Under the pieces are notes generated by a model that was not told the DNA's origin, ran no database searches, and saw nothing but the letters and a program-made list of their open reading frames with translations. From Comamonas resistens (lineage in GTDB: Bacteria; Pseudomonadota; Gammaproteobacteria; Burkholderiales; Burkholderiaceae_C): 64,000 bases of DNA. Both the position numbers and the translations under genes were made by a program. This document shows positions 1 through 64,000 of this stretch, in pieces. The DNA is taken from NCBI RefSeq assembly GCF_030064165.1, contig NZ_CP125947.1, forward strand, positions 1,178,001 through 1,242,000, written 5' to 3'. Within the stretch, counting starts at the first letter, position 1. The number at the start of each line of letters is the position of its first letter.

Positions 1-174
1 GCCGACAAGCTGGGCAGTCTCGACTATGTGGCACGCGAGGTGGTCAAGGCCGATGAGGTCATCGACTACACCCGCCGTGACAATATGGCCGAGCGCCTGG
101 CCAAGAAGTTTGGCGCCGCGATTGGCGCCGGATCGGTGCAGGCGGTGCAGGGCCTGATGCCCAGCATTCGTTGA
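1..174 (+). CDS. sppA: Signal peptide peptidase SppA (S49 family), C-terminal fragment
   Basis: Only the last 57 codons are inside the window; the reading frame is open from base 1 and stops with TGA at 172-174. The segment LGSLDYVAREVVKAD followed by IDYTRRDN and a Gly/Ala-rich tail is typical of the C-terminus of bacterial S49 peptidases (SppA), membrane-bound serine/lysine peptidases that clear cleaved signal peptides. The catalytic region lies upstream, out of view, so the call rests on the tail alone. A terminator follows at 317-348. Confidence 0.75.
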   Translation, partial: ADKLGSLDYVAREVVKADEVIDYTRRDNMAERLAKKFGAAIGAGSVQAVQGLMPSIR

Positions 175-183
175 TTCATAGTA

Positions 184-230
184 AAAATGGCCGCCAACGC
201 TGATGGATAAAGCGCTGGCAGCTATCAAAT
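184..230. repeat. Copy 1 of the GATAGCT/AGCGCT intergenic repeat
   Basis: The right arm AAAGCGCTGGCAGCTATCAA matches the arms of other intergenic copies in this window (19485, 19945, 26851, 34127, 48268, 51700, 60529). The left arm is degenerate. It lies directly before a copy of the GACTTACGCAAA repeat. Confidence 0.6.
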
Positions 231-233
231 CAC

Positions 234-308
234 GACTTGCGCAAACAAGGTTCGGGTATGAACTGCGCCTCAAGAAAGCAGCTTTGACGAATCTTGTTTG
301 CGTAAGTC
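234..308. repeat. Copy A of the GACTTACGCAAA palindromic repeat
   Basis: The ends GACTTGCGCAAACAAG and CTTGTTTGCGTAAGTC are inverted repeats with one G-T mismatch in 16, enclosing a 43-bp interior. The same ends recur at 15404, 28099, 36725, 36812 and 58997. It sits in the gap between sppA and the rsmI-like gene. Confidence 0.85.
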
Positions 309-316
309 CTGTAAAT

Positions 317-348
317 AAAAGCCCGCAGTGTTTGCTGCGGGCTTTTTT
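317..348. terminator. Bidirectional intrinsic terminator
   Basis: AAAAGCCCGCAG and CTGCGGGCTTTTTT form a GC-rich stem with A and T runs on opposite sides. It can stop sppA transcripts on the plus strand and the rsmI-like gene on the minus strand. Confidence 0.85.
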
Positions 349-370
349 GTCCGAGGGGCGCTCGGGCGTT

Positions 371-1159
371 CTATCGGCCGATCGAAAACACCACCGGCGT
401 GCGGTTGTCGGGCGGCGCGTTGCGCTGGCGCCATTCGCGCACCAGATGGCTTTCGATGCGAGCCGTTTCCAGCGTCAGGCCGCTGGCCAGCGCCAATCGG
501 GTATTGGGCTGCAGCGTTTGCAGCAGCGCCTGCCACAGCGCGGCGTTGCGGTAGGGAGTCTCTATGAACTGCTGGGTCTGGCCATGGCGCAGTGCCAGGC
601 TCTCCAGTTCCTTGATGCGGGCCGTGCGCTCGCTGCCGTCCTGGGGTACATAGCCGACAAAAGCGAAGTTCTGGCCGTTGAGGCCGCTGGCCGCCAGGCC
701 CAGCAGCAGGGAGACGGGGCCGATCAGCGGCACGACGCGAATCCCCAGATCATGGGCGGCGCGCACGATGGAGCTGCCGGGGTCGGCTACGGCGGGCATG
801 CCTGCTTCGCTGATCAAGCCCATGTCATGGCCGGCCAGCGCGGCCGCCAGCAAGGGCTTGGGGTCGAACACGGCCGCGCCCTTGTTGCCATGGTCGCCTT
901 TCTTATGGGCTTCGCGTGGCAGCTCGGCAATATTCTGGGCCTGCAGCGGCGCGGCCAGCGGGAAGAGGGTGTCTATGCGTTTGAGATAGGCGCGCGCGGT
1001 CTTGGCGTTCTCGCTGATCCAGTGGGTCAGGCCTGCTGCACGGCGCAGCGTGCCCTCGGGCAGTACCTCGGTCAGCGCGGTCTGGCTTTCGCAGCCGAAA
1101 TCGAGTGGCGCGGGGACCAGATAAAGGGTGCCTGCTTTATTTTCAGTAGCGGAACTCAT
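371..1159 (-). CDS. SAM-dependent methyltransferase, RsmI-like (tetrapyrrole methylase fold)
   Basis: This 262-residue protein carries class III methyltransferase motifs: the N-terminal strand GTLYLVPAPL, the motif GLISEAGMPAVADPG (about residues 114-128) and IGPVSLLLGLAASG (about 145-158). RsmI methylates the 2'-O of C1402 in 16S rRNA. This protein is shorter than typical RsmI and has GLISEAG rather than the usual GLISDAG, so it is probably a paralogue whose substrate cannot be read from sequence. The start ATG (1159) overlaps the stop of maf by 4 bp on the same strand, so the two are translationally coupled. Confidence 0.8.
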   Translation of the reverse strand: MSSATENKAGTLYLVPAPLDFGCESQTALTEVLPEGTLRRAAGLTHWISENAKTARAYLKRIDTLFPLAAPLQAQNIAELPREAHKKGDHGNKGAAVFDPKPLLAAALAGHDMGLISEAGMPAVADPGSSIVRAAHDLGIRVVPLIGPVSLLLGLAASGLNGQNFAFVGYVPQDGSERTARIKELESLALRHGQTQQFIETPYRNAALWQALLQTLQPNTRLALASGLTLETARIESHLVREWRQRNAPPDNRTPVVFSIGR

Positions 1160-1734
1160 GGGAGCACAACTCCGGCAGCGCGCAGCAACTGGCAGGTGCG
1201 GATCAATGGCAGGCCGATCAGCGCCGTGGGATCATCGCTGACGATGGCATCCAGCAGCGCAATCCCCAGGCCTTCGCTCTTGGCCGAGCCCGCACAGTCA
1301 TAGGGCTGCTCGGCGCGCAGATAGCGCTCGATCTCGGCGTCGCTCAGTTCGCGAAAGCGCACCTGCACCGTCACCACGCTGGATTCGGCAAAGCCGGTTT
1401 CTGCGCAGCTTACGCAGACGCCGGTATGGAAATTCATCTGGCGGCCGCTCATCTGGCGCAGTTGCTCGGTGGCACGCTCGTGAGTGCCGGGTTTGGACAG
1501 AGGTTGACCATCCAGCTCGGGCACTTGGTCGGAGCCGATCACGATGGCACCGGGATGCAACTGAGCCACTGCCTGGGCTTTGGCTCTGGCCAGACGCAGG
1601 CTCAGGTCGTAGGGTGTTTCGCCGCCAAGCGGGGTTTCATCCACTTCGGGGGAGACCGTTTCAAACGGCAGTTGCAGGCGGCTGAGCAGCTCACGGCGAT
1701 AGCGGGAGGTGGAGCCGAGGATCAATGGACGCAT
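1156..1734 (-). CDS. Maf/YceF family nucleoside triphosphate pyrophosphatase
   Basis: The N-terminus reads LILGSTSRYRRELLSRL, followed by SPEVDET and, near residue 70, VIGSDQVPELDGQPLSKPG. These are the Maf-family substrate and metal motifs. YceF-type members hydrolyse modified nucleotides such as 7-methyl-GTP. At 192 residues it has the usual family length. I chose the ATG at 1734 (MRPLILGS) over an upstream in-frame start at 1764, because the domain begins immediately there. It is divergent from yceD, with a 55-bp shared promoter gap, and sits upstream of the rsmI-like gene. Confidence 0.88.
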   Translation of the reverse strand: MRPLILGSTSRYRRELLSRLQLPFETVSPEVDETPLGGETPYDLSLRLARAKAQAVAQLHPGAIVIGSDQVPELDGQPLSKPGTHERATEQLRQMSGRQMNFHTGVCVSCAETGFAESSVVTVQVRFRELSDAEIERYLRAEQPYDCAGSAKSEGLGIALLDAIVSDDPTALIGLPLIRTCQLLRAAGVVLP

Positions 1735-1789
1735 GAGTCGTCCGGTAATCAAGGATTCGGGCATGGCGGGATTCTCTTACACTGGCTGC

Positions 1790-2344
1790 ATGAGCAAGGA
1801 TTTTTCTGCGACCCGTCTCGATGTGCGCGCTTTTGCACAGGCAGCGGGTCATTTGCAAGGCCAGACCCCATTGTCCGACTTCAAGCGTCTGGCTGCGGAT
1901 GCGCTGTCTGTGGAAGGCGAGCAACCCATGGTGCACTGGGAGGCCGAGGGCGAGCTGGTCGAGCAGACCGGTGGCGCAGGTCATGTGTGGCTGCACCTGA
2001 CCGCCGAGGTGGCTCTGCCCATGACCTGCCAGCGCTGCCTGACCGAGGCCGATATTCCCCTTTATGTGGATCGGTCATTCCGCTTTGTCGCGGACGAAGT
2101 CACGGCAGAGCAGGAAGATGACGACAGCGATGAAGACCTGTTGGCCATGAGCCGCGAGTTCAATCTGATGGAGCTGATCGAGGATGAGTTGCTGATGGAA
2201 GTGCCTGTGGTGCCCCGTCACGAAGAATGCCCCGTGCCCGTCAAGCTGGAGTCCAGCGACGCTGACTTCGAGCAGGCCAATGAGCAAAAGGAAAACCCTT
2301 TTGCGGTGCTGCAATCACTCAACGTCGGCAAATCTGCCGATTGA
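1790..2344 (+). CDS. yceD: YceD family protein (DUF177)
   Basis: This is a 184-residue protein with the conserved LPMTCQRCL motif (about residues 82-90), an acidic stretch EQEDDDSDEDLL and a C-terminal NPFAVLQSL, all hallmarks of DUF177. The family is almost always encoded just before rpmF, as here, and has been linked to 23S rRNA accumulation; its biochemical role is not settled. The ATG at 1790 (MSKDF) was chosen over an in-frame start at 1709, which lies inside the divergent maf gene. A TACACT hexamer about 10 bp upstream may be its -10. Confidence 0.85.
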   Translation: MSKDFSATRLDVRAFAQAAGHLQGQTPLSDFKRLAADALSVEGEQPMVHWEAEGELVEQTGGAGHVWLHLTAEVALPMTCQRCLTEADIPLYVDRSFRFVADEVTAEQEDDDSDEDLLAMSREFNLMELIEDELLMEVPVVPRHEECPVPVKLESSDADFEQANEQKENPFAVLQSLNVGKSAD

Positions 2345-2379
2345 TCATTCCAGCGACACGCTGGGGATTTGATAATGGC

Positions 2380-2408
2380 TAGGTCACGAAAAGCGTTTGC
2401 GCTATAAT
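2380..2408 (+). promoter_or_regulatory. Candidate promoter of rpmF-plsX-fab
   Basis: A perfect TATAAT at 2403-2408 lies about 85 bp before rpmF in the gap after yceD. The -35 region is weak (TAGGTC at 17-bp spacing). Placed here it would drive rpmF and the lipid genes downstream. Confidence 0.5.
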
Positions 2409-2493
2409 CGTGAGCTTCGCGCGAATCCCCCTCGTGTCTTTAATGGGCTGATCGCGTTTTTTACCAACCCTTTCAAGATACACAGGAGCCATC

Positions 2494-2676
2494 ATGGCTG
2501 TTCAGCAAAACAAGAAGTCCCCCTCCAAGCGCGGCATGCACCGTTCGCACAATGCACTGAATGTGCCTGGCATCGCTGTGGAAGCCACGACTGGTGAAAC
2601 CCACCTGCGTCACCACATCAGCCCCAACGGCGTGTATCGCGGCCGTCAAGTGCTGAAGAACAAGTCCGAAGCCTAA
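2494..2676 (+). CDS. rpmF: 50S ribosomal protein L32
   Basis: This 60-residue protein begins [20 protein letters not shown], the standard bL32 N-terminus, and continues with [18 protein letters not shown]. It belongs to the large ribosomal subunit near the exit tunnel. A CAGGAG ribosome-binding site precedes the ATG. The yceD-rpmF-plsX order is conserved in proteobacteria and ties ribosome synthesis to phospholipid synthesis. A strong terminator follows, so plsX probably depends on partial readthrough or its own start. Confidence 0.97.
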
Positions 2677-2696
2677 GCGACGACTGCATTCGCAAG

Positions 2697-2730
2697 GCCC
2701 GTTGCTACATTTTTTGTAGCGCGGGCTTTT
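2697..2730 (+). terminator. Intrinsic terminator after rpmF
   Basis: GCCCGTTGCTACA pairs with TGTAGCGCGGGC around a short T loop and is followed by TTTT. Its position between rpmF and plsX suggests attenuation between ribosomal and lipid genes. Confidence 0.8.
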
Positions 2731-2858
2731 GTGTTTTCTTGGGGGAGATATTTGCAAAATCAGTGCAGGATTGCGCTGACTTTGCTGATAGCTCCCGTTT
2801 GTGGTCGCTAGACCGTTCAACCTTTTTATCCAAGCCCGAATGGACTTGACAGTCGCCC

Positions 2859-3899
2859 ATGATTACTTTGGCTGTTGACTGCATGGGGGGCGACCATGGC
2901 CCCCGCGTCACGCTGGCCGCGTGCCGTCAGTTTCTGAACTCTCATCCTGATGCCCATCTGCTGCTGGTCGGCAAAGCCGAGGAATTGGAAAATTTCAAGC
3001 ACGAACGTGTGACCATCGTGCCTGCTAGCGAAGTGGTGGGCATGGATGATCCCGTGGAAGTGGCGCTGCGCAAGAAAAAGGACTCGTCCATGCGCGTGGC
3101 CGTGCAGCAGGTCAAGGATGGTGCGGCCCAGGCCGCGGTCTCTGCGGGCAATACCGGTGCTCTGATGGCGATTTCGCGCTATCTGCTCAAGACGCTGGAT
3201 GGCATTGACCGTCCCGCGATTGCTTTTGGCTTGCCCAATGCCAAGGGCAGCGACACCACCATGCTGGACCTGGGTGCCAATGTGGACTGCACAGCCGAGC
3301 ATCTGCTGCAGTTCGCGGTCATGGGCTCGGCCCTGGTTTCGGCGCTCAAGAATACCGAAGCGCCCAGCGTGGGCCTGCTCAATATCGGCGAGGAGCTGAT
3401 CAAGGGCAGCGAGGTCATCAAGCGTGCGGGCGAGCTGCTGCGCGCCGCTGGCGAGGCCGGCAACCTCAACTTCTACGGCAATGTCGAGGGCAACGACACC
3501 TTCAAGGGCGTGGTGGACATCGTGGTCTGTGACGGTTTTGTCGGCAATGTGGCGCTCAAGACGACCGAAGGTGTGGCGTCGATGATTGCGGGTATTCTCA
3601 AGGAAGAATTCAAGCGCAATATCTTCACCAAAATTGCGGCCATCATTGCTTATCCGGTGCTAACTGCACTGATGAAGCGCGTGGATCATCGCCGCTACAA
3701 CGGCGCGGCGCTGCTGGGCCTGCGTGGTCTGGTGTTCAAAAGCCACGGCTCGGCTGATGCAATGGCTTTCGAGCATGCGCTCAACCGCGCGTATGATGCG
3801 GCACGCAACAACCTGCTTGACCGTGTTCGCAGCCGTATTGCCGCCGCCGCACCTTTGTTGCTGGCAGCGCAGACGGAACAAGGAACTTCGGCGCCCTGA
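2859..3899 (+). CDS. plsX: Phosphate acyltransferase PlsX
   Basis: This 346-residue protein begins [14 protein letters not shown], the PlsX signature. Further motifs are [10 protein letters not shown] (about 95-104), [18 protein letters not shown] (about 125-142) and [16 protein letters not shown] (about 222-237). It converts acyl-ACP and phosphate to acyl-phosphate for PlsY in phosphatidic acid synthesis, at the inner face of the membrane. It lies 8 bp before fabH, so lipid head and chain initiation are co-transcribed. The ATG at 2859 matches the usual family start. Confidence 0.97.
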
Positions 3900-3907
3900 T
3901 AGAAGAC

Positions 3908-4888
3908 ATGAGACGCTACGCACGCATCACTGGTACCGGCAGCTACCTGCCTCCCCGCCGCCTGACCAACAACGATCTGGCTGCAGAACTGGCCCAACGC
4001 GGCATCGAGACCTCGGACGAGTGGATCGTCGAGCGCACCGGTATCCGCGCTCGCCACTTTGCCGCCCCTGATGTCACCAGCAGCGATCTGGCACTAGAGG
4101 CTTCCAGAAAGGCCATCGAGGCTGCGGGCATCAGCGCGCAGGACATCGACCTGATCATCGTGGCGACCTCCACGCCAGATATGGTCTTCCCCTCGACGGC
4201 GGCGATTCTGCAGCACAAGCTGGGCATTACCAATGGTTGCCCGGCCTTTGACGTGCAGGCGGTGTGCAGCGGTTTCGTCTATGCAATGACGGTGGCGGAC
4301 TCCATGATCCAGACCGGCGCGGCCAGGCGTGTGCTGGTCGTGGGCTCGGAAGTCTTCAGTCGCATCCTCGATTTCAATGACCGGACAACCTGCGTGCTGT
4401 TCGGTGACGGGGCTGGTGCCGTGGTTTTGGAAGCCTCGGATGAACCAGGCATTCTTTCCACCGAACTGCACGCCGATGGCAGCCATGTGGGCATTCTTTG
4501 CGTGCCAGGCAATGTCTCCGGTGGCAATGTGCTGGGCGACCCTCTGCTTAAGATGGATGGTCAGGCCGTGTTCAAGCTGGCTGTAAGCGTGCTGGACAAG
4601 GCTGCACGTGCCGCGCTGGAAAAAGCGGGGCTTACCGATGCCGACATCGACTGGCTGATTCCACATCAGGCCAATATCCGCATCATGCAGAGCACGGCGC
4701 GCAAGCTCAAGCTGTCCATGGATAAGGTAGTCGTGACTGTCGATCAGCATGGCAACACTTCGGCGGCTTCGATCCCTCTGGCGCTGGACCATGGCGTGCG
4801 CTCGGGCCAGGTCAAGCCCGGCCAGACCGTGCTGCTCGAAGGCGTGGGCGGTGGTTTCACCTGGGGTGCGGTGCTCCTTAAGATGTAG
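3908..4888 (+). CDS. fabH: 3-oxoacyl-ACP synthase III (KAS III)
   Basis: FabH condenses acetyl-CoA with malonyl-ACP to start fatty-acid chains. In this 326-residue protein the catalytic triad is visible: Cys120 in AVCSG, His253 in PHQAN and Asn283 in HGNTSAAS. The C-terminal [13 protein letters not shown] is the family ending. It directly follows plsX and precedes fabD. Between fabH and fabD, at 4892-4915, a short AAGCGCTTGG...CAAGCG dyad is seen but there is no clear terminator. Confidence 0.97.
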
Positions 4889-4939
4889 CATAAAGCGCTT
4901 GGCATGCAAGCGTTTTAAGTACTTTTTATACTAAGAAAT

Positions 4940-5884
4940 ATGAAAAAGTTCGCATTTGTATTTCCCGGCCAGGGTTCGCAATCCGTGGGCATGCTGGACG
5001 GCTGGGGAGATCACCCCGTGGTCGCACAAACCGTGGCAGAAGCTTCGGATGCTCTGGGTGAAGATGTGGGCCTGCTGATCAAGCAAGGCCCCAAGGAAGC
5101 TTTGGCGCTGACTACCAACACCCAGCCCGTGATGCTGGTGGCCGGTGTCGCTGCCTGGCGTGTCTGGCAGGCCGAAGGTGGTGCGCTGCCTGATGCGGTG
5201 GCCGGTCACTCCCTGGGTGAATACTCGGCATTGGTGGCTTCCGGCGTGCTGACGCTGGCCCAGGCCGCGCCTTTGGTGCGTCTGCGTGCTGCCGCCATGC
5301 AGGATGCCGTACCCGTGGGTACGGGCGGCATGGCTGCCGTGCTGGCGCTCGATGCGGACAAGGTCAAGGCGGTCTGCGCCGAAGTGACGGCCCAACTGGG
5401 CGGTGCCGAAGTGGTGGAAGCGGTGAACTTCAACGATCCCGGCCAGACCGTGATCGCCGGCAGCAAGCTGGCCGTGGAAAAGGCCTGCGAAGCCGTGAAG
5501 GCTGCGGGCGCCAAGCGTGCCCTGCCTCTGCCTGTGTCCGCGCCTTTCCACTCCAGTCTGATGAAGCCTGCTGCTGAAAAGCTCAAGATTGCCCTGGCCG
5601 AGCTGACGCTGGCTGCACCTCAGATTTCCGTCATCAACAATATCGACGTCACCGTCCAAACGGACGCTGATGCAATTCGCGATGCCCTGTATCGTCAGGC
5701 CTTCGGTCCTGTGCGTTGGGTGGAATGCGTGCAGGCCATTAAGGCTCGCGGTGTGACCCATATTGTTGAATGCGGCCCCGGCAAGGTGCTGGCTGGCATG
5801 GTCAAGCGCATTGACGCCGACCTGACGGGTGCCCCTCTGTTTGATACAGCCACTTTGGCTGACGTGAAAGAATTGCTCGCATGA
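4940..5884 (+). CDS. fabD: Malonyl-CoA:ACP transacylase
   Basis: This 314-residue enzyme moves malonyl from CoA to ACP. The nucleophile is Ser91 in GHSLGEYSAL and the partner His204 lies in SAPFHSSLM. The N-terminal FVFPGQGSQ is the family signature. Its stop overlaps the fabG ATG by 4 bp, so the two are translationally coupled. The AT-rich stretch just before the start contains TATACT, a possible internal promoter. Confidence 0.97.
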   Translation: MKKFAFVFPGQGSQSVGMLDGWGDHPVVAQTVAEASDALGEDVGLLIKQGPKEALALTTNTQPVMLVAGVAAWRVWQAEGGALPDAVAGHSLGEYSALVASGVLTLAQAAPLVRLRAAAMQDAVPVGTGGMAAVLALDADKVKAVCAEVTAQLGGAEVVEAVNFNDPGQTVIAGSKLAVEKACEAVKAAGAKRALPLPVSAPFHSSLMKPAAEKLKIALAELTLAAPQISVINNIDVTVQTDADAIRDALYRQAFGPVRWVECVQAIKARGVTHIVECGPGKVLAGMVKRIDADLTGAPLFDTATLADVKELLA

Positions 5885-6624
5885 CTGATAACCAGACCAA
5901 GCCTCAAGTTGCCCTGGTGACCGGCGCCACCCGTGGCATCGGTGCCGCCATCGCGCAGGAGCTGGCCTCCAAGGGCTATCAAGTGATCGGTACGGCCACA
6001 TCGGATGCCGGTGCCGAGAAGATCACCCAGGCGCTGTCCGCCTTCGGCGGTCGTGGCGTGAACCTGAATGTGACTGACGGTGCGGCCGTCGATGCCCTGA
6101 TCGACTCCATCGTCAAGAACGACGGCGGTCTGCATGTGCTGGTCAATAACGCCGGCATCACCCGCGACACCCTGGCCATGCGCATGAAGGACGAGGATTG
6201 GGATGCCGTGACGGACACCAATCTGAAGGCGGTTTTCCGAGTCAGCCGTGCGGCTATTCGCCCCATGATGAAGCAGCGTTTCGGCCGCATCATCAGCATT
6301 ACCAGCGTGGTCGGCGCCTCCGGCAATGCCGGCCAGGCCAACTATGCAGCCGCCAAGGCCGGTGTGGCCGGCATGACCCGTGCTCTGGCCAAGGAGCTGG
6401 GCAGCCGTGGCATCACCGTGAACTGTGTGGCCCCGGGCTTTATCGCCACCGATATGACGGCCGATCTGCCGGAAGCGCAGAAGGCTGCTCTGAAGGCGCA
6501 GATTGCCATGGGCGATCTGGGCCAGCCCAGCGACATCGCGCATGCCGTTGCCTATTTGGCATCCACAGGTGCAGGCTATGTGACGGGCCAGGAGCTACAC
6601 GTCAACGGTGGCATGTACATGTAA
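5881..6624 (+). CDS. fabG: 3-oxoacyl-ACP reductase
   Basis: This is a 247-residue short-chain dehydrogenase that reduces 3-oxoacyl-ACP with NADPH. It shows the TGATRGIG cofactor loop (about 14-21), NNAG (89-92) and the Ser142, Tyr155, Lys159 catalytic set in ITSVVGASGNAGQANYAAAK. The C-terminal VTGQELHVNGGMYM is typical of FabG. It overlaps fabD by ATGA and is followed by a 158-bp gap holding the acpP promoter. Confidence 0.96.
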   Translation: MTDNQTKPQVALVTGATRGIGAAIAQELASKGYQVIGTATSDAGAEKITQALSAFGGRGVNLNVTDGAAVDALIDSIVKNDGGLHVLVNNAGITRDTLAMRMKDEDWDAVTDTNLKAVFRVSRAAIRPMMKQRFGRIISITSVVGASGNAGQANYAAAKAGVAGMTRALAKELGSRGITVNCVAPGFIATDMTADLPEAQKAALKAQIAMGDLGQPSDIAHAVAYLASTGAGYVTGQELHVNGGMYM

Positions 6625-6743
6625 AAATTCGGCAGTTTGTGCGGCGTTTGTCGCACTTGCTGCCAGAAGCTGAACACTTTTGCAAGTTCAGTGGCCGATT
6701 CCTCGCGACGGCCTGCCGAAAAAGGTCTTGGGCCTGAAACGGC

Positions 6744-7022
<279 letters not shown>

Positions 7023-7058
7023 GGTCTTTTTTCAGCGATCAGTTAAAGGTTTGAACGC

Positions 7059-8306
7059 ATGAGCCGTCGTCGCGTTGTCGTGACCGGCCTGGGTTGCATT
7101 TCCCCCGTGGGTAACACGGTTGGAGACGCCTGGGCCAATCTTTTGGCCGGCCAGTCCGGCATTGACCTCATCACCAAGTTCGATGCGTCGAGCTTCTCTT
7201 GCAAGATTGCAGGTGAGGTCAAGGGATTTGATGTGGAGAAATACATGAGCGCCAAGGATGCGCGCTCCATGGATACCTTCATTCATTACGGCATCGCGGC
7301 TGCGGAGCAAGCCGTTCTGGACGCAGGCCTGCCCACAGGCGAAGCCCTGTCCGAAGACCTGGCCACACGCATCGCCTGCGTGATCGGCTCGGGTATCGGC
7401 GGCCTGCCGCTGATCGAGAATACCCACGCAGAACTGGCTGCCCGCGGTCCTCGCCGCATCACGCCGTTCTTCGTGCCTGCTTCCATCATCAATATGGTGG
7501 CAGGGCATGTGTCCATGCGATTTGGCTTCAAGGGGCCGAATCTGTCGATCGTGACAGCCTGTACCACAGGCCTGCACTGCATCGGCGAAGCCGGACGCAT
7601 GATCGAATACGGCGATGCCGACATCGTCGTGGCCGGTGGCACGGAAGCCACTGTTTCGCCTCTGGGTGTGGGCGGCTTTGCTGCCATGCGTGCGCTTTCC
7701 ACGCGCAACGACGACCCCAAGGCAGCTTCGCGCCCCTGGGACAAGGACCGTGACGGTTTTGTGCTGGGCGAAGGCGCCGGTGTGCTGGTGCTCGAAGAGT
7801 ACGAACACGCCAAGGCCCGTGGCGCCAAGATTTACGCGGAGCTGGCAGGCTTTGGCATGAGTGCCGACGCCGGTCACATGACGGCTCCCAATATGGACGG
7901 CCCGCGCCGCGCCATGCTCAATGCTCTGCGCAACGCCGGTGTGAACCAGGATCAGGTCAATTACCTGAATGCACACGGCACTTCCACGCCCCTGGGCGAT
8001 GCCAACGAGTCCAACGCCATCAAGGCGGCCATGGGCGAGCACGCGAAGAAGGGTCTGGTGGTCAGCTCGACCAAGTCCATGACGGGTCACCTGCTGGGTG
8101 GCGCTGGTGGTATCGAGAGCGTGTTCACCGTGATGGCTTTGTACGATCAGAAGATCCCGCCCACCATCAACCTGGACAACCAGGATCCCGAGTGCGATCT
8201 GGATTACTGCGCCAATGTGGCGCGTGATGCCAAGCTTGACGTTGCGGTGAAGAACAACTTCGGCTTTGGCGGTACCAACGGTACGCTGGTCTTCAAGCGC
8301 GTCTAA
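7059..8306 (+). CDS. fabF: 3-oxoacyl-ACP synthase II (KAS II)
   Basis: FabF elongates acyl-ACP with malonyl-ACP. In this 415-residue protein the active site is Cys168 in VTACTTG, His306 in NAHGTSTP and His344 in [11 protein letters not shown]. The C-terminal [14 protein letters not shown] is diagnostic. It ends the fatty-acid block, and a terminator follows 34 bp later. Confidence 0.97.
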
Positions 8307-8339
8307 GCCCCGGTTTCGACCTTTCCAGGTCAAGACAAA

Positions 8340-8369
8340 AGCCCGCACAGGCATGGCCTTGCGGGCTTT
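8340..8369 (+). terminator. Intrinsic terminator after fabF
   Basis: AGCCCGCA and TGCGGGCT form the stem, followed by TTGCTGTTT. The T run is interrupted, so termination may be partial, with readthrough into the ygfX-rpoE unit. Confidence 0.7.
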
Positions 8370-8428
8370 GCTGTTTCTGCGGTGCTTTCCCTAGGTGGTA
8401 GTGACCGGGCTTTTTGCACACTGCAGCC

Positions 8429-8911
8429 ATGAGCACCCGCTACCACGCCCCTGCAGTGAGTTATGGCTTTGAGCGGCCGGGCCTGGCTGCTGCGGCGTTG
8501 GCATTGTCATGGCTGCTGCTTGCCACGGTTTTGCTGGCCTGGTGCCATATGGCTCAGTGGCATGGTGTGCAACTGTTGACGGCTTTTGCGGTGTCGATGC
8601 TGGCTGCAGGGCTGTTGTTCGGGCAATGGCGAGACTGGCCGCGCGGCCGGCTGCGATGGGATGGAGAGCAGTGGCGGGTCGATCTGGCGGATCAGGTCGG
8701 CAAGCAGGGGCGGTTCGTGCAACTGAAAGTGGGTTTGGATGGCGGTAACTGGCTGTGGTTGAGTGCCGCAAGTCTTTCGCCTTCTCAGTCTTTGCCCTTT
8801 AAGCGCAAGGTGCTATGGATTTTGCTGCGACGGCAACACAGCCCTGTCCAGTGGGGCGACTTGCGGCGTGCGGTATATTCTTCGGTCGTGCTGCTGGCAG
8901 AGCAGGGCTAG
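8429..8911 (+). CDS. YgfX (CptA)-like inner-membrane protein
   Basis: This 160-residue protein has two membrane segments (about 17-36 and 44-61) followed by a soluble domain containing GRLRWDGEQWRV, LWLSAASL and WGDLRRAVY. The layout and these motifs resemble E. coli YgfX (GRLRWQGQEWSI, LWLAADSM, WRDLRR), described as a membrane protein acting on the cytoskeletal proteins MreB and FtsZ and paired there with the SdhE/YgfY factor. No sdhE gene is adjacent here. In Pseudomonas a ygfX gene lies near the nadB-algU locus, so closeness to sigma-E recurs. ATG 8429 was preferred over 8414. Family assignment is by eye. Confidence 0.6.
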   Translation: MSTRYHAPAVSYGFERPGLAAAALALSWLLLATVLLAWCHMAQWHGVQLLTAFAVSMLAAGLLFGQWRDWPRGRLRWDGEQWRVDLADQVGKQGRFVQLKVGLDGGNWLWLSAASLSPSQSLPFKRKVLWILLRRQHSPVQWGDLRRAVYSSVVLLAEQG

Positions 8912-8950
8912 AGTCCGCGCCGGTTATGGCAGCACGCCGCTTGGCTATTC

Positions 8951-9580
8951 ATGACACCTCCCGATTTCCCCACTCCATCCGCTGACAGCGATCTGGCATT
9001 GGTCGAGCGCGCCAATGCGGGCGACACCCGGGCCTTTGAGCTGCTGGTCATCAAATACCAGCGCCGTATCGAGAGGCTGGTGGGCCGCATGGTGCGCGAT
9101 GTGGATATCGTGCAGGACATTGCGCAGGAAACCTTCATCCGCGCCTACAAGGCGCTGCACCAGTTTCGGGGCGAGGCGCAGTTCTACACCTGGCTGTACC
9201 GCATTGCCGTCAACACGGCCAAGAAGACGCTGATGGAAATGCACCGCTCTCCGGTCGTGACCGAGAGTGCGTTACACACTGGGGGTGACGAGGATGAAAC
9301 TTCTTCTCTCGGACGAGAACTAACTACCCAGGAAACCCCGGAAACAGTATTGGCAGCTCAGGAAATTGCCGAAGCCGTCAACGCTGCGATGGAGGCTCTG
9401 CCCGAGGATTTGCGCCAGGCGGTCACGCTGCGCGAGATCGAGGGCCTGAGCTATGAGGAAATTGCCCAGGCCATGGACTGTCCCATTGGCACGGTGCGAT
9501 CACGCATCTTTCGGGCGCGTGAGGCAATTTCGGCAAGGGTCAAGCCCTTGCTGGAGCGCCAGACTGGCAAGCGTTGGTAG
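8951..9580 (+). CDS. rpoE: ECF sigma factor RpoE (AlgU type)
   Basis: This 209-residue group 4 sigma factor binds RNA polymerase to transcribe envelope-stress genes. Region 2 spans about residues 20-95 (LVIKYQRRIERLVGRMV, DIVQDIAQETFIRAYKAL, FYTWLYRIAVNTAK) and region 4 about 140-195 (LPEDLRQAVTLREIEGLSYEEIAQAM, with GTVRSRIFRAREAI as recognition helix). The anti-sigma gene follows after 26 bp, and the MucD protease after that. I found no convincing sigma-E type promoter directly upstream, so it may be read from fabF or ygfX. Confidence 0.95.
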   Translation: MTPPDFPTPSADSDLALVERANAGDTRAFELLVIKYQRRIERLVGRMVRDVDIVQDIAQETFIRAYKALHQFRGEAQFYTWLYRIAVNTAKKTLMEMHRSPVVTESALHTGGDEDETSSLGRELTTQETPETVLAAQEIAEAVNAAMEALPEDLRQAVTLREIEGLSYEEIAQAMDCPIGTVRSRIFRAREAISARVKPLLERQTGKRW

Positions 9581-9606
9581 TACAGCAGGACGAGCAGGTG
9601 AACTTC

Positions 9607-10404
9607 ATGAATGACGATCTGATCAAGCGCGAGCAGCTTTCGGCTCTGGTGGATGGCGAAGCCGCCTCGCAGCACATGCAGGCCGTGCTTTCTTATGCGG
9701 AAAGTGACGATGGTCAGCAATCCTGGCGCATGTACCACCTGATTGGCGACGTGCTGCGTTCGCCCGAGTTGGCGCATCACAGCTGCCACGACATTCTGAG
9801 CGGTGTGCGTGCCCATATGGCGCGCGAGCCCCTGTGCGGTATCGATCTGGGTATCCAGCCAGAGTCTGCCCATAGCCTGCTGACTGGCGAGCTTGAGCAA
9901 ATTGCGCCAGCAGACATGGGCAAGAAGCAAGGCGGTAGCGCGACTGTGGTGTCCATGCCCGCACGGCAGGCGGCCAATGCATCGGTGTTCCGCTGGAAGA
10001 TGGCCGCCGGCTTTGCCTCGGTGGCTGCGGTTGCGGCCGTGGGTTGGGGCGTGATGCTGGCGGGTGGCGGTTTGGGCGGCCGCCAGGGCACGCAGCTGGC
10101 TGCGGTCACGCCTGATGCGGTGGTCGTGGCTTCGGCCCCGGCCAGTGCTGCAGCACCTCTGTCGGTCAATACACTGGCCGGCATTCAGGCTGCCGAGCAG
10201 GAATCGGGCATTCCTCTGGGGGCACAAGCCCAGTCTTCTTCCGTGGTGGCGGTTGCCGGCCCCAATGGCCAGACCGTGATGCTGCGTGATCCCCGTCTGG
10301 ATGAGTTGCTGGCAGCCCACCCGCAATACAGCAGTGCCCCGAATCTGCAAATGCCGGCCAGTTTTTTGCGCAATGCAAGCTTTGGCTCGGCCACTCGCCA
10401 TTGA
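9607..10404 (+). CDS. rseA: Anti-sigma-E factor, RseA/MucA type
   Basis: In this 265-residue protein the N-terminal cytoplasmic domain (KREQLSALVDGEA, then SWRMYHLIGDVLRS, about residues 6-58) is the RseA N-domain that sequesters sigma-E. A single membrane segment lies near residues 130-155 (AAGFASVAAVAAVGWGVMLAG). The periplasmic tail ends with DPRLDELLAAHPQYS and MPASFLRNA, the usual betaproteobacterial MucA-like ending. ATG 9607 was chosen over TTG 9574 and GTG 9598, which precede the domain without adding conserved sequence. The partner gene rseB is not found downstream. Confidence 0.9.
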   Translation: MNDDLIKREQLSALVDGEAASQHMQAVLSYAESDDGQQSWRMYHLIGDVLRSPELAHHSCHDILSGVRAHMAREPLCGIDLGIQPESAHSLLTGELEQIAPADMGKKQGGSATVVSMPARQAANASVFRWKMAAGFASVAAVAAVGWGVMLAGGGLGGRQGTQLAAVTPDAVVVASAPASAAAPLSVNTLAGIQAAEQESGIPLGAQAQSSSVVAVAGPNGQTVMLRDPRLDELLAAHPQYSSAPNLQMPASFLRNASFGSATRH

Positions 10405-10682
10405 TGCCGGATATAGAGGTGCCGATAAGGTTTCAGGTCTTTTGGCGCTCTAACGCTTATCCTGTCTGTGCAGGAAGCTATTGATTTTGAAATTCTGGTC
10501 CTCAGTTGCTATAACAGCCGTGACTGCTGGGCAGCAGATTTCGGCTGAAAGCTGTCTTTGCCCCTACCGGCGCCTTCATGGCTTTGCCAGAATGGGGCGC
10601 TAAGCCTGTGAACTCACGATCAGACTGTCCCGTTGGACAATGACCCGGTCTCTTCAGACATATTGAACAAGGAACGATAACG

Positions 10683-12179
10683 ATGCGCACACCTGCCTGG
10701 AGGATGCTCAAGTCCCAAGTCTCCGCCACCGCCTTGGCTTCTGCCATGGTCGTGGCCGCTCTGGCGGGTGGCGCTATGCTGCCGGTCACTGCGGCACATG
10801 CGCAGAGCGCCGCCGCCGCGCGTGGTTTGCCAGACTTCACGGACCTGGTCGATCAGGTCGGGCCCTCGGTGGTGAATATTCGCACGCTGGAGAAAGTGTC
10901 CAACAACGCCGGTGATGCCCTGGGCATGGATGAGGACATGCTGGAGTTCTTCCGTCGCTTTGGCCTCCCCGTGCCCAATGTGCCGCGCCAGCGTGCGCCC
11001 AAGGGCGGGCAGTCCGAGGAAGAGCAGCCACGCGGCGTGGGCTCGGGCTTCATCCTCACGGCCGACGGCTATGTGATGACCAATGCTCATGTGGTCGATG
11101 GTGCCGATGAAGTCATAGTCACGCTGACCGACAAGCGCGAGTTCAAGGCCAAGATCGTAGGGGCCGACAAGCGCACCGATGTGGCCGTGGTCAAGATCGA
11201 CGCCAAGAACCTGCCTGCCGTGAAGATCGGCGATGTGAGCAAGCTGCGCGTAGGTGAATGGGTGATGGCCATTGGTTCGCCCTTCGGGCTGGAGAACTCG
11301 GTCACGGCCGGCATTGTCTCGGCCAAGCAGCGCGATACCGGCGACTACCTGCCCTTCATCCAGACCGATGTGGCCATCAATCCCGGCAATTCGGGTGGCC
11401 CGCTGATCAATATGCGTGGCGAAGTGGTGGGCATCAACAGCCAGATCTACTCGCGCTCGGGCGGCTTCATGGGCATCAGCTTTGCGATTCCCGTGGATGA
11501 GGCGATTCGCGTCAGCGATCAGCTGCGTGCCAGCGGCAAGGTCACGCGCGGACGCATCGGTGTGCAGATTGGTCCCGTGACCAAGGAAGTGGCCGAGTCC
11601 ATAGGCCTGGGCAAACCTGAGGGCGCTCTGGTATCGGCCGTCGAGCCGGATTCTCCTGCAGCCAAGGCAGGGGTGGAAGCCGGTGACGTGATCACCAAGT
11701 TCGAAGGCAAGGCCATCGAGAAGGTCTCCGATCTGCCGCGCATGGTGGGCAATACCAAGCCCGGCACCAAGAGCACGATCACGGTGCTGCGCCGTGGCAA
11801 GCTCAAGGATCTGAGCTTGGTGATTGCCGAAGTGCCCAGCGACGAGGCGGTCAAAACCAAGGCGGGCGCTGACAGCAGCAAGCCATCTCAGGGCGCGTTG
11901 GAGAACAAGTCCCTGGGCTTGAAGCTGGGTGAGCTGACCGCCGCGCAGAAGAAGGAGCTGGCCGTCAAGGGCGGTGTACGCGTCATGGCGGCCGTGGATG
12001 CCGCAGCCCGCGCCGGCCTGCGCGAAGGCGATGTCATCCTGCAACTGGCCAATGCGGAGGTCACGGACCTCAAGAGCTTTGAAGCGGCCTGGGCCAAGGC
12101 TGACAAGTCCAAGCCCGTTAACGTGCTGGTGCGCCGTGGCGACTGGGCGCAGTACGTGCTGATTCGCCCGTCCAAGTAA
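10683..12179 (+). CDS. mucD: Periplasmic serine protease, DegP/MucD family
   Basis: This 498-residue secreted protease/chaperone has a signal peptide whose hydrophobic core spans residues 14-36 and a likely cleavage after Ala40 (AHA). The trypsin-like triad is His136 (TNAHVV), Asp166 (RTDVAVV) and Ser237 (NPGNSGGPL). Two PDZ domains follow, about 270-375 and 395-495. It degrades misfolded envelope proteins and in Pseudomonas restrains AlgU. An AAGGAA site precedes the ATG. It occupies the place after rseA where rseB would normally intervene. Confidence 0.94.
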   Translation: MRTPAWRMLKSQVSATALASAMVVAALAGGAMLPVTAAHAQSAAAARGLPDFTDLVDQVGPSVVNIRTLEKVSNNAGDALGMDEDMLEFFRRFGLPVPNVPRQRAPKGGQSEEEQPRGVGSGFILTADGYVMTNAHVVDGADEVIVTLTDKREFKAKIVGADKRTDVAVVKIDAKNLPAVKIGDVSKLRVGEWVMAIGSPFGLENSVTAGIVSAKQRDTGDYLPFIQTDVAINPGNSGGPLINMRGEVVGINSQIYSRSGGFMGISFAIPVDEAIRVSDQLRASGKVTRGRIGVQIGPVTKEVAESIGLGKPEGALVSAVEPDSPAAKAGVEAGDVITKFEGKAIEKVSDLPRMVGNTKPGTKSTITVLRRGKLKDLSLVIAEVPSDEAVKTKAGADSSKPSQGALENKSLGLKLGELTAAQKKELAVKGGVRVMAAVDAAARAGLREGDVILQLANAEVTDLKSFEAAWAKADKSKPVNVLVRRGDWAQYVLIRPSK

Positions 12180-12432
12180 GCGCGATGAAACCAACAGGTC
12201 TGGCATTCATTTCATGATCTGGAATGAGGTGCAAGACCTGTCCCCTCAGTGACCCTATGCCATTGGGTAGAATCCAACGCAAATGCATGGTGGTTGGACG
12301 CAAAAAAATCAGCACTTACGGGCGGTTTTCAAGCGGTGCAAAAGCCTTTGCAATCCCCGGCCGCTGATGGGTAAAAGGCATCTTCTGGTTTGTGAATAAG
12401 TTGTTGATAAATGAAGTCGAAAATCACAAACC

Positions 12433-12460
12433 GGAACTTGTCAAGCCTTGCTGGGTCTTT
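12433..12460 (+). promoter_or_regulatory. Candidate sigma-E promoter upstream of lepA
   Basis: GGAACTT (12433-12439) and GTCTTT (12455-12460) are separated by 15 bp, close to the E. coli sigma-E consensus. The location next to the rpoE-rseA-mucD genes fits. A competing reading is a sigma-70 element with TACAAT at 12479-12484 and TTGTTT 15 bp upstream. Confidence 0.45.
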
Positions 12461-12483
12461 GTTTGAGGCCAGTTTTGCCTACA

Positions 12484-12525
12484 ATGAAGTCCCAACTATC
12501 GCAGTTGCCAAAGATTGTTGGTTAA
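12484..12525 (+). CDS. Possible 13-codon leader ORF before lepA
   Basis: ATG to TAA encodes MKSQLSQLPKIVG. Its stop codon abuts the first base of the terminator stem at 12526, the spacing expected if translation were to affect the hairpin. No strong ribosome-binding site is visible, and TACAATG could instead be a -10 element. Listed as a possibility only. Confidence 0.25.
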   Translation: MKSQLSQLPKIVG

Positions 12526-12556
12526 GGGCGCGCCGCTGAGGGTCGCGCCCTTTTTT
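12526..12556 (+). terminator. Intrinsic terminator immediately upstream of lepA
   Basis: GGGCGCG pairs with CGCGCCC across an 11-base loop and is followed by TTTTTT. It lies 50 bp before the lepA start and downstream of both candidate promoters, so it could act as an attenuator or end a short RNA of roughly 65-90 nt. Confidence 0.75.
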
Positions 12557-12606
12557 CTTGTCTCTGCAGACCACTGTTTTTCAATTCCAAGCTGTCTTTC
12601 TCGTTG

Positions 12607-14415
12607 ATGAACCACATCCGTAATTTTTCCATCATTGCGCACATTGACCATGGCAAGTCCACGCTGGCGGACCGTCTGATCCAGCGCTGCGGCGGCCTTG
12701 CTGCGCGTGACATGGAGGCGCAAGTGCTTGACTCGATGGACATCGAGAAAGAGCGCGGCATCACCATCAAGGCCCAGACTGCGGCCTTGCAATACAAGGC
12801 TCAGGACGGCAAGGTCTACAACCTAAACCTGATCGACACCCCAGGCCACGTGGACTTTTCCTATGAAGTCTCACGCTCGCTGTCGGCCTGCGAAGGCGGC
12901 TTGCTGGTGGTCGATGCCTCCCAGGGCGTGGAAGCCCAGACCGTGGCCAACTGCTACACCGCGCTGGATCTGGGCGTGGAAGTGTTTGCCGTGCTCAACA
13001 AGATGGACCTGCCCCAGGCCGATCCCGACAATGCCAAGGCCGAGATCGAGGACGTGATCGGCATCGACGCCAGCGACGCCATCCCCTGCTCGGCCAAGAC
13101 CGGCATGGGCATTGACGAGATCCTGGAAGCGATCGTGGCCAAGGTGCCTGCTCCCAAGGGCAACCCCGACGGTCCTCTGCGCGCCATGATCGTGGACAGC
13201 TGGTTCGACCCTTATGTGGGTGTCGTGATGCTGGTGCGCGTGGTCGATGGCGAACTCAAGAAGAACGAACGCTTCAAGATGATGGCGACCAATGCCGCCT
13301 ATGAAGCCAACAGCGTCGGTGTGTTCACCCCTGCCAACGAAGCGCGCGATTCGCTCAAGGCCGGTGAGGTGGGCTACATCATTGCCGGCATCAAGGAGCT
13401 CAAGGCCGCCAAGGTGGGCGACACCATCACGCTGGAAAAAAAGCTGCCCAATAATCAGGGCCCTGCCAGCGAGCCGCTGCCTGGCTTCAAGGAAGTCAAG
13501 CCTCAGGTGTTTGCGGGCCTGTACCCGACCGAAGCCTCCGAATACGACCAGCTGCGTGATGCGCTGGAAAAACTGCAGCTCAATGACGCCGCCCTGCAGT
13601 TCGAGCCCGAAGTCTCGCAGGCGCTGGGCTTTGGCTTCCGTTGCGGCTTCCTGGGCCTGCTGCACATGGAGATCGTGCAGGAGCGCCTGGAGCGCGAATT
13701 CGACCAGGACCTGATCACCACCGCTCCCAGCGTGGTCTACGAAGTGGTCAAGGCCGATGGCGAAGTCATCCAGGTGGAGAACCCTTCCAAGATGCCCGAT
13801 CAGGGCCGCATGGAGGAAATCCGCGAGCCCATCGTCACCGTGCATCTGTACATGCCGCAAGACTATGTGGGTCCGGTGATGACGCTGGCCAACCAGAAGC
13901 GCGGTATCCAGAAGAACATGGCTTATCACGGCCGACAGGTCATGCTGACCTATGAGATGCCGCTGGGCGAAATCGTGCTGGACTTCTTCGACAAGCTCAA
14001 GTCGGTCTCGCGCGGATATGCCTCCATGGACTACGAGTTCCTCGAGTACCGTGCCTCCGACGTGGTCAAGGTGGACATTCTGCTCAACGGCGACAAGGTC
14101 GATGCGCTGTCCATCATCGTGCACCGCTCGCAAGCCACCTATCGCGGCCGTGCCGTGGTGGCCAAGATGCGCGAGATCATCAGCCGTCAGATGTTCGATG
14201 TGGCCATTCAGGCCGCCATCGGTGCCAACATCATTGCACGTGAAACCGTCAAGGCCATGCGCAAGAACGTGCTGGCCAAGTGCTATGGCGGCGACGTCAG
14301 CCGCAAGCGCAAGCTGCTTGAGAAACAGAAGGCCGGCAAGAAGCGCATGAAGCAGATCGGCTCGGTGGAAGTGCCGCAGGAAGCCTTCCTGGCGATTCTG
14401 CAAGTGGAGGAATAA
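12607..14415 (+). CDS. lepA: Elongation factor 4 (LepA), ribosomal back-translocase GTPase
   Basis: This 602-residue translational GTPase begins [20 protein letters not shown] with the P-loop, then [16 protein letters not shown] (switch I) and [12 protein letters not shown] (switch II). The LepA-specific C-terminus is present ([20 protein letters not shown] and [15 protein letters not shown]). ATG 12607 was chosen; a TTG immediately precedes it. It is translationally coupled to lepB through a TAATG overlap. lepA-lepB next to the sigma-E cluster is a conserved arrangement. Confidence 0.97.
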
Positions 14416-15392
14416 TGCAAGTCATGCAGTGGATCACAGCCGTCATCCTGGCGGCCTTTGTCGGCTATATCGCAGCCTGGTACACCGGCTCCATCGAAGG
14501 CAACTTTGCCCTGCTGCTGTTTCTGGCGACCGTGGTGACCGGCATCTACTGGCTGGCAGAGCGCTTTTACTTCCTGCCCCAGCGCCGCGCTGCGGCAGCA
14601 GCGGTGGAGCAGGCCGCCGTGGAGCGCCGTGCCGAGCTCGATCGCATGGGCATCGCCAAGACGGATATCGAAGTCTCGGAAGAGGCCAAGGGCCGCATCC
14701 TCATGCAGCCCTGGTGGCTGGACTGGACCGCGGGTCTGTTCCCGGTGATCGCCATCGTGTTCGTGCTGCGCTCGTTTCTGTTCGAGCCCTTCAAGATTCC
14801 CTCGGGCTCCATGATCCCGACGTTGATGGTGGGCGACCTGATCCTCGTGAACAAGTTCACCTACGGCATCCGTCTGCCCGTGATCAACAAGAAGATCACC
14901 GAAGGCAACAAGCCTCAGCGTGGCGATGTGATGGTGTTCCGCTACCCGCCCCAGCCCACGCTGGACTACATCAAGCGTGTGGTCGGTGTACCCGGTGACG
15001 AGGTGGCCTACATCAACAAGCGCCTGACCATCAACGGCAAGGAGCTGCCCACACGCGAGCTGCCAGACTTTCTGGATCGCGACGTGATGCGCTACTTCAA
15101 GCAGTTCGAGGAAACACTGGGCGATGTGCCGCACCGCACCATCGTCAACAACGATGTGCCGGCCTTCATCCAGGGCGCCAGCAACTTCGAGTTCAAGGAA
15201 AACTGCCGCTACAGCGTCGAAGGCGTGACCTGCAAGGTTCCCGAGGGCTACTACTTCATGATGGGCGACAACCGCGACAACTCGCTGGACTCGCGCTACT
15301 GGGGCTTTGTGCCCGACAAGAACATCGTGGGCAAGGCCTTCTTTGTCTGGATGAACTTTGGTGACCTGAGCCGCATCGGCCGTTTCCAATAA
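14415..15392 (+). CDS. lepB: Signal peptidase I (leader peptidase)
   Basis: This 325-residue inner-membrane peptidase removes signal peptides from exported proteins. Membrane segments lie near residues 5-23, 31-48 and 106-122. The catalytic dyad is Ser132 in PSGSMIPTL and Lys187 in YIKRVVGVPGD; the C-terminal box is GDNRDNSLDSRYWGFVP. The periplasmic domain is the size expected for a gram-negative LepB. Its start overlaps the lepA stop by one base. A palindromic repeat follows it directly. Confidence 0.97.
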   Translation: MQVMQWITAVILAAFVGYIAAWYTGSIEGNFALLLFLATVVTGIYWLAERFYFLPQRRAAAAAVEQAAVERRAELDRMGIAKTDIEVSEEAKGRILMQPWWLDWTAGLFPVIAIVFVLRSFLFEPFKIPSGSMIPTLMVGDLILVNKFTYGIRLPVINKKITEGNKPQRGDVMVFRYPPQPTLDYIKRVVGVPGDEVAYINKRLTINGKELPTRELPDFLDRDVMRYFKQFEETLGDVPHRTIVNNDVPAFIQGASNFEFKENCRYSVEGVTCKVPEGYYFMMGDNRDNSLDSRYWGFVPDKNIVGKAFFVWMNFGDLSRIGRFQ

Positions 15393-15403
15393 TTCACGGC
15401 CAC

Positions 15404-15452
15404 GACTTACGCAAATCAGGCTCAGGCAAGCACTGTCTTGGTTGCGTAAGTC
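15404..15452. repeat. Copy B of the GACTTACGCAAA palindromic repeat (short form)
   Basis: Perfect 11-bp ends GACTTACGCAA and TTGCGTAAGTC flank only 27 bp. The left part TCAGGCTCAGGCAAG matches copies D and E (36725, 36812), so it looks like an internally deleted copy. Confidence 0.85.
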
Positions 15453-15524
15453 CCAATAGCATTCGTTTCGTCAGTTTTCAGGAATGCGCGGGCAGGGACA
15501 TGTCCGCCTAGGGAGGGAAAAAGC

Positions 15525-15875
15525 ATGAAGCATCTCGCATCGCGTAGCCGCCAGCGCGGCCTGTCCTTTATCGGTCTGGTGTTTCTGGTGGCCATTCTGG
15601 TCGCTGTGGTGGGGATTGGCGCACAATCGGTGCCTGTCCTGCTGGAGTACCAGGCCATCACCAAGGCTGCCAACAAGGCCGCCGCTGAGGGCAACACCGT
15701 CGCCGAAGTCAAGGCCAGCTTTGACCGATCGGCCGCCATTGACGACATCAAGTCCATCACTGGCAACGACCTGCAGGTGAGCAAAGTCAATGACAAAGTC
15801 GTTGCGGGCTTTGAGTATTCCCGCGACATTCATCTGGTAGGTCCGGCCTACCTTGTTTACCGTTTCAAGAAATAG
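15525..15875 (+). CDS. DUF4845 family protein
   Basis: This is a 116-residue protein with an N-terminal RQRGLSFIGLVFLVAILVAVVGIGAQ segment, resembling a type IV pilin or signal-anchor start (one membrane helix, about residues 14-36). A short exported domain ends in GPAYLVYRFKK. DUF4845 genes sit between lepB and rnc in many proteobacteria, as here; no function is established. GGGAGGGAAAA precedes the ATG. It is 9 bp from rnc, suggesting one operon. Confidence 0.8.
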   Translation: MKHLASRSRQRGLSFIGLVFLVAILVAVVGIGAQSVPVLLEYQAITKAANKAAAEGNTVAEVKASFDRSAAIDDIKSITGNDLQVSKVNDKVVAGFEYSRDIHLVGPAYLVYRFKK

Positions 15876-15884
15876 ACCTTTCAG

Positions 15885-16568
15885 GTGGAACCTGCTCTAG
15901 TCGCACTGCAGCAAAGGCTGCAACACCAATTCGCCAACCCGACTTTGCTGCAGCGTGCCATCACGCACCGCAGTTTTTCGGCCGACAACAACGAACGCCT
16001 GGAGTTCCTGGGCGATTCGGTGCTGAGTCTGGCCATCTCCAGCTTGCTCTATGCCAAGCTGGCCTCCATGCCCGAAGGCGATCTCTCGCGCGTTCGGGCC
16101 AACCTCGTCAAGGAAGGCACGCTGCACAAGATTGCATTGCAGCTGCAGCTGCCCGAGCTGCTGCGCCTGGGCGAGGGGGAATCCAAGTCCGGCGGCAAGC
16201 AGCGTCCCTCCATCCTCGCGGATGCCGTGGAAGCGCTGATTGGCGCCGTCTATCTGGACGCAGGCTTTGCTGCGGGTGAGAAAGTCGTACACCACCTCTT
16301 CGAGGGCGTGGACATCAACCCCCATATGCGTGCTGCGGACAAAGACCCAAAAACCGCACTGCAGGAATTGTTGCAAGGCAAGCGCATGAAGCTGCCGCAA
16401 TACGATGTGGTGGAAATTACCGGCGCCGCGCACAAGCAGACCTTCAAGGTTCAGTGCACGGTGGCTGAATGGAATATCAGCGCCCAGGGGCAGGGAGCCT
16501 CCCGCCGCATGGGCGAGCAGGCAGCCGCTACTGCCGTGCTGGAAATATTGAAAGCCAGAAAACCATGA
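15885..16568 (+). CDS. rnc: Ribonuclease III
   Basis: This 227-residue double-strand RNA endonuclease processes rRNA precursors. The signature [14 protein letters not shown] (about residues 37-50) carries the catalytic acidic residues, and a C-terminal dsRNA-binding domain spans about 155-224. The start is GTG at 15885, giving [12 protein letters not shown]; no ATG lies before the domain. The stop overlaps the era ATG by 4 bp, a conserved rnc-era coupling. Confidence 0.96.
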
Positions 16569-17668
16569 CCGATGCTGCTAAGAAAAAAATAGCAGGCACC
16601 GCAGGTGCAGCAACCGCCAAGGGCCAAAAAGGCCCCAAGGCTGTGACTACCGATATCAGCGACCCCAGCCTGGACTACATCAGTGCCATGCTGGCGGCAG
16701 CCAAGCCCGGCAGCGCGCCTACGGCCATCCGTGACGAAGAGGAGGCCGAGCCTGCCCGCGTCTACGCGCCAGAAGAGCAGCGCTGCGGCCTGATCGCCAT
16801 CGTGGGCAAGCCCAATGTGGGCAAGTCCACGCTGATGAATGCACTGGTGGGCCAGAAGATCTCCATCACCTCGCGCAAGGCCCAGACCACGCGCCACCGC
16901 ATCACGGGCATCCGTACCAAGGATGAAACCCAGTTCGTCTTCGTGGACACGCCCGGTTTCCAGACCAAGCATTCCACGGCCCTGAACAAGTCGCTGAACA
17001 AGACCGTGATGGGCGCGATCGGCGACGTGGACCTGATCCTGTTCGTGGTCGAAGCGGGCAGCTTCACCCTGGCCGACGCCAAGGTGCTGAGCCTGTTCAA
17101 GCCCGGCATCCCCACGCTGCTGATCGCCAACAAGCTCGATACCGTGGGCCGCCGCGCCGAGATCGCGCCCTGGTTGCGCGACATGCAGGAGCGCCATCCT
17201 TTTGCCGAGTTCGTGCCCATGTCGGCCAAGAACAAAAAGGATATCGAGCGCATGTTCGGCATCTGCTCCAAGTATCTGCCCCAGCAGCCCTGGTTCTATG
17301 GCCAGGACGAGCTGACCGACCGCAGCGAGAAGTTCCTCGCGGCCGAAACCGTGCGCGAAAAGCTGTTCCGCTTCACGGGCGACGAGCTGCCTTACACCTC
17401 CACGGTGGTCATCGACAAGTTCGAGGAAGAACCCAGCCCCAAGTTCGGCCGCTTCATGCGCATTGCCGCGACCATCGTGGTCGAGCGCGATGGTCACAAG
17501 GCCATGGTGATCGGCCAGGGCGGCGAGCGCCTCAAGCGCATTTCCACCGAAGCCCGCCAGGAGCTGGAAAAGATTCTGGACGCCAAGGTCTTCCTGGAGA
17601 TCTGGGTCAAGGTCAAGTCGGGCTGGGCCGACGACGAAGCCCGGGTCAAATCCTTCGGCTACGAATAA
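16565..17668 (+). CDS. era: GTPase Era
   Basis: This is a 367-residue ribosome-assembly GTPase. The P-loop GKPNVGKST lies at 81-89, followed by DTPGFQT, NKLD and, C-terminal, a KH RNA-binding domain ([12 protein letters not shown]). Era binds 16S rRNA during 30S maturation. It is longer than the roughly 300-residue E. coli protein because about 70 residues, Ala/Lys-rich then acidic, precede the G domain. The ATG overlapping rnc supports the long form, although a start inside the extension cannot be excluded. Confidence 0.96.
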
Positions 17669-17670
17669 GT

Positions 17671-17870
17671 GACCCCCACGCTCGCTCACTGCGTGTGCTT
17701 GCTGCCCCCCGAGGGGGCCCTGACCCGGCTTAGGCCGGGTTTTGCCTTGGGGCGGCCCGGCAAGAAAAGGTGCCCCCACGCTTCCTCACTGCGTGTGGTC
17801 GCTGCCCCCCGGGGGGGACTGACCTGGCTTGCGCCGTGCTTTGCCTTGGGGCGGCCCGGCGGCAAAACCG
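17671..17870. repeat. Two tandem ~100-bp G/C-rich repeat units
   Basis: Unit 1 (17671-17770) and unit 2 (17771-17869) share CCCCCACGCT, TCACTGCGTGTG, GCTGCCCCCCG and TTGCCTTGGGGCGGCCCGGC in the same order at a 100-bp offset, with scattered substitutions. Each has internal G-run/C-run hairpins. They fill the era-recO gap. The arrangement resembles spacer repeats I associate with Comamonadaceae genomes. Confidence 0.8.
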
Positions 17871-17936
17871 CCTTCCTCTCGGTTCCGTTGGGGTTTCGGG
17901 CGCAGCCATGCGCCGCTGCCAAAGCTGGAGTGCCTC

Positions 17937-18716
17937 ATGGCTAGCGCCAAACGCGTCAGCGACGAACCCGCATATATCCTCCACCAGTACGACTGGAGCG
18001 AATCCAGCCTGATTCTGGAGGTGTTCACGCGCCACCGCGGGCGTGTGGCTCTGGCGGCCAAGGGGGTCAAGCGCCATACCTCCAACTTTCGTCCCGTGCT
18101 GCTGCCGCTGCAGCCGCTCAAGCTCAATTACACGCTGGGGGCCGAAGGCAACGCCGAGATCCACACGCTCAAGGGCGCGGAATGGGTGGGCGGCCATGTC
18201 ATGCCCCAGGGCGATGCGTTGTGGTCGGGCATGTATCTGAACGAGCTGCTGCTGCGCTTGCTGGCGCGCGACGACCCTTATGCGGCGCTGTTCGATATCT
18301 ATGCCGGTGTGGTGCGCGTGCTGGCAGGTCAGCATGGCGGCACGACCGAGGCCATCGAGCCCGTGCTGCGCGCCTTCGAGCTGGTGCTGCTGCGTGAACT
18401 CGGCCATCTACCCGATCTGGCCCAGGAAAGCACCACGCTCAGCGAGGTTCAAACTTCTTTGCGCTACACGCTGGTAGCCGATGGCGGGCTGCGCCAGGCG
18501 TCCAGCCACGAGCGTGCGGCATTGACGGGCCGACAGTGGCAAAGCATAGAGCGGGCGCTGCAGGCCGAGCAGCCTTTTCCCCGCACCCTCCATGCCCTGG
18601 CCGAGCCCGAGGTGGCCCAGGCATTGAAGCCGCAATTGCGCCATCTTCTGCAATACCATTGCGGCTCAACCATGCTGCGCACCCGCCAGCTGATGATGGA
18701 TCTGCAATCGCTATGA
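17937..18716 (+). CDS. recO: DNA repair protein RecO
   Basis: This 259-residue protein anneals ssDNA and loads RecA with RecF and RecR. The N-terminal OB-fold shows [31 protein letters not shown]; the C-terminal helical domain ends [14 protein letters not shown]. The ATG at 17937 has GGAG 6 bp upstream; an in-frame extension further up would translate the tandem repeat and is rejected. Its stop overlaps pdxJ by ATGA. Confidence 0.94.
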
Positions 18717-19480
18717 AACCTTCCGCTTCCCCGCGCACCGCGCTTTCGGTCAATGTCAACAAGGTGGCGCTGCTGCGCAATACCCGTCATCTGGGCATTC
18801 CGTCCGTGACCCGTGCAGCGCAGATCTGCCTGGAAGCAGGCGCGCAGGGCATCACCATTCATCCGCGTCCCGATGAACGCCATATCCGCGCTCAGGATGT
18901 GTTCGAGCTGCATGCACTGATGAAGAACTGGCCCGATGCCGAGTTCAATATCGAGGGCAACCCCACGCAGAACCTGATGGACTTCATCCGCCAGACGCGC
19001 CCTCACCAGGCCACGTTTGTGCCCGACAGCGAAGACCAGTTCACCAGCGACCATGGCTGGACCTTTCCGCAGGATGCCGAGCGCCTCAAGCCGCTGATCG
19101 ACGAATGCAAGGCCCTGGGCGTGCGCGTGAGCCTGTTCATGGACCCCATCTCCGAGCAGATGGCCGCAGCCAAGGCTGTGGGGGCCGACCGCGTGGAGCT
19201 CTACACCGAGCCTTTTGCCGCCAACTGGGGCCGGGCCGGCCAGGAGCAACAGCTGCAGACCTATGCCAAGGCTGCGCAAGCCGCGCTGGATGCGGGTCTG
19301 GGCATCAACGCCGGCCACGACCTGAACCGCGACAACCTCGCGGCCTTTGTGGCCCGTGTGCCCGGCCTGGCCGAAGTCTCCATTGGTCACGCCCTGATCG
19401 CCGATGCGCTGGAGCTGGGCTATGCCGAGACCGTCAAGGCCTATCAGGCCTGCATTGATGCGGGCATGGCGGCCAAGTAA
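18713..19480 (+). CDS. pdxJ: Pyridoxine 5'-phosphate synthase
   Basis: This 255-residue TIM-barrel enzyme joins 1-deoxyxylulose 5-phosphate and 3-amino-2-oxopropyl phosphate to make PNP, the vitamin B6 precursor. It shows [28 protein letters not shown] and FNIEGNPT, then the C-terminal [11 protein letters not shown] and EVSIGHALI. The start overlaps recO, the conserved recO-pdxJ-acpS order. An intergenic repeat separates it from acpS. Confidence 0.96.
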
Positions 19481-19484
19481 TCCT

Positions 19485-19536
19485 GAAAACATAGCTGCTT
19501 GCGCTTGACTGCCAAGCGCTAGAGCCCGATTTGGCT
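19485..19536. repeat. Copy 2 of the GATAGCT/AGCGCT intergenic repeat
   Basis: CATAGCTGCTTGCGCTTGAC and CAAGCGCTAGAGCC form a dyad around a short centre, lying between pdxJ and acpS. The inner palindrome GCGCTTG...CAAGCGC is shared by the family. Confidence 0.7.
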
Positions 19537-19550
19537 GAAAGGAGTCCCGC

Positions 19551-19946
19551 ATGATCTACGGCATAGGCACCGATATCTGCGATGTGCGCCGCATTCGCGT
19601 CAGCCTGGAAAAGCATGGCGAACGCTTTGCGCTCAAGGTGCTGGCCGAGGGTGAAATCGCCACCTGGAAGGCCCGCAGCGCCCGCTGGCCCGAGCGCGGC
19701 ATCCGCTATCTGGCCACGCGTTTTTCCGCCAAGGAAGCGTTCAGCAAGGCGGTCGGCATGGGCATGCGCATGCCCATGACCTGGCGCCATTGCGAAGTCA
19801 TCAAGCTGCCCAGCGGCCAGCCTGCGATTCGCCTGCACGGCGAACTCAAGCAATGGTTCGAGCAGAACAATCTGACGGCGCATTTGTCCGTCACGGACGA
19901 ATCCGATTACGCAGCCAGCTTCTGCGTCGTGGAACGAAAAGAGTGA
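19551..19946 (+). CDS. acpS: Holo-ACP synthase
   Basis: This 131-residue phosphopantetheinyl transferase activates AcpP (encoded at 6783). The metal-binding motifs are [12 protein letters not shown] at the N-terminus (Asp8 in GTDI) and [13 protein letters not shown] (Glu near residue 63). AAAGGAG precedes the ATG. It is the last of the recO-pdxJ-acpS series and closes a loop with the fab genes of the same window. Confidence 0.96.
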
Positions 19947-19992
19947 AATTGGTCTGTAGCGCTTGATGGATAAGCGCGAGTAGCTATCAAAT
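19945..19992. repeat. Copy 3 of the GATAGCT/AGCGCT intergenic repeat
   Basis: GTAGCGCTTGATGGATAAGC and the arm GAGTAGCTATCAAAT lie between acpS and nagZ. Together with copy 2 they bracket acpS on both sides. Confidence 0.7.
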
Positions 19993-20006
19993 CTGAATCA
20001 AACCTC

Positions 20007-21098
20007 ATGAGCATGCACGCCCCTCTCATCATTGATATTGCAGGCACATCGCTGACCGATGTGGATCGAGAACGCCTGGCCCATCCGCTGGTGGGCGGCA
20101 TCATCCTGTTCAAGCGCAACTGGGAAGACCGGGCCACGCTGGTGCAGCTGTGCGCTGACATCAAGGCCGTCAAGCCCGATCTGCTGATCTGCGTGGACCA
20201 CGAAGGCGGCCGCGTGCAGCGTTTCCGTACCGACGGCTTCACGCATATTCCGCCCATGCGCGCCTTTGGCGAGATGTGGATGGACGACGGCAAAGGTAAA
20301 AAATACCGCGAAGGCAGCGGCGCCATGCGTGCCATGAATGCGGCCACAGCCGCTGGCTATGTGCTGGGCACGGAGTTACGCGCCTGCGGCGTGGACTTCA
20401 GCTTCACGCCGGTGCTGGACCTCGACTATGGCGAATCCTCGGTCATCGGCGACCGCAGCTTTGGTCGCGACCCGCGCGTGGTGGCTGCCCTGGCCAAGAG
20501 CCTGATGCACGGCCTGCTGCAGGCGGGCATGGGCAACTGCGGCAAGCATTTCCCCGGCCATGGTTTTGTGAAGGCAGATTCGCATGTCGATATCCCCGTG
20601 GACAAGCGCAGCCTGTCGGCCATCCTCGATGAAGATGCTGCGCCGTATCCCTGGCTGAGTAGCGTGCTCACGGCGGTGATGCCTGCCCATGTGATCTATC
20701 CCAAGGTGGACCAGCGTCCCGCAGGTTTCAGCGAAAAGTGGCTCAAGGACATTCTGCGCAGCCGTCTGCGCTATGACGGAGCCATCTTCAGCGACGACCT
20801 CAGCATGGAAGGCGCGCGCCGCATCAATGGCGAGCTCATCAGCTACACCGAAGCGGCCCTGTCGGCGCTGCAGGCGGGTTGCGATATGGTGCTGCTGTGC
20901 AACCAGAGCCTGGGCTTTGGCGAGCATGTGGACCAGCTGCTCGATGGCATGGATGCCGCGCTGCGCGACGGCCGCTGGGTGCCTGACGAGGATAGCGAAT
21001 CGCGCCGTGTTTCCCTGTTGCCCGACACCGAACCCCAGGTCTGGGATGAGCTGATGCGCCAGCCGGCTTATTTGCAAGCGCTGGATCTGCTGCCTTGA
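20007..21098 (+). CDS. nagZ: Beta-N-acetylhexosaminidase NagZ (GH3)
   Basis: This 363-residue cytoplasmic enzyme removes GlcNAc from recycled muropeptides. Seen: LLICVDHEGGRVQRF (about 63-77), the NagZ-specific loop KHFPGHGFVKADSHVDIP (about 179-196) with the catalytic His/Asp dyad, and the nucleophile region FSDDLSMEGA (about 258-267). In some species its products induce AmpC. It ends the rightward run; a terminator follows. Confidence 0.95.
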   Translation: MSMHAPLIIDIAGTSLTDVDRERLAHPLVGGIILFKRNWEDRATLVQLCADIKAVKPDLLICVDHEGGRVQRFRTDGFTHIPPMRAFGEMWMDDGKGKKYREGSGAMRAMNAATAAGYVLGTELRACGVDFSFTPVLDLDYGESSVIGDRSFGRDPRVVAALAKSLMHGLLQAGMGNCGKHFPGHGFVKADSHVDIPVDKRSLSAILDEDAAPYPWLSSVLTAVMPAHVIYPKVDQRPAGFSEKWLKDILRSRLRYDGAIFSDDLSMEGARRINGELISYTEAALSALQAGCDMVLLCNQSLGFGEHVDQLLDGMDAALRDGRWVPDEDSESRRVSLLPDTEPQVWDELMRQPAYLQALDLLP

Positions 21099-21125
21099 GC
21101 ACAGGTGTAGCTGCGCGGTTCACAC

Positions 21126-21150
21126 AAGAGGCCTGAGGGCCTCTTTTTTT
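21126..21150 (+). terminator. Intrinsic terminator after nagZ
   Basis: AAGAGGCC and GGCCTCTT pair around TGAG, then TTTTTT. This closes the long fab-to-nagZ block. Confidence 0.9.
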
Positions 21151-21249
21151 GTGCCCATCCTTCTCAAATACCCAATTTCAGGGAGTTACTTTTTGTAGGA
21201 AGCCAGCCATTCTTCTCCAACAAAGGCCAAGTCAAGGGAGAAGTGAAAA

Positions 21250-23025
21250 ATGTCCAGATCGTCATCGCCATCGTCCATGTGGGCGCAAACCTGGAGCCTG
21301 ATCAGGCCGTATTTCTGGGAATCTCCCCAAAGAGCGTCTGCGCTGGCGCTGATCGCTTTTGTGTTGGTGCTGTCTGTCTTTGGCGGCTGGTGGCAGACCA
21401 AGCTGGTCGCCTGGATGGGAGCAAAGACCAATGCCTTGCAGAGCAAGAATCGGGAACAGTTCTATGCATTGCTGCCAGATTTTTGCTGGCTCTTGCTGGT
21501 GCTGATTGTGGTGGTGGTGATGGCGTTCTATCTGGCGGAGGTGCTGGAGATTCGCTGGCGGCGCTGGTTTACCAAACGACTGCTGGCTCGCTGGTTCGAG
21601 CACAGAGCTTTTTATCAGCTGGAGTTGATGCGCAATATGCCTGGCTCGCAGATGCCGGATAACCCGGATCAGCGAATCCATGAAGATGTTCAGCGATTCG
21701 TGAGCAGTACCTGCAGTCTTGTGACCGGATTGATGGTGTCATTGGCGACACTGGTGGTTTTCGGTGCGGTCCTGGCAGGCATAGACGATGGTGCAGATCT
21801 GATGATTGCCGGAGAGGCTGTGAATATTCCGGGCTTCATGCTGTGGGTGGCCTTGCTGTACTGCGGCGCGGGAACGCTGATCACCTACTGGCTGGGCCGT
21901 GCGCTCAAACAGATGAACTTTGAGTTGCAAAAGCGTGAAGCACATTTTCGCTATCACATGGCCCGCGTTCGTGATAACGCAGAAGCCATTGCTCTCGATC
22001 GTGCGCAGGAGATCGAGCATTTTCAGCTGGACCAGAAGCTGGAAGCCTTGCTGCAAAGCAAGTATGCGTTGGTCAAGCGACAGACGAGGCTGAGCTGGTT
22101 CACCAATTTCTTCAGCAATCTCTCCATGCTCTTCCCTTATCTGGTATTGGCGGAACGCTATTTCGGCGGTCATATCAGCATGGGAACCCTGGTGGAGGTC
22201 AGCATGGCTTTTGGCATGGTGCAGACCTCGCTTTCCTGGTTCATCAACAATTTCAGCGGCCTGGCCGAGTGGCGAGCATCGGCACAGCGTCTGGCTGAAC
22301 TTGAGTCCGCTCTGGATAGGGCTGTAGAGCCCTCAGCGCTGCATCATGACAGCGTGGATTCGCATCTGGCTGTCGAAGGACTTGAGCTGCGCCTGCCGTC
22401 AGGCCAGCTACTGCTGCAGAACATTGCCATACGTATTGAAAAAGGCTGCAATGTGCTGATTGGCGGGCCTTCCGGCTGCGGCAAATCCACCTTGCTCAGG
22501 GCTTTTTCAGGCATCTGGCCCTTTGCCAAGGGGCATGTCAGTCTTCCGGACAAAGTGATGTTTATTCCGCAGCAGCCTTATTTCCCCGAGGGGCGTCTGC
22601 GGGATGCCCTGGCCTATCCATCTCATGCAGAAAACTATTCAGATACGCAGTTTGCGCAAGCCTTGATGCAGGCGGGGCTGTCGGCACTGCAATCACGGCT
22701 GGATGACTTCGAAGCATGGCAAAGCCTGCTGTCGGGAGGAGAGAGACAGCGCTTGGCGGTTGCCCGTGTCTTGCTCAAGCAACCGGCCTGGGTGTTTGCG
22801 GATGAGGCTTCCAGTGCGCTGGATAACGCTTCGGAGGCACGGGTATATGAGGCGCTGACCCAGATGGCGCAACGCAATGGCGGTGCGGTGATTTCCGTCG
22901 CGCATCGGGACAGCGTGCGCAAGTACCACCAGCAGCAGTGGCTGCTTGATCCGAAGACGCATGGTTTGAATGCAGCGATGGTGACTGAGCGTCCTGCCCC
23001 AAGCAGTACTGCGACAGCTTGTTGA
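21250..23025 (+). CDS. SbmA/BacA-like ABC transporter, fused permease and ATPase (YddA type)
   Basis: This is a 591-residue half-transporter. The N-terminal membrane domain (about 1-330, six likely helices) carries the NPDQRIHEDVQRF motif of the ABC_membrane_2 / SbmA_BacA family. The ATPase domain has Walker A GGPSGCGKST (405-414), signature LSGGERQRLAVARVLL (from 494), Walker B WVFADEASSALD and H-loop VAHRD. Relatives move peptides, cobalamin or long-chain acyl-CoA; the substrate here cannot be deduced. AAGGGAG precedes the ATG. A paralogue follows at 23388. Confidence 0.88.
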   Translation: MSRSSSPSSMWAQTWSLIRPYFWESPQRASALALIAFVLVLSVFGGWWQTKLVAWMGAKTNALQSKNREQFYALLPDFCWLLLVLIVVVVMAFYLAEVLEIRWRRWFTKRLLARWFEHRAFYQLELMRNMPGSQMPDNPDQRIHEDVQRFVSSTCSLVTGLMVSLATLVVFGAVLAGIDDGADLMIAGEAVNIPGFMLWVALLYCGAGTLITYWLGRALKQMNFELQKREAHFRYHMARVRDNAEAIALDRAQEIEHFQLDQKLEALLQSKYALVKRQTRLSWFTNFFSNLSMLFPYLVLAERYFGGHISMGTLVEVSMAFGMVQTSLSWFINNFSGLAEWRASAQRLAELESALDRAVEPSALHHDSVDSHLAVEGLELRLPSGQLLLQNIAIRIEKGCNVLIGGPSGCGKSTLLRAFSGIWPFAKGHVSLPDKVMFIPQQPYFPEGRLRDALAYPSHAENYSDTQFAQALMQAGLSALQSRLDDFEAWQSLLSGGERQRLAVARVLLKQPAWVFADEASSALDNASEARVYEALTQMAQRNGGAVISVAHRDSVRKYHQQQWLLDPKTHGLNAAMVTERPAPSSTATAC

Positions 23026-23096
23026 GCGAGCATGAGTACGAATGAGTCTGTGCCGCTCAGGTGGCTATCACCGGTCCAGCCTGCTAAAGCCAGGAG

Positions 23097-23108
23097 GCAA
23101 ACGTTTGC
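23097..23108. promoter_or_regulatory. Candidate operator palindrome GCAAACGTTTGC
   Basis: A perfect 12-bp dyad with the AAACGTTT core resembles binding sites of LacI/GalR-family repressors. It lies 72 bp after the first transporter gene and 280 bp before the second. No LacI-family gene is in the window, so the reading is speculative. Confidence 0.3.
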
Positions 23109-23173
23109 GCCTTGGCTGCCCATCATTGAGACTGAGATACGGCTCTTATCCGCATAAGGCCGCTGATCACTTC

Positions 23174-23212
23174 GACAGCCCTGTCCTGCGAAAGCCGGCA
23201 GGGCTGTCTTGT
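23174..23212 (+). terminator. Intrinsic terminator after first ABC transporter gene
   Basis: GACAGCCCTG pairs with CAGGGCTGTC over a 15-base loop, then TTGTTG. The T run is imperfect. It implies separate transcription of the two paralogues. Confidence 0.7.
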
Positions 23213-23387
23213 TGTCGGACGCCGTGACTTGCTTTTGCCTGGTGCTCCCGGCGAAAGAGGCGAAGCATGCAGGCGGATTTTCGGCCAGGCTTTTCAGAAA
23301 ACTATTGGCTGGGCCGCGCGAGTTTTTAAGCCTGGCCTCAGTCGGCAGAGGTAAGTTGGTGGCCTGATTCTCACCAGAAGAGGCCGC

Positions 23388-25199
23388 ATGACCACCAACG
23401 CATCAGCGGCGGCTGCCCCCGGGCACAGCCGCCTCCATGTCTTCAAGCAGGCATTTGACCTGAGCCGGCCGTACTTCGTTTCCGAGGAAAAAGCCAAGGC
23501 CTGGGGCCTGCTGGCCGCCATCGTGGCGCTCAATCTGGCGGCCGTGTTCATGCTGGTGCAGATCAACGAGTGGAACCGCGTGTTCTACGACGCGCTGCAG
23601 AACAAGCAGGCCGACGTTTTCTGGCAGCAGCTGTGGCGCTTTCTCTGGCTGGCGCTGGCCTATATCGTCATTGCGGTCTACAAGTTCTACCTGACCCAAC
23701 TGCTGCAGCTGAACTGGCGGCGCTGGCTCACCCAGCACATGCTGGGGCGCTGGCTGGCGCATCAGGCGTTTTACCGGCTGGAACTGGGGCGCTATGGAGA
23801 AGGCTCCGGCAAACGTTCCGGCGCGCCGGACAATCCCGACCAGCGCATCCAGGAAGACCTGAATCTCTTCACTACCTACACGGTGTCGCTGAGCATGGGG
23901 TTGCTCAACGCCTGCGTCACCTTCGTGAGCTTTGTCGGCATTCTGTGGGGCCTGAGCGCGGCCATGGATGTGAGCCTGCCGCAGCTGCCGGGTGTCCTGG
24001 ATGGGGGCGAGCTGCATATCCCCGGCTTCATGGTCTGGATGGCCGTGCTGTACTGCCTGGTGGGCAGCGCCATCACCTTCTGGATCGGCAAGCCGCAGGT
24101 CTGGCTCAATAATCGCCAGCAACAGCTGGAGGCCAATTTCCGCCACCACATGATCCGCGTGCGCGAGCATTCCGAAGCCATTGCACTCGATGGCGGCGAG
24201 CGTGTGGAGGGGGGCCAGCTGTCGCTGCGCTTCACGGATGCGCTGGCCAACTATCTGCAGCTGATCCGCAAACAAAAGAACCTGATCTGGTTCACCAACT
24301 TCTTCGGCCAGGCGGCGGTGGTGTTTCCCTTCATCATCGCGGCGCCGCGCTTTTTCAGCGGTGCCATCCAGCTGGGACAGCTCATGCAGATCGCCTCGGC
24401 CTTCAATCAGGTGCAGGACTCGCTGAGCTGGATCGTCAACAACTACGCCGACATCGCCGCCTGGCGCGCCACCACCAATCGCCTGGGTGGTTTTGATGCC
24501 AGCCTGCACGGCGAGGAGACCGCAGCCGAAACGGTCCGCGTGCAGACCGGTGCACAACTGCATGCCGAAGCCCTGGAGGTGGATCTGCCCAATGGCGAGC
24601 GCATCATGCGGGCCAGCGACCTGAGCGTGCAGCCCGGCGACAGATTGCTGATCAGCGGCCCTTCGGGCAGCGGCAAATCGACTCTGCTGCGCGTTTTTGC
24701 GGGCATCTGGCCGTTTGCCAAGGGGCGCGTGCAGCGACCTGCGGATGCCATGTTCATTCCCCAGCGTCCCTATTTCCCCGACGGCAGCCTGCGCGATGCG
24801 CTGGCCTATCCCGAGCCGGCTTCGCGTTATGCCGATACGGCGCTGGAGCAGGCGCTGGTCGATGCGCAACTGCCGCGGCTGGTGGGGCAGTTGGACCGGC
24901 AGGCGGCCTGGAATGCGCTGCTCTCTGGCGGCGAGCGCCAGCGCCTGGCGATTGCGCGCGTGCTGCTCAAGCGTCCGGCCTGGGTGTTTACCGACGAAGC
25001 CAGCAGCGCGCTGGACGGCCAGGCCGAGGCCGAGGTCTACGCGCGCCTGGTGCAACTGGTGGGAGAGCGGGGCGGGGCGCTGGTCTCCGTGGCTCACCGC
25101 GACAGCGTGGCGCGTTTTCATGACAAGCGCTGGGTGCTCGATGCCGAGACGGGCAAAATCCGCGCGGCTGGTATTTCCTCTGTGGCGCCAGCTGTTTGA
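23388..25199 (+). CDS. SbmA/BacA-like ABC transporter, second paralogue
   Basis: This is a 603-residue paralogue of the upstream gene with the same layout: membrane domain about 1-350 with NPDQRIQEDLNLF and FRHHMIRVREHSEAIALDGGE, then an ATPase with Walker A SGPSGSGKST (423-432), signature LSGGERQRLAIARVLL (from 512), WVFTDEASSALD and VAHRD. All catalytic residues are intact in both copies. Such half-transporters work as dimers, so homo- or heterodimers are possible. AGAAGAGG precedes the ATG. Unlike copy 1 it is strongly GC-biased, closer to its neighbours. Confidence 0.88.
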   Translation: MTTNASAAAAPGHSRLHVFKQAFDLSRPYFVSEEKAKAWGLLAAIVALNLAAVFMLVQINEWNRVFYDALQNKQADVFWQQLWRFLWLALAYIVIAVYKFYLTQLLQLNWRRWLTQHMLGRWLAHQAFYRLELGRYGEGSGKRSGAPDNPDQRIQEDLNLFTTYTVSLSMGLLNACVTFVSFVGILWGLSAAMDVSLPQLPGVLDGGELHIPGFMVWMAVLYCLVGSAITFWIGKPQVWLNNRQQQLEANFRHHMIRVREHSEAIALDGGERVEGGQLSLRFTDALANYLQLIRKQKNLIWFTNFFGQAAVVFPFIIAAPRFFSGAIQLGQLMQIASAFNQVQDSLSWIVNNYADIAAWRATTNRLGGFDASLHGEETAAETVRVQTGAQLHAEALEVDLPNGERIMRASDLSVQPGDRLLISGPSGSGKSTLLRVFAGIWPFAKGRVQRPADAMFIPQRPYFPDGSLRDALAYPEPASRYADTALEQALVDAQLPRLVGQLDRQAAWNALLSGGERQRLAIARVLLKRPAWVFTDEASSALDGQAEAEVYARLVQLVGERGGALVSVAHRDSVARFHDKRWVLDAETGKIRAAGISSVAPAV

Positions 25200-25253
25200 G
25201 CGACTGGCGCCGTGGGATGATAGAGGCTGTTCCTGTTTTTGGAGAGTTCCTTC

Positions 25254-26309
25254 ATGCGCGTTGGTGTGTTGACCGGTGGCGGAGATTGCCCAGGCCTCAA
25301 TGCGGTGATCCGTGCGGTCACCAAATCCCTGATCAACCATGGCCAGTGCGAGGTGCTGGGTATCGCCGATGGCTTTGAGGGCCTGATGGACGAGAAACCA
25401 CGCGTCAAGCCGCTGAGCTGGGATGAGGTCAGCGGCATTCTGCATATCGGTGGCACCATACTCGGCACCAGCAACAGCGCCAACCCGCTGCGCGATGCTG
25501 CCACGCTGGAGCAGGTGGCCCGCAACGTCAAGGACCTGAGCCTGGATGTGGTGGTCGCCATCGGCGGCGATGGCACGATGAGCCTGGCCCATGGCCTGGC
25601 CCAGGTGGGGCTGCAATGCGTGGGCGTGCCCAAGACCATTGACAACGACATCGCCAACTGCGAGCGCAGCTTCGGTTTCGATACCGCCGTGACCACGGTG
25701 ACCGAGAGCCTGCGCCGCATCGAGAGCACGGCCATGAGCCACCACCGCGTGATGATCGTGGAAGCCATGGGCCGCCACGCGGGCTGGCTGGCGCTGGAGT
25801 CCGGCATCGCAGGTGCAGCCGACATCATCTTGCTGCCCGAGATCGATTACGACCTGCAGGCCATCGTCGACTTCTGCAAGGCGCGCGAAGAGCGTCAGCG
25901 CTACACCATCATCTGCATCGGCGAAGGTGCCAAGGAAAGCGGCCAGAGCCTGACGGTACGCGAGCGCATAGAGCACAGCCCCGACCCCGTGCGTCTGGGT
26001 GGTGTCGCTCATGTGCTGCGCGAACGCCTGCAGCCGCACCTCAGGAGCGAGGTGCGCGCCACGGTGCTGGGCCATGTGCAGCGCGGCGGCGACCCCACGC
26101 CCTTCGACCGTGTGCTGGCCACCCAGTTCGGCCACCATGCGGCGCAACTGGTGCTGAACGGAAAGTTCGGTCATATGGTCACGCTGCAAAACGGGCGCAT
26201 CGGCAGCGTGGAAATTGCCAAGGTGGCCAATACCCAGCGCACCGTGCCGTTGGACAGCCCCTTGCTGACCATGGCTCGCGATATTGGCATTTGCTTTGGC
26301 GAGGTCTGA
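25254..26309 (+). CDS. pfkA: 6-phosphofructokinase family protein
   Basis: This 351-residue group A phosphofructokinase makes fructose 1,6-bisphosphate. It shows GVLTGGGDCPGLNAVIR at the N-terminus, GGDGT at 104-108, PKTIDNDI from 126, and MGRHAGWLAL. The phosphoryl-donor pocket combines Gly in GGDGT (as in ATP enzymes) with Lys127 in PKTID (as in PPi enzymes; ATP enzymes such as E. coli PfkA have PGTID). The donor is therefore uncertain. ATG 25254 (MRVGVL) was chosen over an upstream in-frame start at 25239. Confidence 0.88.
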   Translation: MRVGVLTGGGDCPGLNAVIRAVTKSLINHGQCEVLGIADGFEGLMDEKPRVKPLSWDEVSGILHIGGTILGTSNSANPLRDAATLEQVARNVKDLSLDVVVAIGGDGTMSLAHGLAQVGLQCVGVPKTIDNDIANCERSFGFDTAVTTVTESLRRIESTAMSHHRVMIVEAMGRHAGWLALESGIAGAADIILLPEIDYDLQAIVDFCKAREERQRYTIICIGEGAKESGQSLTVRERIEHSPDPVRLGGVAHVLRERLQPHLRSEVRATVLGHVQRGGDPTPFDRVLATQFGHHAAQLVLNGKFGHMVTLQNGRIGSVEIAKVANTQRTVPLDSPLLTMARDIGICFGEV

Positions 26310-26367
26310 GCTGCGCTAAGGTGTGAGCTGGCACGCACTTTGAGCCTGCGTGCAGGAGATATACCGG

Positions 26368-26841
26368 ATGGACCGACATGAAGAAGCCGTGATGCAACTG
26401 CTCACGGCCAATGGCGAAACCTTTGTAGCCCCCAAATACGAGCTGGCGGATGGCTGGCAATGCCCGGCTTTTGTGGCGCTGCGCCCCGCACGCAAGCAGG
26501 TCTATGTGGTCGAGGTATCTGCCTCGGGCTATCCGCTGGCGCTGGTCAACCGCCTCAACGAACGTGTCGAAAAATGGTATGCGCCGTTGCTGGCCCAGCT
26601 GCATGGCCTGGCCATCACCCGGCCCGACTGGGAAATCGCCTGCCTGGTGTTTGTGCGCAGCGACCAGGCCGAGTGGCTCAAGGAGCGCGTCAAGGACATG
26701 AGCGGCGTGCATGTGCTGAGCCTGGAGCAGGCCAGCAGTCCCTGGAACTGGGACGACGCGGTGTGGACGGCGGACATGCGGTTCGACAACGCTGGCGGCA
26801 TCCCGCAGCGCGGCGTCAACCCGGCTGGGCTGACACACTGA
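26368..26841 (+). CDS. Conserved hypothetical protein
   Basis: This 157-residue soluble protein is not recognised. It begins MDRHEEAVMQLLTANGETFVAPKYEL; a strand-rich core has KQVYVVEVSASGYPLALVNRLNERVEKW, then DWEIACLVFVRSDQAEWLKER and a Trp-rich segment. The VYVVEVS strand after a short N-terminal helix is loosely reminiscent of restriction-endonuclease-like folds, but the full PD-(D/E)XK set is not evident. CAGGAG precedes the ATG at 26368. It may be co-transcribed with pfkA, 58 bp upstream. Confidence 0.6.
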   Translation: MDRHEEAVMQLLTANGETFVAPKYELADGWQCPAFVALRPARKQVYVVEVSASGYPLALVNRLNERVEKWYAPLLAQLHGLAITRPDWEIACLVFVRSDQAEWLKERVKDMSGVHVLSLEQASSPWNWDDAVWTADMRFDNAGGIPQRGVNPAGLTH

Positions 26842-26850
26842 AATCTGAAT

Positions 26851-26898
26851 GAAATCGGCTGCAAGCGCTTGTCCTTCAAGCGCTTGCAGCTATTGAAT
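26851..26898. repeat. Copy 4 of the GATAGCT/AGCGCT intergenic repeat
   Basis: CGGCTGCAAGCGCTTG and CAAGCGCTTGCAGCTATTG form a near-perfect dyad around TCCTT, ahead of the tenA-like gene. It has the best symmetry of the family in this window. Confidence 0.75.
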
Positions 26899-26928
26899 CG
26901 ATAATGAATTGAATCCAAGGAGATCTCT

Positions 26929-27603
26929 GTGAGTGAGCGGAACCCTTCCCAAGGCTTTGCCGAACAGCTGCGCCAGTCCTGCATTGCCGACTGGGATGCC
27001 TGCGTGCAGCACCGCTTTGTGCACGAGATCTTTGACGGCAGCCTGAGCGATGCGGTGCTGCGCAAATATCTGGTGCAGGACTATCAGTTCATCAACCGCT
27101 TCGTGGCCCTGCTGGGGGCGGCGATTGCCAGTGCCGATGTGTTCGCACCGCGTGTGACCCTGTCGCAGTTCGCGGCCATGATCACCAGCGATGAGAACAC
27201 GTATTTCCTGCGCAGCTTCGATATGCTGGGCGTGCCGCAGCAAGAGCGCCTGGCGCCGGCGCTGACGGCGCCTACCCAGGCCTTTCAGCAGCTCATGCAC
27301 GAAGCGGCCCAGAGCCTGAACTATGCCAATTGCATGGCGGTGCTGACGGTGGCCGAAGGCATCTATCTGGACTGGGCCGATCAGGAGGCCAAGAAACAGC
27401 TGCCCATGCCGGAACGCTTCGAGCATTCGGAATGGATAGTGCTGCATGCCAATGACTTCTTCCGTGGCTTTGTGGGCTGGTTGCGCAGTGAGCTGGACCG
27501 TATCGGTCCCGCGCTGGATGCGCAGCAAAAAGCCGAAGCCACCCGCTATTTCCAACGTGCCGTGAAACTGGAGCGCCAGTTCTTTGACCATGTCTATGAA
27601 TAA
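26929..27603 (+). CDS. tenA: TenA/thiaminase-II family protein, TenA_E type
   Basis: This 224-residue all-helical protein belongs to the TenA/PqqC fold; TenA salvages thiamin by hydrolysing aminopyrimidine breakdown products. Seen: HRFVHEIFDGSLSDAVLRKYLVQDYQF, typical of TenA N-termini. The site that holds the catalytic Cys in TenA_C enzymes (LPC motif) reads LTVAEGIY here, so Cys is absent and Glu143 is nearby, as in the TenA_E subgroup. The start is GTG, with AAGGAG upstream. Its 3' end overlaps the next gene by 14 bp. Confidence 0.82.
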   Translation: MSERNPSQGFAEQLRQSCIADWDACVQHRFVHEIFDGSLSDAVLRKYLVQDYQFINRFVALLGAAIASADVFAPRVTLSQFAAMITSDENTYFLRSFDMLGVPQQERLAPALTAPTQAFQQLMHEAAQSLNYANCMAVLTVAEGIYLDWADQEAKKQLPMPERFEHSEWIVLHANDFFRGFVGWLRSELDRIGPALDAQQKAEATRYFQRAVKLERQFFDHVYE

Positions 27604-27955
27604 AAGCAAAAACTGCCTGGCGATTGCCGCCTTGCTGTTTGCCGCCAGCGCCCCGGTCTTGGCTGGAAACTGGGAGATCTGCGACCTTCAGGTCGAGGTG
27701 CGTGACAAGCAAACCGACCGCCACCAGCTGCAGACCCGGGTCATAGAAAGCCAGGCCCAGGCGCAGGCCGAGTGCCCGCAGGCCGGTACGGCGCTGAGCT
27801 TCAGGCCGGAGACTGTCGATTACCAGAGCGAGCTGCCGCGTCGCCAATGGCCCAAGCCCGGCACAACGGTGACGGTGCGCTACCGCTATCTGGATGGCGA
27901 GTGCAAGGACCGTGGACCCTGCCGCATCCAGCATTACTCGCCGGTACTGCGCTGA
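27590..27955 (+). CDS. Small secreted hypothetical protein
   Basis: This 121-residue protein has a clear signal peptide (NKSKNCLAIAALLFAASAPVLA, cleavage near residue 24). The mature part starts GNWEICDLQVEVRDK and contains four Cys (NWEIC, QAEC, DGEC, GPC), suggesting two disulfides in the periplasm. I do not recognise a family. ATG 27590 and ATG 27596 are both possible starts; either keeps the signal peptide. It overlaps the end of the tenA-like gene. Confidence 0.65.
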   Translation: MSMNKSKNCLAIAALLFAASAPVLAGNWEICDLQVEVRDKQTDRHQLQTRVIESQAQAQAECPQAGTALSFRPETVDYQSELPRRQWPKPGTTVTVRYRYLDGECKDRGPCRIQHYSPVLR

Positions 27956-28257
27956 TTGGTGTGGATGAGCGGGCAGCTTGCACGAGGCATGGCAGGCCCA
28001 GGCAATGGGTGCCGTCAAGGTGCAGGAATACCGGTTCGGTATAATGCGGGTCTGGGCTGAGAGGCCGCCCATCTCGCAAAAGCAGACGCACCTTCATCGA
28101 CTTACGCAAACGGGCCGCAGCTGCGGATGTGCCAAACGGCTTCCTTGAAGCAAACAGGGCCTGATTTGCGCAAGTCGTATCACTGTCGATCGCAAGCATC
28201 AAGCTTGCATACCATTCCGGGCGTGTAGCGAGACCTGCCTAATTCACAGGAGTTGGT
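27956..28257. other. 302-bp gap before the gene at 28258
   Basis: It contains a TATAAT at 28040-28045 with no clear -35, then palindromic repeat copy C. If that -10 is used, the mRNA leader is about 205 nt and carries the repeat as a long hairpin upstream of the gene at 28258. Confidence 0.55.
28099..28176. repeat. Copy C of the GACTTACGCAAA palindromic repeat
   Basis: The ends GACTTACGCAAA and TTTGCGCAAGTC flank 54 bp. The interior shares GGCCTGATTTGCG at its right side with the reverse complement of copies B, D and E, so it is inserted in the opposite direction. A GCCGCAGCTGCGG dyad is internal. Confidence 0.85.
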
Positions 28258-28731
28258 ATGCATACCTCACCCTTATTTCATCCTTTCGAAGCCCGGGTTC
28301 CCGAGCGAGTGGCCGCTGTCTTGCGTGCCGCCAAGCTGCTGCATAGGCATGCCGTGGCCGATTCGCGCATGCAGTCGCTGCCCGTATTGCGACGCTTGAT
28401 TTCCAGTCAGGTTCTTTGGGGGCTGAATCTGCCTCAGCTGTTTGACCAAAAATCCATGGTCCAGCGCAAACATGTGCTGCAGATGCTTGCGCTGGAGGCC
28501 GGCATGTCGGACTGGGCCAGCTATCGGGACGCGCTGGCAGGCAACAGCCCGGATGTGCATCTGCCCCTGGAGGCCTTGAGCTTGCATGCGGGCTACCCCA
28601 ATCACTGGTTCTCCACGCTGGAACAGGCCAGGGCGCATGCGGCGCAGCGCGGGGGGCAGGTGGTGCAGGTCGGTACGCAGGCCGTGGTGTTGCCCAATGT
28701 GGCTGAAGCACCCGCAGGGCATTGGGGCTGA
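28258..28731 (+). CDS. Conserved hypothetical protein
   Basis: This 157-residue basic, helix-rich protein starts MHTSPLFHPFEARVPERVAAVL. It shows KLLHRHAVADSRMQSLPVLRRLI, then VQRKHVLQMLALEAGMSDWASY and, near the end, AGYPNHWFSTLEQARAHAAQ. I believe similar proteins occur in related Comamonadaceae, but I know no function. There is no signal peptide or membrane segment. CAGGAG precedes the ATG. A strong terminator follows 12 bp after the stop, so it is probably monocistronic. Confidence 0.65.
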   Translation: MHTSPLFHPFEARVPERVAAVLRAAKLLHRHAVADSRMQSLPVLRRLISSQVLWGLNLPQLFDQKSMVQRKHVLQMLALEAGMSDWASYRDALAGNSPDVHLPLEALSLHAGYPNHWFSTLEQARAHAAQRGGQVVQVGTQAVVLPNVAEAPAGHWG

Positions 28732-28743
28732 CCTATGATCGGG

Positions 28744-28775
28744 GCCCGGCAAAGGTGACTTTGCCGGGCTTTTTT
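28744..28775 (+). terminator. Intrinsic terminator before purT
   Basis: GCCCGGCAAAG and CTTTGCCGGGC form a perfect 11-bp stem with loop GTGA, then TTTTTT. It ends the upstream unit 44 bp before purT. Confidence 0.92.
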
Positions 28776-28818
28776 CATGGCGCTACCCATAGATGCCGCA
28801 CACCTGCAGGATGCACTG

Positions 28819-30036
28819 ATGACCACCTTAGGAACCCCTCTCACCCCCCACGCCACCAAAGTCATGCTGCTGGGCAGCGGCGAACTGGGCAAGGAAGTGC
28901 TGATTGCCCTACAGCGTCTGGGCGTGGAAACCATTGCCGTGGACCGCTACGAGAACGCGCCCGGTCAGCAGGTGGCTCACCATGCGCGCACCATCACCAT
29001 GAGCGATCCGGCTCAGCTCAAGGCACTGATCGAGGAAGTCAAGCCCGATCTGGTCGTGCCCGAGATCGAAGCCATTGCCACGCCCATGCTCGAAGAGCTG
29101 GAGGCAGCGGGCGTGGTTACCGTCATCCCCACGGCCCGGGCGACGCGATTGACCATGGATCGTGAAGGCATTCGTCGTCTGGCCGCTGAAACCCTGGGCC
29201 TGCCGACCAGCCCCTACCGTTTCTGCGATTCGCTGGCCGAGCTGCAAGCCGCGATTGATGGCAGCGACGGCCAAGTTGCGATTGGCTACCCCTGCGTGGT
29301 CAAGCCCGTGATGAGCAGCTCGGGCAAGGGTCAGAGCAAGATCGATGGGCCGGCCGATGTGCAAAAAGCCTGGGACTACGCCCTGGCCGGCGGCCGCGTG
29401 GCCAAGGGCCGCGTGATCGTCGAAGGCTTTATCGACTTCGATTACGAAATCACCCAACTGACCGTGCGCGCCAAGGGCGCAGATGGCCAGATCGAAACTC
29501 ACTTCTGCGACCCCGTAGGTCATATCCAGCAAGCCGGTGACTATGTGGAAAGCTGGCAGCCTCACCCCATGCATCCCGCAGCGCTGGAAAAGTCGCGCCA
29601 GATTGCCAAGGCAGTGACCGACGATCTGGGTGGCCTGGGCCTGTTTGGCGTGGAGCTGTTTGTGAAGGGCAAACAGGTCTGGTTCAGCGAAGTCTCGCCG
29701 CGTCCGCATGACACGGGTCTGGTCACGCTGTGCACACAGTGGCAGAGCGAGTTCGAGCTGCATGCCCGTGCGATTCTGGGTCTGCCCGTGGATGCGAGCC
29801 TGCGCAACCCCGGAGCCAGCGCCGTGATCTATGGCGGCCAGGATGCAGAAGGTCTGGTCTTCGATGGCGTGAATGAGGCCCTGGCCGTTCCCGGCACCGA
29901 CCTGCGCCTGTTCGGCAAGCCCGAAAGCTTTGTGAAGCGTCGCATGGGCGTGGCGCTGGCGCGCGCGGCCGATGTGGAGCAGGCCCGCGTGAACGCCAAG
30001 CTGGCCGCCAGCAAGATCAAGCCTCGCCTGCCGTAA
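28819..30036 (+). CDS. purT: Formate-dependent phosphoribosylglycinamide formyltransferase
   Basis: This 405-residue ATP-grasp enzyme makes formyl-GAR from GAR, formate and ATP in purine synthesis, a folate-free alternative to PurN. The start reads [27 protein letters not shown], matching PurT closely; further motifs are [21 protein letters not shown] and [17 protein letters not shown] 28819 was chosen over 28777 because the family begins there. It appears as a single-gene unit downstream of a terminator. Confidence 0.96.
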
Positions 30037-30073
30037 ATATTTCCATTCTGGCGCAAACCCTGAGCGCTTGGGG

Positions 30074-30115
30074 CTGTCCTCCCCCCTCTCTGGGGGCGGA
30101 ACCGTTCAGGGGGTG
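30074..30115. repeat. CCCCC/GGGGG intergenic repeat, copy 1
   Basis: GTCCTCCCCCCTCTCTGGGGG followed by CGGAACCGTTCAGGGGG matches the architecture of 38604-38646. It lies between the convergent purT and mscS genes and overlaps the last codon of mscS. Confidence 0.55.
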
Positions 30116-30747
30116 TTTGGCGTCACCATAGCAATGGCGCAGGCTTCTTCCTGGGCGCTGGCAGGAGTGTTTTCAGTCACGGCAGGCAGGCCACCCTTCC
30201 AGCGGCGTATGACACGCTGAAAGACCAGTGAATTGGGTATCTGCAGCAGGTTGGGCGTACCTGCGGGCGCACTGTCATCCTGCAGCGTGATATAGAGCAT
30301 GTTGAGGTCCACCACGCGGCCCTTGGCTCCGGGCTTCTCGGCGGTGTCCAGGACTTCGATATGGTCGCCAAGCCGGAAGGGGCCCACCGTCACGATCAAC
30401 ACCGCGCAGAACAGATTGGAGAGCACGCTCCAGGCGGCAAAGAACGCCACTGCACCCACGGTGGCAAAGCCGGTGAAGGCCGTCCACAAGACGGTGGCAG
30501 ACATGCCCAGGCGCTCCAGGATCGCCAGGATGGCAGCCGCAATGATGAGCCAGCGAAATATGCCGCGCAGCGGCATCAGCAGCTCATGTGGCAGGTCGTA
30601 GGCCTTGCCCACGCGCGCAAAAATGCGCTTGAACAGCCAGTTGAGCAACCAGGCGACAAAGATGATGAGAACGATCTGAACGCCAGGGATCAGAACTTCC
30701 AGCCAGTCCTGCATCCAGTCGGGCAGGTGCATTTGAAGACGACGCAT
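30106..30747 (-). CDS. Small mechanosensitive ion channel (MscS family)
   Basis: This is a 213-residue channel with three membrane helices (about 14-38, 62-82, 88-118). The pore helix TGFATVGAVAFFAAWSVLSN resembles the Ala/Gly-packed TM3 of MscS. The beta domain shows FRLGDHIEV and GRVVDLNMLYITLQ, the MscS signature. It lacks most of the C-terminal cage domain, so it is at the short end of the family. The ATG at 30747 was chosen; a TTG four codons up is less likely. It opens under hypo-osmotic stress to release solutes. Confidence 0.88.
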   Translation of the reverse strand: MRRLQMHLPDWMQDWLEVLIPGVQIVLIIFVAWLLNWLFKRIFARVGKAYDLPHELLMPLRGIFRWLIIAAAILAILERLGMSATVLWTAFTGFATVGAVAFFAAWSVLSNLFCAVLIVTVGPFRLGDHIEVLDTAEKPGAKGRVVDLNMLYITLQDDSAPAGTPNLLQIPNSLVFQRVIRRWKGGLPAVTENTPASAQEEACAIAMVTPNTP

Positions 30748-30757
30748 AACCAAAGCC

Positions 30758-30792
30758 AATAAAACGCTAGAAGGGCATCCTAGCGTTTTATT
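30758..30792 (-). terminator. Intrinsic terminator after the GGDEF response regulator
   Basis: AATAAAACGCTAG and CTAGCGTTTTATT form a perfect 13-bp inverted repeat with a 9-base loop, lying 11 bp upstream of the mscS start. On the minus strand it ends in TTTTATT and separates the regulator from mscS. Confidence 0.85.
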
Positions 30793-30805
30793 GCCGGGCT
30801 GCGGC

Positions 30806-31864
30806 TCAAAGCTGGCGCTGCTCTATGGTGTCCATCTGCATCTCGAAGCTGAAAAAGCGATTGCGGCCTTGCGACTTGGCCGCATACAGGGCCGCGTCGG
30901 CCCGCATCAGCATGGACTCGGCGCTGGTGTTGGCATCGGGGATGCAGGTGGTGATGCCTCCCGACAGCGTGAGCAACAGGTCTTCATTGATTCCGGGTGG
31001 ACGGATTTTCAGGAACTTGAGCATCTGCCCCAGTGCGCGGGCAAACGTCATGGCCCCTGAGCGTGGCGTGTTGGGCAGGATCAGTGCGAATTCCTCACCA
31101 CCATAGCGCGCTGCAATATCGCGTGGGCGTACGCAGACTTCTCGCAGCAGGCGGCCGATCTGCTTCAGGCATTCGTCGCCCTGGACATGACCGTAGGTGT
31201 CATTGAAGTGCTTGAAGTGATCAAGGTCGCAGAGCATCAGCGTCAGCGGCTTGCTTTCGCGCTGGGCTGCGGCAATCTCGGCATGCAGCATGCGGTCCAG
31301 GCCGCGGCGATTGACCAGTCCGGTCAATGCGTCAAGCTCCACCATTTCATTGAGCTTCTGGTTGGCCAGATGCAACTCTGCAGATACCGTCACCAGGCGG
31401 CGGCGCATGTCCAGCAGGCGGCGCATGGCGCGCAGCTTGGCCACCAGCACGATGGGCTTGACGGGCTTGACCAGATAGTCGTCGCCACCGGCTTCGATAC
31501 CGCGCCAGACGTCCAGGTCATTGTCCAGGCCGGACAGGAAGATGATGGGGGTCCATTCTCCGGGCTCTGCCTCGCGCAACTGGCGGGCGACCCAGTAGCC
31601 ATCCTCGCCGGGCAGGCGAATATCGAGCAACACCATGTCGGGGCGTTCGCTGCGAAACAGTGCCAGAGCAGCGCGGCCATTCTCGGCTTCCAGAACCTGG
31701 GTCACACCGGCCTGCTTCAGCTCGGTCACCAGCGCCGCGCGCATGACGGCCTGGTCTTCCACCACGAGTACGGAGAAGGGGGCCAAGGAGTTCGGCGACG
31801 AAAGACGTGCCCCGGTGGCTTCAATGGCCGCGGAGGCTGGAGCAGTGGGCGGCAATGCTGTCAT
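30806..31864 (-). CDS. Response regulator with diguanylate cyclase (REC-GGDEF)
   Basis: In this 352-residue cytoplasmic protein the receiver domain spans about 30-150 with phospho-acceptor Asp81 (VLLDIRLPG) and Lys133 (LVKPVKP). A short coiled linker (about 150-176) leads to a GGDEF domain (about 177-345) with DALTGLVNRRGLD, LCDLDHFKHFND and active-site GGEEF (255-259). RPRD at 247-250 is the RxxD inhibitory site, so c-di-GMP feedback is expected. No sensor kinase is adjacent. It probably makes c-di-GMP when phosphorylated. Confidence 0.93.
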   Translation of the reverse strand: MTALPPTAPASAAIEATGARLSSPNSLAPFSVLVVEDQAVMRAALVTELKQAGVTQVLEAENGRAALALFRSERPDMVLLDIRLPGEDGYWVARQLREAEPGEWTPIIFLSGLDNDLDVWRGIEAGGDDYLVKPVKPIVLVAKLRAMRRLLDMRRRLVTVSAELHLANQKLNEMVELDALTGLVNRRGLDRMLHAEIAAAQRESKPLTLMLCDLDHFKHFNDTYGHVQGDECLKQIGRLLREVCVRPRDIAARYGGEEFALILPNTPRSGAMTFARALGQMLKFLKIRPPGINEDLLLTLSGGITTCIPDANTSAESMLMRADAALYAAKSQGRNRFFSFEMQMDTIEQRQL

Positions 31865-31992
31865 GGAGGAGAAGATAAGCGCGATCCATTCAGATATTCA
31901 CGGCGTGTGGCTATGACTGCGTGGGCTTTGTAATCTCTTGTTACTTTATACGACAGATTACAGATCTGGGAGTTTTGCTGTGAATTAGTGGT

Positions 31993-33015
31993 TCAGGCCA
32001 GTGGCAGCGAGGACTGGGCCTTGCTGGCGCTGTCATGCCAGGGGACAAATGCCTGTGCCTCAAGGCAGAAAGTGCTTGGCCCCAACTGCTGCAGAAAGCG
32101 GCAGGCGGCGAACCGTTCGGATTTTTGCTCATAGAGCTGGCACCATTCCTGGCGCGCCGATAGATTCTCTGCAGAAACCGGCCAGCGCCGCGCCTGGGTG
32201 GAAAGACCGCTGATCCCCATGCGCCAGGGCTTGCCGCTGACGCGGGCTCTGAAGCATTGCTGCTTTTCGCACAGCAGGGCGTAGACGGGGTCTGCCCCCA
32301 GTTCCTGAAACAGTGTCTTGACTTCGGGGGCCTGCGGAGCCCATGCAGCATGGGTCACGATCACGCGCAAGCCCTTTGGCGTTTCATAAACGCGCAGACC
32401 CCAGTCCGGATGATTGGCCTGTGCCTGCTGCACGCGGGCGACGGCCTGGTCCAGGGCGCGGGCCTGACGCGTCTGCTTCGTCTTTCTGGCGCTCAGCCAT
32501 TGCTTGAGCCTGGAGTGGAATACTAGGCCCGTGGCTGCAATGATGACGATCAGGACAATCTGCTGAACGCTCCAGACCAGAGGCGTCAGCCACAGCCATG
32601 GCAGAGCCAGCAGCATGAAGATCATCGACAAAAACGGGAAACCTGGCAGCGGCTTCTCGCGTGGATAGTCCATGTCGGCAATCGCCACTTGCGCGGTGTT
32701 CAGGCAATGGGCGCCGTAGTTGTTGCGGGTCATGACCGTGTCGTTCTGGCGCTCCAGCACTTCCTCGCGAATGGGCGTGCTGCCATACAGGCCATATTCT
32801 CCTGCCCATTCCATGCGCTCGAAGTCACTGTCGAGGTGATGCGTTTGCGGGGCCTTGAGTACATCCTCCAGCGCTTGCTGGGCACGCTGCTGGGCATGGT
32901 TCTGAGCGTCGGCCTGGCTGATGTCAGACCAGCCCCAACGCAGCACCGTGGCTCCATGGCGAATGCCGGTTTCATGACGCAGCCGCACTTGTGCCCAGTA
33001 TTGAGGAATCTGCAT
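31993..33015 (-). CDS. Hypothetical membrane protein
   Basis: This 340-residue protein is not recognised. The N-terminal soluble part (about 1-125) begins MQIPQYWAQVRLRHETGIRHG and contains many Gln/Ala helices. Two adjacent membrane helices follow (about 128-145 and 149-168, FLSMIFMLLALPWLWLTPLVW region), then a long cytoplasmic or periplasmic C-terminal domain rich in Trp, Gln and Cys (CEKQQCFRARVSGKPWRMG). Both termini are probably on the same side. No operon partner is evident; the class II amidotransferase is 192 bp upstream. Confidence 0.7.
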   Translation of the reverse strand: MQIPQYWAQVRLRHETGIRHGATVLRWGWSDISQADAQNHAQQRAQQALEDVLKAPQTHHLDSDFERMEWAGEYGLYGSTPIREEVLERQNDTVMTRNNYGAHCLNTAQVAIADMDYPREKPLPGFPFLSMIFMLLALPWLWLTPLVWSVQQIVLIVIIAATGLVFHSRLKQWLSARKTKQTRQARALDQAVARVQQAQANHPDWGLRVYETPKGLRVIVTHAAWAPQAPEVKTLFQELGADPVYALLCEKQQCFRARVSGKPWRMGISGLSTQARRWPVSAENLSARQEWCQLYEQKSERFAACRFLQQLGPSTFCLEAQAFVPWHDSASKAQSSLPLA

Positions 33016-33207
33016 GGGATTCAGTATAGCCAGCCCCCTGTTACCAGGATTTGACTTGCTTCAGGGAAGACAGGCCCCGGCCGGCGCAGGACCATGGAGC
33101 CAAGTTGTCGGCGATGTAATGCAGGGGCCGGGTCTCATTGCGGATGCTGGCGCTGCCGGTCAGCAGCAGGCTGAAACAGCCGAGGCCCAGCCTGGCTGGG
33201 CAAGCTC

Positions 33208-34044
33208 TCAGGACGGAATGGGGGCGAACGGCAGGTAATCGACCTGCGCACCGCGCACGACGATCGCCGTGGACTCGGGCACCTGGGCCCAGGCCTGCGG
33301 CAGATCGACCAGCGGCTCGGACACGATCAGATACGCATCGTCACCAACGGCCGCGATGCGCGGGTCGTCGGGATACAGCGCGTGAAGATGCTTGAAGGAG
33401 GTGCTGTGATAGAGCGAGCGCGGCGACTGGCCTTCGCTCGCGTAGCGTACGGCCACCAGTTGCTCGCCATCGCTGGCGCAGACGGTCATGCTCAGCGGGT
33501 GAGCTATCCCATGCCTGCGCGCCGTGGCCTCGACAAAACCCGCCATGCGCGCGATGGCCGGCACAGGACTGTGCTCCAGCCCGAAAGTCATGGCCAGAAG
33601 GAACATGGTCTCCGAGTCCGTCGAGCCTTCCAGCGAGGTGAAGAGCTGCGGATCGATGGCCATGAGCAGATCGCGCCGTACCAGGGGAAAGTCCTCGATC
33701 ATGCCGTTGTGCATGAACATCCAGCGCCGGTGGCGGAAGGGATGGCAGTTGGTCTCCTGCACAGGCGTATGCGTTGCCGCGCGAACATGCGCAAGAAACA
33801 TGGGGGCGGACACGGCGCGCGAGAGCTCGCGCAGGTTGTGGTCGTGCCAGGCCGGCTGGATGCTGCGATAGCGAAAAGGCATCTCGTGTGGATGCTGGTA
33901 CCAGCCCAGTCCGAAGCCATCGCCATTGGTCGTCGTCGCGCCTAGCCGCGAATGCAGGCTTTGGTCGATCAGCGAATGGCGCGCATGGAACAGCATTGTT
34001 TCCAGGGAAACAGGATTGCCCGTATAGGCCAGCCAGCGACACAT
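33208..34044 (-). CDS. Class II glutamine amidotransferase (YafJ/EgtC-like)
   Basis: In this 278-residue protein, Cys2 after removal of Met1 (MCRWLAYTG) is the N-terminal nucleophile of Ntn glutaminases. Further family motifs are TTNGDGFGLGWY (about 38-49), FLAHVRAATHTPVQETNCHPF (about 83-103) and MHNGMIEDF (about 110-118). No synthase domain is attached, so it is a stand-alone glutaminase of the YafJ type with unknown acceptor. AAGGAGAG precedes the ATG. The family is conserved, but its physiological role is not clear. Confidence 0.9.
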   Translation of the reverse strand: MCRWLAYTGNPVSLETMLFHARHSLIDQSLHSRLGATTTNGDGFGLGWYQHPHEMPFRYRSIQPAWHDHNLRELSRAVSAPMFLAHVRAATHTPVQETNCHPFRHRRWMFMHNGMIEDFPLVRRDLLMAIDPQLFTSLEGSTDSETMFLLAMTFGLEHSPVPAIARMAGFVEATARRHGIAHPLSMTVCASDGEQLVAVRYASEGQSPRSLYHSTSFKHLHALYPDDPRIAAVGDDAYLIVSEPLVDLPQAWAQVPESTAIVVRGAQVDYLPFAPIPS

Positions 34045-34126
34045 GGCGCTCTCCTTGAGACCTGGAACCGATGATTCATCCTATCGGTTCCAGGTGCTTG
34101 CCAGGCAAAGCCTGTTTTTGCCGATT

Positions 34127-34218
34127 CTTTGATAGCAGGTAGCGCATGCTCTGCTTGGTTTTCAGTAATAAAAATATCTGAAGACCAAGACGGATAAGCG
34201 CTAGAAGCTATCAATTTT
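34127..34218. repeat. Copy 5 of the GATAGCT/AGCGCT intergenic repeat (long form)
   Basis: TTGATAGCAGGTAGCGC at the left and AAGCGCTAGAAGCTATCAA at the right flank an AT-rich interior with CTTGGTTTTCAG...CTGAAGACCAAG as a second dyad. It lies just downstream of lysS. Confidence 0.7.
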
Positions 34219-34223
34219 CAGGC

Positions 34224-35792
34224 TTACTGTTCGCGACGCAGGGCAGGGAACAGAATCACGTCACGGATGCTGGCGCTGTCCGTCAGCAGCATCATGAAGC
34301 GGTCGATGCCGATGCCGCAGCCGCCGGTGGGAGGCATGCCGTATTCCAGGGCGCGCACAAAGTCGTGGTCAAAGTACATGGCTTCGTCGTCGCCGCCATC
34401 CTTGGCTTCCACCTGGGCATTGAAGCGCGCGGCCTGGTCTTCGGCGTCGTTCAGCTCGGAGAAGCCGTTGCCGAATTCGCGGCCGGTGATGTAGAGCTCG
34501 AAGCGCTCGGTCACCTCGGGGCGCTCGTCGTTGGCGCGGGCCAGCGGCGAGATTTCCGTGGGGTGCTCCATGATGAAGGTGGGGTTCCACAGCTTCTCTT
34601 CCACCACTTCCTCGAAGTACAGCACCTGCAGGCTGGCGAGAGTCCGGGTGGACAGCTTGTCCTTGTCTTCCTTCATGCCCAGCTTCTTCAGGGCATTGAT
34701 CAGCCAGTCGCGGTTGGCCACGCGGCGCTCCGTGCCGCCTTCGATGACTTCGCCGGCTTCGGTGTACTTGACGATGGCTTCCACGATGGTCAGGCGTTCG
34801 AAGGGCTTGGTCAGGTCCACGGGCTTGCCGCCATAGGTCAGCTCCAGCGTGCCCACGGCCTTGATGGCGGCGTCGCGGATCAGCTTTTCGGTGTAGTCCA
34901 TCAGGTCCTGGTAGTTCCAGTAGGCCGCATAGAACTCCATCATGGTGAACTCGGGGTTGTGGCGTACCGAGATACCTTCGTTGCGGAAGTTGCGGTTGAT
35001 CTCGAACACGCGCTCGAAACCACCGACGATCAGGCGCTTGAGATACAACTCGGGCGCGATGCGCAGGTACATCTCCTGGTCCAGCGCATTGTGGTGGGTG
35101 ATGAAGGGCTTGGCGTTGGCACCGCCGGGGATAGGGTGCAGCATGGGAGTTTCGACCTCGAGGAAGCCGTGCTCGACCATGAAGTCGCGGATGCCGGCCA
35201 CGGCCTTGCTGCGGGCCACGAAGCGCTTGCGCGCCTCTTCGTCGGTCATCAGGTCCACATAGCGCTGGCGCACCTTTTGCTCCAGGTCGGCCATGCCGTG
35301 GAACTTGTCGGGCATGGGGCGCAGGCTCTTGGTCAGCAGGCGGATCTTCGTGGCCTTGATCGACAGCTCGCCGGTCTTGGTCTTCATCAGCTGACCTTCG
35401 ACGGCGATGATGTCGCCCAGATCCCACTTCTTGAAGTCGGCGTAGACCTCTTCACCGACGGCATCGCGGGTGACATAGGCCTGGATGCGGCCGGTCGCGT
35501 CCTGCACGGTGGCAAAGCTGGCCTTGCCCATGACGCGCTTGAGCATCATGCGGCCGGCTACGCTGACGGCGATGGCGGCAGCGTCCAGCGCCTCGGCGTC
35601 CTTGTCGCTGTGTTCGGCAATCAGGGCAGCAGCGCGGTGCTCGGGCTTGAAGTCGTTGGGGAAGGCGACGCCGCCGTTGGCCTTGGAAGACTCGCGCAGG
35701 GCTTTGAGTTTTTCGCGGCGCTCGGCGATGAGTTTGTTTTCGTCCTGAGGGGCGGTGATTTCTGCCGCAGAAGAGGTATTTTGTTCAGTCAT
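34224..35792 (-). CDS. lysS: Lysine-tRNA ligase (class II)
   Basis: This 522-residue class II synthetase charges tRNA-Lys. An N-terminal OB anticodon-binding domain (about 75-175, [28 protein letters not shown]) precedes the catalytic core. Motif 2 is [26 protein letters not shown] and motif 3 is [16 protein letters not shown]. An acidic/Lys-rich N-terminal extension of about 30 residues is present. It is preceded by about 250 bp with no recognisable feature, presumably its promoter region. Confidence 0.97.
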
Positions 35793-36043
35793 GAAAATGA
35801 GAGCGCCGGCGCCGTGCGCCGCTTGAAGACCACAGGGATGGGGCTGCCGCCGTTGCTGCAGCCCGAAACGAGAGATTTTAAGTTTTTTGCCAAACTAAGG
35901 GGCAGATGGCGGTCAAAGCGCGGATTGCCGCTGAGGATTGCGCATGCGTTGCCAGCGGGAAAAGTATTGCTGGTGCTGGAATCTGCTATCTGAATAAGAG
36001 CGTCATGCGCAATGTCGTAAAGCGTCAGAGGTTGTTCTTATGC

Positions 36044-36697
36044 TTATTCCGGTTGGGTTGGTGGTTGGGCTGAGCCGATGCCGTTCTGTTCCAGCACATC
36101 GGCCACCAGCTCCAGCCGCAGCAGCGGACTGTCCAGGGTCATCAGCTGTTGCTTGACGCTGACAGGCAGTGGCAGCATCTCGGCCCAGCGATTGGCGACC
36201 CAGCCGCAATCGTTGAGCTGCGAGGGTGTGGGCAGGTAGCGGTGGTCGATGTCCTGGCCGTGCATATTCATCAGCACCTGAAACAGCGCGTGTGCCATGT
36301 TCAGCAGATGGGGCGGGATGGGCATGGCCGTATCGGCGTCTTGCATGTTCACATCGGCCACCCACAGGCCGTGCGGAAGCTGCCAGCTGTTCTGGATATG
36401 AAAGCGCTGCATGCCCAGGCACTGCAGATGCAACAGGCCCGCTTGCAAGGGCTCCAGCGCTTCAATGCGGGCCAGCACGCCTTCGGCAAACAGCTGCTCG
36501 GGCTGGGCGCCGGCCTTGCGGACTTCGTGGCCGCTTTGCAGTGCGACGACACCGAATGGCGCACCCGTGCTCTGGCATTTGCGCACCATATCGAGGTAGC
36601 GTACCTCGAACACGCGCAGGCTCAGGTGCCCGCCGGGAAACAGGACTGTGCCCAGCGGGAACAGGGGCAGCGAATGCAGACTTGAGGTTTCAGCCAT
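36044..36697 (-). CDS. LON N-terminal (substrate-binding) domain protein
   Basis: This 217-residue protein consists of the Lon N-domain only, with no AAA or protease part. Seen: LPLFPLGTVLFPGGHLSLRVFEVRYLDMV, the usual family start, then GVLARIEALEPLQAGLLHLQCLG and a helical C-terminal half ending VADVLEQNGIG. In full Lon this domain binds substrates; stand-alone versions are common but uncharacterised. Two tandem palindromic repeats lie directly upstream of its start. Confidence 0.85.
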   Translation of the reverse strand: MAETSSLHSLPLFPLGTVLFPGGHLSLRVFEVRYLDMVRKCQSTGAPFGVVALQSGHEVRKAGAQPEQLFAEGVLARIEALEPLQAGLLHLQCLGMQRFHIQNSWQLPHGLWVADVNMQDADTAMPIPPHLLNMAHALFQVLMNMHGQDIDHRYLPTPSQLNDCGWVANRWAEMLPLPVSVKQQLMTLDSPLLRLELVADVLEQNGIGSAQPPTQPE

Positions 36698-36724
36698 GGT
36701 GCCCGGCTATCATCCCACGAATAC

Positions 36725-36800
36725 GACTTACGCAAATGAGGTTCAGGCCAGACGGTTGTCCTATGGGAATGCCTTTGGTGCATCCTTGTTTGCGTAAGTC
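36725..36800. repeat. Copy D of the GACTTACGCAAA palindromic repeat
   Basis: Ends GACTTACGCAAA and TTTGCGTAAGTC are perfect 12-bp inverted repeats. The interior includes GGTTCAGGC, GGTTGTCCTATGG and TTGGTGCATCCTTG. It is followed 11 bp later by a near-identical copy E. Confidence 0.9.
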
Positions 36801-36811
36801 CTAACGAATAC

Positions 36812-36887
36812 GACTTACGCAAATCAGGTTCAGGCAAGGCGGTTGTCCTATGGAAATGTCTTTGGTGCATCCTTGTTTGCGTAAGTC
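36812..36887. repeat. Copy E of the GACTTACGCAAA palindromic repeat
   Basis: It has the same 76-bp length and order as copy D at an 87-bp offset with only a handful of substitutions, including the flank ACGAATACGACTT. This is a direct tandem duplication between the LON-domain gene and yggT. Confidence 0.9.
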
Positions 36888-36932
36888 CTAACGAGAATAG
36901 GCAATTCGCCTGCCATCTAATGGACCGAGCCC

Positions 36933-37496
36933 ATGCTGTTTGAAATTGTTGTATTCCTGCTGGATATTGTTGTTGGCCTGATCAGCGGCGCCTGCCTGCT
37001 GCGCATGTATATGCAGGCCCAGCGCGTGCCGTTTGGCAATCCCGTGGGGCAACTGGTTTTTGCGCTCAGCGATTGGATTGTTCTGCCGCTGCGCAAGGTC
37101 GTCGCAGGCAAGGGGCGCTGGGATATGAGCTGTCTGCTGGCTGCATTTGCGCTGCAACTGGTGGAGATGCTGCTGCTGTGGTTGCTCCAGGGAGCCAACA
37201 GCATGGTGCTGGCGCTGCCCTGGCTGGCGGTTTGCGGGCTGGTCAAGGTCGCGCTGTCCGGGCTGATGGGTATTTTGCTGATCTATGCCATCTTGTCCTG
37301 GGTGCAGCCCTATTCACCGATTTATGGCGTGCTGCAGCGCCTGGCCGAGCCGGTAGTGGCACCTGTTCGCAAGCGTGTGCCCCTGATCGGCAACGTGGAC
37401 TTTTCCGCCTTGATCGCGTTGATCGCGCTGCAGGTGTTGCTGATGGTGCTCAACTATGTGCAGGCTGGCGGCTTGCGCTTTCTGGCAGGCATGTAA
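36933..37496 (+). CDS. YggT family integral membrane protein
   Basis: This 187-residue protein is built of two YggT repeats, each with a membrane helix pair. Seen: VGLISGACLLRMYMQAQRVPFGNPVGQLVFALSDWIVLPLRKVV in the first half and ILLIYAILSWVQPYSPIYGVLQRLAEPVVAPVRKRVP in the second. The (F/Y)xNPxxQ/P...P(I/V)LxPxRK pattern is the family hallmark. YggT proteins have been tied to osmotic tolerance and membrane organisation; the function is not firm. It is convergent with accD. Confidence 0.9.
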   Translation: MLFEIVVFLLDIVVGLISGACLLRMYMQAQRVPFGNPVGQLVFALSDWIVLPLRKVVAGKGRWDMSCLLAAFALQLVEMLLLWLLQGANSMVLALPWLAVCGLVKVALSGLMGILLIYAILSWVQPYSPIYGVLQRLAEPVVAPVRKRVPLIGNVDFSALIALIALQVLLMVLNYVQAGGLRFLAGM

Positions 37497-37501
37497 GGTG
37501 G

Positions 37502-37520
37502 AACCGCTTCCGAGCGGTTT
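37502..37520 (+). terminator. Weak hairpin after yggT
   Basis: AACCGCT and AGCGGTT pair around TCCG, followed by only TT. It is probably subsidiary to the stronger hairpin at 37542-37582. Confidence 0.4.
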
Positions 37521-37541
37521 GTGATGTGGCCGTGCAATGAA

Positions 37542-37582
37542 AAAAGCGGCTGACGTAGATTTAATCTACGTCAGCCGCTTTG
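37542..37582. terminator. Bidirectional terminator between yggT and accD
   Basis: AAAGCGGCTGACGTAGAT and ATCTACGTCAGCCGCTTT form a perfect 18-bp stem with a 3-base loop and A/T-rich flanks. It serves both convergent genes. Confidence 0.9.
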
Positions 37583-37601
37583 CTTTTGATAGCGTCTGGA
37601 T

Positions 37602-38477
37602 TTATTCCACGGCGTCGGCAGGCAGGCGTTGCAACATGGCCAGCGAGCTGGAGATGCGGTCGCGCAGTTCGCGGCGGTCCACGATCATGTCCACGGCCCC
37701 CTTTTCCTGCAGGAATTCGGCGCGCTGGAAGCCTTCGGGCAGCTTGACGCGCACGGTGGTTTCGATCACGCGGGGGCCGGCAAAACCGATCAGGGCCTTG
37801 GGCTCGGCCATCACGATGTCACCGACAAATGCGAAACCGGCAGACACGCCGCCCATGGTGGGGTCGGTCAGCACCGAGATATAGGGCAAGCCTTTCTTGG
37901 CCAGGCGGGTCAGCGCGGCATTGGTCTTGGCCATTTGCATCAGCGACAGCAGGCCTTCCTGCATGCGCGCACCGCCGGTGGCGGTAAAGCAGATGAAGGG
38001 GACTTTTTGCTCGATCGCTGTTTCCACGCCACGCACAAAGCGCTCGCCGACCACGGAGCCCATGGAGCCGCCCATGAAGTCAAACTCGAAGCAGGCCACG
38101 ACCACATTGATGCTCTTGACGGAGCCACCCATGACAACCAGTGCATCGGTCTCGCCGGTGTTTTCCAGCGCTTCGGCCAGACGCTCGGGGTACTTGCGGC
38201 TGTCCTTGAATTTGAGGGGGTCGACGGGAATGACTTCCTGGCCGATTTCATAGCGGCCCTCGGCATCGAGAAAATGGTTCAGGCGCGCGCGTGAACCGAT
38301 GCGGTGATGGTGGCCGCAGGTCGGGCAGACGTTCTGGTTCTTTTCCAGATCGGTCTTGTACAGAACGGTTTCGCAGCTGGGGCATTTGATCCACAGACCT
38401 TCGGGAATCTGCTGGTGGCGTTCCGTCGGGTTGGTCTGCTGGATTTTTGCAGGCAGAAGTTTTTCAAGCCAAGACAT
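37602..38477 (-). CDS. accD: Acetyl-CoA carboxylase carboxyltransferase subunit beta
   Basis: AccD pairs with AccA to form malonyl-CoA, the substrate of FabD. This 291-residue protein has a Cys4 zinc ribbon at Cys32, Cys35, Cys51 and Cys54 (CPSC and CPTC), then the crotonase-like core with [23 protein letters not shown] and [14 protein letters not shown] 38477 (MSWLEKLLP) is the family start; an upstream frame extension is rejected. It ends the trp-acc block; in many proteobacteria folC follows, but here a convergent yggT does. Confidence 0.96.
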
Positions 38478-38603
38478 GGTTATTTCCTTTTCAGTTTCCA
38501 CTGCACTGCGCGCCACCCGCAACCCATGAGAGCGGCGCGGCGCAGGCACTGGCGCAATCCCGGTCAGGGACGGCGAGCAAGGGCCGCCCCGCTGCGAGGC
38601 TAT

Positions 38604-38646
38604 CGTCCCCCTACAAGGGGGAAGCGGCAAAGCCGCTCAGGGGGTG
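38604..38646. repeat. CCCCC/GGGGG intergenic repeat, copy 2
   Basis: CGTCCCCCTACAAGGGGGAAG is followed by GCGGCAAAGCCGCTCAGGGGG. Nested dyads lie in the 187-bp gap between accD and trpA. The plan is the same as at 30074-30115. Confidence 0.6.
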
Positions 38647-38664
38647 GCTGATTTCAGGGCTGCA

Positions 38665-39474
38665 TTATGCGTCGAGAGCCTTTCGCACGCCGCGCAGAAA
38701 GTCTATTGCCAGGGGCACGATTTTCTCATGCGGCTGGTTGTCGAGCAGATCGATGATGCGGCTGCCGATGATGACGGCGTCCGAGACGCGGCCCACGGCC
38801 TGCGCTGTCTGGGCATCGCGGATGCCGAAGCCCACGCCCACGGGAATGCTGACATGCTGGCGAATGCGGGGCAGCATGGCCTCCACGGCCGAGGTGTCCA
38901 CCGCTGCCGTGCCTGTGACGCCCTTGAGCGAGACATAGTAGACATAGCCGCTGGCCACGCGCGCGACCTGCTGCATGCGCTCGTCGGTGCTGGTGGGGGC
39001 CAGCAGAAAGATCAGGTCCATGTCGCGCTCGCGCAGCTTGGCGGCGAACTCTTCACATTCCTCGGGCGGATAGTCCACGATGAGAATACCGTCCACGCCG
39101 GATTCTGCCGCGTGATTGACGAAGGCGTCTTCACCGTGGATCTGGTCGTAGCGCTCTACGGGGTTAGCGTAGCCCATGAGTACCACGGGGGTGGTGCTAT
39201 CTTTTTTTCGGAACTCGGCCACATAGGCCAGCACCTGCTTGAGGCCCACGCCGTTGGCAATGGCCTTGTCGCCGGCGCGCTGGATGGTGGGACCGTCGGC
39301 CATGGGGTCGGAGAAGGGGACGCCCAGTTCGATCACATCGGCGCCGGCCTCCACCATGCCGTGCATGAGCGAGGGCGTGATGGCCGCAAAGGGAAAGCCT
39401 GCCGTGATGTAGGGAATCAGCGCCTTGCGGCCTTCTTCCTTGAGCTTGCTGAAGGTGTCAGAAATTCGGCTCAT
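38665..39474 (-). CDS. trpA: Tryptophan synthase alpha subunit
   Basis: This 269-residue TIM barrel cleaves indole-3-glycerol phosphate to indole. Catalytic Glu (near residue 50, [20 protein letters not shown]) and Asp (near residue 61) are present, as is the phosphate loop [12 protein letters not shown]. Its ATG overlaps the trpB stop by one base (TAATG). Indole is channelled to TrpB. Confidence 0.97.
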
Positions 39475-40778
39475 TATTTGTTGCCTCCCGTGGTGGGCGC
39501 ATGGGGCGCGGCTTTGGCGGCCTCCAGGCTGTGCGCGCCCTTGACGGTCAGGCCGCGCATGGAGGGGCGGTCAAAATATTCGGCACCCGACAGATCGGCC
39601 ACGGTGCCTATGTCCTTGTCGCCACGGCCCGAGAGGCTGACGAGAATCGACTGGTCGGGGCGCATGGTCTTGGCCAGCTTCATGGCATAAGCCACGGCAT
39701 GGCTGGATTCCAGCGCGGGAATGATGCCCTCGGCGCGGCACAGATAGTGGAAGGCATCCAGGGCTTCGGTATCGGTGATGCCCACGTACTGGGCACGACC
39801 GATTTCCTGCAGCCAGGCATGTTCCGGACCCACGCCCGGATAGTCCAGGCCGGCGCTGACCGAATGGGTCTCGGTGATCTGGCCGTTCTCATCCTGCAGG
39901 ATGAAGGTGCGGTTGCCGTGCAGCACGCCCGAGCTGCCTTTTTGCAGCGATGCAGAGTGCTTGCCGGACTCCAGGCCTTCACCCGCAGCTTCCACGCCGA
40001 TCAGCCGGGTGTTCTCGTAGGGGATATAGGGGTAGAAGATGCCCATGGCATTGCTGCCGCCGCCCACACAGGCCACAACGGCGTCGGGCTGCTTTTCGGG
40101 GCCGAGGAATTCGGGCATCTGGGTCAGGCATTCGTCGCCGATGACCTTCTGGAAGTCGCGCACCATCATGGGGTAGGGGTGGGGGCCGGCCACGGTACCG
40201 ATGATGTAGAAGGTGTTGTCCACGTTGGCCACCCAGTCGCGCATGGCTTCGTTGAGCGCATCCTTGAGGGTCTTGGAGCCGGACTCCACGGGCACCACGG
40301 TGGCGCCCAGCAGCTTCATGCGGTAGACGTTGGGGCTTTGGCGTTTCACGTCCTCGGCACCCATGTAGATGATGCATTCCAGACCGTAGCGCGCGCAGAT
40401 GGTGGCCGTGGCCACGCCATGCTGGCCAGCGCCGGTTTCGGCAATGATGCGCGGCTTGCCCATGCGCTTGGCGAGCATGGCCTGGCCGATCACATTGTTG
40501 ATCTTGTGGGCACCCGTGTGGTTGAGGTCTTCGCGCTTGAGGTAGATCTGCGCACCGCCCATTTCACGCGACATGCGGTCTGCGTGATAGACAGGGGAAG
40601 GGCGGCCTACATAGTGGGCCAGCTCGGACTGGAATTCCTTGATGAACTCGGGATCGTTCTGGTGTCTGGCATAGGCGTCGCGCAGCTCGGCCAGCGCGTG
40701 GGTCAGGGTTTCGCTGGCGAAGCTGCCACCGTAGCGGCCGAAGTGGCCGAGGGCGTCAGGGTATTGGTATTCAAACAT
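39474..40778 (-). CDS. trpB: Tryptophan synthase beta subunit
   Basis: This 434-residue PLP enzyme condenses indole with serine. The Schiff-base Lys92 lies in [17 protein letters not shown] is the phosphate-binding loop. The N-terminal [13 protein letters not shown] fits the normal TrpB start. The C-terminus carries roughly 25 residues beyond the usual core, ending [10 protein letters not shown]. The start lies 76 bp inside the 3' end of trpF in another frame. Confidence 0.97.
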
Positions 40779-41488
40779 GAGCTTGTCTGCAAATAAGAGG
40801 CATCAGCTGCACGGACGGCAGCAATGAAGCGGTGAATCTTGTGGGCATCCTTGATGCCTTTGAGGGGCTTGCCATCGGGGCCGTCGGCCTCGACTCCGGA
40901 GCTCACATCAACGGCCAGTGAGAGCCCGCGAGGGCGCACTTGCAAGATGCCATCGGTCACGTTTGCAGGCGTGAGTCCACCAGACAAAACGAGGTGAGAG
41001 GCGACGCTTGTTGGCAGAAGTGACCAATTGAATGCTTTCCCGCCACCGCCATAGCCGTCGACATGGGCGTCGAGCAATATGGCCTGGGCCTTTGAATAAC
41101 GTTGTGCATATTCTACGAGGTCGAACCGGATCGCATCATCCCCAAGGGGTATGCGCGCTGCTCGCATCCAGGGTTGTACGCCCCGGGTTGCGGCCTCGCA
41201 GTCCTCGGGCGACTCGTCACCATGAAATTGCACGCAAGCGTTTGGTATACGTGCGCAAGCAGCTATGACATTGTTAGCGCTTTCGTTGACGAACAGCAGA
41301 ACAGGCGTGACAAAAGGCGGCAGGCGCCCGGCCAGCTGCGCCGCGCGTTCCAGCGTGACGGCACGCGGGCTTTGGGCATAGAGCACAAAGCCGATAGCGT
41401 CGGCTCCGGCCTGGACGGCGGCATCGACGTCCTGCTCGCGTGTCAGGCCGCAGATCTTGATGCGGGTACGGGGGGCAATGAAAGACAT
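40703..41488 (-). CDS. trpF: Phosphoribosylanthranilate isomerase
   Basis: TrpF converts N-(5-phosphoribosyl)anthranilate to CdRP in tryptophan synthesis. This 261-residue protein starts at ATG 41488 and shows [25 protein letters not shown], with catalytic Cys in CGLT, and later [29 protein letters not shown] and AVDVSSGVE. About 35 residues follow the usual end (FIAAVRAAD), a Ser/Thr/Ala-rich tail. That tail is encoded across the first 76 bp of trpB in a different frame. Starts upstream of 41488 would lie in truA and are rejected. Confidence 0.94.
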
Positions 41489-41511
41489 GACAGGCTTGTG
41501 GCGGCGGCAGC

Positions 41512-42342
41512 TCAAGGCAGCCAGGCAAATGGAGGCGTATCGCCAGGCAGCCCCCAGCGTGCGTCGTAGATGGGGCCGAGGAAGTACAGCCCGTCGGGGG
41601 AGAAGGTGGGCGCGGCCACTTCGCGTGAGCGTGCATCCAGCACCTGTTGCATCCACTCTACCGGCTTGGAGCCCTGGCCCACGTAAATCAGGCAACCCAT
41701 GATGTTACGAATCATGTGGTGCAAGAAGGCGCTGCCTTCGAACTCAAAACGCCAGTAGCCACATTCCATCTGCCCATCTCGCATGGGAGCCTGGCCCGCA
41801 GGGCGGTAGTGGATATCGATGCGGTGAAGGGTCTTTACCGGGCTCTTGGCTTGGCAGCCTGCGGCGCGAAAGGACGAGAAATCATGCTCGCCCAGCAGCA
41901 GATCGGCGGCAGCGCGCATGCGCTGTGCATCCAGAGGCTGGAACACCCAGCCGACCCGGCCATGGTCCACGCTGGGGCGCACGGGGGATTGCAGCAGCAC
42001 ATAGGCATAGCGGCGGGCGGTGGCGCAGGCGCGGGAGTGAAAGCCATCCAGGCCATCCGGTACTTCGGCCGCCCATTGCACGGCGATGTCTTTGGGAAGA
42101 AAGGTGTTGGTGCCGCGCACCCAGGAGTTGGGCACCCGCTGCAATTCGGTGTCGAAATGCACGACCTGCATCAGCCCGTGAACACCGGAGTCGGTGCGGC
42201 CGGCGCAGATTGTGGACACCTCTTGAGCAGCAAAGCGGCCCAGGGCCGCTTCGAGTTTGTCTTGTACGGTGTTGCCATCGGGCTGGCTTTGCCAGCCGCG
42301 ATAGGCCTGACCGTTGTAGCTGACACCAAGAGCTATGCGCAT
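41512..42342 (-). CDS. truA: tRNA pseudouridine(38-40) synthase TruA
   Basis: In this 276-residue enzyme the catalytic Asp51 sits in CAGRTDSGVHG. The N-terminus reads MRIALGVSYNGQAYRGWQSQ and the C-terminal region HHMIRNIMGCLIYVGQG is conserved. It isomerises uridines in the tRNA anticodon arm. It lies between fimV (37 bp) and trpF (23 bp) on the same strand, the conserved fimV-truA-trpF order of beta- and gammaproteobacteria. Confidence 0.96.
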   Translation of the reverse strand: MRIALGVSYNGQAYRGWQSQPDGNTVQDKLEAALGRFAAQEVSTICAGRTDSGVHGLMQVVHFDTELQRVPNSWVRGTNTFLPKDIAVQWAAEVPDGLDGFHSRACATARRYAYVLLQSPVRPSVDHGRVGWVFQPLDAQRMRAAADLLLGEHDFSSFRAAGCQAKSPVKTLHRIDIHYRPAGQAPMRDGQMECGYWRFEFEGSAFLHHMIRNIMGCLIYVGQGSKPVEWMQQVLDARSREVAAPTFSPDGLYFLGPIYDARWGLPGDTPPFAWLP

Positions 42343-42379
42343 GGCATGGCCCCTGGCGCGGATTTTTCACGCATCAAAT

Positions 42380-45304
42380 TCAACCAATCTGAGAGAGCAA
42401 GGCTTGAGCCTTGGCCTTGAGATCGCCATGGGCTTCGGCGATCACTTCTTCGATGAGTGTACGCGCTCCGTCGCTGTCGCCAATGGCGTTGAACTCTTCG
42501 GCCAAAGCCAGCTTGGTGGCCATGGGGTCTTCCGGCATGGAGGGGGTGGCCGCGGCAGGAGCCATGGCAGCTTCTGGCGAGGTTCCCAGATCCAGCGACA
42601 GACCGCTGAGGTCGAACACAGGCTCCGGCTCAGCCTGAGAAGCAGCATTGGCATGGCTGTTGCCTGCATCCGCATCGACAGGCAACTCCAGTGTTACGTC
42701 GTCACCGGCCAGCGACAGTTCCGAATCCGCAGGGGAGGCTTCGACCTTTGCCTGTGGCGGGGCGAAGCTATCCAGGTCGAACTCGAGCGCATTGAATGTG
42801 TCGGCAGGCGATGGGGTGGCTGCGGGCTCGGCGACTGCCGGTGCCTGCGCGGCAGGCAGGCTGAAGGAGGAGGCCAGATCGTCCAGGTCCAGATTCAGGC
42901 TGTTGTCCGCCGCGGGAGCGGGGACCGGTGCGTCCCACTGTGCCAGCGAAGCGAAGTCTTGCTCGCTGGGCTGAGGAGCCATGACGTCGGGCAGAGGCTG
43001 CGCGACAGGAATCTGGGCATCGGCAAGGCCCGTGGGCAGATCCAGATCCAGGCCGAAGTCCATATTCGTGGGCACGGTGGGAGGGCCTTCGTGATCTTGT
43101 GCTGGAGTCGGCTCCTTGGGTGCCTGATTGACCGAAGCCAGGGCATCGCCGAATGCCATGCCGCCAGCGACGGCAACAGCAGGAGCCCCCCCCACCGTGT
43201 TCTGGCCCATCAGGCCTTGAGAAGCAGAGGCGCTGGCTGCAGCCTGGCCGCCGGGTTGGTACAGGGCGTTGTCGGGATCCAGAGTCCGACCCTGATCGGC
43301 CACGCGCTGCCATTCGGAGCCCTTGCCCTGGGTCAGGTTGTAGAGATTGCCTGCGACAGCGGCATAGGCAATCCGGTCGTTGCGCTTGGCATAGATTTCC
43401 GCCAGCTTCTGGTGTAGAACCAGACGGTTGGGGTCGGTGCGCAGGGCTTCCTTGAGGATTTCCTCGGCTTGCAGATCACGGCCATAGGCCAGATAGACGT
43501 CGGCTTCGGCCAGGGGGTCCACATCACCGGCGTCCAGCTGGCTGGGCGAGTACTGCATGGATTGGCCCGACATCTGGCTGCTGCTTGTGGTGGTGTCCAC
43601 GCGCTGGCCGCCGCTGGCGCCAAAGAAGGAGTCGGCTGCCAGTTGGCTGTCGCCCAGAGAGCTGTCGGCACTGGCTGCTGCAGCAGCCTTGCGGCGCTGG
43701 GCCACCCGGTAGCCGCCATAACCGAGCAGCAGAGCCAGTATGGCTGCGCCCGCCAGCGGAATGGTGGGGTCATCCATCAGGCCGTCTATGAAGCTGGGCT
43801 CGGGCGGTGGCTCCACGGGGATCGGGGCCGGCTTGGGCGCAGGTGCTGGCGCAGGGGTTGCGGGGGGCGCTTCTGCAGAGGGGGCATCTGTGGTTGGCGC
43901 AGCGGAGTCCGGCGCGCTGCCTGCCTCTGCTGCAGCTGCGGCTGCTGGTTCAGCTGGCTTGGCGGTTTCGGCAGGCTGTGCACCTGCTTCAGGCGCGGGT
44001 ACAGAAGCCGCAGGAGTTGCAGCGGCGGGAGCAGGAGTGGCTGCCGCATTATTGGCTGCGGTTGCCAGTGGAACGTTTACCCCTGGCGTTGTTACCGGAG
44101 CTGCTGCGCTGGCTGCTGGTGCTGCGGCACCGCCGGCCGGTTGTGTGGCAGCGGCGATCTGGCTGAGCTCGGCCATGTTGCGCTTGAGCTCGTCGGTGCG
44201 GGCAGACTGATCCGAGGCCTGCTTTTGCTGTGCCAGCTTTTCATCGGCGGCCACGCCCTTGACCGAGCCCTTGGAGAGGGTCAGCTTGTCAGGCGCTGCC
44301 GTGTTGGGCTTGCTGTCTTCCACATGGGCCTGAACCTGACCCGACGCACTGCGCGTGGCTGCAGCAACAGGGGCAACCGGTGCGATGCCGGCCAACTGGC
44401 GACGGAACTCGTTGAAGTCGCGCGATTGAGCGGCCATGATCTGGCGCGCTTCCTTGTTGGAGGTCGCTTGTGCAGTGGCTGCATCGGGCAGTTGAATCAC
44501 GGCGCCGCTGCGCATGCGATTGATGTTGCCGTTGACAAAGGCCTGGGGGTTGCTGCGCAGCATGGCGACCAGCATCTGATCCAGCGACACGCCAGCGGGC
44601 TTGTTGGCGGATGCAATGCGGCCGGCGGTATCGCCTGTCTTGACGCGAACCGTGTCTGCCTCGTTGCCTTGGGCTTGAGCGGCAGCAGCCTGGCCCTTGT
44701 TCCTAGAGGTGCGGGCGGTCTTGGTTGAACCTTCATCCAGATCGCGGTCGTTGCGCAAATCGCGACCTTGCGCGGCGGTCACGGCCGGTGCTGCGGTGGC
44801 CTGGGCAGGGCGCTCGACGACCGCTGGGCGGGCAGGGCGAGGCTGCGTCTCCGCAGGAACCTGGGCTGCAGTCACAGGGGCGGGGGTCGACCGGCGGGAT
44901 GCAGGAGGATCGAGCAGCAGGGTGTAGTTGCGCTGAATCTTGCCGGACGCCCAGTTGGCGTCGATCACCAGATCCACAAACGGGTCGTTCACAGGCTGGA
45001 AGCTGCTCAGCTGCAGTACCGCTGAACCGTTGGCACGCTTTTGGACCTTGACGCGCACGGAGTTGGCCGTGCTGGTGTATTCCATGCCTTGAGCGCGGAA
45101 GGTGGCTGCGGGCGCGATGGCTGCTTGCAGGCTTTCGGCCTCGGCAGCGCTCAGTTGGGGAATTTCAACTTCTGCACGCAGTGGCTCTCCCAGCGCCGAC
45201 TGAACGGTGATGCGGCCCAGTGCCAGGGCCCAAGCATCGGTGGCCGTAAGGCTGGACAGAGCGAGGGAGGCAGCGGCTAGCGCAGAGAGTTTCCAGCGTT
45301 GCAT
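42380..45304 (-). CDS. fimV: FimV/HubP-like polar scaffold protein
   Basis: In this 974-residue protein a signal peptide (about 1-27) and the conserved FimV N-domain (LGRITVQSALGEPLRAEVEIP, to about residue 130) are periplasmic. A LysM peptidoglycan-binding motif (about 215-275, KTGDTAGRIASANKP) follows. A Pro/Ala-rich linker, one membrane helix (about 525-545) and an acidic cytoplasmic region with a TPR-like segment (about 600-680) lead to the C-terminal FimV motif (MATKLALAEEFNAIGD). Homologues organise type IV pili and the cell pole. It follows asd, as in Pseudomonas. Confidence 0.93.
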   Translation of the reverse strand: MQRWKLSALAAASLALSSLTATDAWALALGRITVQSALGEPLRAEVEIPQLSAAEAESLQAAIAPAATFRAQGMEYTSTANSVRVKVQKRANGSAVLQLSSFQPVNDPFVDLVIDANWASGKIQRNYTLLLDPPASRRSTPAPVTAAQVPAETQPRPARPAVVERPAQATAAPAVTAAQGRDLRNDRDLDEGSTKTARTSRNKGQAAAAQAQGNEADTVRVKTGDTAGRIASANKPAGVSLDQMLVAMLRSNPQAFVNGNINRMRSGAVIQLPDAATAQATSNKEARQIMAAQSRDFNEFRRQLAGIAPVAPVAAATRSASGQVQAHVEDSKPNTAAPDKLTLSKGSVKGVAADEKLAQQKQASDQSARTDELKRNMAELSQIAAATQPAGGAAAPAASAAAPVTTPGVNVPLATAANNAAATPAPAAATPAASVPAPEAGAQPAETAKPAEPAAAAAAEAGSAPDSAAPTTDAPSAEAPPATPAPAPAPKPAPIPVEPPPEPSFIDGLMDDPTIPLAGAAILALLLGYGGYRVAQRRKAAAAASADSSLGDSQLAADSFFGASGGQRVDTTTSSSQMSGQSMQYSPSQLDAGDVDPLAEADVYLAYGRDLQAEEILKEALRTDPNRLVLHQKLAEIYAKRNDRIAYAAVAGNLYNLTQGKGSEWQRVADQGRTLDPDNALYQPGGQAAASASASQGLMGQNTVGGAPAVAVAGGMAFGDALASVNQAPKEPTPAQDHEGPPTVPTNMDFGLDLDLPTGLADAQIPVAQPLPDVMAPQPSEQDFASLAQWDAPVPAPAADNSLNLDLDDLASSFSLPAAQAPAVAEPAATPSPADTFNALEFDLDSFAPPQAKVEASPADSELSLAGDDVTLELPVDADAGNSHANAASQAEPEPVFDLSGLSLDLGTSPEAAMAPAAATPSMPEDPMATKLALAEEFNAIGDSDGARTLIEEVIAEAHGDLKAKAQALLSQIG

Positions 45305-45672
45305 AAGGCATCAAACTTGGTTTTTGCATCCAGCCCGCTCTATTGTTTTTTTAGCGAGATCCAAGGGTGGATGCGTCAGTCAATGAAATTTCCGACGGTC
45401 AGCGAAGTGTTTCTTGGCCCGTAGGACACAGTTTGCATTGTCAACGACGCTATTGCATTGTGAGCAATTGCGTCTTTGTCAAGGCGAAGTAATGTTGTCG
45501 ATTGGCAACGAGATGCCTGCGAATATAGCGCCAGCCTGGCAGGCTGACTCGGTGAAACAAGCGGGTGATTGTGACCCAAGCCTGGTCTTGGACATGAAAA
45601 AGCGCCATCCGCGACGAGCGTGGTATGGCGCTTTTTGCGCTGGCTCAAGCCAGCAAGAGGTGCTTAGCGAGC
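45305..45672. other. 368-bp gap between fimV and asd
   Basis: The asd terminator (45597-45636) lies at its right. The left 290 bp would carry the fimV promoter; on the minus strand two TTGACA hexamers are visible (complement of TGTCAA at 45438 and near 45477), but neither has a convincing -10 at standard spacing. Confidence 0.6.
45597..45636 (-). terminator. Intrinsic terminator after asd
   Basis: AAAAAGCGCCAT and ATGGCGCTTTTT form a 12-bp inverted repeat with a 16-base loop. It is symmetrical, but only asd on the minus strand approaches it. Confidence 0.88.
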
Positions 45673-46785
45673 TCAGGCTGCCAGCAGGATGCGCAGCATG
45701 CGGCGCAGCGGCTCGGCAGCACCCCACAGCAGCTGGTCGCCGATCACGAAAGCGGACACGTACTCGGGGCCCATGTTGAGCTTGCGCACGCGGCCCACGG
45801 CCACTTCGAGGCCGCCGGTGGTCGCGGCAGGTGTCAGCTCCTTGACGGTCTCTGCGCGGTCATTGGCCACGAACTTGACCCAGGGATTGCCACCCTTGAT
45901 CAGCGCTTCGATCTCTTCCAGGGGCAGATCCTTCTTGAGCTTCAGCGTCAGCGCCAGGCTGTGGCAGCGCATGGCGCCGATGCGCACGCACAGGCCGTCG
46001 ACGGGGATGGTGGCTTCGGTGCCCAGGATCTTGTTGACTTCGGCCTGGCCCTTCCATTCCTCCTTGGACTGGCCATTGGGCAGTTGCACATCGATCCAGG
46101 GGATCAGGCCGCCGGCCAGAGGTGCGCCGAAGAATTCGGTGGGTACATCGGTACGGATGGTTTCGGCCACCTTGCGGTCGATTTCCAGGATGGCGGAAGC
46201 GGGTGTTGCCAGTTCGTCGGCCACGGCAGCGTGCACCACGCCCATGCCCTTGAGCAGTTCGCGCATATGGTTGGCGCCGCCGCCCGAAGCTGCCTGATAG
46301 GTCATGGAGCTGACCCACTCCACGAGACCGGCCTTGAACAGGCCGCCCAGGCCCATCAGCAGGATGGAGTTGGTGCAGTTGCCGCCGATCCAGTTCTTGC
46401 CGCCGGCGGCGAGCTTCTGCTTGATCAGGCCGTCGTTGACGGGGTCCAGCACGATGACGGCATCGCTCTCCATGCGCAGCGAGGAGGCTGCGTCGATCCA
46501 GTGGCCGTTCCAGCCGGCGGCGCGGATCTTGGGGAAGACTTCCTTGGTGTAGTCGCCGCCCTGGCAGGTGATGATGATGTCGCACTTGGACAGCTCGGCG
46601 ATGTCGTTGGCGTCCTTGAGCTGGGTGTGCACCGTGGCCATCGCGGGGGCCTTGCCGCCGGCATTGGAGGTGGAGAAGAACACCGGCTCAATCAGCGCGA
46701 AGTCGCCTTCGACCTGCATGCGGTCCATCAGCACGGAGCCGACCATGCCGCGCCAGCCCACCAAACCTACCAGTTGCTTACTCAT
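45673..46785 (-). CDS. asd: Aspartate-semialdehyde dehydrogenase
   Basis: This 370-residue enzyme of the aspartate pathway makes aspartate semialdehyde for lysine/diaminopimelate, threonine, isoleucine and methionine. The NADP loop is [16 protein letters not shown] (about 7-22), the catalytic Cys137 is in [15 protein letters not shown], and the catalytic His lies in the region after [15 protein letters not shown]. An AAAGGG ribosome-binding site 8 nt upstream of the ATG is complementary to a segment about 55 nt upstream (see the leader features). A 32-codon leader ORF precedes it. Confidence 0.96.
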
Positions 46786-46792
46786 TTGAAAT

Positions 46793-46872
46793 GCCCTTTC
46801 AGTTTTGAAAACCGTTGTTTTCGACTGCTTCGTCCGGCTCGTCTGAGCCGGAAAGGGCGCACGACGAACCGG
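46793..46872 (-). promoter_or_regulatory. Candidate RNA switch in the asd leader (SD sequestration)
   Basis: On the minus strand, GCCCTTTC (46851-46858) is perfectly complementary to GAAAGGGC (46793-46800), which contains the asd ribosome-binding site. A hairpin CCGGCTC-AGAC-GAGCCGG (46834-46851) competes with pairing of CCGGTTCGTC (46863-46872) to GACGAGCCGG (46834-46843). The second structure would trap the anti-SD segment in its loop. The pairings are seen directly; regulation is inferred. Confidence 0.5.
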
Positions 46873-46878
46873 GCTGGG

Positions 46879-46977
46879 TCAGCCTGTAATCGTCTTAATG
46901 GTGATTGCGCGCGCGTCCAGACCGGCAAGCATTGCGGGTGTGGCTGTTTCAGTGTTGAAGGTACGTGCGGCAAACAT
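46879..46977 (-). CDS. Putative leader peptide of asd, Thr/Ile-rich (32 aa)
   Basis: ATG at 46977 to TGA at 46879 encodes 32 residues beginning MFAARTFNTETATPAML and ending DARAITIKTITG. Seven residues are Thr, three Ile and one Lys, with the densest run at the end. This resembles the composition of the E. coli thr operon leader. Its stop is 94 nt before asd. It has no evident ribosome-binding site and begins about 4 nt after the transcription start predicted from TAGAAT at 46988, so it may be a near-leaderless message. Confidence 0.45.
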   Translation of the reverse strand: MFAARTFNTETATPAMLAGLDARAITIKTITG

Positions 46978-46987
46978 AAGAGTTGTC

Positions 46988-47015
46988 ATTCTAGCGACTA
47001 GAGAAAAAGCGTGAA
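46988..47015 (-). promoter_or_regulatory. Candidate asd promoter
   Basis: On the minus strand TTCACG (47010-47015) and TAGAAT (46988-46993) are spaced 16 bp. A second possible -35/-10 pair, TTGACT (47039-47044) with TAATTC 17 bp on, lies just upstream. Confidence 0.45.
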
Positions 47016-47041
47016 GAATTAAAAGTGCTTAAAACTATAGT

Positions 47042-47079
47042 CAAAACGTCGAAATAAATTATTTATTTATGACGTTTTG
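47042..47079. promoter_or_regulatory. AT-rich hairpin/palindrome upstream of asd
   Basis: CAAAACGTC...GACGTTTTG encloses AAATAAAT-T-ATTTATTT, giving 17 paired positions with one small bulge. It lies between the leuB terminator and the asd promoter and could be a protein-binding site. There is no T-run terminator context. Confidence 0.45.
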
Positions 47080-47110
47080 TTTTATCTGGCATCGAAAAAT
47101 ACGACAAACA

Positions 47111-47141
47111 TAAAGCCACCGCTTTTGCGGCGGTGGCTTCG
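47111..47141 (-). terminator. Intrinsic terminator after leuB
   Basis: AAGCCACCGC and GCGGTGGCTT form a 10-bp stem. On the minus strand it is followed by TTTATGTTTG. It isolates asd from the leu genes, so asd needs its own promoter. Confidence 0.8.
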
Positions 47142-47175
47142 CATCAGCCGTTCATGGTCATTTGATGGCCATCAG

Positions 47176-48252
47176 TCAGACGCTGGCCAGGGCTTTGACC
47201 ACGGCATCGCCCATCTGGGCGGTGCTGACCTTGGTCGTGCCTTCGCTGTAGATGTCGGCAGTGCGCAGGCCGTCTGCCAGCACCTTCTGCACGGCAGCTT
47301 CAATCCTCTGGGCAGCGGCTTCCTGGTTCAGCGAGAAACGCAGCATCATCGCGGCCGAGAGGATGGTGGCCAGCGGGTTGGCGATGCCCTTGCCGGCGAT
47401 ATCGGGAGCCGAGCCGTGGCTGGGTTCGTACAGGCCTTGCTTCTTGTCGTTGAGCGAGGCCGAGGGCAGCATGCCGATGGAGCCGGTCAGCATCGAGGCT
47501 TCGTCGGAGAGGATGTCGCCGAACATGTTGCCGGTGACGACCACGTCGAAGCGCTTGGGTTCCTTGACCAGCTGCATGGCGGCGTTGTCCACGTACATGT
47601 GGTCCAGAGCCACATCGGGGTACTGCTTGCCCACTTCGGTGACCACATCCTTCCACAGCTGGAAGGTTTCCAGCACATTGGCCTTGTCCACGCTGGTCAC
47701 ACGCTTGCTGCGCTTTTGCGCGGCCTGGAAGGCGACATGGGCGATACGCTCGATTTCGGGGCGGGTGTAGCGCATGGTGTCGAAGGCTTCCTCGGCGCCG
47801 GGGAAGTGGCCGTCGGGAGCCACACGGCGGCCGCGTGGCTGGCCGAAGTAGATGTCGCCGGTCAGCTCGCGGATGATGAGGATGTCGAGGCCTGCGACCA
47901 GCTCGGGCTTGAGGCTGGAGGCATGGGTCAGTTCCTTGTAGCAGATGGCGGGGCGGAAGTTGGCGAACAGGCCCAGGGCCTTGCGCAGGCCCAGGATGGC
48001 CTGCTCGGGGCGCAGCGGACGGTCCAGCGTGTCGTACTTCCAGTCGCCCACGGCGCCGAACAGGATGGCGTCGGCTTCCTGTGCCAGCTTCAGCGTGGCA
48101 GGAGGCAGGGGGTGGCCGGCAGCTTCATAGCCGGCACCGCCCACGGGAGCTGTCTCCATCTCCAGGCCCAGATTCAGGGCCTCAAGCACCTTGACGGCTT
48201 CCGCGACGATTTCGGGACCGATACCATCACCGGGCAAAACTGCAATCTTCAT
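47176..48252 (-). CDS. leuB: 3-isopropylmalate dehydrogenase
   Basis: This 358-residue NAD-dependent decarboxylating dehydrogenase belongs to leucine synthesis. Seen: [22 protein letters not shown] at the N-terminus, [13 protein letters not shown], the catalytic Tyr in [12 protein letters not shown], Lys in SVDKANVLE and the metal Asp pair in [14 protein letters not shown]. The LeuB-specific [18 protein letters not shown] is present. It is separated from leuD by 119 bp containing a repeat. Confidence 0.97.
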
Positions 48253-48267
48253 GATGTTCCTTTGATT

Positions 48268-48352
48268 AATTTGATAGCTGCTTGCGCTTGATATTCATAG
48301 ACTTCATATTGAATTTGCTTGAAAGTCTATGAATGGAGAGCGCTGGCAGCTC
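48268..48352. repeat. Copy 6 of the GATAGCT/AGCGCT intergenic repeat (long form)
   Basis: TTGATAGCTGCTTGCGCTTGA at the left and GAGCGCTGGCAGCTC at the right enclose a second dyad TTCATAGACTT...AAGTCTATGAA. It lies between leuD and leuB. The TATGAA interior is shared with copy 7 at 60529. Confidence 0.75.
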
Positions 48353-48371
48353 ATTTATTGATAGAAATGAA

Positions 48372-49028
48372 TCAGCGCTGGATCAATGTGTGAGCCAGCC
48401 AGGGCTTTTGCGCCAGACGCTCGGCCTCGAAAGCCTTGATCTTGTCGGCATGGCGCATGGTCAGGCCGATGTCGTCGAAGCCGTTGAGCAGGCAGTACTT
48501 GCGGAAGGCGATCACGTCGAAGGGGATCTCCTCGCCCTGGGGCCTCAGGATCACCTGGCGCTCCAGGTCGATGGTCAGTTCGTAGCCGGGGAAGGCCGCC
48601 ACTTCGTTGAACAGCAGGTCGATCGTGGCCTCGGGCAGAACTATGGGCAGCAGGCCGTTCTTGAAGCTGTTGTTGAAGAAGATGTCGGCAAAGCTGGGGG
48701 CCAGAATGGCGCGGAAGCCGTACTGGTCCAGGGCCCAGGGCGCATGCTCGCGGCTGGAGCCGCAGCCGAAGTTCTTGCGCGCGATCAGGATGGAGGCACC
48801 TTTGTAGCGCGGCTGGTTGAGCACGAAGTCGGGGTTGGGCTTGCGCTCGGATTCAGGAACGCCGGGCTGGCCGGGCTGGTCCAGGTAGCGCCATTCGTCA
48901 AACAGATTGGGTCCGAAGCCGGTCTTCTTGATGGACTTCAGGAATTGCTTGGGAATAATGGCGTCGGTGTCGACGTTCTCGCGGTCCATGGGGGCGACAA
49001 GGCCCTTGTGCACGGTGAATTTCTGCAT
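48372..49028 (-). CDS. leuD: 3-isopropylmalate dehydratase small subunit
   Basis: LeuD pairs with LeuC to isomerise 2- to 3-isopropylmalate. This 218-residue protein starts [31 protein letters not shown] and has [15 protein letters not shown] (about 95-110), the swivel-domain substrate motif. ATG 49028 was chosen because a longer frame runs into leuC. It is 32 bp from leuC; no entericidin-like gene lies between, unlike some relatives. Confidence 0.96.
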
Positions 49029-49060
49029 GGTGTGATTCCAGAATCTTGTGTCTTGATGGC

Positions 49061-50482
49061 TTACGCGAACTTTCGGATATCCACGAAATGGCCGTGAATG
49101 GCGGCCGCTGCGGCCATGGCGGGGCTGACCAGATGGGTACGGCCACCGGCGCCCTGACGGCCTTCGAAGTTGCGGTTCGAGGTCGAGGCGCAGCGCTCGC
49201 CGGGCTCCAGGCGGTCTGCGTTCATGGCCAGACACATCGAGCAGCCGGGCTCGCGCCATTCAAAGCCGGCGGCCTTGAAGATCTGGTCCAGGCCTTCGCG
49301 CTCGGCCTGTTCCTTCACGAGGCCGGAACCGGGAACGACCATGGCCAGCTTGATGTTCTTGGCCACTTTCTGGCCGAGCTTCTTGACCACGGCGGCGGCT
49401 TCGCGCATGTCCTCGATGCGGCTGTTGGTGCAGGAGCCGATGAAGACCTTGTCCACGAAGATGTCGTTGATGGGTTTGCCGGGCTCCAGTGCCATATAGG
49501 TCAGCGCGCGCTCGATGGCGCCGCGTTTGCCCGCGTCCTTTTCCTTGTCGGGGTCGGGCACGCTGGCGTCGATCCCCAGCACCATCTCGGGGCTGGTGCC
49601 CCAGGTCACTTGCGGCACGATGTCGGCCGCGTTGAGCTCGACCACGCGGTCGAACTTTGCATCAGCGTCGGAGTGCAGCGTTTTCCAGTAGGTCACTGCA
49701 GCATCCCATTCGGCACCTGTGGGGGCCAGAGGGCGCCCTTTGATGTAGCTGATGGTCTTGTCGTCCACGGCCACGAGACCTGCGCGCGCGCCGCCTTCGA
49801 TGGCCATGTTGCAGACCGTCATGCGGCCTTCCATGGACAGATCGCGGATCGCTTCGCCCGCGAATTCGATGGTGTAGCCCGTGCCGCCAGCCGTGCCGAT
49901 CTTGCCGATGATGGCCAGAACAATATCCTTGGCCGTGATGCCAGGAGCCACCTTGCCGTTGACCTGCACCAGCATGTTCTTGGCCTTCTTGGCCAACAGG
50001 GTCTGGGTGGCCATCACGTGCTCGACCTCGGAGGTGCCGATGCCGTGGGCCAGCGCGCCGAATGCTCCGTGCGTGGAGGTGTGGCTGTCGCCGCAGACCA
50101 CGGTCATGCCGGGCAGGGTGGCGCCTTGCTCGGGGCCCATCACGTGGACGATGCCCTGGCCCTTGTCCATGAAGGGGAAGAAGGCCGCAGCACCGAAATC
50201 GGCGATGTTGCTGTTGAGGGTGATGATCTGTTCCTTGCTGATCGGATCGGCAATGCCGTCATAACCACGTTCCCAGCCATCGGTGGGGGTGTTGTGATCG
50301 GCGGTCGCCACTACGGAGCTGGTGCGCCACAGCTTGCGACCGGCTTCGCGCAGACCTTCGAACGCCTGGGGGCTGGTCACTTCGTGCACCAGGTGGCGGT
50401 CGATGTAGAGGATGGAGGTCCCGTCTTCCTCGGTGTGAACGACGTGCTCGTCAAAAATCTTGTCGTAGAGGGTGCGTCCCAT
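49061..50482 (-). CDS. leuC: 3-isopropylmalate dehydratase large subunit
   Basis: This 473-residue aconitase-family protein binds a 4Fe-4S cluster through Cys in [10 protein letters not shown] and the pair in [10 protein letters not shown]. The N-terminal [15 protein letters not shown] and [22 protein letters not shown] are typical. It is the first gene of leuC-leuD-leuB. A LysR regulator lies 63 bp upstream on the same strand. Confidence 0.97.
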
Positions 50483-50545
50483 GGTGCTATTGCTCTCGTG
50501 AGTTGGAGTTGTCGGGTGGTTTATTCGGTACAGGCCAAGGCCGTT

Positions 50546-51514
50546 TCAGGCCTTGGCGCTGGTGGGGCAAAGATGGTCCACCAGCAGGCGGGCCGTGACG
50601 GGCAGGGCGTCAAAATCGCGGGCGACCACGCATAGTTCGCGCAGGGCCCAGTCGTCGCTGAGCTGCACGGCGCGCAGATGGCCCACGCCATGCATGAGCT
50701 CGAAGGCGCGGTCGGGCAGCAGGCCCAGTCCCAGGCCGTTGTCGATCATGCGACACATGGCGTCCAGGCTGGTGACCTGGATGCGCTGGTGCAGCGCATG
50801 GCCGGCCTGGGCTGCCGCGGCGCGCATGGCCAGGCTGATGGAGGAGCCTGCGTGCAGGCCGACGATGTCCCATTCCAGCACTTCGGAGAAAGCCACGCTC
50901 TCGCGCGAAGCCAGTGCATGGCGCTCGGGCACGACGACGACCAGACGGTCTTCGCGGTAGTTGCGGTACTGCAGGGCTACATTGCCCTGAGTAAGCGGCA
51001 CGGTGGCCTGGTTGCCTTCGCCACTCTTGACATTGCCCAGCGTGCAGATGCCGATGTCGGCCGTGCCTTCGGCCACGGCGCTGAGCACATCGGGGCTCAG
51101 GTGTTCCTGCAGATCGATCTTGATCTGGCTGTGTTCGCGGGCAAAGGCGCCCAGGTCTTCGGGCAGGAACTGCACGATGGCCGACATATTGGCATGCATG
51201 CGCACATGGCCGCGTACGCCGTCGGCGTATTCGGAGAGCTCGCCCTGCATGCGCTCCAGCCCGTACAGCACATTGCGGGCATGGTGCAGCAGGCTTTCGC
51301 CAGCAGGTGTCAATGTCACGCCGCGGCTGTGCCGATAGAGCAGGGCGGTATCCACCGTGGCTTCCAGGTCCGACAGACGCTTGCTGACGGCCGAGGCGGC
51401 AATGAACTCGCGCTCTGCGGCACGGCCAATGCTGCCCAGTTCGCATACGGCGACGAACAACTGAAGAGAGGTGAGATCGATGCGGCGCGCAAAACTGCGC
51501 TCTGAATTCTTCAT
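50546..51514 (-). CDS. LysR-family transcriptional regulator
   Basis: This 322-residue regulator has an N-terminal winged helix (about 13-72: LTSLQLFVAVCELGSIGRAAEREFIAASAVSKRLSDLEATV) followed by a LysR substrate-binding domain (about 95-315). It lies directly upstream of leuCDB in the same direction. That suggests, but does not prove, control of leucine genes or of a linked dehydratase. A dyad with T-N11-A form sits 16 bp before its start, a plausible autoregulatory site. The effector cannot be predicted. Confidence 0.9.
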   Translation of the reverse strand: MKNSERSFARRIDLTSLQLFVAVCELGSIGRAAEREFIAASAVSKRLSDLEATVDTALLYRHSRGVTLTPAGESLLHHARNVLYGLERMQGELSEYADGVRGHVRMHANMSAIVQFLPEDLGAFAREHSQIKIDLQEHLSPDVLSAVAEGTADIGICTLGNVKSGEGNQATVPLTQGNVALQYRNYREDRLVVVVPERHALASRESVAFSEVLEWDIVGLHAGSSISLAMRAAAAQAGHALHQRIQVTSLDAMCRMIDNGLGLGLLPDRAFELMHGVGHLRAVQLSDDWALRELCVVARDFDALPVTARLLVDHLCPTSAKA

Positions 51515-51529
51515 GGGGCTGGCTCAAGT

Positions 51530-51546
51530 CTTCTCATTTTGAGAAG
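51530..51546. promoter_or_regulatory. Candidate LysR-type binding site
   Basis: CTTCTCATTTTGAGAAG is a perfect dyad containing TCTCATTTTGAGA, which fits the T-N11-A consensus of LysR regulators. It lies just upstream of the lysR-type gene, where autorepression sites are typical. Confidence 0.5.
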
Positions 51547-51699
51547 TTCTCTGTATTTTTACCGATTAAAAACCATTCATCCATCTTTGAATGAGATGTC
51601 TTGTTTCGCGATGATTAATTGATGAAGATGGTTGTAATCGTGATTTTCGATGGCTTTCGGGGTGCCTGCTTGGGTGTCCGTGCAGGTGTTTCCATATAT

Positions 51700-51738
51700 T
51701 TCAAAATTGATAGCGCTTGTCGAGCGCCAGGCAATAGT
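51700..51738. repeat. Copy 8 (degenerate) of the GATAGCT/AGCGCT repeat
   Basis: CAAAATTGATAGCGCTTG is followed by CGAGCGCCAGGCAATAG; only part of the dyad remains. Confidence 0.5.
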
Positions 51739-51852
51739 TTGTGTCAAATTTCATGAATAATTCCGTGGCACGGTATTTGCAACGATGTTTGCAAGTGTTA
51801 ACCGTCAGTAAAGGGCGTCCTGCATGGGCTATTTGCTGCAAAAATGTGAGTT

Positions 51853-53157
51853 ATGAGAGCCTCCAATACCGAAACAAGCAAGGGTGCAATCGTGGCTGCG
51901 CCAACTTTTCCGATACCGCCGAGCGCGGGCAGACGCTGGGGGCAGCTTTGCGTGCTGGCGGTTGCTCTGACGCTGGGGGGCGTGGTCTCCGTGCCTGCTG
52001 TCGCCAAGGGCAAGACCAGCACGGCTGCCAAGCCCGCAAGCAAACCTGCCGGCAAGAGTGCGGCTACAGCCGCCAAGCCGGGCAAGGGGGGGAAAGCTGC
52101 CACGGGCAAGGCAAGCGGCAAGGCCGCTGGCAAGAAAGCAGCGCGCGGCGGTCATGTCGCGCGTGGCGCTGCGATTGGCGCGGCTGCAGCGGCTGCGCCC
52201 ATGGGGCTGGAGCACTGGTCGCCCGGTAATGCCAAGTCCGACCATGTGGAGGACGCCAAGGAGTTTGAGTCGATTCGGGCGACCGCCCAGACCGGAGATG
52301 CCAAGGCTCAGTATCTGCTGGGATCGCGTTATCGCTTTGGCAAGGGGGTGAAGCAGGATCTGGCGCAGGCCGTGCAGTGGTATCGCAAGTCTGCCGAGCA
52401 AGGCTATGCGCCCGCCCAGTCCGATCTGGGTGTGATGTATGCCAACGGGCGCGGTGTGAGCCAGGATGAACAACAGGCGGTGCGCTGGTATGGCAAGGCC
52501 GCAGAGCAGGGCGACGGCATTGCCCAGAACAATCTGGGCCTGATGTATGCCGAAGGGCGTGGAGTGGCCAAGGACGAGGCGCAGGCTGTGCAGTGGTTTC
52601 AGCGCTCGGCGCAAAGTGGCGAGGCTGCGGGCCAGTACAGCCTGGGGGTGATGCTCTCCAGTGGCCGCGGCATCAAGGAGGATGGCCGCGCATCCCTGCA
52701 ATGGTTTGAGAAGGCGGCCGAGCAGGGCCATGCCGATGCTCAGTACAACACGGGGATGATCTATGCCGTGGGCGCCTTGGTGCCGCAGGATCTGCCGCGA
52801 GCCGCGAAATGGCTGGACAAATCGGCGAACCAGGGTAATGCCGCGGCCCAGTCATCACTGGGCTTTCTCTATGCCAACGGCCAGGGAGTGAGTCAGGATG
52901 CCAAGACCGCCGCTCGCTGGTTCGAGCGCGCCTCCAGGCAGGGGTATACATTGGCGCAGTCCAATCTGGCGGCCATGTATGCAGGCGGTCAGGGTGTTGA
53001 AAAGGATATGGCCAAGGCTTATTACTGGCTGCTGATTGCCCGCCAGCAAGATCCCGCACTGCAAAGCCGGGTGGAGACGGCAGAGCAGGAGTTGAGTGCT
53101 GCCGAGCGGGTTCGCATCCAGCGCCTAGTCAGCGCCTGGAAGCCGGTCAGGGAATAA
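51853..53157 (+). CDS. Sel1-repeat (TPR-like) exported protein with basic tail
   Basis: This is a 434-residue protein. A membrane-spanning or signal segment lies at about 28-51 (WGQLCVLAVALTLGGVVSVPAVA). It is followed by a Lys/Ala/Gly-rich stretch (about 52-100; AAKP, KAAG and GKSA motifs) resembling histone-H1-like tails, then seven Sel1 repeats (about 140-400; LGVMYANGRGVSQD, LGLMYAEGRGVAKD and so on). Sel1 arrays bind partner proteins. The C-terminal KAYYWLLIARQQ is a common Sel1-family ending. The partner is unknown. Confidence 0.88.
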   Translation: MRASNTETSKGAIVAAPTFPIPPSAGRRWGQLCVLAVALTLGGVVSVPAVAKGKTSTAAKPASKPAGKSAATAAKPGKGGKAATGKASGKAAGKKAARGGHVARGAAIGAAAAAAPMGLEHWSPGNAKSDHVEDAKEFESIRATAQTGDAKAQYLLGSRYRFGKGVKQDLAQAVQWYRKSAEQGYAPAQSDLGVMYANGRGVSQDEQQAVRWYGKAAEQGDGIAQNNLGLMYAEGRGVAKDEAQAVQWFQRSAQSGEAAGQYSLGVMLSSGRGIKEDGRASLQWFEKAAEQGHADAQYNTGMIYAVGALVPQDLPRAAKWLDKSANQGNAAAQSSLGFLYANGQGVSQDAKTAARWFERASRQGYTLAQSNLAAMYAGGQGVEKDMAKAYYWLLIARQQDPALQSRVETAEQELSAAERVRIQRLVSAWKPVRE

Positions 53158-53223
53158 ATCCCCGGGCATGCGATCCACGCGGTCTCTTCAAGAGAACGGG
53201 TGTCGTGGGACGGTCTGGCGATG

Positions 53224-53260
53224 AAAAAAGCCCATCAGGCATTTGCCGATGGGCTTTTTT
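53224..53260. terminator. Bidirectional terminator between sel1 gene and dnaJ
   Basis: AAAAAAGCCCATC and GATGGGCTTTTTT are a 13-bp perfect inverted repeat with an 11-base loop, serving both convergent genes. Confidence 0.93.
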
Positions 53261-53266
53261 GCAGGC

Positions 53267-54394
53267 TTAGCTGAAGAAGCTCTTCAGGCGGTCGGTCCAG
53301 CTTTCGCCGCTGGGTGAATGCTTGGAGCCGCCCTTCTTGAGGGACTCGTCCAGATCCTTGAGCAGCTTGCGCTGGTACTCGGTGAGTTTGACCGGAGTTT
53401 CCACGACGATGTGGCAATACAGGTCGCCAGGGTAGCTGGAGCGCACGCCCTTGATGCCCTTGCCGCGCAGGCGGAACTGCTTGCCGGCCTGGGTGCCTTC
53501 GGGGATATCGATGGCGGCCTTGCCTGCCAGCGTCGGTACTTCGATCTCGCCACCCAGGGCTGCAGTGATGAAGCTCACGGGCACATTGCAGTGCAGGTCG
53601 TCGCCATCGCGCTCGAAGATGTCGTGATCCTTGACGCGAATCTCGATATAGAGGTCGCCTGCCGGGCCGCCATTGGTGCCGGGCTCACCGTTGCCGGCAG
53701 AGCGGATGCGCATGCCGTCGTCGATGCCGGCTGGAATCTTCACTTCCAGGGTCTTCTGATGCTTGACCTTGCCTTGGCCGCCGCAGCTGGTGCAGGGCTC
53801 GGGAATGATCTTGCCGGTGCCGCGGCAGTGCGGGCAGGTCTGCTGAACGCTGAAGAAGCCCTGGCGCATCTGCACCGTGCCCATGCCGTTGCAGGTGGTA
53901 CAGGTCTTGGTGCTGGTGCCGGGCTTGGCGCCGCTGCCATGGCAGGTGTCGCAACTGTCCCAGCTGGGAATGCGTATCTGGGCATCCTTGCCCTTGGCAG
54001 CCTCTTCCAGGGAGATTTCCATGGAGTAGCTGAGGTCGTTGCCGCGATAGACCTGGCGGCCACCACGGCCGCCGCGGCCCTGGCTGAACATATCGCCAAA
54101 GATATCGCCAAAGGCTTCGGCGAAGCCGCCAAAGCCTTCACCGCCGCCCATGCCGCGATTGGGGTCGACGCCGGCATGGCCGTACTGATCGTAGGCTGCA
54201 CGCTTTTGGCTGTCGGAAAGCATCTCGTAGGCCTCTTTGACCTCCTTGAACTGCTCTTCGGCCGCCTTGGCCTTGTCACCCTGGTTGCGATCGGGGTGGT
54301 ACTTCATCGCAAGCTTGCGATAAGCCTTTTTGATTTCATCGTCCGAGGCGCTTTTGGCAACGCCCAGAACTTCGTAGTAGTCACGTTTGGACAT
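53267..54394 (-). CDS. dnaJ: Chaperone DnaJ (Hsp40)
   Basis: In this 375-residue co-chaperone of DnaK, the J domain occupies about 1-70 with HPD in [11 protein letters not shown] Gly/Phe-rich linker ([16 protein letters not shown]) follows, then four CxxCxGxG zinc motifs ([32 protein letters not shown]) and C-terminal substrate-binding domains. It is the last gene of the leftward grpE-dnaK-dnaJ cluster, 102 bp after dnaK. Confidence 0.97.
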
Positions 54395-54496
54395 GTTGTT
54401 TTCCGGTCGGATAGAACAGCAACGCCGCGCCAGCTCTGTTCAGAGCTCGGCGCGGCGGCAAGCGGTCACGGGTTTGAGGCCAGGACCTGCCCGCGC

Positions 54497-56437
54497 TTAG
54501 TCCTTCTTGACTTCCTTGACTTCAGCATCAACGACGTTGTCGTCAGAAGCAGCGGCCGATGCACCCGCGCCTGCTGCACCGGCTGCAGCTGCCGCTTCAG
54601 CACCGCCTGCGGCCTGTGCGTCGGCGTACATCTTCTCGCCCAGCTTCTGGGCAGTGGTCATCAGTGCCGTGGTCTTGGCATCGATGTCGTCCTTGTTTTC
54701 GCCCTTCAGAGCTTCTTCCAGTTCCTTGACTGCAGCTTCGATGGCTTCCTTCTCGGAAGCTTCCAGCTTGTCGCCATGCTCGGAGAGGCTCTTCTTGACG
54801 CTGTGGACGGCAGCTTCGCCCTGGTTCTTGGCAGTCACCAGTTCCAGCTTCTTCTTGTCGTCAGCGGCGTTCAGCTCCGCATCCTTGACCATCTTCTGGA
54901 TTTCGTCTTCCGATAAGCCGGAGTTGGCCTTGATGGTGATCTTGTTTTCCTTGCCCGAGGCTTTGTCCTTGGCGCCCACGTGCAGGATGCCGTTGGCATC
55001 GATGTCGAAGCTCACTTCGATCTGGGGCACGCCACGGCCTGCGGGTGGAATGCCTTCCAGGTTGAATTCGCCCAGCAGCTTGTTGGCGCTGGCGATTTCA
55101 CGCTCGCCCTGGAACACCTTGATGGTCACGGCGGGCTGGTTGTCTTCGGCCGTGGAGAAGGTCTGAGCGAACTTCGTGGGGATCGTGGTGTTCTTGCTGA
55201 TCATCTTGGTCATGACGCCACCCAGGGTTTCGATACCCAGGGACAGAGGTGTCACGTCCAGCAGCAGCACGTCGGAGCGCTCGCCACCCAGCACCTGGCC
55301 TTGCACGGCAGCGCCCACGGCCACGGCTTCGTCAGGGTTCACGTCCTTGCGGGGATCCTTGCCGAAGAATTCCTTGACCTTTTCCTGTACCTTGGGCATG
55401 CGGCTCATACCGCCGACCAGGATGATGTCGTCGATGTCGGACACGGAGATGCCCGCGTCCTTGATGGCGGTACGGCAAGGAGCGATCGTGCGCTCGATCA
55501 GGTCGTCAACCAGACTTTCCAGCTTGGCGCGGGTCAGCTTGATGTTCAGGTGCTTGGGGCCTGTGGCATCGGCCGTGATGTAGGGCAGGTTGATGTCGGT
55601 CTGGGCAGAGTTCGACAGTTCGATCTTGGCCTTCTCGGCGGCTTCCTTCAGGCGCTGCAGGGCCAGCACGTCCTTGGACAGGTCGACGCCCTGTTCCTTC
55701 TTGAACTCGTCGATGATGTAGTTGATGATGCGCTGGTCGAAGTCTTCGCCGCCCAGGAAGGTGTCGCCGTTGGTCGACAGCACTTCGAACTGCTTTTCGC
55801 CGTCCACGTCGGCGATTTCGATGATGGACACGTCGAAGGTGCCACCGCCCAGGTCATACACGGCCACCTTGCGGTCGCCCTTGCCGGACTTGTCCAGACC
55901 GAAGGCCAGGGCCGCAGCGGTAGGCTCGTTGATGATGCGCTTGACTTCCAGGCCGGCGATGCGGCCAGCATCCTTGGTGGCCTGGCGCTGTGCATCGTTG
56001 AAGTAGGCGGGCACGGTGATGACGGCCTCGGTCACGGCTTCGCCCAGGAAGTCCTCGGCGGTCTTCTTCATCTTGCGCAGCACTTCGGCGCTGATCTGGG
56101 GAGGAGCCAGCTTTTCGTCACGCACCTGAACCCAGGCATCGCCGTTGTCGGCCTTGATGATCTGGAAGGGCATCAGGCCGATGTCCTTTTGCACTTCGGC
56201 TTCGTCGAACTTGCGGCCGATCAGACGCTTGGCGGCGTAGATGGTGTTCTTGGGGTTGGTGACAGCCTGGCGCTTGGCAGAGGCGCCAACCAGGATTTCG
56301 CCGTCGTCTTGGTAGGCGACGATGGAGGGGGTAGTGCGGGCACCTTCGCTGTTTTCAATCACGCGGGTGTTGTTGCCGTCCAGAATGGCGACGCAGCTGT
56401 TGGTCGTGCCCAGGTCAATACCAATGATTTTTCCCAT
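54497..56437 (-). CDS. dnaK: Chaperone DnaK (Hsp70)
   Basis: This 646-residue ATP-driven chaperone has an actin-like ATPase domain (about 1-385) with [39 protein letters not shown] and [15 protein letters not shown], then the linker [14 protein letters not shown], the peptide-binding domain and a helical lid. The C-terminus is Ala/Gly-rich and ends [10 protein letters not shown], close to the usual EEVKDKK tail. A sigma-32 type promoter lies about 40 bp upstream, inside the grpE-dnaK gap. Confidence 0.98.
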
Positions 56438-56477
56438 AATTCTCTCCGTAATCTGTTGAATGTTTGCTTGAAAGTCA

Positions 56478-56505
56478 GTTAGGGGCGCTTGTGAAGCTCT
56501 TCAAG
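56478..56505 (-). promoter_or_regulatory. Candidate sigma-32 promoter of dnaK
   Basis: On the minus strand CTTGAAG (56499-56505) and CCCCTAAC (56478-56485) are spaced 13 bp, matching the CTTGAA-N13/15-CCCCAT heat-shock consensus. The promoter lies within nested inverted repeats: AGGGGCGC/GCGCCCCT at 56481-56533, and TTGTGA/TCACAA and CTCTTGAAGAG inside. Confidence 0.6.
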
Positions 56506-56553
56506 AGTCCTTGCTCACAATATTTGCGCCCCTGGCTTGCGAATTTGTGGCGA

Positions 56554-57099
56554 TCAGCCTTGAGCCACGGTGACCAGGGCCGGGCGCAAAATGCGGTCGG
56601 CAATCACGTAGCCCTTCTGCAGCACGTTGACGACAGTGTTTGCGGGCTGTTCGGCAGGCACCATGCTGATGGCCTGGTGGTAGTGGGGGTCGAACTTCTC
56701 GCCGGCGGCGGGATTGATCGCCAGAACCTTGTTGCGCTCCAGGGCCGAAGTCAGCTGGCGCAGCGTGGCATCGGAGCCTTCGCGCAGTTGCTCAGGCGTA
56801 GCGTTCTGGATGGCCAGTGCTGCATCCAGGCTGTCGATCACGGGCAGCAGGCTTTCGGCAAAGCCTTCGATACCGAACTTGCGGGCCTTGGCCACATCTT
56901 CTTCGGAGCGGCGGCGCACGTTCTCGGCCTCGGCCTTGGCGCGCAGATACTGGTCGGCCAGCTCGCTGCTCTTGGCCTTGAGTTCTTCCAGCTCGGCCTT
57001 CAGACGCTCCAGCTCGTCCGACGCATTGGCTGCCATTGCGGTTTCCACTTCCTCAGGGCTGGCGTCATTGAATGGGTTGGGGTTGTTGTTCTCGGTCAT
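56554..57099 (-). CDS. grpE: Nucleotide exchange factor GrpE
   Basis: This 181-residue exchange factor drives ADP release from DnaK. The N-terminal half is a long coiled coil (about 25-85: [36 protein letters not shown]). The C-terminal beta domain shows [47 protein letters not shown], the family signature. It is first in grpE-dnaK-dnaJ; no hrcA gene or CIRCE element is visible. Confidence 0.96.
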
Positions 57100-57143
57100 A
57101 GGTGGTGAAGGTTTCTCAAAACTTGTATCAGTCTGATGACTAG

Positions 57144-57169
57144 ATATGCGCAGGCCGCTCTATTTCAAG
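57144..57169 (-). promoter_or_regulatory. Candidate heat-shock promoter of grpE
   Basis: On the minus strand CTTGAAA (57163-57169) is followed after 11 bp by GCGCATAT (57144-57151), similar to CTTGAA/CCCCATAT but with spacing about 2 bp short of the E. coli norm. It is 45 bp upstream of grpE. Confidence 0.4.
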
Positions 57170-57360
57170 CCTTGTCCTCTCTCTGGGTAGAAGGGGATTG
57201 CATTGTCAGTCCATAATTGAAAGTTACAGAGGGTTATGGAGAGTGTGAGCACTTCTTCTCTGAGCGTTCTGCCTGGTATTGTCCCGTGACAAGTCCCGGG
57301 TTTTCCAGTGCCAAGTGTACAGATAGTCGGGTACTCGGCTAGAATCTAACGTTTTGCCTT

Positions 57361-57391
57361 GCCGCACCACTACCAGACGCAGTGGGCGGCG
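57361..57391 (+). promoter_or_regulatory. Candidate S6:S18 autoregulatory leader hairpin
   Basis: GCCGCACCACT and AGTGGGCGGC pair in the 5' leader of rpsF, with an unpaired A/G at the bulge and a CCG on the 5' side. In many bacteria the S6-S18 complex binds a bulged CCG hairpin in this leader to repress its own operon. The match is by shape only. Confidence 0.4.
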
Positions 57392-57411
57392 TTTTCCCAA
57401 AAGGAGTCGTT

Positions 57412-57774
57412 ATGCGTCATTACGAAATCGTTTTGTTGATCCATCCGGATCAAAGCGAGCAAGTTCCTGCCATGCTGGAGCGCTACAAGGGCATGATTAC
57501 CGCTGGTGGCGGTAAGGTGCACCGTGAAGAAGACTGGGGCCGTCGTCAGCTGGCCTACATGATCAACAAGCTCGCCAAGGCTCACTACCTGTGCTTGAAC
57601 ATCGAAGCCGACCAGGCTGTGATGGCTGAACTGGAACACGCCTTCAAGTTCAACGATGCCGTGCTGCGTCACCTGACTGTGCAGAAGAAGAAGGCTGATA
57701 CAGCTGCTTCCGCCATGATGAAGACCGTTGAGCGCGAAGAAGCTCGCAAGGCCAACCAGGCTGAGCACGCTTAA
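57412..57774 (+). CDS. rpsF: 30S ribosomal protein S6
   Basis: This 120-residue protein starts [22 protein letters not shown], the bS6 N-terminus, and continues [21 protein letters not shown]. An AAAAGGAG site precedes the ATG; an earlier in-frame start at 57382 is inside the leader hairpin and is rejected. S6 binds S18 in the 30S platform. It is the first gene of rpsF-priB-rpsR-rplI. Confidence 0.97.
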
Positions 57775-57794
57775 TAGCATCAGACTCTGAAGGA

Positions 57795-58085
57795 GTGGAA
57801 AACCGCGTTGTGTTGACGGGTGCGCTCGCCGAGCAAGCTGCTCTGCGTTACACGCCCGCCGGACTGCCCGCGCTGGATCTGCGAATTGAACACAGTTCGC
57901 AACAGCAGGAAATGGGCAATGCACGCAACGTCACCGCATCTGTAAAAGCTGTGGCCTTTGGCCCGCTGGCTGAAAAGCTGGCCCGCCAGGCTCCGGGTAG
58001 CCAATGGACCTTTCAAGGTTTTCTGGCCACCCCGCGCAACAGCAAGATGCTGGTTTTGCACATTCAGGACATCCAACAAAACTAA
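57795..58085 (+). CDS. priB: Primosomal replication protein N (PriB)
   Basis: This 96-residue single OB-fold protein helps PriA restart stalled forks. Seen: NRVVLTGALAEQAALRYTPAGLPALDLRIEHSSQQ and KAVAFGPLAEKLARQAPGS, close to beta-proteobacterial PriB. The start is GTG (57795), with AAGGAG 6 bp upstream. The rpsF-priB-rpsR-rplI order matches E. coli. Confidence 0.93.
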   Translation: MENRVVLTGALAEQAALRYTPAGLPALDLRIEHSSQQQEMGNARNVTASVKAVAFGPLAEKLARQAPGSQWTFQGFLATPRNSKMLVLHIQDIQQN

Positions 58086-58103
58086 TTTTCAAGAGGTCCA
58101 GAA

Positions 58104-58385
58104 ATGGCCACGTTCAAGAAATTCAACAAGGACAAGCGTCCCAAGCGCAACACCCAGTCGCTGCTGTTCAAGCGCAAGCGCTTCTGCCGCTTCACCGTTG
58201 CCGGTGTGGAAGAGATCGACTACAAGGATGTCGACACACTGCGTGACTTCATCGCCGAAAACGGCAAGATCGTGCCCGCTCGCCTGACCGGCACGCGCGC
58301 CATCTACCAGCGTCAGCTGAACACAGCCATCAAGCGCGCTCGCTTCCTGGCTCTGGTTCCTTACTCTGACCAGCACAAGATCTAA
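58104..58385 (+). CDS. rpsR: 30S ribosomal protein S18
   Basis: This is a 93-residue basic protein with [29 protein letters not shown] and the bS18 motif [30 protein letters not shown]. It partners S6 in the small subunit and possibly in leader-RNA autoregulation. AAGAGGT precedes the ATG. It is 11 bp from rplI. Confidence 0.97.
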
Positions 58386-58396
58386 GGAGCACGAAC

Positions 58397-58849
58397 ATGC
58401 AAATCATTCTGCTCGACAAGGTTGTGAACCTGGGTAACCTGGGCGATATCGTCAAGGTCAAGGACGGCTACGCTCGCAACTTCCTGATCCCTTCGGGCGC
58501 TGCCCGTCGTGCGACAGCTGCTGCAAAGGCTGAATTCGAAGCCAAGCGCGCTGAGCTGGAAAAGGCTGCTGCCGAGAAGCTGGCTGCTGCTCAAGAACTG
58601 GGCGAAAAGCTGAACGGCGCTTCCGTGAAGATCACTCAGAAGGCTGGCGTTGACGGCCGTCTGTTCGGTTCGATCACCAATGCCGACATCGCTGAAGAAC
58701 TGGTGAAGGCCGGCTTCGCAGTGCACAAGGCACAGGTTCGCATGCCCAACGGTCCTATCAAGATGGTTGGCGACGCTACCGTGGTAGTGGCTCTGCACAC
58801 TGATGTGTCCGCAGAAGTGACTGTCTCCGTGTACGGCGACCACTCCTAA
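58397..58849 (+). CDS. rplI: 50S ribosomal protein L9
   Basis: This 150-residue two-domain protein is linked by a long helix. The N-terminal [32 protein letters not shown] is the bL9 signature. The central helix (about 41-75) is rich in Lys/Glu/Ala, and the C-domain contains [30 protein letters not shown] precedes the ATG. A terminator follows 27 bp after the stop. Confidence 0.98.
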
Positions 58850-58875
58850 TTCGGACTCGTTTCCGGATTGGCAAG

Positions 58876-58899
58876 AAACCGCCTTCGGGCGGTTTTTTG
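58876..58899 (+). terminator. Intrinsic terminator after rplI
   Basis: AAACCGCC, a TTCG tetraloop, and GGCGGTTT with TTTTTT. It ends the ribosomal unit; dnaB needs its own start. Confidence 0.95.
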
Positions 58900-58996
58900 T
58901 TTTCTGGCCCTATTGGGTTTACCAGTGTTTTTATAGTCACCTTCGGTGATGAAGTCGCGGCCTCCCGCTACGATGGAGGACTTACCTCAAGGATAG

Positions 58997-59074
58997 GACT
59001 TACGCAAACAAGGATATGCCAAGAAGTGCTTTCCTTGAGGCGAAGCTTTTGCTTGAACCTGATTTGCGTAAGTC
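58997..59074. repeat. Copy F of the GACTTACGCAAA palindromic repeat
   Basis: The ends GACTTACGCAAA and TTTGCGTAAGTC are perfect, and the interior matches copies D/E as reverse complement (GCTTGAACCTGATTTGCG). It ends 2 bp before the dnaB ribosome-binding site, so the hairpin would sit in the dnaB mRNA leader. Confidence 0.9.
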
Positions 59075-59087
59075 GTGAAGGAGTCTC

Positions 59088-60530
59088 ATGTCGTCTGTAA
59101 TGCCCCCGCTTGATATGGAAGATGATGCGTTCGCGCCCTTGCCCGGCTCCGGTTCCCTTGCGGATCCCGAGGTGGCGCAACTGCGCGTGCCGCCGCACTC
59201 CATGGAGTCGGAGTCCTCGGTGCTTGGCGGTCTGTTGCTGGACAACAATGCCTGGGATCGGGTGGGTGACATGCTCAAGCCCGGGGATTTCTACCGCAGC
59301 GAGCATCAGCTGATCTTCGAAGCCATAGGCAAGATGATCAACGAGAGCAAGCCTGCCGACGTGATCACCGTCTATGAGCGCCTGCAGGGCATGGGCAAGG
59401 CCGAGGAAATTGGCGGGCTGCTGTATCTGAATCAGCTGGCTCAATATGTGCCCAGCGCGACGAATATCCGCCGCTATGCGGAAATCGTGCGCGAGCGCTC
59501 GATTCTGCGTCGTCTGGTGACGACCAGCGATGAAATCGCCACCAATGCCTTCAATCCTCAGGGAAAGTCGGTCAAGGACATTCTGGAGCAGGCCGAGCAG
59601 AAGATCTTCGCCATCGGCGAGGAAGGCTCGCGCATGAAGCAGGGCTTTCAGTCGCTGGACTCTCTGGTGGTGGATCTGCTGGACCAGGTTCAGGAGATGG
59701 CCGACAACCCCATGGATGTGACCGGCGTGCCTACAGGTTTCGTTGATCTGGACCGCATGACCTCGGGTCTGCAGGCCGGCGACATGGTGGTGCTGGCGGC
59801 ACGTCCTTCCATGGGCAAGACCTCGTTTGCCGTGAATATTGCCGAGCATGTGGCGCTCAACGAAGGCCTGCCGGTTGCCATCTTCTCCATGGAAATGGGG
59901 GCTGCCCAACTGGCCGTACGTATCGTGGGCTCCATCGGCCGGGTGAACCAGGGCAATCTGCGTACCGGCAAGCTCAGCGATGACGAGTGGCCGCGCCTGA
60001 CCGAGGCCATCGAGCGCCTGCGCACGGTGAGTCTGCATATCGACGAAACGCCGGGTCTGACTCCCATCGAGCTGCGCGCCAATGCGCGCCGTCTGGCTCG
60101 TCAGTGCGGCAAGCTTGGCCTGATCGTGGTGGACTACTTGCAGCTGATGAGCGGTTCCGGTGGGGCGGGCAGCGACAACCGTGCGACCGAGCTGGGCGAG
60201 ATCTCCCGAGGCTTGAAGATGTTAGCCAAGGAGTTGCAATGCCCGGTGATTGCGCTGTCCCAGCTCAACCGCTCGGTGGAGCAGCGTACCGACAAGCGTC
60301 CCATGATGTCCGACCTGCGTGAATCGGGCGCCATCGAGCAGGATGCGGACATCATCATGTTCATCTACCGTGACGATTACTACAACAAGGATAGCAAGGA
60401 GCCCAATATTGCCGAGGTCATCATCGGCAAGCAGCGTAACGGTCCGACAGGTACCGTGAAGCTCTTCTTCCAGAAGAATCAGACACGCTTCGAGAATCTG
60501 GCTCAGGGCTACGGCACTGACGAATATTAA
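59088..60530 (+). CDS. dnaB: Replicative DNA helicase DnaB
   Basis: This 480-residue hexameric helicase of the replisome has an N-terminal domain (about 30-135, VPPHSMESESSVLGGLLLDNNAWD), a linker helix and a RecA-like core. Walker A is ARPSMGKTSFAVNIAEH, Walker B is LIVVDYLQLMSG, and the C-terminal motifs are LSQLNRSVEQR and SGAIEQDADIIMFIYRDDYY. No intein interrupts it. GAAGGAG precedes the ATG, immediately after repeat copy F. Confidence 0.97.
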   Translation: MSSVMPPLDMEDDAFAPLPGSGSLADPEVAQLRVPPHSMESESSVLGGLLLDNNAWDRVGDMLKPGDFYRSEHQLIFEAIGKMINESKPADVITVYERLQGMGKAEEIGGLLYLNQLAQYVPSATNIRRYAEIVRERSILRRLVTTSDEIATNAFNPQGKSVKDILEQAEQKIFAIGEEGSRMKQGFQSLDSLVVDLLDQVQEMADNPMDVTGVPTGFVDLDRMTSGLQAGDMVVLAARPSMGKTSFAVNIAEHVALNEGLPVAIFSMEMGAAQLAVRIVGSIGRVNQGNLRTGKLSDDEWPRLTEAIERLRTVSLHIDETPGLTPIELRANARRLARQCGKLGLIVVDYLQLMSGSGGAGSDNRATELGEISRGLKMLAKELQCPVIALSQLNRSVEQRTDKRPMMSDLRESGAIEQDADIIMFIYRDDYYNKDSKEPNIAEVIIGKQRNGPTGTVKLFFQKNQTRFENLAQGYGTDEY

Positions 60531-60620
60531 AAATCATAGCTGCCAGCGCTGATTGAGAAAGGGTTTTAAAGTTCTATGAATATGAAATCTATGAATATCA
60601 TGCGCTGACAGCTATCAAAA
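60529..60620. repeat. Copy 7 of the GATAGCT/AGCGCT intergenic repeat (long form)
   Basis: AATCATAGCTGCCAGCGCTGA at the left and TGCGCTGACAGCTATCAAAA at the right flank an AT-rich core with CTATGAATATGAA and CTATGAATATCA repeats, as in copy 6. It overlaps the last base pairs of dnaB. Confidence 0.75.
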
Positions 60621-60635
60621 TGACTGCTGCAGAAA

Positions 60636-60667
60636 AAAGCCCGCAGGCCATAGGCTGTGCGGGCTTT
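60636..60667. terminator. Bidirectional terminator after dnaB
   Basis: AAAGCCCGCA and TGCGGGCTTT pair with a 12-base loop (itself GGCC/GGCT paired). It serves dnaB and the convergent unknown gene. Confidence 0.88.
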
Positions 60668-60684
60668 GCTTTGAATGGGGTGAT

Positions 60685-61086
60685 TCAGTGTCTGAATACG
60701 TAGACGGCGAGGCTGACCAGGCTGATGCCCAGAGCGCCGCAGGTCCAGGCCAGGCGTTGCGCGCCTATGCGTAATGCACCGACGGTGGTAACGATCTGGG
60801 CATTCTGCTCGGCCAGTTTTTCGATGATCTCCAGCGACTGGCGCTGGGATTGCTCAAGCTGGGCGATGCGCTCTTCCTGCTGCTGAATCAATCTCAGAGC
60901 CTGCTCGCTCGCAGATGCCGGGGGCGAGAGGTGGGATGCCTGTTGTGCATGGGCTGCCTGTTCGCGCGCCTCTTCCTGAGCATCTTTCTTCTTGAGCATG
61001 CTTTGGGCGGCTTTCATGACCTGGGGTGTGGCCTTGATGACCTCGCCCCAGGGCACGAGCTTGAGCGCAGCGATCCAGCTCGCCAC
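60685..61086 (-). CDS. Hypothetical coiled-coil protein with C-terminal membrane anchor
   Basis: This 133-residue protein starts with GTG immediately after the stop of the PhoH-like gene. Its N-terminus WIAALKLVPWGEVIKATPQVMKAAQ is amphipathic. Residues 35-100 are Gln/Glu/Ala-rich coiled coil (QQQEERIAQLEQSQRQSLEIIEKLAEQ). A membrane helix at about 110-130 (LAWTCGALGISLVSLAVYVF) is tail-anchored. I do not recognise a family; abutment suggests co-expression with the PhoH-like gene. Confidence 0.65.
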   Translation of the reverse strand: MASWIAALKLVPWGEVIKATPQVMKAAQSMLKKKDAQEEAREQAAHAQQASHLSPPASASEQALRLIQQQEERIAQLEQSQRQSLEIIEKLAEQNAQIVTTVGALRIGAQRLAWTCGALGISLVSLAVYVFRH

Positions 61087-62817
61087 TTACAGCACCTCGC
61101 TGGCGAAGTCGGCCAGACGCGAGCGCTCTCCGCGCGCCAGGGTGATGTGGCCGCTATGGGGCCAGCCCTTGAAGCGGTCCACCACATAGGTCAGGCCCGA
61201 GCTGCCTTCGGTCAGATACGGTGTGTCGATCTGCGCCAGATTGCCCATGCAGATGATCTTGGTGCCGGGGCCAGCGCGCGTGATCAAGGTCTTCATCTGC
61301 TTGGGTGTCAGGTTCTGGGCCTCGTCGATGATCACGTACTTGTTCAGGAAGGTGCGGCCGCGCATGAAGTTCATGCTCTTGATCTTGATGCGGCTGCGGA
61401 TCAGTTCGTTGGTCGCGGCGCGGCCCCATTCGCCGGCGTTGCCACCGTCGCCCTTGGCCAGGAACTCGAGGTTGTCGTCCAGGGCGCCCATCCAGGGGCC
61501 CATCTTCTCCTCCTCGGTGCCGGGCAGGAAGCCGATGTCTTCGCCTACGCTCACCGTGGCGCGGGTCATGATGATCTCGGTGTAGCGGCGCTCGTCCAGC
61601 ACCTGTGCCAGGCCCGCGGCCAGGGCCAGCAGGGTCTTGCCGGTGCCGGCCGTGCCCGTCAGCGTGACAAAGTCCACGTCGGGGTTGACCAGCAGATTCA
61701 TGGCGAAGTTCTGCTCGCGGTTGCGCGTGGACACGCCCCAGACGGCGTTCTTGGGGTTGCCGAAGTCGCGCAGGGTCTTGAGCACGGCCGTCTTGTCGCG
61801 GATTTCGGTCACGCGCATGTAGAGGCTGGGCTCGCCCGGTGCTTCGTGATAGACGAACTGATTGATCATCAGCTGCTCCACGATGGCGCCGCTGACACGG
61901 TAGTAGGTGATGGCGCCTTCCTGCCAGCTCTCCACGTTCTTGCCAGCCTTGGTCCAGAAATCGGCGGGCAGTGCCAGGGCGCCCGAGTACAGCAGGTCGC
62001 CGTCTTCCAGCACCTTGTCGTTCTGGTAGTCCTCGGCGGCCAGGCCCAGGGCGCGAGCCTTGACGCGCATATTGATGTCCTTGGACACCAGTACCACTTC
62101 GCGGTCCTTGTGCTGCTCGCGCAGGGCGGCGACCACACCCAGGATCTGGTTGTCGGCCTTGCCTTGAGGCAGGCTCTCGGGCAGGGCGGCATCCAGCGGC
62201 TGGGTCTGGAAATACAGCGTGCCGGTGGCGCTCTTCTGGCCGGTGGCGTTCAGTGGCAGACCCTTGTCCAGGCCGTCGGCGGGCTGGGAGGCAACCAGTG
62301 AATCCAGTGTGCGGCTGACCTGGCGGCCATTGCGCGCCACTTCGGTCATGCCCTTTTTGTGGTTGTCCAGCTCTTCGAGCACCACCATGGGCAGGAAGAT
62401 GTCGTGTTCCTCGAAGCGGAACAGGCTGGACGGGTCGTGCAGCAGCACATTGGTATCCAGCACGAACAAGGTGGTCGGGCCGGTGCTTGTATTGCGTGTA
62501 CGGCGCGATGGCTTGTCGCTGCTGGCGGAGGTTTTGCTGTTGTTTTTGCTGGCTTTGCCGGTAGTGGCTGGAGCCAATGCCTCGGTTGTCTGCTTGGTTG
62601 CAGTCTTGCTGGCAGCCCTGGCGCTTGCGGCGCTGGTCACGCGCTTGGGTTTGGCGATTGCGGCAGCGGACTGAGGCGCCGCTACTGCTGTTGCTGGGCT
62701 GGAGGGCTCCAGATCGTCGTCAGCTCTCGCGGTCTGCTTGGCAGTGCTGCGGCTGGACAAAAAGGCTTCTGCGGAAAGCTTTGCGGCGCGGCGGCCGGGT
62801 GCGGGTGGCAGGGGCAT
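61087..62817 (-). CDS. PhoH family ATPase with N-terminal PIN domain (PhoH2-like)
   Basis: In this 576-residue protein a Ser/Ala/Thr-rich, probably disordered N-terminus (about 1-105) precedes a PIN nuclease domain (about 112-250; FVLDTNVLLHDPSSLFRF with acidic residues, then VVLVSKDINMRVKARALG). It is followed by a PhoH ATPase domain (about 335-570; TGTAGTGKTLLALAAGL Walker A, VIIDEAQNLTPKQMKTLITRAG Walker B). PhoH2-type proteins unwind and cleave RNA. ATG 62817 was preferred over TTG 62841. Confidence 0.92.
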   Translation of the reverse strand: MPLPPAPGRRAAKLSAEAFLSSRSTAKQTARADDDLEPSSPATAVAAPQSAAAIAKPKRVTSAASARAASKTATKQTTEALAPATTGKASKNNSKTSASSDKPSRRTRNTSTGPTTLFVLDTNVLLHDPSSLFRFEEHDIFLPMVVLEELDNHKKGMTEVARNGRQVSRTLDSLVASQPADGLDKGLPLNATGQKSATGTLYFQTQPLDAALPESLPQGKADNQILGVVAALREQHKDREVVLVSKDINMRVKARALGLAAEDYQNDKVLEDGDLLYSGALALPADFWTKAGKNVESWQEGAITYYRVSGAIVEQLMINQFVYHEAPGEPSLYMRVTEIRDKTAVLKTLRDFGNPKNAVWGVSTRNREQNFAMNLLVNPDVDFVTLTGTAGTGKTLLALAAGLAQVLDERRYTEIIMTRATVSVGEDIGFLPGTEEEKMGPWMGALDDNLEFLAKGDGGNAGEWGRAATNELIRSRIKIKSMNFMRGRTFLNKYVIIDEAQNLTPKQMKTLITRAGPGTKIICMGNLAQIDTPYLTEGSSGLTYVVDRFKGWPHSGHITLARGERSRLADFASEVL

Positions 62818-63038
62818 AGTGGACGAACCGTTCCTCAACAAGATTCAAAAAGCACAAAGCCGCCTGGAAACCGAGGCGGCTTTGGTTGGGTGAGCTGAAA
62901 AAACTGCATAGCACTGAGGCATGCCTCATTATGCATAGCTACCGGTGTGCGAAATCGGAATTTGCTGTTTCAGCTTGGTTAAAGACTTTGAAACGCTTTG
63001 CGCGTATATGGTGTTTCAAAATCTTTGGGTGCTGCCGC

Positions 63039-63527
63039 TCAGGCAACCTTCTTGTCTTGGGCCTTCAGAGCCTTGACGGCCTTGAGAACTTCATCCACAT
63101 GACCGGGAACCTTGAGGCCGCGCCACTCCTGGGCCAGCAGACCGTCGGCGCCGATCAGGAAGGTGGAGCGCTCGATACCCTTGACCTTCTTGCCGTACAT
63201 GATCTTGTTCTTGACCACGCCGAACATGTGGCACATTTTTTCTTCGGTATCCGCAATCAGCTCGAAGGGCAGTTCCAGCTTTTCCTTGAAGTCATCGTGC
63301 GACTTCATGTTGTCGCGCGAGACGCCAAACACCGTGGCGCCAGCCTTCACGAAATCCTTGTATTTATCGCGGAATTGCATTGCTTCCGTGGTACAACCGG
63401 GCGTATTGTCCTTGGGGTAGAAATACAGAATCAGAATCTGGCCATTGTGCGAGGTGTTGGACACCTTGATGCCGCCAGTCGCGCTGGCTTCAAATTCTGG
63501 AAGGGGTTTGTTGACAACGATCGCCAT
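63039..63527 (-). CDS. bcp: Thioredoxin-dependent peroxiredoxin, Bcp/PrxQ family
   Basis: This 162-residue peroxidase has the peroxidatic Cys45 in YPKDNTPGCTTEA. E. coli Bcp has a resolving Cys five residues on (C50); here that position is Met50, so it is not the classical Bcp arrangement. One other Cys is visible in EEKMCHMFGVV (about residue 98). The C-terminal ERSTFLIGADG and EWRGLKVPGHVDEVL are typical. It may use a 1-Cys or different resolving mechanism. Confidence 0.92.
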   Translation of the reverse strand: MAIVVNKPLPEFEASATGGIKVSNTSHNGQILILYFYPKDNTPGCTTEAMQFRDKYKDFVKAGATVFGVSRDNMKSHDDFKEKLELPFELIADTEEKMCHMFGVVKNKIMYGKKVKGIERSTFLIGADGLLAQEWRGLKVPGHVDEVLKAVKALKAQDKKVA

Positions 63528-63666
63528 GCGTTTGTATCTCTCGGGTGTAGTCGTTGAAATGCCGAAGGCGCCGGTGGTATTTTTGTTTTTATCTATCGAA
63601 CGCCCCCAACCGCAACCTGCGATTTTACTCTGAAATACGTGTTTCTCTCAATGACCCCTTATAAGC

Positions 63667-64000
63667 CTATGCCTGCAAGAGGGCCGCAATGACATTGCGA
63701 CCTTCTCCGGCAAGGACGTTGTAGGTACGGCACGCCGAGGCCGTATCCATGGCTTCCAGGCCAATACGTTTTTCCATCAGCGGCTTGAGCCAGGCGGGAG
63801 GGGGAAAGCGGTTTTTGCTTCCGCTGCCGAAAATGATGACCTCGACATCAAGCATGGCCAGTTCTTCGAAATCACCGGCGGTCAGATCCTCAAAGCGCAC
63901 AGGCCTCCAAGGCTGCAGCATGCCGCGTGAGCCGACCAGCATGCTGGTTTCATGATTTTGTTTATCAACCGCAATCCAGCCCTGGCCGTAGCCGGTGATG
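63667..64000 (-). CDS. DUF498 / Mth938 family protein, N-terminally truncated by window end
   Basis: The frame is open to base 64000. Visible residues run from ITGYGQGWIAVDKQNHETSM through LVGSRGMLQPWRPVRFEDL and VEVIIFGSGSKNRFPPP to VLAGEGRNVIAALLQA. Mth938-like domains also occur in the complex I assembly factor NDUFAF3; the bacterial role is not known. The true start lies beyond the window. Confidence 0.8.
   Translation of the reverse strand, partial: ITGYGQGWIAVDKQNHETSMLVGSRGMLQPWRPVRFEDLTAGDFEELAMLDVEVIIFGSGSKNRFPPPAWLKPLMEKRIGLEAMDTASACRTYNVLAGEGRNVIAALLQA

Follow-up and report, generated by a model that had tools for sequence, protein, structure and literature searches.

The window analysed here is a 64,000-nucleotide stretch of Comamonas resistens (contig NZ_CP125947.1, positions 1,178,001 to 1,242,000), and all features described below lie on its minus strand. 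The gene proposed to be controlled is asd (45673..46785), which encodes aspartate-semialdehyde dehydrogenase. Upstream of it lies leuB (47176..48252), encoding 3-isopropylmalate dehydrogenase, and the window copy ends in ..AVVKALASV, without a Thr/Ile tail. A terminator-like hairpin (47140-47112) is located after leuB and before a predicted promoter with the -10 box TAGAAT (46988..46993). The promoter is followed by a small leader peptide gene of 32 codons and a TGA (MFAARTFNTETATPAMLAGLDARAITIKTITG; ATG at 46977 to TGA at 46879), which ends in AITIKTITG and is separated from asd by 93 bases. An initial annotation of this DNA had read the same open reading frame as the leader of a translational attenuator, and the frame is indeed present with this tail. 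A start at the in-frame ATG 46989, which would give 36 codons, was rejected, as it overlaps the -10 box and its transcription is therefore unlikely.

An AT-rich inverted repeat, AAAACGTC (47078-47071) ... GACGTTTT (47050-47043), spans 47043-47078 upstream of the leader promoter and contains a further palindrome. This possible operator has a similar counterpart at L005 and L007, both near Comamonas loci.

Predicted leader peptide and promoter

The C-terminal tail of the leader is conserved in relatives. In 74 nonredundant stand-alone leaders, 82% of the last nine residues are Thr, Ile or Lys (T 47%, K 18%, I 17%); the rest of the same leaders contains 8% T, 4% I and 1% K.

A TANNAT box ends 6-10 nt, mostly 8, upstream of the in-frame leader ATG in 69/74 of these leaders, and the same spacing is found at only 4/3316 other ATGs of those loci. 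The boxes are of the types TACAAT (42), TAGAAT (12), TAAAAT (8) and TATAAT (7), and the leaders that carry them are 28-39 residues long, with a median of 33. Given the usual distance between a -10 box and the transcription start, the transcript would begin at the leader AUG or a few bases from it. Based on this spacing, the leaders look leaderless or nearly so. For the window, the -10 box places the predicted start of the leader mRNA at ~46982-46980, so that its 5' UTR would be just a few bases long. A transcription start downstream of 46879 would have spoken against the attenuator; the likely start lies upstream of the leader, with the -10 box at 46993-46988. To our knowledge, no leaderless leader peptides have been described in this bacterial group.

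No clear -35 box was recognised in these promoters. By eye, TGTCAGC or TGTAAGC recurs about 21-23 bases upstream of the -10 box (for example in L020, L066, L071, L104, L121 and L141), a spacing that exceeds that of a normal -35 box.

Exclusive helices between the leader and asd

The RNA between the leader and asd can be divided into several pairing segments. Segment A, also counted as segment 2 (CCGGTTCGTC / CCGGUUCGUC; 46863..46872), lies directly 3' of the leader stop. It is followed by the anti-Shine-Dalgarno segment B (GCGCCCUUUC; 46851..46860), by segment C (CCGGCUC; 46845..46851) and by segment D (GACGAGCCGG; 46834..46843). Segment E is the asd ribosome-binding site itself (GAAAGGGC; 46793..46800), 7 nt upstream of the asd ATG at 46785. 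Segments B and D are supported by alignment and covariation, and C by folding and covariation. C forms the 5' arm of a local hairpin with D, and D is common to this hairpin and to a competing helix with A; pairing of A with D therefore breaks the C:D hairpin. In the minimum-energy fold, a variable hairpin GAAAAC/GUUUUC (46807..46822) is located between D and the ribosome-binding site, and both this hairpin and C:D are enclosed by the B:E helix.

The pairings that had been proposed from the window alone are all recovered. GCCCTTTC (46858-46851) fully complements GAAAGGGC (46800-46793) over 8 bp, CCGGCTC (46851-46845) forms the local hairpin with GAGCCGG (46840-46834), and CCGGTTCGTC (46872-46863) forms the competing helix with GACGAGCCGG (46843-46834) through 10 pairs, one of them G-U. 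The reported absence of a T run also holds, the longest T stretch being 4. In addition, the leader codons GACGA (segment 1; 46890..46894) pair with UCGUC (46867-46863) of segment 2 if no ribosome covers them, and enclose a stop-codon hairpin GGCUG/CAGCC; this pairing is seen in the minimum-energy fold and at edge -21 of the folding scan described below. The folding energy of 46989-46766 is lower than that of shuffled sequences (z -2.23), 3/200 shuffles being as low.

The helices were compared in a nonredundant set of loci (97 of 154 after a redundancy filter, 95 of them with the core motif). Changes in A and D track each other: the pairing is CCGG:CCGG in 61 of the 95 loci, CTGG:CCGG, with a G-U pair, in 14, CTGG:CCAG in 11 and TTGG:CCAG in 1. 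Wherever D carries CCAG (12 loci), A matches it as CTGG or TTGG and C does so as CTGG. A:D keeps one mismatch in four loci (Variovorax type), and in ten loci C is CTGG opposite CCGG in D, again with a G-U pair. For B:E, the mean match score is 15.8 with the own partner, 15.4 with foreign partners, hence a small gain, and 10.4 with a shuffled E; the own-partner mean was reached by 1/2000 permutations. Examples are GCCCUUUC:GAAAGGGC, GCCCCUUC:GAAGGGGC, GCGCC:GGCGC and GUGUGCCCU:AGGGCACAC. The initial annotation had tied its proposal to conservation in relatives, where the small open reading frame is kept with its Thr/Ile/Lys tail and the helices are kept with compensatory changes.

The effect of the ribosome position was calculated for 89 of the 95 sequences by equilibrium, pseudoknot-free folding of the RNA from the first free base at a mimicked ribosome edge to 30 bases inside asd. 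An edge at +3 represents a ribosome stalled in the tail and an edge at +15 a ribosome at the leader stop. Between the stalled and the at-stop position, mean A:D pairing falls from 0.64 to 0.11, C:D rises from 0.35 to 0.76 and B:E from 0.26 to 0.48, and the mean exposure of the asd ribosome-binding site decreases from 0.40 to 0.29. The direction of control put forward in the initial annotation is thus predicted in silico in 34/89 sequences, in which the site is more exposed when the ribosome is stalled, and the reverse in 2/89; the shift stays within 0.1 in 53/89. In comparison, dinucleotide shuffles gave 34 up (8%) and 51 down (11%) out of 445, with at most 14/89 up across 2000 shuffled sets.

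For the window itself, site exposure is 0.34 with a stalled ribosome and 0.06 with one at the stop. The edge at +6 is off this trend, the site being closed (0.05) and open at the neighbouring edges (0.34, 0.47). When the leader codons are freed too, at edge -21, the site is closed again (0.02) and GACGA is paired with UCGUC of A. This closed state in the absence of a ribosome is clear in the window and is a small effect in the family mean.

Distribution of the element and a probable leader within leuB

A covariance model of the asd element was built from 36 sequences. It has one strong match in the own genome (E 3e-22), and three further, weak matches have E values of 0.2 to 0.76, the next best being at 0.2. 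With E up to 0.01 and the best-scoring places listed, the model matches 305/399 genomes of the family, from 120/141 genera. A repeat search of the sixteen family genomes that had given extra matches found a single strong place in each, all others being weak (E 1.7e-4 to 0.0099). Since such second matches come near E 0.01, the 305 may include a few chance ones. In a sample of the order (E up to 0.001), 17/399 genomes match, namely 12/12 family members and five weak ones outside the family. Four of these five (L127-L130), for which asd was not found in the fetched stretch, look like chance; the fifth (L131) has a diverged leader at asd. The asd gene is present at all 118 family loci fetched via model matches (L089-L126 and L132-L211; some genomes twice). 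A search of the whole window against Rfam at the gathering score gave no relevant match, RF01732 included, and positions 46700-47180 at E up to 1 gave just two unrelated matches (E 0.79 and 0.87).

The initial relatives were the best 80 of 595 confirmed asd stretches, taken from named genomes. A small open reading frame with a Thr/Ile/Lys end precedes asd in Comamonas, Giesbergeria, Macromonas, Melaminivora, Tepidicella, Tepidimonas, Hydrogenophaga and others, with tails like ITKTTTIKG and ITIKTITG. The tail is followed in these genera by GGCUGA..CAGC..CGGUUCGUC, GCGCCC, CCGGCC and GACGAGCCGGG, and then by the ribosome-binding site GAAAGGGC. Neither the tail nor a model match is found in the relatives from Herbaspirillum, Janthinobacterium, Massilia and Gallionella, nor at the asd loci L019, L034 and L063, which belong to the family or to its kin. 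For the classification, 199 of 203 asd loci were counted, several genomes twice. Among the loci classed as having no element, L161 has a stand-alone leader whose core is variant, L052 carries a nested form that has decayed and L068 has the element on a cut contig. L069 and L131 are classed as stand-alone; they are diverged and were therefore left out of the nonredundant and folding sets.

In 42/199 asd loci (some genomes twice), the stop codon of the leader is the stop codon of leuB. These fused leuB genes end in ..AVVAAITKKTITG, ..MGDAVVAAITKKTITG, ..AITKTTIKG, ..LSSSTTKTTIKG and similar tails, and their end is separated from asd by 71-140 bases, in which the same RNA element follows. The closest solved LeuB (4iwh) ends at DAVVAAL; the Thr/Ile tail of the fused LeuB is thus an addition. 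This nested form goes beyond the initial annotation, as do the predicted (near-)leaderless start and the pairing of the leader codons GACGA with UCGUC.

The fused genes share a second feature further upstream. Their codons for Ala-Thr-Ile read GCT ACA AT in 40/40 readable fused loci, as against 0/82 with a separate leader and 1/33 without the element, in a tally that includes repeats and in which the codon stretch was found in 40 of the 42 fused loci. The two remaining fused loci belong to one genome and read GCT ACA ATG, and the single locus in the element-less class is the decayed nested form. GCT ACA AT contains TACAAT, the most frequent -10 hexamer among stand-alone leaders, and places it 13 bases upstream of an internal ATG ATG of leuB. 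In 24 nonredundant fused leuB genes (five loci were dropped), the codons before ATG ATG are GCT in 24/24, ACA in 24/24, GCT in 22/23 and GCC in 24/24; 112 other leuB genes, a phylogenetically broader set than the 24, have mainly GCC/GCG and ACC/ACG at those positions. The leuB-box pattern occurs in 128/399 family genomes, from 56/141 genera, and in 4/399 genomes of the order sample, all four being family members. The own genome of the window has no match to it.

The fused class had been selected partly by its Thr/Ile content. An independent test was provided by 40 further genomes from the 128, chosen by the leuB box alone, many of which were unsampled or weak in the model search. At least three Thr/Ile residues follow MGDAVV in 37/40 of these genomes, versus 0/83 stand-alone loci and 0/39 without the element. 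The RNA model matches 34/40, versus 3/45 other loci, which are L052 (decayed nested), L068 (contig cut) and L069 (diverged leader). Among the box-chosen loci, the model misses L220 and L225, whose tails are poor although a similar RNA follows by eye, and L230, L233 and L235, which do have tails. In L223, the box is kept in leuB, the tail is shrunk to NKSKG, asd begins 6 bases after the leuB stop and the model does not match; the attenuator has apparently been lost there.

Some nested loci, for example L217-L219, L224, L231, L237 and L246, have a different RNA shape, with CUCGCCC and an outer hairpin GGACCC ... GGGUCC around C:D. They resemble L076 (Rubrivivax).

Fused and stand-alone loci are mixed, with low support, in a LeuB tree of 106 rows, which requires 15 changes of form, at least two of them forced by the starred branches. 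A tree of 73 rows requires 8 changes, and a single fused clade is not rejected (AU p 0.507). Several independent nested origins are accordingly not claimed from the tree. Both forms are found within the genus codes g21, g51, g55, g71, g72, g88 and g115, which suggests repeated change, unless these genera are unnatural or the region moves between strains. Evolution thus appears to move the sensor into and out of a coding gene.

Proposed mechanism and comparison with known attenuators

We favour, with a probability of roughly 0.8, a ribosome-mediated attenuator that sets asd translation according to how much threonyl- and isoleucyl-tRNA is available, and whose leader is nested in leuB in many relatives. 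Lysyl-tRNA is perhaps sensed as well, or the Lys codons of the tail may instead be there for the pairing of the RNA. The sequences display the conservation, the covariation, the positional logic and the nested box with its tail; stalling, the transcription starts and the actual control of asd are inferences from them. A (near-)leaderless transcript would begin a few bases upstream of the leader ATG. With ample amino acids, the ribosome would reach the leader stop and cover A, so that C:D and B:E form and asd is closed. With scarce Thr or Ile, the ribosome would stall in the tail and leave A free to pair with D; C:D would then be blocked and E freed more often. Without any ribosome, the leader codons GACGA would pair with A and the closed state would return, a step for which the computation is clear in the window only.

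Where the leader is nested, it would consist of the final ~61 codons of leuB, translated in the same frame as the enzyme, and its -10 box would lie in synonymous codons just upstream of the internal Met-Met. It is likely that these codons serve both as the C-terminus of the enzyme and as the amino-acid sensor for asd, by means of an internal promoter, a restart at Met-Met and an added Thr/Ile/Lys stall tail, in up to a third of the sampled family genomes (box in 128/399). The same tail would also be reached by ribosomes that translate leuB in full, and the control of asd would thereby be coupled to leucine synthesis.

The output of such a leader could also be transcription termination, with a hairpin and a U-rich stretch upstream of the ribosome-binding site as terminator and the closure of the site as a secondary effect. 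A terminator-like hairpin with a T-rich tail is found in 12/95 nonredundant relatives, where 1.6 are expected from mononucleotide shuffles, and a T5 run lies in this region in 37/95; termination may therefore contribute in those 12. However, 83/95 relatives have no such hairpin in the same test, the window has no intrinsic terminator between the leader and asd, and the conserved, slightly locus-specific B:E match speaks against termination as the output, which makes this explanation unlikely. The translational reading of the initial annotation is supported in silico, with the 12 terminator-like hairpins as a reservation. The absence of an intrinsic terminator from the window would also suit Rho, loaded on the untranslated stretch past the leader stop, which is C-rich by eye, unless ribosomes on the leader or on asd shield it. 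Such Rho-dependent control leaves the compensatory changes in A, C and D unexplained and is very improbable. We give hardly any credence to a trans-acting protein or small RNA that binds the conserved stem-loop and makes the small open reading frame incidental: UCGUC and ACGAG are invariant in all 36 rows of alignment A1, as such binding would allow, but the composition of the tail suits the pathway despite varied codons, and the tail is retained even inside leuB.

In genomes with the nested form, the TACAAT box and the tail of leuB could instead be lineage-specific quirks of codon use and protein sequence, with neither promoter nor leader. The loci are not independent, since a single fused origin is not rejected (AU p 0.507); a -35 box was not recognised; and the fused set has further invariant codons (AGC, GAC, GTG, GAC) in a comparison with a broader set of genes. 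These other codons are likewise the commonest ones in other leuB genes, however, where GCT and ACA are rare at the box. The leuB hexamer is identical to the box of 42/69 stand-alone leaders, the box alone predicts the tail in 37/40 and the RNA element in 34/40 new genomes, and at least seven genus codes hold both forms. Mere quirks are thus a distinctly unlikely account, and the leader nested in leuB is retained as the preferred reading.

The enterobacterial thr, ilv and his operons are controlled by leader-peptide transcription attenuators, and the thr leader is rich in Thr and Ile. The asd element shares with them a leader rich in the regulatory residues, exclusive helices, a leader-codon segment that pairs with segment 2, and a biosynthetic target. 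It differs in its target gene, in its predicted translational output, in its predicted (near-)leaderless start and, in relatives, in its nesting within leuB. As in amino-acid attenuators generally, a leader with codons of the pathway, exclusive helices chosen in silico by ribosome position and a target in the pathway are all present. The ribosome-binding site is sequestered by an anti-Shine-Dalgarno segment and freed on stalling, again in silico, as in translational attenuators; the intrinsic terminator that precedes the structural gene in classical attenuators is not found at the asd element of the window. In translational attenuators of the ermC/cat type, a stalled leader ribosome opens a sequestered site, and antibiotics are sensed through the nascent peptide. 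The same opening is proposed for asd, where the signal would be scarce aminoacyl-tRNA.

Among the matches listed, the nearest described arrangement appears to be the LEU element, upstream of leuA in Actinobacteria, which combines leader codons with alternative structures involving the ribosome-binding site (PMC1262725). Both elements thus have a leader with regulatory codons and alternative structures at the ribosome-binding site of a biosynthetic gene. In the LEU element, it is the run of leucine codons that pairs with the ribosome-binding site, and a pseudoknot has been proposed (PMC1262725). The asd site pairs with the post-stop segment B, in the fold as in the alignment; sequence, residues and gene are also different. 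Leaderless leader peptides (LeuL1, LeuL2, TrpL1 and IlvL) are described from RNA-seq of Streptomyces lividans (PMC8079986). Their mRNAs start at or next to the start codon, as predicted for the asd leader from its -10 box only; they differ in belonging to Actinobacteria. The asd RNA motif RF01732 of Lactobacillales, in whose description (PMC2864571) the main text does not use the words "leader peptide", shares the asd name with the present element, comes from another lineage and is not related to it by any Rfam match.

Among the literature matches listed, with subscription papers mostly outside their scope, neither an asd leader in these bacteria nor the nesting of a leader within leuB is reported. 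The nested leader is the novel part of the finding. The asd element would be a widespread amino-acid attenuator at the Thr/Ile/Lys/Met branch point of a large bacterial family, absent from the Rfam copy searched. The nested form would mean that a regulatory leader can hide within the 3'-terminal part of a conserved enzyme gene; annotation takes such a leader for an ordinary C-terminus and its synonymous codons for neutral. Similar tails on other enzymes could expose more hidden sensors.

The diverged leaders of L069 (Ralstonia sp.) and L131 (from another family) end in IRTTTKIITKKTIS and ITKTITTKTIIKR upstream of asd and are followed by the diverged RNA CGTCCGTCGTGCCC. A wider group of Burkholderiales may therefore carry related asd attenuators.
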